A stretch of DNA of 34,639 bases from a virus. Below, in pieces: positions 1 through 34,639 of the stretch. The stretch spans positions 1-34,639 of IMG/VR virus record IMGVR_UViG_3300033149_003079; one strand, given 5' to 3'. The notes below the pieces were generated by a model. That model made no database searches. It saw only the letters and a program-made list of their open reading frames with translations, and had not been told where the DNA came from. The translations under genes were made by a program, and so were the position numbers. Position 1 is the stretch's first letter; each line of letters begins with the position of its first letter.

Positions 1-64
1 GTTCGAATCGATTGCCTCATTAGTGTGGGCAGTTCCAGTTTTTCTAGCGTTTTCATCAGTTCGT
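1..64. repeat. 64-bp terminal direct repeat, left copy
   Basis: These bases are identical to the last 64 bases of the window (34576-34639). The match runs to both physical ends, so its true length is bounded by where the contig was cut. It is either the overlap left by assembling a circular or circularly permuted molecule, or a real short terminal repeat. The repeat lies inside one gene that becomes intact when the ends are joined, which favours circular or permuted DNA. Confidence 0.9.
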
Positions 65-68
65 CCAT
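1..68 (-). CDS. 5' part of a small phage protein split by the contig ends
   Basis: This is the N-terminal piece of the gene that continues at 34639-34359. Joining the ends gives a 94-residue protein beginning MDELMKTLEKLELPTLMRQ. The ATG at 68-66 is preceded by a clear AAGGAG about eight bases upstream. Without the join, the copy at the right end would have to start five residues later and would lack this ribosome binding site. The protein is charged and mostly helical, with no recognised domain. It lies just downstream of a terminator that follows the ERF gene. Function unknown. Confidence 0.75.
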   Translation of the reverse strand, partial: MDELMKTLEKLELPTLMRQSIR

Positions 69-90
69 AATTATCTCCTTATTTTTGGGC

Positions 91-118
91 AAAAAAAAAG
101 ACCAGGCAAGCCCGATCT
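91..118 (-). terminator. intrinsic terminator after the ERF gene
   Basis: Read on the minus strand, an 8-bp stem (AGATCGGG pairing with CCTGGTCT, with G-U pairs, CUUG tetraloop) is followed directly by about nine T residues. It sits between the ERF stop codon and the ribosome binding site of the seam gene, so it either ends the ERF transcript or works as an attenuator ahead of the seam gene. Confidence 0.75.
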
Positions 119-167
119 CTTTTCTACAATTTTCATTCGATGTTCTGGCATCAAAGGAATTTGAGTT

Positions 168-1010
168 CTACTTTATCGAGTCTAATCCTGCAAGCATTTC
201 TTTTAAAGTTTCGTCGGGGATCTTGTCTAATTCATCCCACCTCTTGACTTCGAGATATTGCTTTAATTTGTCCGTCATTTCTTTGTTTTTACCGGCCCCG
301 GTTAATTGTCTTACTTTCTCGTACATTGTCTTCAGTGTCGGACTTCTTTTTACTTCTGGCTTCGGTTTTCTCTGATTATTAACTACCATTTGGTGTGAAT
401 ACTGGTCGGGATCAATTTTCCTAATCTCTTCAGTTGGGATGCAAAACAACTGAAACACAGCATATTTATGAGCAATTGCTAGCGCCTTTGATGTTGCCTT
501 GTCGCCATTGTCCGCAGCTTCCCCGTAGACTTCAGCCGTGACTTTATCCCCCTGTAGTCCCACAAAGTCATAGGCAACCTTAAGAAGAACGTTTTTCATT
601 TGCCCGCCATTTCTGGTCGCTACGTATTCTTGCGATCTTTCTAGTACCCTTGGTACCGTGATTAATCCATACTTTGCCATTAGGGGATTTATGGCGTTAT
701 ACACTTGGTCGATGCCTCTATATGCAAAGTTTTGCGTTTTGTTTTTCTGCGTTTTTCCAATTGCATTCATGTCGCCCAGTATACGGTTAAGCGTTTGATG
801 AATTGTCATTGTTGGCACTGGTTTCGGTTCTTGAATCTCCAGCACTTCGGCTTTTTCTGCGTCTTGTTGTTCTGCTTGTTCCTTCTCCATCCTTCTAGCT
901 TCCTTTTTATTCGTCATATCCCTGATAATTGCACCCAGACCGTCCTTCATCTCGGGCGTCACTCTTAAATTTGATTTGTAATATCTATTGCGTTCCTCAG
1001 TCAATATCAA
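168..1010 (-). CDS. erf: ERF-family single-strand DNA annealing protein
   Basis: Annealing recombinase of the ERF superfamily, which pairs complementary single strands during phage recombination, circularisation or concatemer formation. The conserved ERF core spans about residues 70-200, with the family hallmark GDKATSKALAIAHKYA near 169-184 and a preceding tyrosine/glycine-rich segment (FAYRGIDQVYNAI). The N-terminal 65 residues are charged, and the C-terminal 80 are helical and lysine-rich. The listed start is a TTG that overlaps the upstream gene by 14 bp. An in-frame ATG at 917 with a close AGGGAT is an alternative that still keeps the whole ERF domain. It follows the 114-codon gene, probably in one operon, and is terminated at 118-91. 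No partner exonuclease or SSB is recognisable nearby. Family assignment is firm; the start is uncertain. Confidence 0.88.
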   Translation of the reverse strand: MILTEERNRYYKSNLRVTPEMKDGLGAIIRDMTNKKEARRMEKEQAEQQDAEKAEVLEIQEPKPVPTMTIHQTLNRILGDMNAIGKTQKNKTQNFAYRGIDQVYNAINPLMAKYGLITVPRVLERSQEYVATRNGGQMKNVLLKVAYDFVGLQGDKVTAEVYGEAADNGDKATSKALAIAHKYAVFQLFCIPTEEIRKIDPDQYSHQMVVNNQRKPKPEVKRSPTLKTMYEKVRQLTGAGKNKEMTDKLKQYLEVKRWDELDKIPDETLKEMLAGLDSIK

Positions 1011-1341
1011 TGCCTTGTTTTTTTAATCCCCGCCCTATTGCTCTTAGAATGATGTTCAGTTTCTCTTTATCCCCAAGCAGTAACGGTATTAGTAGTGTGG
1101 TTGTGCATGCTCCTCCCATTCTGAAGTCGGCGTACACATTACTCATAAAGCACACGTCCCCTTTCAAAACAAAATGGGCTGACGTCCTTAACTCAATCGA
1201 GGCTTTTGCTTCGCCAATCAACCCCTTCACAACCAACGCGCTAAAAGAATTTTTACACTCTATATTTGTCATCGCTGCAATAGCGTCTACGACAAGAGCT
1301 TTGAATTTGGTCGGGTTCACTGTTCTTAATTTATCTGACAT
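997..1341 (-). CDS. hypothetical protein, ERF operon partner
   Basis: A 114-residue protein of unknown function, first gene of the ERF operon. The ATG is preceded by AAGGAG nine bases upstream. It has a compact alpha/beta look, with a hydrophobic strand-rich centre (TTTLLIPLLLGDKEKL) and a basic helical C terminus (LRAIGRGLKKQG). Four cysteines are present but not in CxxC pairs. Its 3' end overlaps the ERF start by 14 bp, so translation of the two is probably coupled and a role in recombination or replication is plausible, but this is inference from position only. Confidence 0.6.
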   Translation of the reverse strand: MSDKLRTVNPTKFKALVVDAIAAMTNIECKNSFSALVVKGLIGEAKASIELRTSAHFVLKGDVCFMSNVYADFRMGGACTTTLLIPLLLGDKEKLNIILRAIGRGLKKQGIDID

Positions 1342-1412
1342 TTTTTCGCTCTCCTTGAGGAAATAACTAGCATCTATTGTGCATATGTGCTACACATTTC
1401 TAAATTAGTGGT

Positions 1413-1418
1413 TATAAT
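1413..1418 (+). promoter_or_regulatory. candidate plus-strand -10 element
   Basis: A perfect TATAAT lies in the 258-bp divergent gap between the ERF operon and the tRNA-like element/metallopeptidase unit. No good -35 is visible at 17-18 bp spacing (only a weak GCTACA). Just upstream, 1379-1398 holds a TGTGCATATGTGCTACACA stretch that looks dyad-like and could be an operator for the divergent promoters. Confidence 0.3.
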
Positions 1419-1474
1419 GTACTGATATAAACTTCTCCCCCAAGTATTAAGGGTATGTTATGACCACTGTTTAT

Positions 1475-1577
1475 GCCATTGCAGTAGCGCAGTTGGTTAG
1501 CGCAATCGCCGGGCACACCCACTAGCTAGGGTGCGAGGTGTTGGTCGTCGGTTCGAGTCCGTCCTGTAATGGCACCA
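1475..1577 (+). tRNA. tRNA-like element with enlarged anticodon domain and encoded CCA
   Basis: The ends pair as GCCATTGCAG (1475-1484) with CTGTAATGGC (1564-1573), followed by discriminator A and an encoded CCA. A canonical D-arm follows (GCGC, loop AGTTGGTTA, GCGC, 1487-1503), and there is a T-arm with loop TTCGAGT (1547-1563; 4 of 5 stem pairs). Between D-stem and T-stem there are 43 nt rather than the usual 22-23. That region can fold as CACCC-ACTAGCTA-GGGTG (1516-1533), TCGC/GCGA or ACACC/GGTGT, but none gives a standard 7-nt loop with U33 and a purine at 37, so no anticodon can be assigned. The acceptor helix is 10 bp rather than 7. It could be a degenerate tRNA, a tRNA with a small insertion, or a non-decoding tRNA mimic. 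Confidence 0.55.
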
Positions 1578-1599
1578 TTTCCCCTAAAGGACAGTATAG

Positions 1600-2055
1600 A
1601 TGAAAAGATTTTATTATGACGGGTCAGTTGAAAGGGTCTCGCTAGCAGTTATGCAAATGAATACCGTTATCGTTAACCATAGCTTTCGTGAGTACGTAAA
1701 AAGAGTAAAATCTTTCGATTTGGCGCGTGATTATGATGGGTCCGGCGTGACGGGGGAAGAGTTAGTGGAAATAATTAAAACTACTCCTATTAAGTGCTCG
1801 GTCGTATTATATCGCCCCTTTTGGCGGTGGTCCAGAGCGCTGGCATACTATAAAGGGGGGAAAAATATTTACATAAATTCAAGGAAGCTTAACAGGAGTC
1901 TCGCTTCAATTGCGGGCACGATTGCCCATGAGTATATCCATTTGCTCGATAACTTTAGACCTGAATATTTGGGTCATGCTGGCAATAGCCCGAAGGGGAA
2001 AGCCAATACAGCCCCCTATCTTTTTGGACGAATGGCAAAAGAATACTTAGAGTAA
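1600..2055 (+). CDS. HExxH zincin-like metallopeptidase
   Basis: A 151-residue protein with a zinc-metallopeptidase active-site signature, AHEYIHLLD, near residues 109-117: H110 and H114 as zinc ligands and E111 as the general base. A downstream GHAGN (125-129) could supply a third ligand. Length and layout fit small phage or bacterial minimal zincins. The preceding strand KNIYINSRKL (88-97) resembles the edge strand before the active-site helix in this fold. ATG is preceded by AAAGGA at a rather long spacing. It lies 22 bp after the tRNA-like element on the same strand, so both may share a transcript. Substrate unknown. The fold call rests on the motif and helix context. Confidence 0.65.
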   Translation: MKRFYYDGSVERVSLAVMQMNTVIVNHSFREYVKRVKSFDLARDYDGSGVTGEELVEIIKTTPIKCSVVLYRPFWRWSRALAYYKGGKNIYINSRKLNRSLASIAGTIAHEYIHLLDNFRPEYLGHAGNSPKGKANTAPYLFGRMAKEYLE

Positions 2056-2222
2056 ATTAGATATTCATCAAATCATAAACCGTATCAATAGTGACATTCC
2101 CTCTCAACGCCTACCATGTAATATTTACACGGCCCCAATAAAAAGCATTTTATTCTTTATTCTTTTGTGTGCTGTGGTACTTAGTTGAAGCCCAGGAACA
2201 GACATAAATACAGGAGGAAAAA

Positions 2223-2441
2223 ATGGATTACACTACAATTGACGAAGCAAGACAAGCATACAGCAATTCGGGATTATTGGACATGGATCACGTCGACCGT
2301 CATTTCGATACTGACGGATTTGTGGAGTTTTTGTATAGAGACGCATCCAACACGACAGTAAATGAATCATTTTGCTCGTATATGGCGATTAGGAATGGAT
2401 GTGACGAGGCGACTATTCGCTGCGAGTATGCCCTGTACTAA
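2223..2441 (+). CDS. small hypothetical acidic protein
   Basis: A 72-residue acidic protein with no recognised domain, preceded by a very strong ribosome binding site (CAGGAGGAAAAA then ATG). It looks like a small cytoplasmic protein, with a central DHVDRHFDTDGFVEFLYRD segment and three cysteines. A weak promoter-like TTTACA (2124-2129) lies upstream with AT-rich DNA after it. Its stop is 5 bp from the convergent endolysin stop, with no terminator between them. Confidence 0.55.
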   Translation: MDYTTIDEARQAYSNSGLLDMDHVDRHFDTDGFVEFLYRDASNTTVNESFCSYMAIRNGCDEATIRCEYALY

Positions 2442-2445
2442 TTTT

Positions 2446-2946
2446 TCAAATATTCAATAACTCATACATAGTATCCATACTCACATTTTCATAAATCATT
2501 TCAAAAGCCCTGACATTTAGCTCGTTAACATAAAGGCCGTTCTTCTTCTTCTTAACTGTCCACGCATTAAAAGCTGCGTATAGATCAAGGGGATTGCTCC
2601 CGTATTTCTTCCTTCGCCCCTCTAAAATCTTTACTGCAATTTCGAGGTTCAAATCAATCTTAAAAAGTTCACTGCAAAACCCTTTATGTTCAAACGCATA
2701 GTAATGCGCTCCCATTACATGGCAAAGGCCATAGCTTATTTTTTGCGAATGAATGAGCGTCGCCCCCGACATTTTTACATCTAAGGGAGGATATTTATAG
2801 TACCACTCATAGGACGGTTCGTATCTCATGGAATGGATATTGAAATCACTTTCAAGCTTAATTAAAGACCACAGAAATTTCAACTCAACTGGACTATCTT
2901 TGCAAGCCTTTCTCATCGCCCTGTAAATTCTCTCTTTTTTCGTCAT
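2446..2946 (-). CDS. lytic transglycosylase-like endolysin
   Basis: A 166-residue lysozyme-fold protein of the SLT/goose-lysozyme type, expected to cut the peptidoglycan glycan backbone. The catalytic glutamate is E32 in LIKLESDFN, followed by the typical SYGLCHVMG motif (71-79; family consensus SxGLxQV) and the late helical A-FNAW motif near 124-129. There is no signal peptide or membrane anchor, so export would need a holin. GGTGGGG precedes the ATG. It stands apart from the small membrane proteins at 5.6-6.0 kb because the Fis-lipoprotein-CsrA cassette and tnpB lie between them. A virion-associated muralytic role cannot be excluded. Confidence 0.7.
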   Translation of the reverse strand: MTKKERIYRAMRKACKDSPVELKFLWSLIKLESDFNIHSMRYEPSYEWYYKYPPLDVKMSGATLIHSQKISYGLCHVMGAHYYAFEHKGFCSELFKIDLNLEIAVKILEGRRKKYGSNPLDLYAAFNAWTVKKKKNGLYVNELNVRAFEMIYENVSMDTMYELLNI

Positions 2947-2975
2947 ACCCCACCTATATGGCTATCAACAAAACC

Positions 2976-3000
2976 CTATCCGCGGAGATAAAGTGGATAG
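2976..3000. repeat. hairpin at the left side of the tnpB element
   Basis: A perfect 6-bp inverted repeat (CTATCC/GGATAG) surrounds a 13-base loop, 34 bp upstream of tnpB. Subterminal hairpins of this kind mark the ends of IS200/IS605 elements, but it could equally be a regulatory hairpin between the endolysin and tnpB. A run of nine T residues follows at 3008-3016, too far for a standard terminator. Confidence 0.35.
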
Positions 3001-3020
3001 ACATCTGTTTTTTTTTAATG

Positions 3021-3031
3021 TACACAGTGTA
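3021..3031. promoter_or_regulatory. perfect dyad immediately before tnpB
   Basis: TACAC-A-GTGTA is an 11-bp perfect dyad lying 2 bp from the tnpB ATG. No ribosome binding site precedes tnpB, so this dyad occupies the translation initiation region. It may be an operator or an RNA hairpin limiting tnpB expression. Confidence 0.3.
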
Positions 3032-3033
3032 TC

Positions 3034-4122
3034 ATGAAAATGACTATTCCTGTCAAACTGAAGACTACCTCTGCCCATGTAAGCCGCCTCTTGGCGACAA
3101 TGGATACTTTTAATGAGATTTGCAATGGTCTTAGCGACGTTTGTTTCCATGAAGGAATTTTCAACAAATTTGCAATCCAGAAACTTTTGTATCACCCGAT
3201 ACGCTCTTGCTATGATATTCCGGCACAATTGGTCGTTAGAGCGATATCGAAAGTTTCGAATTCTTATAAAAAAAACAATAAAACTCTTTGTTGGTTTAAA
3301 CCTAGAGGAGCGATTACCTACGACACTAGGGTACTGAGGTGGAAAGAGAATGAAGTTTCCATAGCGACTATTACGGGGCGAATAACTATTCCTTTTGTCT
3401 GTAGTGAAAAGCAAAAAGAATCCCTCAGATTTCAGGAAGGAGAGACCGACCTCATTTACCGGAATGGCACTTTTTTCCTTCATACCACTTGCGAGATTAA
3501 AGAAACGCTTCCTATCGAAGCAAAAAGCTATCTCGGCGTTGACATGGGTATTACAAACATCGCCTATGACAGTAAAGGAAATCAATATTCTGGAGAGCAT
3601 GTTACTGTTCTTAGAAAGAGACATGTTAGATTGAGGAAAAAACTTCAGTCGAAAGGGACAAAATCCGCCAAGAGACTTCTCAAAAAAAGAAACAAAAAAG
3701 AGCAAAGATTTGCAAAAGACATTAACCACCAAATAAGTAAAAAAATCATAGAGACTGCTAAAAGGCACTCTATTGGCATTTCGCTTGAGGACCTCAAGGG
3801 CATTTGTCAAAGAGTAACGGTTAGAAAAAAGCAGCGGTATTCTCTGCATTCTTGGTCGTTCTACGACCTTAAACAAAAGATACTTTATAAAGCAAGGCTT
3901 GTAGGCGTTCCAGTTATTTTGGTTGACCCCAAATATACTTCTCAGGAATGTTCTAAGTGTGGTTATATCAAAAAAAGCAATCGCAAATCTCAATCTAAAT
4001 TCTCCTGTAGTTCTTGTGGTCATGCCGCCCATGCTGACTACAACGCTGCTTGTGTTATCTCAAGCAGGGCCGCAGTCAATCGGCCATACATTTCTGGTCC
4101 GCAACAAGCAGCCAAGGAATAA
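3034..4122 (+). CDS. tnpB: TnpB, IS200/IS605-family RNA-guided nuclease homologue
   Basis: A 362-residue TnpB/OrfB protein, close to the usual 350-400. RuvC-I is YLGVDMGITN (catalytic D170), RuvC-II is ISLEDLKG (E252), and RuvC-III is HADYNAA (D335). A zinc ribbon with CxxC pairs at C306/C309 and C325/C328 is inserted before RuvC-III. All three acidic residues and four cysteines are present, so the protein should be catalytically competent. The N-terminal 160 residues form the beta-barrel/REC-like part, and a basic helical region follows RuvC-I (195-245). No Shine-Dalgarno is visible. Characterised relatives are RNA-guided DNA endonucleases that help their element persist. In a phage it may also serve homing or competition, which is inference. 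Confidence 0.9.
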   Translation: MKMTIPVKLKTTSAHVSRLLATMDTFNEICNGLSDVCFHEGIFNKFAIQKLLYHPIRSCYDIPAQLVVRAISKVSNSYKKNNKTLCWFKPRGAITYDTRVLRWKENEVSIATITGRITIPFVCSEKQKESLRFQEGETDLIYRNGTFFLHTTCEIKETLPIEAKSYLGVDMGITNIAYDSKGNQYSGEHVTVLRKRHVRLRKKLQSKGTKSAKRLLKKRNKKEQRFAKDINHQISKKIIETAKRHSIGISLEDLKGICQRVTVRKKQRYSLHSWSFYDLKQKILYKARLVGVPVILVDPKYTSQECSKCGYIKKSNRKSQSKFSCSSCGHAAHADYNAACVISSRAAVNRPYISGPQQAAKE

Positions 4123-4125
4123 GCC

Positions 4126-4362
4126 TTAATTGGGCGATATTGATGAATCATCCCCCTTTTGCGATTGACGGATCATCCCCCTCAATTCTTCAATCTGCGC
4201 ACTATGTGCGTCCTGCAATTTCACCGATACTTTCCCCTCGACCGCATCAATGAATTCAATGAATTTTCTCTTAGCTTCCTTGTTAGCCTCACTCTTTTTG
4301 AGCCACGCCATTATCACCATAGAAAGCATTGGAATTAAAAACTCAACTATCTTGTTCCACAC
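4126..4362 (-). CDS. small membrane-anchored protein with helical tail
   Basis: About 78 residues: one N-terminal transmembrane segment (IVEFLIPMLSMVIMAW) followed by a charged, probably coiled-coil cytoplasmic or periplasmic tail. I chose the GTG at 4362 because a GGGGG(TG) sequence lies six bases before it. An in-frame GTG at 4371 lacks spacing for a ribosome binding site. The gene overlaps the end of csrA by about 20 bp and is the last gene of the Fis-lipoprotein-CsrA cassette. Its stop lies 4 bp from the tnpB stop on the other strand, so the C terminus (GDDSSISPN) may have been altered by the tnpB insertion. The topology would suit a holin or spanin accessory, but function is unknown. Confidence 0.55.
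   Translation of the reverse strand: MWNKIVEFLIPMLSMVIMAWLKKSEANKEAKRKFIEFIDAVEGKVSVKLQDAHSAQIEELRGMIRQSQKGDDSSISPN
4147..4182. repeat. 11-bp direct repeat near the tnpB right end
   Basis: ATCATCCCCCT occurs at 4147-4157 and again at 4172-4182, inside the 3' end of the small membrane protein gene and 25 bp after the tnpB stop. It may be a local duplication connected with the insertion, or chance in C-rich DNA. Confidence 0.35.
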
Positions 4363-4540
4363 GAATAGCACCCCCGTTTTGTCGTAACATTTTCTTGATT
4401 GTTTCTTCCCTTAGTATCCTGGTCCCCTTTGGAGCATCAAACCCGACTTTAATATAAGACTCGCCGACTTTAAGCACCTCCAGAATAATATCTTGCCCAA
4501 TCGAAACCCTTGAGTTTTTCTTCAAGTGCAATACTAGCAT
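4343..4540 (-). CDS. csrA: CsrA/RsmA-family post-transcriptional regulator
   Basis: A 65-residue CsrA homologue, an RNA-binding dimer that recognises GGA motifs in hairpin loops and leaders and blocks or stabilises mRNAs. The alignment with E. coli CsrA is ungapped from residue 1: MLVL at the N terminus (L4 kept), IG at 14-15, VLKVG in the central strand, the conserved GFDAPK (33-38), and the RNA-contacting R44-E45-E46 (ILREE). The other main RNA-contact residue, R6, is replaced by L6, although K7 and K8 are adjacent. GAGGGAG precedes the ATG. The gene starts one base after the lipoprotein stop and overlaps the next gene, so it is co-expressed in a four-gene cassette. CsrA genes are normally chromosomal, so carriage by a phage suggests interference with host regulation. 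Confidence 0.88.
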   Translation of the reverse strand: MLVLHLKKNSRVSIGQDIILEVLKVGESYIKVGFDAPKGTRILREETIKKMLRQNGGAIRVEQDS

Positions 4541-4541
4541 T

Positions 4542-5255
4542 CTACTCCCTCACGAGGTTTCCCTCATGCCCGTACGTTGTTAGCTTATGTATTCGGCGTG
4601 GCTCTTTTATCTCCATAAAAGTCGCAACGCAAAGTCCTTTAGTGATTTCAAATTCAAAAGTTTTCCCTCTTTTCTTTTTAAACTTACAATGCTCATTTTT
4701 TTTGAATGAAACAAAGACATTATTATCAAAAGTTATAGATTGCTTGAGTCCTTCCCCTTCCTGGCAAACGGATACGCCATCCCATGACTTTGAGGTTCCC
4801 CCACAAACAACAAAAGCGGGTAAGACTAGGTACTTATCTTTAATAGCAATATGCCCCAATGAGTGTCTACCCTTGACGTCAAACGCTCTAAGCTCAACCG
4901 GGCATCCTCTCCGCTCTATAATGTTTGGGCGATAATTGATTTTTACTTTATGGCGATTAAGTCCGCGTTTTGCATTCTCGATAGCAATTTCTCGGGAGCA
5001 TGTTTTGAAAGTGAAATAATTAAACCGCCCCTTAGACTCAAGCTCGATCGTGTAGAGATCTTTTTGCGGTAAAACAATCATTCCAATCGCAGAATGATTT
5101 TTATTCTTGATTCGCATATCCATTTTATAATGTAGCGCGGGATCCATTTCGGTTGTCGGCAATGAGCACGACTGAGAGAGCAAAATCATAAGTATTAAAA
5201 TTAGAAAAAATGCCGCTGCTCGATAAACCATCATAAAAATACTTGGCGTTTTCAT
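4542..5255 (-). CDS. predicted lipoprotein of unknown function
   Basis: A 237-residue protein with a type II signal peptide: basic start (MKTPS), a long hydrophobic stretch, and the lipobox LSQSC, giving lipidation at about C30. The mature part is beta-rich with several cysteines and many lysines and matches no family I know. ATG at 5255 follows GGGAGAGAG and overlaps the stop of the upstream Fis-like gene (TAATG). A longer frame starting at 5285 lacks such a site. It is followed one base later by csrA. Surface-located phage lipoproteins often act in superinfection exclusion or lysogenic conversion, which would fit a cargo gene, but nothing in the sequence proves this. Confidence 0.7.
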   Translation of the reverse strand: MKTPSIFMMVYRAAAFFLILILMILLSQSCSLPTTEMDPALHYKMDMRIKNKNHSAIGMIVLPQKDLYTIELESKGRFNYFTFKTCSREIAIENAKRGLNRHKVKINYRPNIIERRGCPVELRAFDVKGRHSLGHIAIKDKYLVLPAFVVCGGTSKSWDGVSVCQEGEGLKQSITFDNNVFVSFKKNEHCKFKKKRGKTFEFEITKGLCVATFMEIKEPRRIHKLTTYGHEGNLVRE

Positions 5256-5491
5256 TATCTCTCTCCCTTGATTCTCCCGTGCCAATCATACTTATTGTTA
5301 TCTATTTCCCGGATCCCGTAAAGCTTCATGCGACTACGCACGGTCCTGCCGCTGATACCTAGAAACCTAGCGGCTTGGTCTTGCGTTCCGAATTTGTTTA
5401 ATGCGTAAAGGAGAGGGAGGGCTTCCAGTTTAGAGAATCGCTGTATTCCGGTGCAATCGTCGTCGATGATAATAATCATTGATTTACTCAC
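5255..5491 (-). CDS. small Fis-type HTH DNA-binding protein
   Basis: A 78-residue protein whose residues about 24-60 form a Fis/NtrC C-terminal type helix-turn-helix (HTH_8): ALPLLYALNKFGTQDQAARF followed by LGISGRTVRSRMKLYGI. In the family the same layout ends with LGISRRTLYRKLKKYGI. There is no AAA+ or receiver domain, so it is the DNA-binding module alone. The GTG start at 5491 has little ribosome binding site; an ATG at 5479 is an alternative. Its stop overlaps the lipoprotein ATG. It is the first gene of the cassette and is a good candidate for its transcription regulator, or for a nucleoid-type or host-directed regulator. Confidence 0.7.
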   Translation of the reverse strand: MSKSMIIIIDDDCTGIQRFSKLEALPLLYALNKFGTQDQAARFLGISGRTVRSRMKLYGIREIDNNKYDWHGRIKGER

Positions 5492-5563
5492 TTGCTAGGA
5501 TTAGGATCATACTACGGTTTGTTTCATTGGATGTTATTTTCTAGCTTGTTGTGATTAATTAGT

Positions 5564-5595
5564 GGGCACGGATTACTCCTCCGTGCCCTTTTTTT
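5564..5595 (+). terminator. strong intrinsic terminator, plus-strand orientation
   Basis: A perfect 9-bp stem (GGGCACGGA/TCCGTGCCC) with a 7-base loop is followed at once by T7. This is textbook structure for transcription moving rightwards, although the genes on both sides are on the minus strand. Read leftwards, the same stem is followed only by ACTAATTAATC, a weaker terminator that could still separate the tail/lysis genes from the CsrA cassette. Confidence 0.75.
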
Positions 5596-5815
5596 ATTCG
5601 TCGCCTTTTCCTGCCAGAGATTTTAATATATTCGTAAATAATTGAAGAATGCTATTCGACTTAAGACTAGGAATAACCGCAAGGCATTCCGAAATTGCAA
5701 GTAGCGCCGTCACTATTGCCGTGAAATAAACTGCCCAGCTTGCGCTCTTTGGTGCTTCTGCTCCAAACACAGTAAAGCTGAATAAACAGAACAAAAATAA
5801 AAATAAAACCTTCAC
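5594..5815 (-). CDS. small membrane protein, holin-like candidate
   Basis: A 73-residue protein with an N-terminal signal-like hydrophobic segment (LFLFLFCLFSFTVFGAEA), a second hydrophobic segment (WAVYFTAIVTALLAISECLA) and a basic tail. The arrangement, signal peptide plus one mature membrane helix or two helices, and its place right after the tail fibre genes suit a holin or small envelope protein. The C-terminal pattern IPSLKSNSILQLFTNILKSL resembles small phage membrane proteins I have seen, but I cannot name a family. It ends at the plus-strand terminator. The ribosome binding site is AGGGAGGAATTGTG just before the ATG. Confidence 0.6.
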   Translation of the reverse strand: MKVLFLFLFCLFSFTVFGAEAPKSASWAVYFTAIVTALLAISECLAVIPSLKSNSILQLFTNILKSLAGKGDE

Positions 5816-5824
5816 AATTCCTCC

Positions 5825-6022
5825 CTATATAAGATCAAGTTTCTTCTTGATCATGTCTTGGTTTTTAATAACAATATCTAATTGAGTTACAATTTTAGCG
5901 CTCAGTTCGCCATGGTTTATCTGATATTTATTATAGTCTGCTTTCGTCACAAATCTTTCAAAGTATGCTGAGAGTAAAACTATAACTAGCGCTGAGACTA
6001 GAGCACCTATTGCGGTTTTCAT
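5825..6022 (-). CDS. small single-pass membrane protein with coiled-coil tail
   Basis: A 65-residue protein with an N-terminal transmembrane helix (AIGALVSALVIVLLSAYF) and a hydrophilic tail with heptad-like spacing (KIVTQLDIVIKNQDMIKKKL). It starts two bases after the stop of the large fibre gene, with no separate Shine-Dalgarno, so translation is probably by reinitiation. The topology is compatible with an i-spanin-like or antiholin-like role in lysis. No sequence family is recognised. Confidence 0.55.
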   Translation of the reverse strand: MKTAIGALVSALVIVLLSAYFERFVTKADYNKYQINHGELSAKIVTQLDIVIKNQDMIKKKLDLI

Positions 6023-6023
6023 T

Positions 6024-7559
6024 TTATTGTCCGACGATAGCTATCCAGTGGTCAACTGACGCGTTTGATAGAGTAACATTAGAGAAAGATCTTAGCGCCA
6101 TTTTATCACCTAAGTCTAGCCAGTACCCGCCGACAAAGCTGTGATTGGTAACCCCGCTAGGAGTGCTTGAGACCTCCCTCGCTTCATTATAGCCGCCCCC
6201 CGTATCTACATAGATACTCAATTGCAGCGAAGCACTCGGGCTAATATTTATCATACCGGTAAAGGAGTAGAAAGTTGACTTAGGAGAGGTGAATTCGGAC
6301 CCGCTCCACGACGAATAAGGGTCCTTAATGACATTAGCAAAAGGAATATTCGTGGTATCCGCACTTATCGACTCTCCTGCATTGCCCGTATAGTCCACGC
6401 AAACCTTTGGCTCGTAGTGCACTATAGTTTGCCATGCTACGCCATCGCACACAATCGAAAGAGCTTGGTATCGGGTGGACATTATAACCGTAGCAGATCC
6501 ATCGATTGTCTCAGCCCCCTCTCCATCGATAGTTACGGTATCCGTGCCCGTGTCTGTTTTTTTGACACGAATGACTCTTCCTGAATTGTCCGCAGCAGTT
6601 GGCAGAGTTATAGTAATGCCGCCGGCGGTTGCCAGCACCATGTCTATTCCGTCGGCGTCGGTTATGGTATAGTTTGCCCCTTTAGATGAGAGCGTTAGCG
6701 TGCTACCCCCTCCACCGCTACCTAAAGCATTCCATCCCCCGCCGAGGTTCTGAAATTGCATGATACCATTTTCGTTTCTAAGTCCAGAAATCCCGCCCGT
6801 ATCATTCCCAAATTTTATAGTTTGAGTTGATGCGTCGGTGTCTTCATTGCTTGAGACCGTAATAAGATTTGCAGCGGAGTCAAGTATCACATTTCCGGTT
6901 GTCGTGGTGCTGATTTTTATACTTGCACTATCTCGGGTTATCCCCTGAAAGGTAGGCGTCTGAGTTTTCCTTAAATCTTGATCAATATTTGCATCGCCTG
7001 AAACTGTTAAAGTTCTAGACCCGTCAGCTACGCTTATAGTGAGCGTTCTATCTGCTGTAATTACTTCGCTTATTGCTAGAATGAGATCTTGAGCCGCCCC
7101 GCTTGAGCGGATAGATAGACTAGTCAGCGAATCAACCGTTCCCCCGTTAATATCAGGAGTCGTTAAAATCTTATTTACTAGCGTAGCAAAATCAACTGAA
7201 ACCGTATGCCATTCAGTCGCGCCCGCAACAACCCAGATATAATCATATTGTGCCGGCAATGTTTTCGAAGCAACACCATCAATTTTATCAGCTCCAGCGC
7301 CAACAAGGATAACATCGTGGGCATTCGCATCGGTTTTTTTAAGAATGTAGTTCTTGCCCTCATTTCCCGCTAAGATAGGGAGAGTGCCCGTAATATTAAC
7401 CGTTGACGTATCAACCGTGACCAATTTGTCAGTCGATGATAGCGTAAAATCAGCCACCTTAATCGCAGTTGAAAAGGAAAGTTCTTCAATTTCTGTCTTG
7501 ATTAGATTGAACCAACTCGATTCTATAATTTCGCTGTTCGATCTTGTAGGTATTGCCAT
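6024..7559 (-). CDS. tail fibre / receptor-binding protein
   Basis: A 511-residue fibre protein. Two copies of the same beta-rich domain are visible, at about 35-120 and 287-380; both run ...TLP-x-x-x-x-N-x-G-(K/R)... KKTD ... (D/E)xIDG ... Y ... W. Between them is a repetitive Thr/Ser-rich shaft (145-250) with fibre phrases such as TPTFQGIT, and a glycine linker GSGGGGS at 280-286. The last 130 residues look like a C1q/TNF-like jelly-roll head (VCVDYTGNAGESISADTTNI ... HWIAIVGQ), a common receptor-binding tip. It is the last large gene of the tail operon, the usual fibre position. No chaperone or endosialidase motif is seen. Confidence 0.72.
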   Translation of the reverse strand: MAIPTRSNSEIIESSWFNLIKTEIEELSFSTAIKVADFTLSSTDKLVTVDTSTVNITGTLPILAGNEGKNYILKKTDANAHDVILVGAGADKIDGVASKTLPAQYDYIWVVAGATEWHTVSVDFATLVNKILTTPDINGGTVDSLTSLSIRSSGAAQDLILAISEVITADRTLTISVADGSRTLTVSGDANIDQDLRKTQTPTFQGITRDSASIKISTTTTGNVILDSAANLITVSSNEDTDASTQTIKFGNDTGGISGLRNENGIMQFQNLGGGWNALGSGGGGSTLTLSSKGANYTITDADGIDMVLATAGGITITLPTAADNSGRVIRVKKTDTGTDTVTIDGEGAETIDGSATVIMSTRYQALSIVCDGVAWQTIVHYEPKVCVDYTGNAGESISADTTNIPFANVIKDPYSSWSGSEFTSPKSTFYSFTGMINISPSASLQLSIYVDTGGGYNEAREVSSTPSGVTNHSFVGGYWLDLGDKMALRSFSNVTLSNASVDHWIAIVGQ

Positions 7560-7568
7560 GATTCCCCC

Positions 7569-8219
7569 CTATAATTCATATACTAAAAGTTTTGCATACT
7601 TCAGCCATGACTCGGTATTAACGTCCCCCGCACTACCGACTCTTAGCTGAATTTTATATGTATAAGTCCCCGCAGCTCTCCCTATATCAATGTGAGAAAA
7701 GCTTAACGGCCATTCTTTTTGGACTCCCGTTGCAACCGTTTCTAGTCCTCTAGTCTCGGCTTTAATAGTTCCATCAATTAAAAAAGAAATCACCGCAGCG
7801 GCGGTATCGGGAGTAGTTCCATTGTACAGCCCTAAGACCGATCCGCTTGTACTTCCATCTGGCACAAGCATCATCATTGCAGGGCGTCCCGTCGAGGTAA
7901 AACTAACTGATAAGTTTGTCACATCAACAACGGTCGCACTGACAGTAGTAAATGCTCCCGACGATGCGGAAAGAGAGGTTATTTTGGTGCCAGTTTCTTT
8001 CAAGTAAGCGCCCGAAGGATCTCCTACCCATAACTCTTTTACATAACCTTTATCCCACCGATAAGAAGTTGATCCAAGATCCCCCGCTATGTCCGTCGGT
8101 GCTTTTGTTGTTGTATCTCTTGGCACAAAATCGTCTTTCAATGCATCAACTAGCCCATTGTGGTGAGTGGTCGGGATGGTGCCCGTACTCGTGGCAGTTG
8201 GTAACGTGTTCAATCCCAT
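7569..8219 (-). CDS. tail appendage / fibre protein
   Basis: A 216-residue beta-rich protein, Thr/Ser/Gly-rich, with fibre-like features: an N-terminal THHNGLVDALKDDFVPRD segment, the phrase DIAGDLGSTSYRWDKGYVKE typical of phage tail fibre attachment regions, and a C-terminal beta-sandwich ending in YAKLLVYEL. It lies between the tail hub protein and the larger fibre, so it probably connects the fibre to the tail tip. AGGGTG precedes the ATG. Confidence 0.6.
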   Translation of the reverse strand: MGLNTLPTATSTGTIPTTHHNGLVDALKDDFVPRDTTTKAPTDIAGDLGSTSYRWDKGYVKELWVGDPSGAYLKETGTKITSLSASSGAFTTVSATVVDVTNLSVSFTSTGRPAMMMLVPDGSTSGSVLGLYNGTTPDTAAAVISFLIDGTIKAETRGLETVATGVQKEWPLSFSHIDIGRAAGTYTYKIQLRVGSAGDVNTESWLKYAKLLVYEL

Positions 8220-8234
8220 AATGGCACCCTCTTT

Positions 8235-9458
8235 TTATATCTTTTTAATTTTAAATGTTATCGTTTGTTTTTTGAAATCAACCTTCCTACCCAATATTTT
8301 ATACCTATCATTTGCGTCAATTTCTAAAGTCCATTTGGCTATTGGATAAACTGCCACGTCATAAAGCGAAACATCATATTGTGGCAATGGGTTTTCATCC
8401 CCTGGGATAAATACAGTGGGATAATCAATAGCAATGCGGTCTAATATATATAGTTCCAACGTAGAATAATCGAATGGAACAGTAATCATCATTTCTTGTC
8501 GTAAAGTACTAAATTCATCCCTAAGAGAGCCGAGGACTGTATTCCTTTTCGTCCCGTCTGTTATTATGTCACCTTTGACGGTTGACTTCTTAACCCCATA
8601 CTGAGTCACTGAGGCGGTGTCTTCAGCTACGTTCGTCGACCCCGACCAAGTCCAATAATTATAAAGTTTATTTAATCCATTTCTGATTTTCTCAATTTTC
8701 AAAAGGTCTTCAATGCCATCAACTGCAGCTTGCCCGTAAAAAGTCTGAGAAAGACTAGCACTCGCCGTTCTGTCTGATATATGAAGAATGCCATCTCGAA
8801 CATATAGAATTGAATTTGATGATAATAGGATTTCGTCTAGCGCTTCCTTTACTGTCTTGTTTTCGAGCGTCGATTTATCATCAATGGTTAGGTCGGTACC
8901 TAAATTGATAGTCGCTCCGCTAACTGCCATAAGTGTTGTAATGACCGGTTGATCTAACATGGTTAAAAGCGCAGCGCTAAGCAAGTCGCCGTTGTTTATG
9001 CTAGCAAAGGGAACCTCTACTCTTTCAAATATCGACTCAAGACCAAGCACACTAAAATTTAATATTTGCTCTTTCGCGCCAAGCGATAATGACTCATCAT
9101 TCAATAGTCCAAAAAATATATCTTTTTCGTCGCTTAATATCGCCTCACCACAAATAGCATTCCCACATTGAGTTATATCGTCCACAATTTGCCACGTTAT
9201 CTTAACGAGACTATCAGACCTTTTATAGGAAAACATCGTGGTAGAATCGCCTACCTCGGAATAGGTTCCATCAAAATTTGTTAATGCCAGAGTGAATTGA
9301 TTGAAGCGGAATAAACCCACCTCATAATTATCTTTATCTATTGTCTCCTGAATGGCCCCTAATTGCCCCGCGATCACATCCCGAGTAACTTCGATGTAAT
9401 CAGCCGCATAAGTCCCGTCGGGCTGAAATGGCTTTATATAGACCCTAAAACGACTCAT
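8235..9458 (-). CDS. tail tip / baseplate hub protein
   Basis: A 407-residue tail protein located after the tape measure and the distal-tail-like gene, the position of the hub or tail-associated protein in siphoviruses. It is rich in alternating beta strands and has no peptidase or lysozyme motif. I place the start at the ATG of MSRFRVYIKP because it has AGGAG eight to nine bases upstream and overlaps the previous stop as ATGA; a frame beginning at 9521 would overlap the neighbour by 67 bp. It ends 15 bp before the next gene. Confidence 0.65.
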   Translation of the reverse strand: MSRFRVYIKPFQPDGTYAADYIEVTRDVIAGQLGAIQETIDKDNYEVGLFRFNQFTLALTNFDGTYSEVGDSTTMFSYKRSDSLVKITWQIVDDITQCGNAICGEAILSDEKDIFFGLLNDESLSLGAKEQILNFSVLGLESIFERVEVPFASINNGDLLSAALLTMLDQPVITTLMAVSGATINLGTDLTIDDKSTLENKTVKEALDEILLSSNSILYVRDGILHISDRTASASLSQTFYGQAAVDGIEDLLKIEKIRNGLNKLYNYWTWSGSTNVAEDTASVTQYGVKKSTVKGDIITDGTKRNTVLGSLRDEFSTLRQEMMITVPFDYSTLELYILDRIAIDYPTVFIPGDENPLPQYDVSLYDVAVYPIAKWTLEIDANDRYKILGRKVDFKKQTITFKIKKI

Positions 9459-10270
9459 GTAATGGACTCCTGTAATTTTATAGAAAACACTATGCCCGCA
9501 ACATATAATCCCTGAAACCAATCGGGGTTATATTCCGAAACTGGTCGCATTAAAAATATGTCCTCTAGTCGATACCCTTGGCGTTTCGAGCTAAATTGCA
9601 CCTCGTCGCCACCGCATAACCATACTAAAACACCCTCATATGAATCAAAAATTTGCTCAAAGATTGCCAAGTCTAAAGAGCTTTTAAGTATTTCCACATC
9701 CAAAGAGCATGCAAAAGAGCCAATCGTATCGGCCACATAACTTTTTCCGCTTAACGCCTTAGTAACCTTTTTGCTTTTACTATTTACCACGCCCGAAATT
9801 ATGGGCCATGATTCTAATTGCCCAATTTGCTCGGTAGCGATAAATTGACGCATTATTTTATCAGCATCGGCCACGATAGTGCCAGTAATAATAAGTCTGA
9901 TTTTGGACGTCTGGACAGCGGTAAAAGTATGTACAGTCGTAAGAGCTACCCCGCCACTCACATTGATAGCACTCGAAAAGTCTACATATGCCGACCCATT
10001 CCAATACTGAATAGTATAATCTGAGAAATTATGTTTAACCAATAGCAAATTATCGATAGTTCTTTGATCGGTCCAATCAATATCAAGCTGAGTATTGGCT
10101 GCGTCATTTGACCCGGTAGTAATCCATGCACTCGAATTCTTCCTATTGCGGAGATACCCGACAAATGCTTGCCCGGTATTAGTCGCAGTGGCATCGGTCA
10201 CCGTGATACTGATACTCCCGAATGATAAATCGATGAAATTCTTCTTATAAAATATTATCTGACTTGCCAT
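9455..10270 (-). CDS. distal tail protein candidate with discoidin-like domain
   Basis: A 271-residue protein directly downstream of the tape measure, where Dit or minor tail proteins are encoded. Residues about 45-145 look like a galactose-binding/discoidin-type beta-sandwich (AWITTGSNDAANTQLDIDW ... LLLVKHNFSDYTIQYWNG ... VQTSKIRLIITGT), a fold that can bind carbohydrate. The C-terminal part (185-265) is a separate domain, with strands and ...GLYVAGIVFSIKLQE. It overlaps the next gene by 4 bp. The role in the tail tip is inferred from gene order. Confidence 0.6.
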   Translation of the reverse strand: MASQIIFYKKNFIDLSFGSISITVTDATATNTGQAFVGYLRNRKNSSAWITTGSNDAANTQLDIDWTDQRTIDNLLLVKHNFSDYTIQYWNGSAYVDFSSAINVSGGVALTTVHTFTAVQTSKIRLIITGTIVADADKIMRQFIATEQIGQLESWPIISGVVNSKSKKVTKALSGKSYVADTIGSFACSLDVEILKSSLDLAIFEQIFDSYEGVLVWLCGGDEVQFSSKRQGYRLEDIFLMRPVSEYNPDWFQGLYVAGIVFSIKLQESIT

Positions 10271-10278
10271 GCTCTATC

Positions 10279-12435
10279 CTACAAAGTTGATATGCCTAAT
10301 CGCTGTCTCTCAATTAATTTACTTTCAATTAGTTCAAAAGCATTGTCCGCGAACCCCACGATAACTTCCATGACTCCGCCGCCGCCGTTCGCAGTGACTT
10401 TTTCAGCTTCTCTTTTTGCTCTAACCGATCCGATCACTTCGTTAAAATTACTTTTCGGCGCGATTATTTCGCCCCGCTGTGCTAGTATTCCTACCGAATC
10501 TTGGCCAGGAATGCCGCCGGTTATTTCCCCGCCTTTAGCAAATCCCTGAATAGCAGTAGAGGCAATAAGCCCAACTTGCGCAGCACCTGCAGCCCCAATA
10601 ATACCGGCCAATGGGATCCCAACGGGACCTAGTGCCAAGGCGCTTGCAACACCTTGCGCCGTCGAAACAATAGCGCCCGCAATGGCAGCTGATTTCTGTA
10701 AAAGAAATAATGCTTTGTTTCCTTGTCTGCCGTTTTGCTCCAATAAGGCTTGTAAGTTATTTGCAAGTGATAGAGTAGCATTGGCATAACTTCCGGCCAA
10801 CTGTAATTGTGCTTGTTGCCTTGCCCTATCAGCTTTTACTTGTTGGTCTTTGAAAGTGTTTAGCTTTTTGGCATTGTCTACTGTCCGTTGGTCCGCCTCT
10901 CTTTCTAATTGGCTTCGTGCCTCTCCTAATTTTTTCTGTCTGACCAGTTCGTCTAATTTTTCTTTTTTATCAATTTCTTTTGTTAATTTTATTCGCTTAT
11001 TAATTAGGGCTATTCTTTCTTTTCCGATCGAAGTTTCTAGGGCCAAATTAGTGGCAGCCAGTTCCTTGGTATTGCCGGAAAATTCAGCTTCAATTTGTGC
11101 TAAAAGCTCATTTTCTAATCTTTTTTGCTCTAGCTTTCTGCCGGTATCACTCTCCCGAAATTCCTTTTCCTCTTCAGCTACTTTATCCCGTTGAGACTTA
11201 CTAATTTCGACAAAATTGGCTTGCTCGTTAAGTAAATCATCGAATGTAGCAACGACCGCATCCTTATCTTGTTCAATAAGTTCCGGTCGAATAAGGCTAA
11301 CGGGCTCGATACTTTTTCTTTCTTCATCCCATTTCTTTGTAGCATCGCTAAATTTGACTAATGCCACGGTCGCCAATGCGAAACCACTAGCTACCGCCGC
11401 CATAGGGAGACTAACCGCTCCAAGCGCGACTCCTGCCGCCGCCGCAATAGGGGCAAGCGCCGGTGCTGCAATATTAAAGGCAACAATCGCCGCCGTCGCT
11501 CCCGTGATACCTAGGGCTATTGCCGAAGCACCTGCTGCAAATTTAACAAGATTCTCATTGTCTTGAGCCGCTATAAGGATTTCATTAATCCCCGACGCAA
11601 CGTCCTTAGCAAGGGGAAGAAATGTTTGCCCTAATTGTGCAAGCAATAAATCGAAGTTTCCCTCTAGTGTACTAATTTGCCCGCTTAATGTTTTAGATTG
11701 TTTGGCCATACCGTCGAAGGCTTGACCGCCTTTTTGTGCTATTGAGGCAAAAGCCTTTTCAAAAGTCTCAAAATCTACCTTGCCCGCTGACACAGCGTCT
11801 CGTACTGCAGTCTCGGCAATGCCCATTGTTTTCGCAATCGCTGGACCAATAGGAATAGCTCTTTCTTGAAATTGTAATAATCTCTCGCCGGTAAGTTTTC
11901 CCGCTGCGGAAACTTGCCCAAAAATTAATGCAATTTCACCAATTGATGTACCCGACGCGGCTGCAATATCGCCAAGAAATTGTAACTTATCGCTAACGAC
12001 TCCAGCCTCAAAACCAAAACCTAATAGCTTTTTGGCGGCGTCGGTAACTTCATCTAATTGAAAGGGAGTTTGAGCAGAAAAAGCCGCTAAGTCTTTTATG
12101 GTTTCTTTTGCTACTTCCGCACTACCGATTAAAACTTCGAATTGAGTCGCCACGGCTTCAAAGTCGGCGGCTTTTGATATTGTCTTACTTATGCCAACCG
12201 CTAAGGCAGTAAAGGCAACGCCCGAGGCAATGCCAATTTTCTTCAACTTTATGGCCGCGTCTTCAGCCTCTTTCGCAAGCCGTTTTAATTCTTTTGATGC
12301 CGCTTTATCCGCATCCTTAGCAAGCTTATTAATTGCCTTGTCAGCGTCTTTAGCTTCTTTCTCAAGCTTCTTTAAAGCCTTATCAGCCTCTTTTGTATCA
12401 ACACTTATCCCGACATTAACTTTTGGATCTGCCAT
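10279..12435 (-). CDS. tail tape measure protein
   Basis: A 718-residue tape measure protein that sets tail length; at about 0.15 nm per residue it predicts a tail of roughly 105-110 nm. It contains the tape-measure N-terminal domain at about 80-270, with the characteristic QTPFQLDEVTDAAKKLLGFG, LTGERLLQFQERAIPIG and ISTLEGNFDLLLAQLGQ segments. Coiled-coil lysine/glutamate-rich regions occupy 1-70 and 385-540. Hydrophobic alanine-rich segments (300-370 and 575-640) could interact with membrane. GAGGAAAA precedes the ATG. Its start overlaps the end of the frameshifted tail chaperone, the classic arrangement. Confidence 0.93.
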   Translation of the reverse strand: MADPKVNVGISVDTKEADKALKKLEKEAKDADKAINKLAKDADKAASKELKRLAKEAEDAAIKLKKIGIASGVAFTALAVGISKTISKAADFEAVATQFEVLIGSAEVAKETIKDLAAFSAQTPFQLDEVTDAAKKLLGFGFEAGVVSDKLQFLGDIAAASGTSIGEIALIFGQVSAAGKLTGERLLQFQERAIPIGPAIAKTMGIAETAVRDAVSAGKVDFETFEKAFASIAQKGGQAFDGMAKQSKTLSGQISTLEGNFDLLLAQLGQTFLPLAKDVASGINEILIAAQDNENLVKFAAGASAIALGITGATAAIVAFNIAAPALAPIAAAAGVALGAVSLPMAAVASGFALATVALVKFSDATKKWDEERKSIEPVSLIRPELIEQDKDAVVATFDDLLNEQANFVEISKSQRDKVAEEEKEFRESDTGRKLEQKRLENELLAQIEAEFSGNTKELAATNLALETSIGKERIALINKRIKLTKEIDKKEKLDELVRQKKLGEARSQLEREADQRTVDNAKKLNTFKDQQVKADRARQQAQLQLAGSYANATLSLANNLQALLEQNGRQGNKALFLLQKSAAIAGAIVSTAQGVASALALGPVGIPLAGIIGAAGAAQVGLIASTAIQGFAKGGEITGGIPGQDSVGILAQRGEIIAPKSNFNEVIGSVRAKREAEKVTANGGGGVMEVIVGFADNAFELIESKLIERQRLGISTL

Positions 12436-13113
12436 TATTTTTTTCCTCTAATAGTTTATCGAAAACGGCTTTGGCATCATCATCAATTTTCGCACTTTCG
12501 CCGGTCCCATTCCCCCCACTTACTTTCAATCCATGGAGGGATGCTTGCATTTCCATGTCTTCTGTGCGCCTTTTTGTAATAGCATCTAGTCGCCATTCAA
12601 CTTCACGCATTGTTAATGTCAGAATCCGCGAGGTCGTCCATCCGTACTCACTGCTTAAGGTGTCGAGGATATATGCCCAGTCGGTTTCTTCGTGTCCTTT
12701 TTTTTTTGGTCGGTTTCCGCCTTGTCTGCCATCTCTTGAACTTTCGCCCTAGAAACTCCAAGCGTTTCAGTTATGGCCAAAAGAATGTCGACCTTTTCAG
12801 CCATGCCCTGGACTAGTGACATAAGCAGCGCAACCCCCCCAATCGATTCTTTTATTTCATCCCCGTTTTCATCAAAAGAAATTTTTTCTATTTTCTTAAA
12901 ATCAGTCCTGTCTTCTAATTGATGAAAAGCAATCTGACATAATGCTAGTGCGTCGATATTTCCGCCGCCAAACATAACCGCAAGCTTCTCTCCGAATGTC
13001 TGCCTAAGCCAAATCTCATCACTTAAATTAAAAGGTCGCAGGGAATATTCCTTCCCTGTTTGCTTTAATGTAAATTTTCCGGTCATTGGCGTAACGTCTT
13101 CAAGCTTTAACAT
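12416..13113 (-). CDS. tail assembly chaperone, -1 frameshift product (gpGT analogue)
   Basis: A 232-residue fusion made by -1 ribosomal frameshifting at the A10 run (12707-12698, minus strand) near the end of the upstream chaperone. After the slip, the frame stays open as KGHEETDWAYILDTLSSEYG into TMREVEWRLDAITKRR and stops inside the tape measure start. Position, overlap, the -1 direction and the product sizes match the conserved G/GT system of long-tailed phages, where both products hold the tape measure until the tube forms. The tail-specific part from 12610 onward also contains an ATG, but it lacks a good ribosome binding site, supporting expression by frameshift. Confidence 0.82.
12655..13113 (-). 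CDS. tail assembly chaperone (gpG analogue)
   Basis: A 152-residue zero-frame chaperone encoded between the tail tube protein and the tape measure. It has an alpha/beta N terminus (LKLEDVTPMTGKFTLKQTGK) and a helical centre. Its last residues (DQKKKDTKKPTGHISSTP) follow the A10 slippery run, at which a fraction of ribosomes should shift into the -1 frame. Most product is expected to stop here, giving the abundant short form. An AAAGGAG site precedes the ATG. A stem-loop at 13136-13154 separates it from the tube gene. Confidence 0.82.
   Translation of the reverse strand: MLKLEDVTPMTGKFTLKQTGKEYSLRPFNLSDEIWLRQTFGEKLAVMFGGGNIDALALCQIAFHQLEDRTDFKKIEKISFDENGDEIKESIGGVALLMSLVQGMAEKVDILLAITETLGVSRAKVQEMADKAETDQKKKDTKKPTGHISSTP
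12698..12707 (-). other. A10 slippery sequence for programmed -1 frameshift
   Basis: On the minus strand the codons read CAA AAA AAA AAG GAC. A -1 slip gives CAA AAA AAA AAA GGA and opens the downstream frame to 12416. Ten consecutive A residues allow tandem re-pairing in the A and P sites. I did not identify a clear downstream pseudoknot. Confidence 0.78.
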
Positions 13114-13135
13114 ATCTCTCCTTTATGTTATTAGA

Positions 13136-13154
13136 GGGGGGCATTTAGCCCCCT
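13136..13154 (-). terminator. GC-rich stem-loop between tail tube and chaperone genes
   Basis: GGGGGGC and GCCCCCT form a 7-bp stem (one G-U pair) with loop ATTTA, 11 bp after the tail tube stop. No U-run follows, so it is more likely a partial attenuator or an mRNA stabiliser that keeps tail tube message abundant relative to the chaperones. Confidence 0.4.
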
Positions 13155-13164
13155 GACCTATTCC

Positions 13165-14052
13165 CTATACAGGGGTAACGATCGTTTTTGTAAACACGCC
13201 ATTTCTTGCTGAGTCATAAAACGCTTGCGCGGTTATTTCTGCAGTTGAAAAGGCTTTTGCGTCAAAATTGTGAGGTAAGCCAATTGCTTTTAGTCTGAAA
13301 ATATCCAACTCAAACATTTGTCCAGTTCCTCTTTGCTGAGCATAAACATATGCGCCAAATTCTGGGAAAACGTCAGTTGTAGCACCAATTAAAACAGTTG
13401 ATGACCCGCTATTAATCGGTCGTACTGTAAAAGACGCAGTATCACCCGCAGTCATTGCAATAGTTCCCGACCCACTAGTAAATTCTAATCCAAAGATAGC
13501 ATCCGCTACGGTAGCACCTGTGTCTGCGATAGTTATCGGGGAAGCGGTTACTTTCAATAAATCATTTTCGTAAATTGCGTCCGTTCCACGAGCAAAGTCT
13601 AAGTTTGTTGAAACGTAAATATCGACGGTGGTGGCATCGACGGCTTTTACTAGATAGGTTCCAAACTTAAGATCCGCTTCGTCGGCTGCAGTCGCTGCCA
13701 CGGATGCAATTCCAACGGTAGAACTCACAACACTAGTCCCACTAACATTAGTGATAGCGCTCACGGCTCCAGTCGCCTCTGCAGCATTTTCCGTCGGTGC
13801 TTTTCCGAGAAAAATAGTATCAAGAAAATCAGGGTACTCATTAAAGCTTAATGAAAGTTCCGCAGTAATATTTCCGTCTTCCACTGCCCATGGGAAGCGG
13901 AATGATCCGCCATTCAAGGGGATTGTCTCGCCTGAAAGGCTGAAAGATGAATTCTGAAGAACCCTTAATATGCCATATGGCTCACGGGTTACTCGGTTAT
14001 ATGGGGTTACGCTGTGAATGCCAAAGACAGCTCTTGGATCTGATAAAGCCAT
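13165..14052 (-). CDS. major tail (tube) protein
   Basis: A 295-residue beta-rich protein located between the tail terminator candidate and the chaperones, the standard place for the tube subunit. The N- and C-terminal parts (1-90 and 230-295; for example EPYGILRVLQNSSFSLSGE and QRGTGQMFELDIFRLKAIG) look like the tube fold. The centre, about 95-225, is an alanine/threonine-rich Ig-like insertion that may decorate the tail surface. AGGAG precedes the ATG. It ends at a GC stem-loop. Confidence 0.75.
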   Translation of the reverse strand: MALSDPRAVFGIHSVTPYNRVTREPYGILRVLQNSSFSLSGETIPLNGGSFRFPWAVEDGNITAELSLSFNEYPDFLDTIFLGKAPTENAAEATGAVSAITNVSGTSVVSSTVGIASVAATAADEADLKFGTYLVKAVDATTVDIYVSTNLDFARGTDAIYENDLLKVTASPITIADTGATVADAIFGLEFTSGSGTIAMTAGDTASFTVRPINSGSSTVLIGATTDVFPEFGAYVYAQQRGTGQMFELDIFRLKAIGLPHNFDAKAFSTAEITAQAFYDSARNGVFTKTIVTPV

Positions 14053-14064
14053 TTGATGCTCCTG

Positions 14065-14514
14065 TTAAAGTGTCTCCGCATAGCGAAGAGTGAAATTGTT
14101 TTTAATACTAATAATATTTTGTTTTTCATCCTGGACGAAGCCCATGCCTGAGTCGCCCGCTGACTCGAAATATTCAACTATCCTGTAAACGGTAGGGTCG
14201 GATTTAATAGCGTCAACAATAAGCTTGCTGCTTTCGAGTAACGCCTTTTCGACTGCTCGTCGTGCTGTCCGGTCTAGGTCAGTTCTAAATATTTTCGCAG
14301 TTAGCACTACGGAAACACTTCTTTCCTGATAGTAAATTGGACCGTTGAGGTCGTCTAAATAAGTGCCCGCATCCCATGTAATGCCGTACCCATTCTTCAG
14401 CAATACATCTGGATTATCCGCAATGTCATACGAGTTTTCTAATTCTGTTTTAGTGGGGAATAACGCCGCCACCGCAGTATTAAAGTTATCGTAAATTGTG
14501 CTTATGACTGACAT
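14065..14514 (-). CDS. tail terminator / completion protein candidate
   Basis: A 149-residue protein with the alpha-beta pattern of tail terminators (lambda gpU type): an N-terminal helix (VISTIYDNFNTAVAALFP), a central strand with SVSVVLTAKIFRTD, a long helix (ARRAVEKALLESSKLIVDAI), and closing strands with FESAGDSGMGFVQDEKQ. It sits immediately upstream of the tube gene and downstream of the adaptor candidate, matching head-tail connector gene order. Assigned from fold pattern and position rather than a recognised motif. Confidence 0.5.
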   Translation of the reverse strand: MSVISTIYDNFNTAVAALFPTKTELENSYDIADNPDVLLKNGYGITWDAGTYLDDLNGPIYYQERSVSVVLTAKIFRTDLDRTARRAVEKALLESSKLIVDAIKSDPTVYRIVEYFESAGDSGMGFVQDEKQNIISIKNNFTLRYAETL

Positions 14515-14517
14515 AAA

Positions 14518-15369
14518 TCACCTTATTAGATTGCCAGAAAAAGGCTTTTGTTCTTGCCTGTCTGGTATTGCATTTTTGTTTTTATCAACAACCGGAAAAG
14601 CGTTGCTTAATCTTTCTGTGTATTCTTTTCTTGCTGCGGCTTTAGCATCGTTATAATCTTCTCCTAGCATGCCATAGATAATTTCGGCGGTTTTGGAGAC
14701 CGATGTCATCATGAGGTCGTCCCTCACAATGATTTGATTCTTATTATAAATAACGTTCTTTCTTTTAAGGTCTTGAATGATTACTTTAGCGGCTCGAATT
14801 GCTTGTTCCTGGTAGTCTGTTTTTCCCGCCTCAATTGCTGTCATGGTTCCACTTAAAACGAGGTCGGGGTATTCACTTCCCAGGTCGTCGTCATTAGAGA
14901 AAATTTGTCCAATCCATGCAATGGTTAAAGCTGCAGAGAGGTCGGCACTAGCTGTTATTTTGTGCCAGTACTTATCATAAATGGTGACGTTGCCTAGCCC
15001 GGTGACCACCTCGGTACCACTTGCGTCCACAGTATCGTCGTACCCCCACCCTTTTTGTTTATCAGGAGTGAATTCGATAAAGCCAGATTGTCCTAATGTA
15101 GCGCCCGCCGCTGCGGTTCCATCAACTAATTCAGCAACGGCATTAAAATCACTTCCATCCCATATAGAGACGGTCATAATGGACGCCACAATATTTGGAG
15201 TCGCGCCCATTTTGAAGCAAAGGTGATTGCATGGGAGAGTCGTGCCTATAAAAAGGGCATCTTCTGCAGCAACAAAAGTAATTGCAGTTTCGCCCGAATG
15301 ATTATTATTTAACTCTTCAGTATAATTGACGAGGGTCGAATTATCGTTATATATGATTCTGTTCTTCAC
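14518..15369 (-). CDS. virion protein: beta-sandwich fused to head-tail adaptor-like domain
   Basis: A protein of about 283 residues. The N-terminal 180 residues form a beta-sandwich-like region (NYTEELNNNHSGETAITF ... YWHKITASADL) seen in virion surface proteins. The C-terminal 100 residues are helical (YQEQAIRAAKVIIQDLKRK, then DLMMTSVSKTAEIIYGML, then KEYTERLSNAFPVVD) and resemble the helical-bundle head-tail adaptor. I chose GTG at 15369 because AGGAGAGG lies seven bases upstream; the TTG at 15393 would overlap the previous gene without a ribosome binding site. No other adaptor gene is visible, which supports the assignment, but it remains an inference. Confidence 0.5.
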   Translation of the reverse strand: MKNRIIYNDNSTLVNYTEELNNNHSGETAITFVAAEDALFIGTTLPCNHLCFKMGATPNIVASIMTVSIWDGSDFNAVAELVDGTAAAGATLGQSGFIEFTPDKQKGWGYDDTVDASGTEVVTGLGNVTIYDKYWHKITASADLSAALTIAWIGQIFSNDDDLGSEYPDLVLSGTMTAIEAGKTDYQEQAIRAAKVIIQDLKRKNVIYNKNQIIVRDDLMMTSVSKTAEIIYGMLGEDYNDAKAAARKEYTERLSNAFPVVDKNKNAIPDRQEQKPFSGNLIR

Positions 15370-15382
15370 TATATTACCTCTC

Positions 15383-16759
15383 CTAATTATCAATTATTAG
15401 AATGTTGAATTTCCCGCCCGCATCGCCGCCGGTTGAAGCGGCTTGCCCTGACATCTTAACAATCGCGCCCGCTGGCATTAACAGGGGAGCATCTAAGGGA
15501 AGCCAGCCACTAGGAGCATCATTTAAAACCACAGCATCTTGAAAAAGAAAAACGCCTGCAATTAATGTTCTGTCTACTCTTTGGACAGTAGCCCTAAGCC
15601 TCAAATCGATCTTTTTCGTCACAGCAGAACATTGCCATCCAGTAACCAAACCGATCTTATTTGCTGGCACCTTGTAGCGCCCAGAAAGGGACTGATTACC
15701 ACCTGCTTGTATGTATTCATATGTTACCGAACCCGCAGTATTTCGGATGCTGATATTGCCCGCCGCCACTCCTCCGCTTCCAACGGTTACGGTATGAGCC
15801 CATTGGACAGCATCAAAGTCGATCGCCAAAGTATCAACGGGAGTCGTCCCATTCATTGTAACTATTTCCGTCTGCTCGTCGCCCGCAGCATCGAGATAAA
15901 GAATTTTTAATGTTTGAATGCCAGTCCCGCCGCTAGTATCGTTTGCGTTTGAAGAAACGACCTCTAGCTGAATGCCTCCCGGCATTGGCGTGACCGTCGT
16001 ACTCATTTGAGTCAAATCATCTAAAACAGTATTACTGATAGTGTCTTTTCTCCCAGGAATGGAATACATTTTCATTCCCGGTATGTTCCCCCTAGCGACC
16101 TCATATAAAAAATTAGTCGTAGAAAGAGCCGCCTCTTGGTTTGTTCTTACATTTTGGAAAACCCCTGCGGGGTCTTTCCCTGCTAAAATAGCTTTAACTA
16201 ATTCAGCATCATCTTGCCCGCTAACATTATCAGCAAGGCGATGCGATGATGCTTTGGAGTTTGTTTTTTTCAGTATTGTTTGAAGGTCGAAAACCGTTTG
16301 ATCCGTTCCCCCATTAATATAATGCACCCTGAAGAATTTCTTCATGGGCTGAAATGAAAATGTTTTTTCTGTGCCCGCTGCGATTGTAAATGTATCCGCA
16401 GCCGACTCTCTCCATGTCGTTCCGTCACTCGAAAACTCTACATGTAAACCGTCCGTTACTGAGGCTTGATCACTATAAATAGTGATAAATACCATTGCAT
16501 AGTCGAGCGTTTCCGAAGCTGCCCCGGTGAACTCTGCCCCAGCATTTAAAGGCGTCGCGCTTGAATTGCCATCGTCGACCTTTCCGTCTAAAACCACTTT
16601 CAATTGGTTCGAGTCGTTTGTTTCAAGCTCCGCAACCGTCCCCGCACTATTGACAATCTTTACGCCCCCCGAAACTTTCGACCGCAGTTTAATCTCTCCG
16701 TCGTCATCCTCAATAATGATTGCCGAATATTTTGAGTTTAATTGTTTGGGAACACTCAT
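15383..16759 (-). CDS. large virion structural protein, possible head fibre
   Basis: A 458-residue beta-rich protein. An N-terminal strand-rich region (SKYSAIIIEDDDGEIKLRSK) is followed by a sandwich domain with VEFSSDGTTWRESAADTFTI and MKKFFRVHYINGGTDQTVFD, a short helical linker (175-225), and a second Gly/Thr-rich beta domain ending GGKFNILIID. This style is frequent in phage decoration or fibre proteins of unclear location. GGAGGAAG precedes the ATG. It is the first gene after the capsid-operon terminator and the HNH insertion, so it either has its own promoter or depends on read-through. Confidence 0.55.
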   Translation of the reverse strand: MSVPKQLNSKYSAIIIEDDDGEIKLRSKVSGGVKIVNSAGTVAELETNDSNQLKVVLDGKVDDGNSSATPLNAGAEFTGAASETLDYAMVFITIYSDQASVTDGLHVEFSSDGTTWRESAADTFTIAAGTEKTFSFQPMKKFFRVHYINGGTDQTVFDLQTILKKTNSKASSHRLADNVSGQDDAELVKAILAGKDPAGVFQNVRTNQEAALSTTNFLYEVARGNIPGMKMYSIPGRKDTISNTVLDDLTQMSTTVTPMPGGIQLEVVSSNANDTSGGTGIQTLKILYLDAAGDEQTEIVTMNGTTPVDTLAIDFDAVQWAHTVTVGSGGVAAGNISIRNTAGSVTYEYIQAGGNQSLSGRYKVPANKIGLVTGWQCSAVTKKIDLRLRATVQRVDRTLIAGVFLFQDAVVLNDAPSGWLPLDAPLLMPAGAIVKMSGQAASTGGDAGGKFNILIIDN

Positions 16760-16794
16760 ATTGACTTCCTCCGAAATATGCCTATGCTGTGCCC

Positions 16795-17289
16795 ATGGTA
16801 GAAATATTTAAACCCATAAAAGGGTTCCCTAAATACAATGTATCTAATACCGGGAAAGTGACGGGCGGCTCCGGGAAGACGCTTAAGCAAAGGCTTCACC
16901 GGGGGTACGACAGAAAAAGGCTTTACAATGGCTCCACTGCGAAGGACTTCCTTGTGCACCGACTCGTATACGAAGCGTTTAAATGTCCTATCAAGAAAGG
17001 TTTTCAGATAAACCATATGGACGGAGACAAGCTTAACAATAAGATTGATAATCTTGAGAGCGTGACCCAATCTGAAAACATGAAGCATGCGTTTAGCATA
17101 GGTCTTCAAGTGGCAAAGAAAGGTATCGACTCTCACTTCTGTAAGCTCACCGAGAACGAAGTGCGAGAAATAAGAATACTTGCCAGGAACACCGCTCTCC
17201 GTCAACGGGAAATCGCAGAAATTTTTGGTGTTTCCCAAGGAAGAATTCATTCTATAGTAAAACACAAAGACTGGAAACATCTCAAATAA
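16795..17289 (+). CDS. NUMOD4-HNH homing endonuclease, opposite strand
   Basis: About 164 residues. The N-terminal NUMOD4 DNA-binding motif (IFKPIKGFPKYNVSNTGKVT) is followed by the HNH nuclease core INHMDGDKLNNKIDNLESVT (about 72-91 from this start; catalytic His and Asn) and a C-terminal helix-turn-helix (LRQREIAEIFGVSQGRIHSI). Freestanding homing endonucleases with this layout are common in phages. It is inserted between the capsid-operon terminator and the next structural gene, oriented against them, and has no clear ribosome binding site. I prefer ATG 16795 to the upstream GTG at 16789. It shares its architecture with the HNH at 23264-23782. Confidence 0.85.
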   Translation: MVEIFKPIKGFPKYNVSNTGKVTGGSGKTLKQRLHRGYDRKRLYNGSTAKDFLVHRLVYEAFKCPIKKGFQINHMDGDKLNNKIDNLESVTQSENMKHAFSIGLQVAKKGIDSHFCKLTENEVREIRILARNTALRQREIAEIFGVSQGRIHSIVKHKDWKHLK

Positions 17290-17299
17290 CCTCTTGCAG

Positions 17300-17335
17300 A
17301 AAAAATGAGCAGTGGCTGGAGAGTGACCACTGCTC
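17300..17335 (-). terminator. intrinsic terminator of the packaging/capsid operon
   Basis: On the minus strand a perfect 9-bp stem (GAGCAGTGG/CCACTGCTC, 17335-17307) with an 11-base loop is followed by ATTTTTT. A second small hairpin (TTTAGC/GCTAAA, 17341-17362) lies just before it, directly after the decoration protein stop. It should lower transcription of the downstream adaptor and tail genes relative to capsid genes. Confidence 0.82.
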
Positions 17336-17362
17336 ACGGGTTTAGCGCTGTGAGGAGCTAAA

Positions 17363-17788
17363 CTATACTTTTCTGATTTTAAAATACATGGTGAATTTCC
17401 CTGCAGTAATTGCAGCTGTCTCTATTCCAAGCTGGATTGTTCCAGTAGCTGGCACGTACAAGGGAGTCATTGCAGCGTCTGCAACAAATACATTTGCCCC
17501 TGCAGTCTCAACAAGCGTTGGTCCATCGAGGTCTGAGTGAATTTCTACACCGCCAGCACCTACGCCGAGGTCGACGTTAACGCCAACACCGACAATAGTA
17601 GTTTGAACTACCATCCAATAATCGAGCACAAGCAAATCAGCGCCTGCAGTAAGTACGATATTGTCCTCTATTTCCCCCGCGTCCGCAGCAAAGTCATAAA
17701 TGACTGGTACTATGACCTCTTCATTTGAAAACCCGCCAGCCGTTGCCGACCCGCCATAGATTACTTTTGCATCTGTTAATGTTCCCAT
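17363..17788 (-). CDS. capsid decoration-type protein
   Basis: A 141-residue protein, rich in Gly, Ala and Val and almost all beta (TTIVGVGVNVDLGVGAGG; TPLYVPATGTIQLGIETA), with very few cysteines or lysines. Such composition is typical of abundant virion surface proteins. It is the last gene before the capsid-operon terminator, two genes after the major capsid protein. It could be a capsid cement protein or a head fibre base. Confidence 0.55.
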   Translation of the reverse strand: MGTLTDAKVIYGGSATAGGFSNEEVIVPVIYDFAADAGEIEDNIVLTAGADLLVLDYWMVVQTTIVGVGVNVDLGVGAGGVEIHSDLDGPTLVETAGANVFVADAAMTPLYVPATGTIQLGIETAAITAGKFTMYFKIRKV

Positions 17789-17798
17789 TCATTATTCC

Positions 17799-18035
17799 TT
17801 ATTTGTTTTTTTGTTTTTTTAATACTTTCTTAACTTTCCCGCCGACCATAAGAACCAAATAATGCCTTGAATTCATGCCATAAGCCGCAAGGATAGACTT
17901 AGCTGCTTTAATCGATTCGTACTTGGCTTGAACTTCCGCCTCGTCTCTATCGCTTAAATAAACTATCGTCCCGTTGTTGCCATTTAATGACTCATGCAAA
18001 TCGGTAACTTTTCCGAAACTTATACTTGGATCCAT
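17799..18035 (-). CDS. small hypothetical protein after the capsid gene
   Basis: A 78-residue basic protein, with a strand (NGTIVYLSDRDEAEVQAKYE), a helix (SIKAAKSILAAYGMN) and a strongly basic C terminus (KVKKVLKKQKNK). It lies 13 bp after the major capsid gene and 10 bp before the decoration-type gene. It may be a minor head component or a head-stabilising protein; no family is recognised. Confidence 0.5.
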   Translation of the reverse strand: MDPSISFGKVTDLHESLNGNNGTIVYLSDRDEAEVQAKYESIKAAKSILAAYGMNSRHYLVLMVGGKVKKVLKKQKNK

Positions 18036-18048
18036 GACTTCCTTTTAA

Positions 18049-18909
18049 TTAAACAATGATTGAGATCACTTGCTTGTTATCCAGTTGAACAGCACCTAAA
18101 GGAAAGTCGACACTCATTTTGTAGCCAAATTGGTTGTTAACATGAGTATCTGAGATCTTAAATCTTGGCGCGCCTAGAACCACTTTCATGAATTCTTTCG
18201 TAAAAGCAAATCCAGTATCCGTATCTAAGGAATTATCCTCTAAAATATTAAAATTCATCCTCTTAAGCATGAACCGTCCGTCAAGCATTGGAGAATGAGG
18301 AATACCCATTGTGTTGGCTGCAGAAACAGTAGTGTCGTCCAAAAGATCACTGAAAAATGTTGGGTCATTGAACAAATACCATGGAGTTTGATTTCCCCAT
18401 TTTGCTTTAGCTGCAAGTGTTCTAATTTGACTTAGAGTCGCTAAGTTAAAATCGCCACCGGCAGAAATTCCTGCGTGTACTGGTGCTGCTGCTGAAGGAC
18501 TAATCAAAGATTTAACCCAGTCATTTGCTTGCTCTCTAACGTCAGATAGCATTGCCTCTCTTATCTCTGAGTCTTCTTGCTCAAGTTGAGACATAACCAC
18601 CGCTAGGTCCTCAAACTCGAAAGCAGAAACGCAACGCTTGTTTACCTGAAGGTCAACGTTAGTTGTGCTTAAAATATTTGTTGTAAAAGTGTCCGCATCC
18701 GTTCCAATTGTCTTAATTGTAGATGTCGGCTTATTGATTCTCTTAATCTTTAGAGTATCGCCGCCCTTCACTCTATCAATTGTATAGTTCGGATCGTGTA
18801 AAATTCCCGGCCATAGCGTATTTTCTCTTAACTCTTTAGTGAAAAGAGGCGACCAAAAAGTTTGGACCAGTTCCAGCGTGTCGGCAATATTAAAAGTAGT
18901 TGTTCCCAT
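18049..18909 (-). CDS. major capsid protein
   Basis: A 286-residue coat protein immediately downstream of the scaffold (one-base spacing), which fixes its identity by gene order. It has an N-terminal helix (ADTLELVQTFWSPLFTKELR), an extended E-loop-like segment (IDRVKGGDTLKIKRINKPTS), a helix with acidic residues (EFEDLAVVMSQLEQEDSEIR), and a C-terminal beta domain (FAFTKEFMKVVLGAPRFKIS ... FGYKMSVDFPLGAVQLDNKQ). This is the layout of a non-cleaved HK97-fold coat protein such as the P22-coat-like group. No protease gene is present, consistent with a separate scaffold. Confidence 0.82.
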   Translation of the reverse strand: MGTTTFNIADTLELVQTFWSPLFTKELRENTLWPGILHDPNYTIDRVKGGDTLKIKRINKPTSTIKTIGTDADTFTTNILSTTNVDLQVNKRCVSAFEFEDLAVVMSQLEQEDSEIREAMLSDVREQANDWVKSLISPSAAAPVHAGISAGGDFNLATLSQIRTLAAKAKWGNQTPWYLFNDPTFFSDLLDDTTVSAANTMGIPHSPMLDGRFMLKRMNFNILEDNSLDTDTGFAFTKEFMKVVLGAPRFKISDTHVNNQFGYKMSVDFPLGAVQLDNKQVISIIV

Positions 18910-19602
18910 TTACGAAATTCCTTTTTCTTGTTTTGCCGCGCGAACCGCCGCAGCAATGTTTAATCTCATTTCCTTGAGAGGTAAATCTTTGTACGTACTA
19001 GAAGGAGAGGTATTGGGAGCGGAGGACTTGCCATAAAAACCACCAACGTGAGAAGTATCAACTAGCTCACTATGAGATTCCATGAATTGATTCGCAACGG
19101 CTGCAGCACTTTTTTCATCAATGTCACCTGTGTCGGGATTAATAACAACGTTATCAATGTCAACAAAACTCATGTACTTATTGTTTTTGAGTCGTCCAGG
19201 GAGCTTATTGAATACCGCATCCATTTTTTGCGCATCAACTAAAGTTCTATGAGCATTGTCTTTTTCTTCTGAAGTGGTAGTCAGCTTGCCGTTTAGTTCA
19301 AGGATTTCCTTTTCCTTAAGTTCTAAAAGTTTGCTGTACTCGCCTTTCTCCGCAAGTTGATGCTCTTCCCTTTCTCTTTCTTTTTTTTGATAAGAATCGA
19401 TTTGATCCTGCATTTCTGCTTTAGTCGCTTTAGCTTTTTTATACTGCCCCACGACTTTTTCAAAACTTTTGTGATTGATCGGCATGCTTTCGCCATCAAC
19501 GTCTAAAGTTTTAGGAATGTTTTGATTCTCTTTTGACTGAGCGCTGTTACTAACAGTGTCTTCAGGTGCGTTACTAACGTCTTTTTTGATTTCTACGTCC
19601 AT
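18910..19602 (-). CDS. capsid scaffolding protein
   Basis: A 230-residue, highly charged, mainly helical protein with a long coiled coil (about 48-130; EREEHQLAEKGEYSKLLELK and neighbouring residues), low-complexity ends and a basic, alanine-rich C terminus (LNIAAAVRAAKQEKG) that would bind the coat protein. Placement between the neck-like genes and the major capsid gene is the standard scaffold position. An AGGAGGG site precedes the ATG. No protease domain is visible. Confidence 0.8.
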   Translation of the reverse strand: MDVEIKKDVSNAPEDTVSNSAQSKENQNIPKTLDVDGESMPINHKSFEKVVGQYKKAKATKAEMQDQIDSYQKKEREREEHQLAEKGEYSKLLELKEKEILELNGKLTTTSEEKDNAHRTLVDAQKMDAVFNKLPGRLKNNKYMSFVDIDNVVINPDTGDIDEKSAAAVANQFMESHSELVDTSHVGGFYGKSSAPNTSPSSTYKDLPLKEMRLNIAAAVRAAKQEKGIS

Positions 19603-19640
19603 TATACCCTCCTATGGCTTTTTTAGTCAATACCTCAATC

Positions 19641-20114
19641 CTAGAGATACTTTTTCAATGCTTTTGATGTGTCCTTTTCCACTTTTTTTGCGATTACCGT
19701 GCTTTCTCCTTTCGATAAATCTACAAAAGGTCGAGCGCCTGACACAAAGAACGCGACCTCATCGTTTGTTATCCCGCCGCCCTTTCTATTTGGTCTAATC
19801 CTAACCGATCCCTCACCTTTTTTAATCCCAACGCCATAAAGAGCGTCGAGCATCTGTCCGGTTTCGGTTAGGTTTGATTTTCCTGGGCTTGTTGCGGAGT
19901 GAAGCTTTTTTCTTCTCCTCGAGGCGATTGTCGATGGTGCTAGAGCTCTTAGCTTGCTCACATTGCCACCGACCTTTTTAACCCCGCCGCCTTTTCGTGT
20001 CCGCTCCTTGATAAGTTTTGCCATAAGTTCGGCGTTTTCTTTCATTTTGGATCGATGCAAGGCTGCGTCGATTGCTTTTTGCATGTTCTTGGTTATGTCT
20101 CTGAAGGTGGTCAT
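19641..20114 (-). CDS. neck/virion morphogenesis protein, HK97 gp10-like candidate
   Basis: A 157-residue basic protein with the pattern of virion morphogenesis and neck proteins: helical N terminus (ITKNMQKAIDAALHRSKMKE), ERTRKGGG, then LAPSTIASRRRKK, SNLTETGQMLDALYG and a later ARPFVDLS. It overlaps the preceding gene by 4 bp (ATGA). The same motif order, ERTxKG - AP-x(4)-A - KG/SG - ML - GxRPF/GRPSP, occurs in the neighbour at 20111-20599, so the two look like diverged paralogues. Confidence 0.5.
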   Translation of the reverse strand: MTTFRDITKNMQKAIDAALHRSKMKENAELMAKLIKERTRKGGGVKKVGGNVSKLRALAPSTIASRRRKKLHSATSPGKSNLTETGQMLDALYGVGIKKGEGSVRIRPNRKGGGITNDEVAFFVSGARPFVDLSKGESTVIAKKVEKDTSKALKKYL

Positions 20115-20599
20115 GATAACCCCTCCAAAGCCTGCCTTGCCGCCTCTTTCGGTGCTTCTTTTCGTGCTTTTTCTTTTTGCTCAGATCTCAATGATGTGAT
20201 TATTTTTGCGACTTCTTTGTTCTTGATACCTAAGAATTCTCGGGCTTTTCCGGGAATAGGAGAAGGGCGTCCATACGTTCCTCGTTGGTTACCATCGGCT
20301 TTCGCATTCTGCTCACCGCCCTTCTCAAATCCTATAAGAAGCTTGCCGCTTCTCTCGGAAATTAAATGCATTGATGGAAGCATAGCAAATGATTTTACTA
20401 AGTCCACACCGGTTACTGAGACCCCCTTCTTTTTTGCGTATTTGGGGTTATACGGAGCAAATTTTTCATTGTTTTTATCTTTGCCCTTGAGCGTCCTTTC
20501 GGTCATGTGATCAATGATACTCGCAGCGATTGCTTTCCTCTCTCTGGGATTATATTTCTTAGGGAGATCAACAGCAATCCGCTGCCATCGCGCTGCCAT
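20111..20599 (-). CDS. neck/virion morphogenesis protein candidate, paralogue
   Basis: A 162-residue basic protein. Motifs include ERTLKGKDKNNEKFAPYNPK with YAKKKG, a methionine-rich SFAMLPSMHLISERSGKLLI, then NQRGTYGRPSPIPGKAREFL. These resemble the phage virion morphogenesis proteins (GKPFxPYSPxYAxxKG and a later G-R-P-R/F-LG). It starts on the last base of the portal stop (TAATG) and overlaps the next gene by 4 bp, so it is tightly coupled to portal production. Either this gene or its paralogue may act as the tail-completion or head-tail joining protein. Confidence 0.5.
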   Translation of the reverse strand: MAARWQRIAVDLPKKYNPRERKAIAASIIDHMTERTLKGKDKNNEKFAPYNPKYAKKKGVSVTGVDLVKSFAMLPSMHLISERSGKLLIGFEKGGEQNAKADGNQRGTYGRPSPIPGKAREFLGIKNKEVAKIITSLRSEQKEKARKEAPKEAARQALEGLS

Positions 20600-21972
20600 T
20601 ATTCGTCCCCTCCGACCTCAATAGTCGTCGTGCTTTCTTTTTCGATTTGAAGCATTTCAGCGTCAATCTCCTTTGGTGTCATATGGGGATTCAATTCCTT
20701 TATTGCCTTAGAGAGTGATGCGAACCCAGCTTCCTTTTCGGTCTTGAGCCTTAAGACTTTATCCGCCCTAGACTCTAGTATTTTCTCTTCTGAGTAGCGC
20801 GCATTAACCACGAGTTTTTCGGGATCACTGAATTTCTTTCTATTCTCGATACGCCCGGCTGCCGCCAAAACATTGTGCATGATCGCTATCTTTCTCCATA
20901 GTCTCTTCTCAACCATTTTGAATTGGACTTCCTGGTCCTTCCTATTCTCGAGGGTATCCATTTCAGAGATTATTTTCGACACGCCTGAAGTAAAGTTTTC
21001 CGATGTGATACTACCAACGGCACCTGGTCTAATATCCCTCGTACCGAGCCACATGTTTAATTGCTCAACAACGTGATTCATTTGATCTCTGAGATTAGGT
21101 TCTGCTTTTACAACGCCGACGCTAGCGGTCTTTTCGTCGTCACTCTTTAGGTTCCAAAACATGTTCGGAGTAGCAGGTAGATTCTCAGCGTCTCCATCGG
21201 TCACAGTGATAATAGGATGCGATAGATACATTGATCCAAAATTCTGGTCCGTGATGAGTACGGGCAGCAAGATTGTCATTTGCATAGTATCTTCATCGGG
21301 GTTCGGTATTAAAAGGTATTGAGATTTCCCTATATACTCGAATGGGATTACTCCATAAGGATTTTTCCCCTCATTGAGATGCTTAGTCACGTCGTCAATG
21401 GCGATTGTCTTGTCGCTATAATATGCGACTGCGTAATCGTTCCCAAACTCCCAGTACTTATTCTTGACCGTACCGCCAACGTTCTCAGTGCCCATGAATT
21501 TAATGAATGACGTCACTCTCATCGGATTGACTTGATCGCTCGAATGGACAAGGAATTGATTTGACGGGATTGACCTAAAGCTTAGCGCCTTGGCTTCCAC
21601 GTCCTCGAATATCTCAATGCTTGACCACTTGTAGGCATTGTAATTCTCATTCATGTTGCCCATATGGACATCTAGCCCACGCTCTACATAGTAATCGACA
21701 AGCTCCTGGTCAGTGGCATTCTCGGTCTTCCTGATAACTGGCTGCGTGTATAGCTTTGAAAGCTTGCTAACTATTTTATTCCATACGTTGATCGGACTTG
21801 CCCGCTTGATGGCGAGCCCTGCATTTTCCGGCTTCAATTGATTATGCATCGCCTTTTCAACATACTTAAGTAAATCACCCTCCATAATCTCGAATAATTT
21901 ATTATTGAAATTAATCTTAGACTGCTGGGAAGCAATATACTCTAGCCTCCCTTCGATTTCTTCAGGTGTCAT
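20599..21972 (-). CDS. portal protein
   Basis: A 457-residue portal protein, identified by position directly after the large terminase and by SPP1 gp6-like features: KRASPINVWNKIVSKLSKLY near 53-72, a beta region with AVAYYSDKT, the phrase NPYGVIPFEYIGKS, and a long C-terminal helical part (VEKRLWRKIAIMHNVLAAAG; ENRKKFSDPEKLVV). The dodecameric ring would form the capsid vertex and DNA channel. GGAGGGG precedes the ATG, 17 bp from the terminase stop. Confidence 0.85.
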   Translation of the reverse strand: MTPEEIEGRLEYIASQQSKINFNNKLFEIMEGDLLKYVEKAMHNQLKPENAGLAIKRASPINVWNKIVSKLSKLYTQPVIRKTENATDQELVDYYVERGLDVHMGNMNENYNAYKWSSIEIFEDVEAKALSFRSIPSNQFLVHSSDQVNPMRVTSFIKFMGTENVGGTVKNKYWEFGNDYAVAYYSDKTIAIDDVTKHLNEGKNPYGVIPFEYIGKSQYLLIPNPDEDTMQMTILLPVLITDQNFGSMYLSHPIITVTDGDAENLPATPNMFWNLKSDDEKTASVGVVKAEPNLRDQMNHVVEQLNMWLGTRDIRPGAVGSITSENFTSGVSKIISEMDTLENRKDQEVQFKMVEKRLWRKIAIMHNVLAAAGRIENRKKFSDPEKLVVNARYSEEKILESRADKVLRLKTEKEAGFASLSKAIKELNPHMTPKEIDAEMLQIEKESTTTIEVGGDE

Positions 21973-21988
21973 TATCCCCTCCTTAGGT

Positions 21989-23251
21989 TTAATGAAATGT
22001 CGATTTCTTTTTCTTCACGAGCGGGTAAAGGAACCAACAAAGGTAAGAGAGTGAATCGACTAAATGCGATAAACTCGGATCTGTCTTTTGATTAAGCTGT
22101 CCATGCTTATCCCAGACCAATTGAGTGAGATCTCTTATTAATTTTTTGCAGCGGGGGTGTATTTTGATGAGCCCCAAAGTGAAACATCTGTTAAGGTTTG
22201 CAATTTTGTCAATTACTGCAGGATTAGTCTTATATCTTACATCAAAAGAAGCGTCTTTCAAAATAAGGACATTTGATTTACCCGTTGTACTCCTATTCCT
22301 CCCCGTCGAGTCGCAAACTACCGACGCTCCCTTCACACCTTTGCGCTTTAATGCATCAACTTTCTTGTAAGTGTCGCCCGCCAACTGGATTTCATCCCAA
22401 ACATAAAGCCCATGGGCATGCTGACTTGTAAGCACATCGGAATTATACATGATATTAAAGTCAGATCCAACCCAGTCGGTGCCCTCAAGCCTTTCCGCCT
22501 GTTCTGATACATGTTCGCCTTTATTGAATGCGTAGACGGCTGCCCCTGAATTATCGCTATCATATTCCCCTTTCAAGAAACGAAGCTGTTCTTTCTTGGG
22601 AAGCTTTTTAAGCATTTTAATGTAATGCTCGTCGATATTTTCTAAATTTGACTCAGGGTTGATTTTTATTGATAGAAAATCTTTTGCTTTATCAGTATCA
22701 AAAGCCTCACCGTCAATAGGGTCAATACCTTGTTCGAATGCTTGGTAATAAGCGCTTGTTGTAGTGGTAGGGTTTTGCGTATAGAAAACCTTTTTAGCCA
22801 GTATATTCTTTTCAGCGAGGCGCGTTTTCAGCCGCTCGACTGCTAGCCATGGGACTTGGTTGCACTCCTCAACTAAAATAGTTGAGAATTCAAGCCCCAA
22901 AAGCCTTTCCAGTTTGTCCTTATCATCAAGACCAGCACAGCGTATCCTCGACCCGTTTGGGAAATTCATTATATAATTTGTTCGGTCTGGCTTCACTGGC
23001 AAGTCAGGGAACGCTATCGCTAAAACCTTTGGGAGTGTATCCATCCATATAGAATTTTTTACCGAATTAAATGTATTTCTAACGATTATATGGCTTGATT
23101 TGCATTTGCATGCTCTAACGATGAGAATAAAGACAGCGATAAATGTTTTTCCCGACCTACTTCCTCCATATAGGATGATGTGTATGGCCGCCGAAGCGAC
23201 AATTAAAGAAATTGCTAACATTTGCGCGGAAGTTTTTTTAAACTCAATCAC
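21989..23251 (-). CDS. terL: terminase large subunit
   Basis: A 420-residue packaging motor. Its ATPase has Walker A GGSRSGKT (29-36), Walker B ILVEE (125-129) and a TQNP coupling motif (158-161). The C-terminal RNase H-like nuclease has acidic residues in GSDFN (D264), VVCDSTG (D314) and HLVDSLSY (D399). The length is normal for the PBSX/SPP1-like terminases. The GTG start has no good Shine-Dalgarno and follows the HNH stop by 12 bp, so insertion of the HNH gene between terS and terL may have cost terL its original translation signal. Confidence 0.93.
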   Translation of the reverse strand: MIEFKKTSAQMLAISLIVASAAIHIILYGGSRSGKTFIAVFILIVRACKCKSSHIIVRNTFNSVKNSIWMDTLPKVLAIAFPDLPVKPDRTNYIMNFPNGSRIRCAGLDDKDKLERLLGLEFSTILVEECNQVPWLAVERLKTRLAEKNILAKKVFYTQNPTTTTSAYYQAFEQGIDPIDGEAFDTDKAKDFLSIKINPESNLENIDEHYIKMLKKLPKKEQLRFLKGEYDSDNSGAAVYAFNKGEHVSEQAERLEGTDWVGSDFNIMYNSDVLTSQHAHGLYVWDEIQLAGDTYKKVDALKRKGVKGASVVCDSTGRNRSTTGKSNVLILKDASFDVRYKTNPAVIDKIANLNRCFTLGLIKIHPRCKKLIRDLTQLVWDKHGQLNQKTDPSLSHLVDSLSYLCWFLYPLVKKKKSTFH

Positions 23252-23263
23252 AGTAGCTAACCA

Positions 23264-23782
23264 CTAGACCACGTGAGTCCATCGCGCTCCCGTTTTTATT
23301 TGAGAAATTGTGTTCTGCTTTACACCATAAGCCAGTCCAATGGCTGTATTAGTTTCCCCCGACTTAATGCGCGCTCTTATTTCTCTTACTTTTACATCAT
23401 TGAGTTTCGCCTGAGAGTTACTCACGCCCTTTCTTTTTACTAGTCCGTTCTTGAACGCGTGCATTGTGTTTTGTTTGGCTGTCACCCACTGCAGGTTAGA
23501 GGCTCGATTGTTGAGCTTATCTCCATCGATATGATTTACTTCGGGGAGGTTTTCAGTGTTGTTGATAAAAGTAACAGCAACAAGCCTATTCAGTCTCCAT
23601 GCTTTTTGTATCTTCTGAAATCTCAACGCAACAAGCATGTATCCCCTGCAATTGCCTGGCCTCATATCTCTCCATACACCCAAGCGCGATGACCCCCTTA
23701 TTTGTCTCGTTTGGACTCTGCCCATATTTGACACCCGATGGTTTGGGTAACCCTTTATTCCTGCCCAGATCTCTTTTCCCAT
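23264..23782 (-). CDS. NUMOD4-HNH endonuclease between terS and terL
   Basis: 172 residues. Domains are NUMOD4 (EIWAGIKGYPNHRVSNMGRV), HNH core VNHIDGDKLNNRASNLQWVT (about 82-101 from the ATG), and a C-terminal helix-turn-helix (GETNTAIGLAYGVKQNTISQ). ATG 23782 overlaps the terS stop (TGATG) and has AGGAG upstream, so it is translated with terS. HNH proteins beside terminase can be part of cos cleavage (HK97 gp74), but the NUMOD4 and HTH domains make a homing endonuclease more likely. It is homologous in layout to the HNH at 16795-17289. Confidence 0.86.
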   Translation of the reverse strand: MGKEIWAGIKGYPNHRVSNMGRVQTRQIRGSSRLGVWRDMRPGNCRGYMLVALRFQKIQKAWRLNRLVAVTFINNTENLPEVNHIDGDKLNNRASNLQWVTAKQNTMHAFKNGLVKRKGVSNSQAKLNDVKVREIRARIKSGETNTAIGLAYGVKQNTISQIKTGARWTHVV

Positions 23783-24162
23783 CAAAGCTCCTTGTCCTCG
23801 CTGCTTATTTTTATTTCTCCTTTCATACTAACATCGTTTTCCACTTTGTCTGCCCATCCTGCATAATTTTTTAAGCAAAATATAAGCATTGTCTTGTTCC
23901 CGCCCTTTGCCATATTGATAGCTTTTTGCACTAGCGTTAGCCGAACGTTAGCCATCTTTTTGTCGCGATAGGCCGAAAATGTTAGTCCGCTTTTCTCTTT
24001 GATCCGCATTTGGACCAAGTCTTCGGAGCACTTCATAATTTCCGACGTGTCAGAAAGTGAAGGCTTGAATTGTAAAACCTTGTCTAGAATTTCCCAGTCA
24101 AACGGTTTCTTGTTGGCCAAAAATACCCCCTTGAATTTCTTGCCATGAATATTCTTTTCCAT
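23782..24162 (-). CDS. terS: terminase small subunit candidate
   Basis: A 126-residue DNA-recognition subunit. A helical, HTH-like N terminus (LDKVLQFKPSLSDTSEIMKC) is followed by the signature typical of phage small terminases near 78-105: LVQKAINMAKGGNKTMLIFC then LKNYAGWADKVE. It lies one gene from terL. The start overlaps the 3' end of the methyltransferase gene by 65 bp and lacks a ribosome binding site, so expression depends on coupling. ATG 24162 is preferred to the adjacent GTG at 24165. Confidence 0.78.
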   Translation of the reverse strand: MEKNIHGKKFKGVFLANKKPFDWEILDKVLQFKPSLSDTSEIMKCSEDLVQMRIKEKSGLTFSAYRDKKMANVRLTLVQKAINMAKGGNKTMLIFCLKNYAGWADKVENDVSMKGEIKISSEDKEL

Positions 24163-25357
24163 CACGGATTAATTTTACATTGCTATCGCTGCCCGTATAA
24201 TCGATAAACCTTTTAGTGATTACATCACAGTATTTTTCGTCTAGCTCCATACCGTAGCATTTGCGTTTTGTTTTTTCGCAAGCGATTAGTGTCGAACCGC
24301 TACCGAGAAATAAATCCAGGACCTTTGCGCCCACTGATGACGTTTTGTCGATAGCTTCTTCACTTAATGCTACTGGCTTTTGCGTTGGATGCTTGTAAGC
24401 GCTTGCACCGTCTTTGCCAATTTTCCAAATGCTACCGATTCGCTTTCCTTTCAGGGTGGCACCTCTATGCCAAACAAGCGCAGTCTCGTAATCGGAGGAG
24501 AATGTTTTCTTTAAATCGCCAATACCCCCACCACCCTTAAACCATATAACCTGATTTGTAGGGTACCCAAGAGGCGTAAGGTTTTCGATCCATTTAGTGA
24601 GCACCTTCCAGCTAGTCCAAACAAAAACCCAACCCTTGCTGTATTGATTAATAACGGGATAAATATCTAGAATGTTTTCGTCATTCCTTAGTACTTCGAA
24701 TTTTTGGGACTTTGTCCTCATGTTGGATTGGTAATTCACGCCATAAGGCGGGTCAGTCAAAACCATATCTGCCATACACCCGTCCATTAGATCGCTCACA
24801 TCGCCAAAGTCAGTACTGTCACCGCAAAGCAACCTATGCCCGCCCAATAGCCATAAATCCCCTTTCTCCGTGACTACATTACCCTCATCGACATCAGGGA
24901 CGTCGTCTTCTTTTTCCTCCTTGTCCTCATCTATTTCGATAGGCATTTCAAGATCGGGCATCCCAAACAACTCAAGATCAAGCTTAATATCCATATCCTT
25001 AATCTGAGCAATCATTTTCTCTTTATCATGCTCAGCAAGTTCAGCTAAATGATTATCACTTTCCAAAAAAGCATACTCCTGCGCTTCGTTTTCAAAATCC
25101 TGATAATCAACTGGGTATTCCGTCCATCTATTTTTAAGCGCTGCTAACCTACGCCCATGCCCAGCAACAATAAACCCACTTAGATTAGACACGATAATCG
25201 GGTGCCTTATCCCCTGAAACTTCATTATCTTTGCGAGTAATTCAATTTGCTTTTCTGGATGATTATTGGTGTTTTTTGGATGCGGGATTAATGCTTCAAT
25301 CCCTACTATTTTCTTAAAGCTACATTTAATAAAATCTAAAATACTTTTTATGCCCAT
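24098..25357 (-). CDS. ParB-like domain fused to DNA methyltransferase
   Basis: 419 residues. N-terminal ParB/Srx-type domain with GHGRR at 66-70 (AGHGRRLAALK), an acidic linker (145-160), then an amino-type (N6-adenine or N4-cytosine) DNA methyltransferase with DPPY at 202-205, HPTQKP at 323-328 and the SAM-binding FLGSGS at 350-355. The motif order (catalytic DPPY before FxGxGS) is beta class. It would methylate phage DNA against host restriction or mark packaging sites. GAGGAAG lies before ATG 25357, which overlaps the preceding stop (TAATG). The fusion next to terS is a recurring phage arrangement. Confidence 0.9.
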   Translation of the reverse strand: MGIKSILDFIKCSFKKIVGIEALIPHPKNTNNHPEKQIELLAKIMKFQGIRHPIIVSNLSGFIVAGHGRRLAALKNRWTEYPVDYQDFENEAQEYAFLESDNHLAELAEHDKEKMIAQIKDMDIKLDLELFGMPDLEMPIEIDEDKEEKEDDVPDVDEGNVVTEKGDLWLLGGHRLLCGDSTDFGDVSDLMDGCMADMVLTDPPYGVNYQSNMRTKSQKFEVLRNDENILDIYPVINQYSKGWVFVWTSWKVLTKWIENLTPLGYPTNQVIWFKGGGGIGDLKKTFSSDYETALVWHRGATLKGKRIGSIWKIGKDGASAYKHPTQKPVALSEEAIDKTSSVGAKVLDLFLGSGSTLIACEKTKRKCYGMELDEKYCDVITKRFIDYTGSDSNVKLIRDGKEYSWQEIQGGIFGQQETV

Positions 25358-25605
25358 TACTTCCTCCATACATAATTCATCCTAACCCTCTCAACCCAAG
25401 CCTCTCGCTCAACCTCGCTGGCTTGCCTAAAATCGAACGTGTCAACAAGCTTCAAAAGCCTTGTCTTACATACCCGCTCAAATGAGTCGTAGACTACACC
25501 TCGGCGGCTTTGCATCGCTTCAATTTTGTCGATCCATTTCTGCCGGTCGTAAGTTATTTTGTTTTTATTGTGCAATTCTGCTAAAGATCTTAATTCGTGA
25601 TTCAT
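25357..25605 (-). CDS. hypothetical charged protein
   Basis: An 82-residue, strongly charged, helical protein, with aromatic residues near the C terminus (WVERVRMNYVWRK). The ATG follows GGGGAGGGCA. It overlaps the methyltransferase start by one base, so the two are co-translated. The helical, basic nature would fit a small DNA-binding partner, but no family is recognised. Confidence 0.55.
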   Translation of the reverse strand: MNHELRSLAELHNKNKITYDRQKWIDKIEAMQSRRGVVYDSFERVCKTRLLKLVDTFDFRQASEVEREAWVERVRMNYVWRK

Positions 25606-25619
25606 TGCCCTCCCCGTAT

Positions 25620-25823
25620 TTAGCGCATCAAATCAATTGGAATTCTAAAAATAATAGCACAGTGGCGCACGAATTCATCATGTATTTTATAATACGTGAC
25701 GCCGTCGGACTCGATTTCGATTTGAGTGATATGCCCTATGCCGATGCATTGACGAGAATGCTTTCCGTCAACAATCTCTCTATAATAACGAACGAGGTCA
25801 TTTATTTCATATTCGTCTTCCAT
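25620..25823 (-). CDS. small hypothetical beta-rich protein
   Basis: A 67-residue protein with a compact beta pattern (YEINDLVRYYREIVDGKHSR; HITQIEIESDGVTYYKIHDE). This resembles small SH3-like or DUF-type phage proteins that begin with a charged strand and a turn, but I cannot name it. There is no Shine-Dalgarno, and a promoter candidate (25830-25859) ends only a few bases upstream, so the message may be nearly leaderless. It is the first gene of the packaging cluster. Confidence 0.5.
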   Translation of the reverse strand: MEDEYEINDLVRYYREIVDGKHSRQCIGIGHITQIEIESDGVTYYKIHDEFVRHCAIIFRIPIDLMR

Positions 25824-25829
25824 GGGTAT

Positions 25830-25859
25830 ATTGTATCACATTAAATTTGGAGGACCCAA
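25830..25859 (-). promoter_or_regulatory. candidate promoter for the packaging/capsid operon
   Basis: On the minus strand, TTGGGT (25859-25854) is 18 bp from TACAAT (25835-25830). This is the only plausible promoter in the 77-bp gap between the small-gene operon and the packaging genes. The -35 is weak (3 of 6 matches), and the start point would leave almost no leader. Confidence 0.4.
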
Positions 25860-25900
25860 ATCAGTGAAGCGTAGCGATATAATGAAAGCCCTTGTTGGTA

Positions 25901-26389
25901 TTAATCCCCCTTGACGGACCACCCAAAAGGCACTTCCCCGTCAACAATGGACTGCCAATGCTTGCGGCATTTTTCTGCACCTTCCCTTTCTAGCAAATTG
26001 GCTTTCGCTTTCTTTTGGAGCTCTTCCCATATCTCACTGGTTATCGTTTGTTGAAATTTATCCTCATATTGAGGGAATAACATATTATTAAAGTCGACCA
26101 ATTTTAACGGCCCCTCTACCATCATTAAATCTCTTATCATTTCCCAGCCCATAAACCCTGCTTGGTACCCGGTAACTCCGCCACATTTCGGTGAAGCATT
26201 AATGACTTTCATGGCTGCTTTCATGGCCGCCACACAACCATAAACAATAGTTCCGTAGTCATGCTTGAACTCCATAATTTCGTCCAGAAAAAGGACGAGC
26301 TCTTCTTTTGTTTTGACCTTTTTTGCTTTTTCATAAATCATTTTTTGGTATTCTTTTTCGGACATTGGTGCTTTTTCGTCTATTGCCAT
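25901..26389 (-). CDS. conserved phage protein of unknown function
   Basis: A 162-residue protein. The central pattern (YGTIVYGCVAAMKAAMKVIN, then GGVTGYQAGFMGWEMIRDLM) resembles a family of phage hypothetical proteins with an alanine-rich helix followed by G-(I/V)-TG-(F/Y)-QA. The C-terminal HWQSIVDGEVPFGWSV also seems characteristic. No catalytic motif is visible. GGAGAG lies seven bases before the ATG, and the gene overlaps the previous one by about 10 bp. It ends the small-gene operon. Confidence 0.6.
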   Translation of the reverse strand: MAIDEKAPMSEKEYQKMIYEKAKKVKTKEELVLFLDEIMEFKHDYGTIVYGCVAAMKAAMKVINASPKCGGVTGYQAGFMGWEMIRDLMMVEGPLKLVDFNNMLFPQYEDKFQQTITSEIWEELQKKAKANLLEREGAEKCRKHWQSIVDGEVPFGWSVKGD

Positions 26390-26673
26390 GAATTACTCTC
26401 CTTCATATGCTCAATTACTTTTAAATTATCTCTGAATTGCTCTCTTTCTCCCAAAAGTCCCCCTCTCTTCATGTCCAGAAAACGCTTTGCATTCCCGTTA
26501 GGGTTTTCCGAAGAAAGAATCAATTCATACCCCTCAATATCCGCCCTAACATGCTCGGTGTCGTTTTGCTTTTGAAAGTATTTAAGTTGAGCCAAGCAAT
26601 GCTTTATCATTCCTTTAGAATCATCGGGGTCAATTGTTACATTTCCCCACGGGGCGTTTATTTCCATTTTCAT
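26380..26673 (-). CDS. small hypothetical protein
   Basis: A 97-residue protein with a short strand-rich N terminus (NAPWGNVTIDPDDSKG) and helical remainder (HCLAQLKYFQKQNDTEHVRA). I place the start at ATG 26673, which has AGGA six bases upstream and overlaps the previous stop as TAATG; the longer frame from 26715 lies wholly within the upstream gene. No domain is recognised. Confidence 0.55.
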   Translation of the reverse strand: MKMEINAPWGNVTIDPDDSKGMIKHCLAQLKYFQKQNDTEHVRADIEGYELILSSENPNGNAKRFLDMKRGGLLGEREQFRDNLKVIEHMKESNSWQ

Positions 26674-26834
26674 TATTTCCTGTCTCCTATTAGTGCCCGC
26701 TCCGCAAAAGAACAATAAGTAATATCATCCATAGTCGCCTCATTATCCGCTATGTACTGGAGGGCTGACTTAAGCCGGTTGTTTTCTTCTCTCAGCTTAA
26801 GGATTTCCTTCAGTGGCACCTCAACTGCGTCCAT
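26673..26834 (-). CDS. 53-residue leucine-zipper-like small protein
   Basis: A short gene beginning MDAVEVPLKEILKLREENNR and ending AERALIGDRK. It starts on the last base of the previous stop (TAATG), has GGTGAG five bases upstream, and ends by overlapping the next ATG in the same way. The heptad LKEILKLREENNRLKSALQ suggests a coiled coil. Overlaps at both ends support a real gene despite its length. Confidence 0.6.
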   Translation of the reverse strand: MDAVEVPLKEILKLREENNRLKSALQYIADNEATMDDITYCSFAERALIGDRK

Positions 26835-27034
26835 TACTCACCTTTTTTCTTCTTAGGCTTAAACTCAACATACCGACAAATAATATCCTCAGGCTTGACG
26901 CCTAACTCAACCACGCCATTCACATCAATATCATAAGTTTTCCCCTTCGCGCCCACGCTATAGCTCTCAACCGTTCCTATGCAAATGTCTGCCTCGTTAT
27001 CGCCCCTCCAATGGAACCCCGTGCGAGTCAACAC
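26834..27034 (-). CDS. small hypothetical beta-rich protein
   Basis: A 66-residue protein. The convincing part starts near residue 15 (ADICIGTVESYSVGAKGKTY, then DIDVNGVVELGVKPEDIICR), a small beta-barrel-like fold. The GTG at 27034 has no ribosome binding site, but GGAGGGG lies at about 27009, where no ATG, GTG or TTG follows in frame, so the true start is uncertain. The first ~38 bases overlap the 33-codon ORF in another frame. Confidence 0.45.
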   Translation of the reverse strand: MLTRTGFHWRGDNEADICIGTVESYSVGAKGKTYDIDVNGVVELGVKPEDIICRYVEFKPKKKKGE

Positions 27035-27098
27035 TTGCTTTAAATTTAGTCACGTCGCCTCTTACTAATTTAATTTCTTTCTTAATTTCTGCACTCAT
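26997..27098 (-). CDS. possible 33-residue small protein
   Basis: Starts with ATG overlapping the previous stop (TGATG), with GGAGAG upstream, and encodes MSAEIKKEIKLVRGDVTKFK followed by a short tail. Initiation signals are better than those of the next gene, with which it overlaps. It may be a genuine small protein or the 5' part of that gene separated by a frameshift. Confidence 0.4.
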   Translation of the reverse strand: MSAEIKKEIKLVRGDVTKFKASVDSHGVPLEGR

Positions 27099-27325
27099 CA
27101 CTGCTCTCCTCTCTTTAATATTTTCACAGACTCCCCGTTAATAAGAAGCCCCAATTTTTCACATCGTTTTATTGCTCTAGCATTAATCCTCAACTTTCTC
27201 GCAGCCTCAGAAATCGAGACATATTCCGTTTTACCGATAATGACTTTCATCGATCTCTTCAATCGCGCCCGCTTAACGCCCTCCAAATAATCTTTAAACA
27301 TTAATGCCTGTTCTTTTGCCCCCAT
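27098..27325 (-). CDS. small helix-turn-helix protein
   Basis: A 75-residue basic protein. Residues about 32-60 form an excisionase/homeodomain-like HTH (YVSISEAARKLRINARAIKR followed by CEKLGLL), and a hydrophobic C-terminal strand follows. The N terminus is helical and basic (FKDYLEGVKRARLKRSMK). GGGGAT precedes the ATG. It could be a phage transcription regulator. A true excisionase is less likely because no integrase is present. Confidence 0.55.
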   Translation of the reverse strand: MGAKEQALMFKDYLEGVKRARLKRSMKVIIGKTEYVSISEAARKLRINARAIKRCEKLGLLINGESVKILKRGEQ

Positions 27326-27347
27326 AATATCCCCACTTTTTGCATTT

Positions 27348-27512
27348 CTAGTCCTTCATTCTTTTCATCTTTTGCTCAAGCCCCCTAACATCTCCATATA
27401 GCGCCTTCACGACAACCTCATAAATTGCTTCATGCGTGTCTTCGTCCAGTAAAAGAAAAGCCAGCATTGTTTTTCTCACATCCTCTCGGTACGCTTCCAG
27501 ATCTCTGTCCAT
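27348..27512 (-). CDS. 54-residue helical small protein
   Basis: The start is placed at the ATG of MDRDLEAYREDVRK because GGAAGGGAC lies about seven bases upstream. The protein is helical, with a hydrophobic centre (TMLAFLLLDEDTHEAIYEVV) and a basic end. It overlaps the 3' end of the previous gene by 83 bp in a different frame, unusually large for this genome, so either that gene or this one may be shorter than drawn. Confidence 0.5.
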   Translation of the reverse strand: MDRDLEAYREDVRKTMLAFLLLDEDTHEAIYEVVVKALYGDVRGLEQKMKRMKD

Positions 27513-27723
27513 TCTTTTGTCCCTTCCATTCCTGGCAGTAAAACCCTGGTTTCTTCCAGTAATCCTCAATTATCACATCATCAATAGGGCACTCGCCCCA
27601 ATCACCGTTTTTCTTGCAATTATTGCACGTCCCATGGTGAGTCACTCTCTCTATGCTCTCAGCAATGCGCTCTCGGACATGATTTTCAATAAAGCGAAAA
27701 TATTCATTTAGCGTTTCGTCCAC
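27430..27723 (-). CDS. small cysteine-rich, probably zinc-binding protein
   Basis: A 97-residue protein with CNNCKKNGDWGECPIDDVII and GFYCQEW, giving cysteines at 33, 36, 45 and 63 in a possible zinc site. The GTG start has GGAGGA eight bases before it. Similar small CxxC...C...C phage proteins exist with no known role. The last 28 residues (QKNGQRSGSVPRGCEKNN...) lack structure and overlap the next gene. Confidence 0.5.
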   Translation of the reverse strand: MDETLNEYFRFIENHVRERIAESIERVTHHGTCNNCKKNGDWGECPIDDVIIEDYWKKPGFYCQEWKGQKNGQRSGSVPRGCEKNNAGFSFTGRRHA

Positions 27724-27753
27724 TTGACTTTTCCTCCCAACTTTTGCACATGA

Positions 27754-27987
27754 TCACTCATCAATAAACCCATTGTCGCGCAATATATAATAATACCCCT
27801 GCATTTTACAGTATTCGAGTGCCTGCCTTTCTTGCGATTGACTCCCACTCTGCCAAGCCATTTCGTTAGGAAAAGGGATCTGATCAACTACACACTCTTT
27901 GATCTGTTCTGTGCAGAAATTTATGTCTAGCAATTCTTGATCGACAAGACAGAACGTTATTATTAAATTTAGTATTATTGCGGTCAT
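27754..27987 (-). CDS. small protein with N-terminal hydrophobic segment
   Basis: 77 residues. The first 16 are hydrophobic (TAIILNLIITFCLV) and could be a signal peptide or anchor; the rest is polar with four cysteines (C12, C25, C32, C60) that could form disulfides if exported. Its ATG overlaps the previous stop (ATGA). A periplasmic or envelope role is possible, but no family is recognised. Confidence 0.5.
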   Translation of the reverse strand: MTAIILNLIITFCLVDQELLDINFCTEQIKECVVDQIPFPNEMAWQSGSQSQERQALEYCKMQGYYYILRDNGFIDE

Positions 27988-28373
27988 GCCTTCAGCTCCT
28001 TTGGAGCGACAAAATCACCCGTTGGTAACTCGTACTCATGTCCCTGTTTTTTCCACAAATGCAGTACCGGACCTATTGACCGATATTCGCTTTTTTTTGG
28101 GTGGAACTGAACAACGGTTTCTTCTGAATCCCAGACAAGATCTTTAACGTATTCCATTTCATCCCAATTAGGGAGCCGTCGGGGGTTTTTGTTTGGCTTA
28201 TCTGACACGGATACACTTGCATGATCCCAGCCTTCGCCATCGCTAACAACCAGATTAAGAATAATATTTCTGTATGGAATCCTAAAGTGTCCGTTATTCC
28301 CCTTGCCCTTTCTACCTATCGCTGGATGCCTATATTCGTATTGAGTTATTTCCTTTTTATAGTTTTGCTTCAT
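27984..28373 (-). CDS. DUF7694-like phage protein
   Basis: A 129-residue protein with the pattern I associate with the phage DUF7694 family: WDHASVSVSDKPNKNPRRLP, then NWDEMEYVKDLVW, then EETVVQFHPKKSEYRSIGPV and HLWKKQG. These proteins are widespread in phages and have no known activity. It overlaps both neighbours by 4 bp (ATGA). The family name is from memory and should be treated as probable. Confidence 0.65.
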   Translation of the reverse strand: MKQNYKKEITQYEYRHPAIGRKGKGNNGHFRIPYRNIILNLVVSDGEGWDHASVSVSDKPNKNPRRLPNWDEMEYVKDLVWDSEETVVQFHPKKSEYRSIGPVLHLWKKQGHEYELPTGDFVAPKELKA

Positions 28374-28645
28374 TCCTCACCCCTTCGATTCAATAACTCA
28401 TCAACATTGATTCTTAATCTAATCATCTCATCGATTATGGCATCAAAGTTTTTCACTATATGCGTCTTTCTATCGGTTTTATTATAGCCCTTAGCATTTG
28501 CCCAATATTTCTTTTTTGCGAACTCCGCCTGGCAAGCCTTGCAGCTCGGTCTCCGATCTCCCCTAGGATTAGTGATACTGTATTCCGAAATAGCTTTAAG
28601 CTTTCCGCATTTAGAGCACCTTTTTCTTTCTTTCGCTACATTCAT
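28370..28645 (-). CDS. zinc-ribbon protein
   Basis: A 91-residue protein. CSKCGKLKAISEYSI (C10, C13) and CKACQAEFAKKKYW (C35, C38) make a CxxC-x21-CxxC zinc ribbon, the type found in phage HNH-associated and recombination-endonuclease-VII-like small proteins. The remainder is helical and basic. No HNH residues follow, so it may only bind nucleic acid. It overlaps the upstream membrane protein gene by 35 bp and the next by 4 bp. Confidence 0.6.
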   Translation of the reverse strand: MNVAKERKRCSKCGKLKAISEYSITNPRGDRRPSCKACQAEFAKKKYWANAKGYNKTDRKTHIVKNFDAIIDEMIRLRINVDELLNRRGEE

Positions 28646-28781
28646 TCCTCACCCTCTCATATTTCACGTTAATTTCCTTTACCCGAGCAATCTCCCCTCT
28701 GAGATACGTAATACGGACAAGCAAAAGATATATTACCGCCAAAAGACATACTGCTAACAACATCCTCTCAAGTCCACTCAT
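28611..28781 (-). CDS. small single-pass membrane protein with coiled coil
   Basis: 56 residues, starting at ATG 28781 (GAGAGGAG upstream, overlapping the previous stop as ATGA). One transmembrane helix (MLLAVCLLAVIYLLLV), then a basic coiled-coil tail (YLRGEIARVKEINVKYERVR). It may be paired with the 51-residue membrane protein directly upstream. Confidence 0.5.
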   Translation of the reverse strand: MSGLERMLLAVCLLAVIYLLLVRITYLRGEIARVKEINVKYERVRNECSERKKKVL

Positions 28782-28933
28782 GCCACTCCTCTCTTGGTTA
28801 CATCGTCTGCCCACAGCATCAGGGCTACTGCAAAAAAATATGGCAACTCATCTCTGAAGAGATAAGCGGCGAACAGCACCATAGGGAGTGCCAATATTAA
28901 GAGAAACCATTTATTAAATTTTTCCTTATTCAT
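28778..28933 (-). CDS. 51-residue membrane protein
   Basis: Starts MNKEKFNKWFLLILALPMVL, with a second hydrophobic segment (LPYFFAVALMLWADD), so it probably has two membrane segments. GGAG lies six bases before the ATG and directly follows the T9 tract of a terminator-like hairpin, so translation and transcription of this gene could be controlled by that structure. The stop overlaps the next start. Confidence 0.55.
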   Translation of the reverse strand: MNKEKFNKWFLLILALPMVLFAAYLFRDELPYFFAVALMLWADDVTKRGVA

Positions 28934-28943
28934 GCTACACTCC

Positions 28944-29030
28944 AAAAAAAAAGGACTCCTGCAACCTGTGCAACCCTATCCATATTGACCGACAATTTAA
29001 TCAACACAGAAGCACAATTCCCAGGAGTCC
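28944..29030 (-). terminator. long nested hairpin with T9 tract ahead of a membrane protein operon
   Basis: On the minus strand, GGACTCCTG (29030-29022) pairs perfectly with CAGGAGTCC (28961-28953), followed directly by nine T residues. Inside, a symmetric 5/5 internal loop is followed by TGTGC/GCACA, and the 40-nt apical part can form small alternative pairs (CTGTG/CACAG, ATTG/CAAT). The apical loop contains ATATGGATAG. The next gene's Shine-Dalgarno lies straight after the T-run, so this looks like an attenuator or leader RNA rather than a plain operon end. Confidence 0.65.
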
Positions 29031-29059
29031 CACAACAACATCTTATCCCTACCGGGAAC

Positions 29060-29440
29060 CTATTTCTTATCTATAATGCATTTACATGTTTCAAGATTTT
29101 CGAGAAGAATAGTCTCGATTCTTTTTGCGTTTTTCTCATCTCTCAGCAATATATATTCTCTATACACGCCGAGAAGTACTGCCATGCGATTAATTTCGCT
29201 TGCTGTTTTAGCCGCCTGCTTAATCAATTTTACTTTTGTTTCCTGCTCGGCTTTCTTAGTCGGACGCGCCTTTTTTTTTGCAATAACTTTTTTTGCTGTA
29301 CCCGCTACTTTAGTTTTCTTCGGTGGCATATCAATACCCTTTCTAATCCAATCATTAACCGTGCTCATGTTAACGCCCCATTGCGCCGCTACTTCTTTCG
29401 TCGTAATTTTCTCTTTAGCTTTGTAATCTTTTACATTCAT
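29060..29440 (-). CDS. HTH DNA-binding protein with basic linker
   Basis: 126 residues. The N-terminal HTH (TTKEVAAQWGVNMSTVNDWI followed by RKGIDMP) resembles MerR/AlpA or terminase-small-subunit type. A very lysine-rich linker (41-75) follows, then a C-terminal helical domain probably used for oligomerisation. It overlaps the previous gene by 4 bp and is the last gene before the long leader hairpin, so it may regulate that leader or the phage early promoters. Confidence 0.6.
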   Translation of the reverse strand: MNVKDYKAKEKITTKEVAAQWGVNMSTVNDWIRKGIDMPPKKTKVAGTAKKVIAKKKARPTKKAEQETKVKLIKQAAKTASEINRMAVLLGVYREYILLRDEKNAKRIETILLENLETCKCIIDKK

Positions 29441-29871
29441 TTACTCTCTCCATTAATTATCTTTAAACCCTCATTGGTTTTATCCCACAGTCCATCAACT
29501 CGCGTCGAATGTAGATTCAAAATATCCATGGCTTCTTTCTTTTTGCGCTTCTTAAATCGCTTATACTTAAGAATGTCATGCCATTTGATAATCATACCTT
29601 TTCCGTTAATAATGATAATGTCAGCATGAAACTTAGAGTTTTCCTCACTCATTCTTGACTGCGGCCACAACGGATCTATTCGCCATTTGACTTTGTTGAA
29701 CTCTTCTTGAAATTTATCGAATGATACGTAATCCCACTGGAGACCACTAACACCCTCCATCATGTATTTATGAGTAGAGTAAGAACTCCATATTTCTGCT
29801 ACAAGCACAATGCTTAGACCTAAAGAGCATCCTATCGCACACATTATAATAACCGTTATCACTTTCTCCAT
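29437..29871 (-). CDS. membrane-anchored hypothetical protein
   Basis: 144 residues. An N-terminal transmembrane segment (VITVIIMCAIGCSLGLSIVL) is followed by a soluble domain with KWRIDPLWPQS and a nuclease-like phrase HADIIIINGKGMIIKWHDIL, and then a basic KYKRFKKRKKKEA segment. No family is recognised. I start at ATG 29871 because AGAGGTAG lies about eight bases upstream; the frame beginning at 29916 would overlap the previous gene. Confidence 0.55.
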   Translation of the reverse strand: MEKVITVIIMCAIGCSLGLSIVLVAEIWSSYSTHKYMMEGVSGLQWDYVSFDKFQEEFNKVKWRIDPLWPQSRMSEENSKFHADIIIINGKGMIIKWHDILKYKRFKKRKKKEAMDILNLHSTRVDGLWDKTNEGLKIINGESK

Positions 29872-29884
29872 AAATACTACCTCT

Positions 29885-30139
29885 TTAGTTTCGGCGAAAT
29901 TCGCTTTCCTCTCCATTTTTGCAATTCAATATTTCCAACTCTTCATTAAGTTCAACTATTTTTCCCCATTGCTGGGCAATTGTTCCCTTAAGCTCGTTAA
30001 CCTCAGCAAGTAGTCGAGGGCATTTCGGGCAGTCCCCGAGTTTAATTTGCTTTTCGCATTCCTCACATAATCCCCCGTTAAGCTCTTCGAGGATGACAAT
30101 TTTGTCTATTGGGTCTATCCCGCAAAACTTGCATATCAT
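29885..30139 (-). CDS. small cysteine-rich zinc-finger protein with coiled coil
   Basis: 84 residues: MICKFCGIDP (C3, C6), GLCEECEKQ (C25, C28) and DCPKCPRLL (C37, C40), three CxxC knuckles that can bind one or two zinc ions, followed by a coiled coil (VNELKGTIAQQWGKIVELNE). The start overlaps the previous stop (ATGA). It may be an adaptor binding nucleic acid or a protein partner. Confidence 0.55.
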   Translation of the reverse strand: MICKFCGIDPIDKIVILEELNGGLCEECEKQIKLGDCPKCPRLLAEVNELKGTIAQQWGKIVELNEELEILNCKNGEESEFRRN

Positions 30140-30441
30140 TTCGCTCTCGACTTCGGTCTAAAGTGGAATAACGGACAGATTTGCATATCGCAATCGTACA
30201 CTTGCTGCTTATCGTAACTTTTGCAGTCGTGGCATTTTGCCCTAATCGCTTCGGTTCGCGTATTTTCGCCACGATACGACTTTAACCAGTTCCATCGGTG
30301 ACGAGCAGGAATACCGCTAAAAAATGTTTTTATAAATGTTGGCGCTTTTTTTAGAAAGTTCGTACTTATTCGTCGCCGTCGCCGGTATGCCTTAATTCTT
30401 ATATCGGATCTTTCTTTTGATGTTTTATTTAGTATGCTCAT
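30136..30441 (-). CDS. basic cysteine-containing protein
   Basis: 101 residues from ATG 30441 (GGGGCGG upstream). Very basic N terminus (DIRIKAYRRRRRISTNFL). The C terminus has a Cys cluster (AIRAKCHDCKSYDKQQVYDC then DMQICPLF), resembling small phage proteins with a CxxC-x10-C-x4-C zinc site. It is the first gene after an attenuator-like terminator and promoter candidate. Probably nucleic-acid binding. Confidence 0.55.
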   Translation of the reverse strand: MSILNKTSKERSDIRIKAYRRRRRISTNFLKKAPTFIKTFFSGIPARHRWNWLKSYRGENTRTEAIRAKCHDCKSYDKQQVYDCDMQICPLFHFRPKSRAK

Positions 30442-30493
30442 GCCGCCCCAATCCCCAAGATTGTGCGATATTTGCACACTTTCCTTTATATGT

Positions 30494-30533
30494 AAAAGAA
30501 AAACGGGAGAGTATGAATAAGCCCTCCCCCGTT
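30494..30533 (-). terminator. intrinsic terminator/attenuator before a small-gene operon
   Basis: AACGGGGGAG pairs with CTCTCCCGTT on the minus strand (9 of 10 pairs, 12-base loop), followed by TTTTTCTTTT. It lies about 50-90 bp upstream of the first gene of the operon and just downstream of a promoter candidate, so it either ends upstream transcripts or attenuates this operon. Confidence 0.75.
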
Positions 30534-30566
30534 AACTATGCCCAGATGCTCTAAAGACTTATTAGA

Positions 30567-30595
30567 TTAATATATAATATAATAAAACCGGGCAA
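30567..30595 (-). promoter_or_regulatory. candidate promoter
   Basis: On the minus strand, TTGCCC (30595-30590) is 17 bp from TATTAA (30572-30567) in very AT-rich DNA. Initiation here would transcribe straight into the terminator at 30533-30494. Confidence 0.4.
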
Positions 30596-30614
30596 TTCTA
30601 ATTAGGTTTTGAGT

Positions 30615-30684
30615 GCTGAGGAACTTTTTAGTTAGTCCAACTCAATCTTTCTATCAACTATAAAAAATTGTTTGATTCCTCAGC
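30615..30684. repeat. 9-bp inverted repeat forming a long imperfect hairpin
   Basis: GCTGAGGAA (30615-30623) and TTCCTCAGC (30676-30684) are perfect complements 52 bp apart. Inside, TTTTTAGTT can pair with AACTATAAAAA (one two-base bulge). No T-run follows on either strand. It occupies the gap between the VRR-NUC gene and the next promoter. Confidence 0.5.
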
Positions 30685-30705
30685 TCGGCAAATATGCCAC
30701 CAACT

Positions 30706-31050
30706 CTAGTATTTGGCAAGTATTTCCTTCACGTCCTCGATCGACGCTACAATTCCGCAAATGGCACCCATTTTTTCTACGTTTATCAGGAACTCTTTCT
30801 GGTCGTCAGTAGCCCCATTCCTGTTCTTAGGCGTTTTCACTTCGAGGTACATTGGCTTCCCTTTATAAATCCCGACAATATCCGAGACGCCATTGATCGC
30901 ATATTTGTTCTTCGGTTTCCGGTAAGTCTTTTTTTTCTTATCGTAAATCCCGACCGAGTGGTTCTTCCACGCAAAACAACGTGGCAAATAAGAGAGATAA
31001 TCAAGTATCGCTCTTTCGATGTCTTTTTCTAGAACTCTAACACCTCTCAT
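30706..31050 (-). CDS. VRR-NUC domain nuclease
   Basis: A 114-residue stand-alone VRR-NUC protein (PD-(D/E)XK superfamily, the family of phage Holliday-junction-resolvase-like nucleases). Visible: EKDIERAILDYL helix, catalytic GVSDIVGIYKGKPMYLEVKT with D57 and E70-x-K72, then the conserved Q84 in TDDQKEFLINVEKMGA, and the closing EDVKEIL. AAGGAG lies upstream of ATG 31050, and the gene overlaps its neighbour by 14 bp. It probably works with the ERF annealing protein in processing branched DNA or with packaging, although the two are in different operons. Confidence 0.85.
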   Translation of the reverse strand: MRGVRVLEKDIERAILDYLSYLPRCFAWKNHSVGIYDKKKKTYRKPKNKYAINGVSDIVGIYKGKPMYLEVKTPKNRNGATDDQKEFLINVEKMGAICGIVASIEDVKEILAKY

Positions 31051-31240
31051 CTGCCGCTTCTCCTTCGCGAAGTATTCCGAATTTACTGACTTCCAGGAGA
31101 CCTATTGCTTCCATTTTGGAAAACCCAATAAGCGTCATATCGGATTGCTGTGCCGCTGGGTCGGTCAATATTACGACTCCCTTTAACTTTAATTCACTCA
31201 TTAAATCATCCACTTTTTTAAACTTCTCATCTGCTGTCAT
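31037..31240 (-). CDS. small hypothetical protein
   Basis: 67 residues: helical N terminus (ADEKFKKVDDLMSELKLKGV), then VILTDPAAQQSDMTLIGFSK, a short alpha/beta element. It overlaps the previous stop (ATGA) and the nuclease gene by 14 bp. No family is recognised. Confidence 0.5.
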   Translation of the reverse strand: MTADEKFKKVDDLMSELKLKGVVILTDPAAQQSDMTLIGFSKMEAIGLLEVSKFGILREGEAADERC

Positions 31241-31407
31241 TTAAGCACCTCGATGCATTTGAATTGCGTATCATTAACAGAAAACTCTTTCCCCGAAAAC
31301 ATCCCTTCTTTTTCGCGAATGCTATAAGCCATCGGCATAGCAATGAGCATAATCCCAACGGCGACACACAAGAAAGCCCCCGCAATTATTTGTAAAAATT
31401 TTTTCAT
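31237..31407 (-). CDS. small membrane protein
   Basis: 56 residues from ATG 31407 (GGGAGAT upstream). One strongly hydrophobic stretch (IIAGAFLCVAVGIMLIAMPM) after a basic start, which may be an uncleaved signal anchor; the rest is polar with one cysteine. The longer frame from 31524 overlaps the previous gene and lacks a ribosome binding site. Confidence 0.5.
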   Translation of the reverse strand: MKKFLQIIAGAFLCVAVGIMLIAMPMAYSIREKEGMFSGKEFSVNDTQFKCIEVLK

Positions 31408-31408
31408 A

Positions 31409-31636
31409 TTAAAATATCTCCCAAAGGTCCAGGTCATCCGCACAAGTTGAATGAGCGCAGTGGACCAATACCGTTTTATAGTGCCTATTCGTACCAGAAT
31501 ACGCCCAAATTCGCGACGACACAACTAATTGATAGTAAGCCTGCCTTTCGATATTTAACTTGCATACGACGCATTTTAGAACGCCACTGGTCGCTAGCTT
31601 TTTTTCTGATAAATTTGGTTTAAAGAATTGGTGCAT
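31409..31636 (-). CDS. small putative zinc-binding protein
   Basis: 75 residues. CVVCKLN (C22, C25) and a later HCAHSTCADD (H59, C60, H62, C65) could form one zinc site. It starts two genes after the regulatory gap and has no clear Shine-Dalgarno. The stop lies one base from the next ATG. Function unknown. Confidence 0.5.
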   Translation of the reverse strand: MHQFFKPNLSEKKLATSGVLKCVVCKLNIERQAYYQLVVSSRIWAYSGTNRHYKTVLVHCAHSTCADDLDLWEIF

Positions 31637-31671
31637 AATGGCAATATGATAACATTGCCGAAAGGGTAAAA

Positions 31672-31914
31672 CTATCCGAAAAGGAGCTGTTGTCTAAAAC
31701 CACCTGGGATGATTTTCACTGATTTATCTAGGTTAAAGCCCTTAATTCTGTGATCCTTTCCGGAAAGATCTCTAATTATATACATGCCTTCATGAAATTG
31801 AGGTGTTTTTTCAATGATGCCTTCGATTTGCTTAAAACCGACTTGCTTCACTTGCATGTTTTCTCTTTTCCAGAGGGGCTTTTTAAAAACTATTCGTGTT
31901 CCTTCTAAAATCAC
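31672..31914 (-). CDS. small basic hypothetical protein
   Basis: About 80 residues, basic and strand-rich (VKQVGFKQIEGIIEKTPQFH; LDKSVKIIPGGFRQQLLFG). I prefer GTG 31914 because CGGAGAAAG lies just before it; a TTG at 31974 is possible but the added 20 residues look non-coding. It is the promoter-most gene of this minus-strand cluster, next to the large non-coding stretch. Confidence 0.45.
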   Translation of the reverse strand: MILEGTRIVFKKPLWKRENMQVKQVGFKQIEGIIEKTPQFHEGMYIIRDLSGKDHRIKGFNLDKSVKIIPGGFRQQLLFG

Positions 31915-31974
31915 TTTCTTTCTCCGATTGAAAATCCTCCATATGCTAAAATTTCCCTTCCCTTCGTGGGGCAA

Positions 31975-32506
31975 CCGCTCTACTGGAAATAATTTATTGT
32001 TTAATCAATTAATCCCTTTGAAGAATTAAGAGTATCCATTTTGCAAGCTGCCAAACAGGCCGCACAATAAGACCTTTTAGAAATGTTGTCAAGTGCCTTC
32101 TGTTCTATGAGTAAACACTTTCTCAACCCATGCCTTTGAGCGCAGCAATCCTATAAACCTGTACTCACTAAACATGTAGTAGCACCAAAATGGTTCACCT
32201 CTCCGCGTACCCTAAACGGCCTGTGTCGCCTCTCAATTAGTAGGGTAGTCTCTTTCTCTTTCTACTTGTGCCATATGTATTGCACTAGAGCGTTCTAATA
32301 TTATTGGCCATAGAATTGGCAGGCTGCGATATCATACCCCGTCGCTTGCTTCACCTTCGGAATTTATTTCGCTTTTGCATGCAATGCTTTGCTCCAGACC
32401 AGGGCATCCGACACCCCCCTCATTGCATTATAAAGAATACATAATTTTTTTCATTTGTGTACTTATCATTACTAATACATCCCCGGTGGCTTCATTAGAA
32501 AAGATA
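31975..32506. other. non-coding stretch, possible regulatory or replication region
   Basis: About 530 bp with no convincing gene on either strand, between two divergent transcription units. It holds a TACCCT/AGGGTA inverted repeat (32208-32213 and 32242-32247) with a GGC/GCC pair inside, a perfect 10-bp dyad TTGCATGCAA at 32375-32384, and an AT-rich segment before the plus-strand gene. I see no iterons, tRNA or CRISPR repeats. It is the largest gene-free segment, hence a candidate for the replication origin or for an unannotated RNA. Confidence 0.5.
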
Positions 32507-33775
32507 ATGACCACTTCTCATCGACACAATAAATATGCCGGTGGTAAAAGCTTTAAAGGGTTAATTTTAAACTGGAGTGATAGCGTGGACGACGAAAAGA
32601 AAATTCAGTTTGTTTTAGATTACTATAATTTACCGCTAGCAGAAGTAGCTACCAAGTATGCACTAAACATTAAAAACGTTAATTTAGTCTATAAACATGT
32701 TCCGGATTTAGGGCTATCCAAGCCCTGCGCTATATGCAAAGAAGAGATGCCAGTGCTACTTAAGTCTAGAACGAGTGTCTCAAGGAGGGACAATAGGACA
32801 TATGAAGATCTTTTAAAGATCACAAAGAGATCGAAGTGTCCTCACTGTAATCATGACTATGCGTGGAATTCTGTTTGCATCTGTAGCCATTGCGTTACGG
32901 AAAAATCAAACCGTAGACAGGATATCGCAGAGGCAAAAGATAATCTTGTTAGTCAGCACGAAATACAACAACGGTCGTCTTCTAAATATCTGTGCCGGTG
33001 GTGGGTGCAAACCGGTCTGCTTAATTTCACACAGCCCCCGTCTGAAGAGACTACAATATCAGAAATGTTTTTTTTGGCAGTAACTCTTTGCGCGGCGGGA
33101 TGCCTCCCATTGCCCGAGACTAATGCCGAAGATGACTCGCTCGAGTGCTCCTTGATGCCCTTGCACGAGCGCATACACATAGAACAGCAAGCTTTTAAAC
33201 ATTACGGCCTATACTTTCCGAAATATTACCCCGCCCCTTATTCGTCCATGTCCTATTTGCTCGAAATACAAAACTCCAAGATTTCCACGCTAGGTGGGTA
33301 TTATAATGTTTTTAGTTTGGATTACGCTATTGAGAGTGAATTATTAATAAGTAGCTACAACACGCTACTAGGCAGACTTGATGGCGATGATATGCAATTG
33401 GTAAGAAAAGAAATCTTTGCTTATTCTCTTTTTGATTACCTTGCGTCCCGATTATCTACTATCAATTTATTTGATGATAGGGAGCCGTCAGTCAAAACGC
33501 TACAAGTCCTTTTGGACGGTCTCGACATTCTTTCATTTAATGAGATGGCTTACCTTATTAATTATTCATGCAAAAATACTCTTTATAATTATCAAACAGG
33601 TAGGTTTAGCTCAAGGACACACGCAATCAACGCGGTTTTTTCAAGTTTAAATTTCCTTCCTGAATTTGCGAAAAAAAACGACTGGACAATGATATTTAAA
33701 AACGAGTCTGATTTGCCAGATTATTTTTCTTTGTATTTATTGAGCTATTTTTATGACTTCGACAAGAGATATTAA
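32507..33775 (+). CDS. large protein of unknown function with cysteine pairs and possible HTH
   Basis: 422 residues from ATG 32507 (AGAAAAGATA upstream); the in-frame stretch before it reads like untranslated DNA. Residues about 34-65 (FVLDYYNLPLAEVATKYALN) resemble an HTH. CAIC (74-77), CPHC (111-114) and CICSHC (124-129) make one or two zinc ribbons. The C-terminal 270 residues are helical, with many aromatic residues and no motif I recognise. It is on the plus strand in its own unit, with codon use that looks typical of the phage. Candidates are a replication initiator, a transcription regulator or a defence-type accessory protein; none is proven. Confidence 0.6.
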   Translation: MTTSHRHNKYAGGKSFKGLILNWSDSVDDEKKIQFVLDYYNLPLAEVATKYALNIKNVNLVYKHVPDLGLSKPCAICKEEMPVLLKSRTSVSRRDNRTYEDLLKITKRSKCPHCNHDYAWNSVCICSHCVTEKSNRRQDIAEAKDNLVSQHEIQQRSSSKYLCRWWVQTGLLNFTQPPSEETTISEMFFLAVTLCAAGCLPLPETNAEDDSLECSLMPLHERIHIEQQAFKHYGLYFPKYYPAPYSSMSYLLEIQNSKISTLGGYYNVFSLDYAIESELLISSYNTLLGRLDGDDMQLVRKEIFAYSLFDYLASRLSTINLFDDREPSVKTLQVLLDGLDILSFNEMAYLINYSCKNTLYNYQTGRFSSRTHAINAVFSSLNFLPEFAKKNDWTMIFKNESDLPDYFSLYLLSYFYDFDKRY

Positions 33776-33847
33776 GCGAGTATTATTAGAATTTATAATG
33801 TGGTGGTGCTATGGTCATTAGAAATAATAATGGAGAGGAGGGTGCTA

Positions 33848-34036
33848 GTGGCGCTGACTTTAGAAGAATTATCAAATATGGTTGTTGAAAGATGGCTGCC
33901 GCAAGCAAGAAAAGAAATGGCTCAGCTTTTTGGTAAGGATGTTGAGGCTCAATTAAGTGATAAGGAAGTTTTGGAAATATTAAAAACATCACTAGAGCTA
34001 ACCGAGGATGGAATTAGTGGAAATAGACACCAATGA
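33848..34036 (+). CDS. small helical hypothetical protein
   Basis: 62 residues from GTG 33848, chosen because GAGAGGAGG lies six bases upstream. It is helical and acidic (LTLEELSNMVVERWLPQARK; LSDKEVLEILKTSLEL). An in-frame ATG at 33830 would place that ribosome binding site inside the gene. Its 3' end overlaps the next gene by about 29 bp. Unknown function. Confidence 0.5.
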   Translation: MALTLEELSNMVVERWLPQARKEMAQLFGKDVEAQLSDKEVLEILKTSLELTEDGISGNRHQ

Positions 34037-34196
34037 AAACCACAATATTGTTTTAAAAAAAGTCTTCAACTCGATTGTTTTAGTAACAGAAGAGGGAAAT
34101 AAGTTCGCTATTTGTATGAGGGATGATGGGATTGAGATTTTGACGGAGCATAAAGATAAGGTGAAGGTTTTTAGAATAGGAGAGAATCAATTATGA
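34008..34196 (+). CDS. small hypothetical beta-rich protein
   Basis: About 62 residues with alternating strands (NIVLKKVFNSIVLVTEEGNK; DGIEILTEHKDKVKVFRIGE). GAGG lies just before the ATG, and GTG 34017 is an alternative start with better spacing to it. The stop overlaps the next ATG (ATGA). Unknown function. Confidence 0.45.
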   Translation: MELVEIDTNENHNIVLKKVFNSIVLVTEEGNKFAICMRDDGIEILTEHKDKVKVFRIGENQL

Positions 34197-34384
34197 ATTA
34201 TGACAGCGCAGGTAAGCCGATCAAAATTGGCGACAAGGTTGCATTTCGCGGGCGATTATATACGATTGCTGGCTTCGGCGCGGAGACTGCTCGCGGTGCT
34301 GTCAGTGTGTGGTTCGAAGAGAAGACAGTGCATACGGATGAGATACCTGACGAGTGGGCTATTGATTTGGTTGGGAGGGCGTAG
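34193..34384 (+). CDS. small SH3-like/KOW-like hypothetical protein
   Basis: 63 residues: SAGKPIKIGDKVAFRGRLYT, then IAGFG and AVSVWFEEKTVHTDEIPDEW. The pattern, a turn after KIGDKV followed by short strands, resembles small SH3-like barrels. GGAGAG is well placed before the ATG. It overlaps the convergent seam gene by 26 bp. Unknown role. Confidence 0.5.
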   Translation: MNYDSAGKPIKIGDKVAFRGRLYTIAGFGAETARGAVSVWFEEKTVHTDEIPDEWAIDLVGRA

Positions 34385-34639
34385 TTTTCTCCGCCTCTTC
34401 CATCGCTTCCTTCATGGACACAAACAGTTCGGCCAAAATATCAGCCCCATGCTCCATACCATTTCTATACATAACAACGCTTGCTTTCTTTATCCCTTTG
34501 GGCGTTCTTCCTAACGCAGTTATTTGATATTCGCCAACCCCTTTCTCCATAGCTTTCTCAGAGTCTAAAATTGCGGTTCGAATCGATTGCCTCATTAGTG
34601 TGGGCAGTTCCAGTTTTTCTAGCGTTTTCATCAGTTCGT
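34359..34639 (-). CDS. 3' part of the small protein split by the contig ends
   Basis: Continuation of the gene that starts at 68 on the other end. Within this window alone it would begin at ATG 34631 without a good ribosome binding site. The joined protein is 94 residues, helical and charged (LRQ/SIRTAIL; ITALGRTPKGIKKASVVMYR; ADILAELFVSMKEAMEEAEK), and ends TTPSQPNQ. It is convergent with, and overlaps by 26 bp, the plus-strand gene at 34193-34384. Function unknown. Confidence 0.7.
   Translation of the reverse strand, partial: ELMKTLEKLELPTLMRQSIRTAILDSEKAMEKGVGEYQITALGRTPKGIKKASVVMYRNGMEHGADILAELFVSMKEAMEEAEKTTPSQPNQ
34576..34639. repeat. 64-bp terminal direct repeat, right copy
   Basis: Identical to bases 1-64. 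See the left copy: the repeat marks circular or terminally redundant DNA, giving a unique length of 34,575 bp. Confidence 0.9.

Follow-up and report, generated by a model that had tools for sequence, protein, structure and literature searches.

Phage-borne CsrA proteins are already known. A survey of phage csrA genes from 2020 comprised 30 phages including DC1, Bcep22, BcepIL02, PEp14 and SopranoGao (PMC7366521), and in our searches at least 91 GenBank phage records showed a CsrA match with E. coli CsrA as query and 64, overlapping with that set, with BcepIL02 gp49. The canonical phage CsrAs (phrog_9500; Pseudomonas F116-like, Vibrio and Escherichia PTXU04/Pondi phages) are small proteins, the members read keeping R6. 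Proteins of the Lessievirus or Bcep22 type (phrog_8397), represented by BcepIL02 gp49 and JC1 gp47, which match this profile strongly, carry leucine or isoleucine at position 6, keep the arginine R44, are devoid of E45-E46 and are encoded next to the major capsid gene. In each of the Pseudomonas phages PA8, E220, Epa33 and vB_PaeP-F1Pa, a canonical CsrA-family gene and a second one of the BcepIL02 type apparently coexist at different positions. Plaques of E. coli phage PTXU04 become smaller when its csrA homologue is knocked down (PMC11879866). RsmQ, the CsrA homologue encoded by plasmid pQBR103, has been tested experimentally; it binds to GGA sequences and forms heterodimers with the host Rsm proteins (PMC9928087).

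The residues concerned here have been characterized in several family members. RNA binding depends most strongly on R44, which outweighs R6, and L4 matters as well (PMC7652899); in E. coli CsrA, V40 and I47 also add to RNA binding (PMC6692469). In RsmA, a salt bridge across the subunit interface links R6 to E46 (PMC3791407; there as Arg8 and Glu64 of RsmN), and in the complex of RsmE with RsmZ SL1 a looped-out base is hydrogen-bonded by Arg6 and Glu46 of the two subunits (PMC4005645). The exchange R6A weakens CsrA of both E. coli and C. jejuni, R6A and E46A being among the worst mutants of the latter (PMC6692469). A spontaneous R6L exchange in V. fischeri CsrA increased luminescence about 10-fold and restored siderophore production only to the wild-type level (PMC4573307, which names R6L twice and calls both residues charged, wrong for leucine). 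These differing outcomes indicate a target-selective partial loss of function.

A csrA-Family Gene in an Unclassified Phage Genome

The gene described here is located on IMG/VR virus record IMGVR_UViG_3300033149_003079, the whole length of which (34,639 bases) will be referred to as the window. The window begins and ends with the same 64 bases (1-64 and 34576-34639), and this terminal direct repeat is expected for a complete, circularly closed assembly; the phage is unclassified and its genome complete in appearance. Nearly all structural genes are carried by the minus strand (Table 1). The phage had been described from sequence inspection as lytic-looking, which is not contradicted, as no integrase was detected among the part of the window's open reading frames that was scanned. 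Searching for the host with the terminase yielded distant phages only (Leptospira phage LE1 at ~28%, others lower), and the capsid protein, one tail-region protein and one other protein gave no matches. The N-terminal stretch of the DNA methylase encoded upstream of the terminase genes resembles ParB by eye.

Table 1: Features of the window, with the basis of each assignment or its location.
Feature	Position	Strand	Basis or remark
Lytic transglycosylase (SLT), probable endolysin	2446-2946	minus	SLT 24.9 bits, cut-off 21.3
Stand-alone IS605-type TnpB (OrfB/Cas12f-like)	3034-4122	plus	convergent with the csrA gene string
81-aa ORF with N-terminal hydrophobic (membrane-like) segment	4126-4371	minus	no family above cut-off
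csrA-family gene, 65 aa	4343-4540	minus	Pfam CsrA; AlphaFold; PDB fold matches
csrA ribosome-binding region, AGGGAGTAGA	4541-4550	minus	holds AGGGA
7-bp hairpin CAUGAGG-GAAA-CCUCGUG	4551-4568	minus	just upstream of the csrA Shine-Dalgarno sequence
Putative lipoprotein with signal peptide (LLSQSC)	4542-5255	minus	no Pfam or PHROG match
Fis-type (HTH_8) helix-turn-helix protein	5255-5491	minus	HTH_8 25.6 bits, cut-off 22
Holin-like membrane protein	5594-5815	minus	weak match to phrog_526 (holin), E=0.006
Small protein with one hydrophobic segment	5825-6022	minus	between tail and holin-like genes
Tape measure	10279-12435	minus	PHROGs
HNH/NUMOD4 homing-endonuclease-like gene	16789-17289	plus	amid virion genes
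Major head protein	18049-18909	minus	PHROGs
Terminase	21989-23251	minus	PHROGs
HNH/NUMOD4 homing-endonuclease-like gene	23264-23785	minus	adjoins terminase
Phage DNA methylase	24098-25369	minus	N6_N4_Mtase match; just upstream of terminase genes

The csrA-family gene starts with an ATG at position 4540 and ends with a stop codon at 4343-4345 on the minus strand, a strand that the sequence-only reading had left out. Its product (MLVLHLKKNSRVSIGQDIILEVLKVGESYIKVGFDAPKGTRILREETIKKMLRQNGGAIRVEQDS) had been proposed there to align with CsrA without gaps over 65 residues, and this was confirmed. The protein scored 50.6 bits against Pfam PF02599 (cut-off 27, E=1.8e-13), the profile search thus placing it in the CsrA family, and a sequence search of the PDB returned B. 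subtilis CsrA and RsmE. The AlphaFold monomer model, based on a 56-row alignment, has a mean pLDDT of 89.7 with a core of about 97 and shows the five strands plus helix of the CsrA fold; its top 15 Foldseek matches in the PDB are all CsrA, RsmA or RsmE, 14 of them at probability 1.00, with TM-scores (target-normalised) of up to 0.89. Against the NCBIfam equivalog TIGR00202 the protein reached 43.9 bits, below the cut-off of 70.1, and thus represents a diverged family member and not a csrA orthologue. Compared with known CsrAs, it does not exceed about 40% identity. The best PHROG was phrog_9500, and phrog_8397 was not matched at E<=0.01.

Conserved and Altered Residues

The window protein retains L2, L4, K7, G33, A36-P37-K38, R44, E45 and E46, and thereby the RNA-binding residues L4 and R44 of the family, and position 6 is leucine as previously noted, so that E46 is present without its R6 partner for the intersubunit salt bridge. 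In PF02599 this bridge is commonly conserved but not strictly defining, since further members also lack R6. The window protein shares the gapless alignment, the predicted fold, L4, APK, R44 and E46 with E. coli CsrA and P. protegens RsmE, but differs from CsrA, RsmA and RsmE by L6, S10, T40, L43 and T47 at conserved positions (the exchanges E10S, V40T, H43L and I47T among others). Each of H5, L6, S10, S13, Q16, E21, E27, R41 and T47 was found in none of 109 distinct viral CsrAs. Judged by this alignment, R6 is just one among several departures. The pattern by which these 109 proteins were drawn demands R44, E46, L2, L4, A36, P37 and K38; evidence therefore comes from the presence of these residues in the window protein and not from their frequency of 100% in the comparison set.

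The description of R6 as an RNA contact holds insofar as it touches RNA in the RsmE-SL1 complex (PMC4005645), but its main part is that of salt-bridge partner of E46' (PMC3791407). A changed specificity, which had been suggested, is plausible given that R6A or R6L impairs CsrA of E. coli, C. jejuni and V. fischeri (PMC6692469, PMC4573307). Since R44 matters more than R6 and is intact, a weakened or re-tuned binder is predicted rather than a dead one, and the RNA affinity or target choice of the window protein is probably weakened or re-tuned and not abolished. The same retention of the decisive residue R44, the loss of which inactivates CsrA, makes the suggested dominant-negative role the weaker idea. 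According to this explanation, heterodimers with host CsrA carrying one weak face, or sequestration of host Csr sRNAs, would derepress host targets. A precedent is provided by RsmQ, which forms heterodimers with the Rsm proteins of its host and also binds RsmY/Z (PMC9928087), and loss of R6 weakens repression in several CsrAs (PMC4573307, PMC6692469); mixing with host CsrA is nevertheless uncertain with the R6-E46' pair missing and identity so low, and we regard such a role as decidedly unlikely.

Occurrence of CsrA Proteins without R6

The frequency of R6 loss was examined with a DNA pattern in which M1, L2, L4, A36-P37-K38, R44 and E46 were fixed and position 6 was free. This pattern occurred in at least 120 contigs of IMG/VR, and all 109 distinct CsrAs among the matches listed carry R6. 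Restricting position 6 to codons with a second base other than G, which removes all arginine codons and is blind to G, W, C and AGY-Ser codons, left no match in 2.9 million viral contigs, the record of the window being left out. Both matches of a narrow R6L scan of viral contigs were chance hits and no CsrA. The R6L scan of 84,980 GTDB genomes yielded 11 matches, two of them CsrA-like (Neptunomonas japonica and an Oceanospirillaceae MAG); within the phylum of Neptunomonas the signature was detected in 111 of 398 genomes, the sole non-R6 match being the seed genome, which had been picked for it. R6 loss is thus very rare in phage and bacterial CsrAs of the form covered by these scans, which demand gapless spacing, an ATG start and fixed codons of the L2/L4 type. 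The Oceanospirillaceae MAG contains eight CsrA-family matches in a genome of 3.4 Mb, several of them strongly diverged.

With a looser pattern and among diverged GenBank phages, further CsrA-like proteins without R6 were found, namely L150/L152 (M6) and L153 (V6) in IMG/VR and those of gut phage MT837633 (L6) and the Burkholderia phages BcepIL02 (L6) and JC1 (I6). All of these retain the arginine R44 and have also lost E46. The Oceanospirillaceae paralogue (L6) likewise has a hydrophobic position 6, keeps R44 and lacks E46, whereas the Neptunomonas paralogue (L6) keeps both; the genomic contexts of L150/L152, L153, MT837633 and these two paralogues differ from that of the window gene. Among the proteins seen, only the window and Neptunomonas proteins combine R6 loss with E45-E46. 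The rare part is therefore the loss of R6 while retaining R44 and E46, which is not unique, and the earlier verdict "unusual rather than unprecedented" was borne out. In a tree, the R6-less CsrAs offered too few columns to be grouped; at minimum four changes are needed, of which the supported branches force two. The window protein was paired with L150 (98/82), a meeting of long branches for which the program warns that the join may be false. The CsrA-like proteins of Vibrio phages D93 (L142:1324-1611) and vB_VpM-pA2SJ1 (L144:1318-1605), annotated as hypothetical, keep R6, and their N-terminal half is interrupted by a long insertion, possibly an RsmN-like rearrangement.

No close relative of the window protein was detected by a short-peptide search of IMG/VR viral contigs and the 84,980 genomes, and tblastn against GenBank phages yielded weak partial matches only; the protein may be drifting. 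No csrA was detected either in five terminase-related phage contigs, mostly fragments; it therefore does not belong to the core genes of this group and is probably accessory. The absence from these relatives, the long branch and the many altered conserved positions would fit a recently acquired accessory gene that is decaying and has little function. However, the reading frame is intact with a good Shine-Dalgarno sequence and tight spacing to its neighbours, and core strand positions, R44 and E46 are retained in a fold predicted with high confidence. We consider decay unlikely.

Gene Neighborhood

The gene is part of the string holin-like gene, HTH_8 gene, lipoprotein gene, csrA, 81-aa membrane-like ORF and transglycosylase gene (Table 1). 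The stop codon of the lipoprotein gene directly upstream lies one base ahead of the csrA start, the 3′ end of csrA is overlapped by the 81-aa ORF, and the transglycosylase gene follows downstream past the TnpB gene. A segment homologous to the holin-like gene is present in the csrA-less relative G001, as is a protein similar in size and place to the small hydrophobic one. With holin-like, HTH_8 and SLT neighbours, csrA thus lies in the lysis region among the late genes. The TnpB gene separates the transglycosylase gene from the other genes of this region; no TnpA was seen.

This position bears on the possibility that the window protein corresponds to the head-module CsrA-like proteins of Lessievirus, with a role in the virion that is structural or in packaging and not translational. 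BcepIL02 gp49 and JC1 gp47 share the absence of R6 and the arginine R44 with the window protein, and JC1 gp47 was detected in virions by one peptide (PMC9144972). The window gene, however, is far from the major capsid gene, its product retains the E45-E46 lost in the Lessievirus group, and its best profile is phrog_9500 and not phrog_8397, which renders a virion role highly improbable. Genomic contexts of the canonical phage CsrAs also differ from that of the window gene.

The csrA Leader

The Shine-Dalgarno sequence of csrA is itself an AGGGA (4546-4550), a site of the AnGGA type, and a second AGGGA at 4560-4564 lies partly in the stem of the adjacent hairpin. The hairpin gave z-scores of -1.8 and -2.1, with 6 and 4 of 200 shuffles folding equally well. 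One CsrA dimer can bridge sites 10-63 nt apart (PMC7652899), and the spacing of 14 nt between the two AGGGA sites falls inside this range. The arrangement of hairpin and Shine-Dalgarno site resembles glgC, except that here the GGA at 4560-4564 is partly paired, and base-pairing of a site usually lowers affinity (PMC7652899). Two or more AnGGA motifs occur in 4 of 61 window leaders, that of csrA among them; these counts use approximate start codons (the lipoprotein, for instance, starts at 5255 and not at 5237). The leader is a candidate autoregulatory site, put forward as a testable hypothesis only. The proposal that phage leaders in general are targets found no support, since AnGGA in leaders with a Shine-Dalgarno-like core was not enriched (16 of 44 in the window versus 11 of 21 in G001, which has no csrA); it is the leader of csrA itself that stands out. 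An Rfam scan of the window returned nothing, hence no known Csr-type decoy RNA.

Proposed Function

Taken together, we consider it somewhat more probable than not that the gene encodes a genuine, fast-diverged translational regulator of the CsrA family in the lysis region of a tailed phage, with lowered or re-tuned RNA binding. This view draws on results shown by the analysis, namely family placement and predicted fold, the residues present, where the gene lies, how rarely R6 is lost and the leader motif; against it count the several altered conserved positions, the lack of close relatives, the failure to find csrA in related contigs, the pairing of the site at 4560-4564 and the missing AnGGA enrichment. 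The protein would very probably fold as an interlocked CsrA dimer, presumably binding GGA-containing RNA via L4 of strand 1 and R44 of the partner's strand 5. Loss of R6 would remove the R6-E46' salt bridge and one side-chain contact, and as a consequence affinity or target choice would be lowered or re-tuned rather than abolished. Its likely job would be to tune translation of selected messages late in infection. The most plausible target would be csrA's own operon, whose ribosome-binding site carries the two AGGGA sites and the hairpin; in addition or instead, the protein would act on host messages, competing for RNA with the CsrA of the host. A bolder version, which we regard as very doubtful, is that phages repeatedly evolved R6-less CsrAs free of the E46' bridge, which dimerise apart from host CsrA and recognise other GGA sites, and that here an autoregulated operon times the lysis genes.

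The window gene is a divergent further member of the phage-borne CsrAs with a rare substitution. Like RsmQ it is a CsrA homologue on a mobile element, but it is known from sequence and a predicted fold. In the literature searched, an infection phenotype turned up for a single phage CsrA, that of PTXU04. The loss of R6 across several phage lineages represents a small, checkable comparative observation. A natural protein lacking R6 and retaining R44 and E46 offers a clean test of the job of the R6-E46' pair, be it dimer exchange or RNA choice, and could show whether phages use the loss of R6 to insulate their regulator from that of the host.
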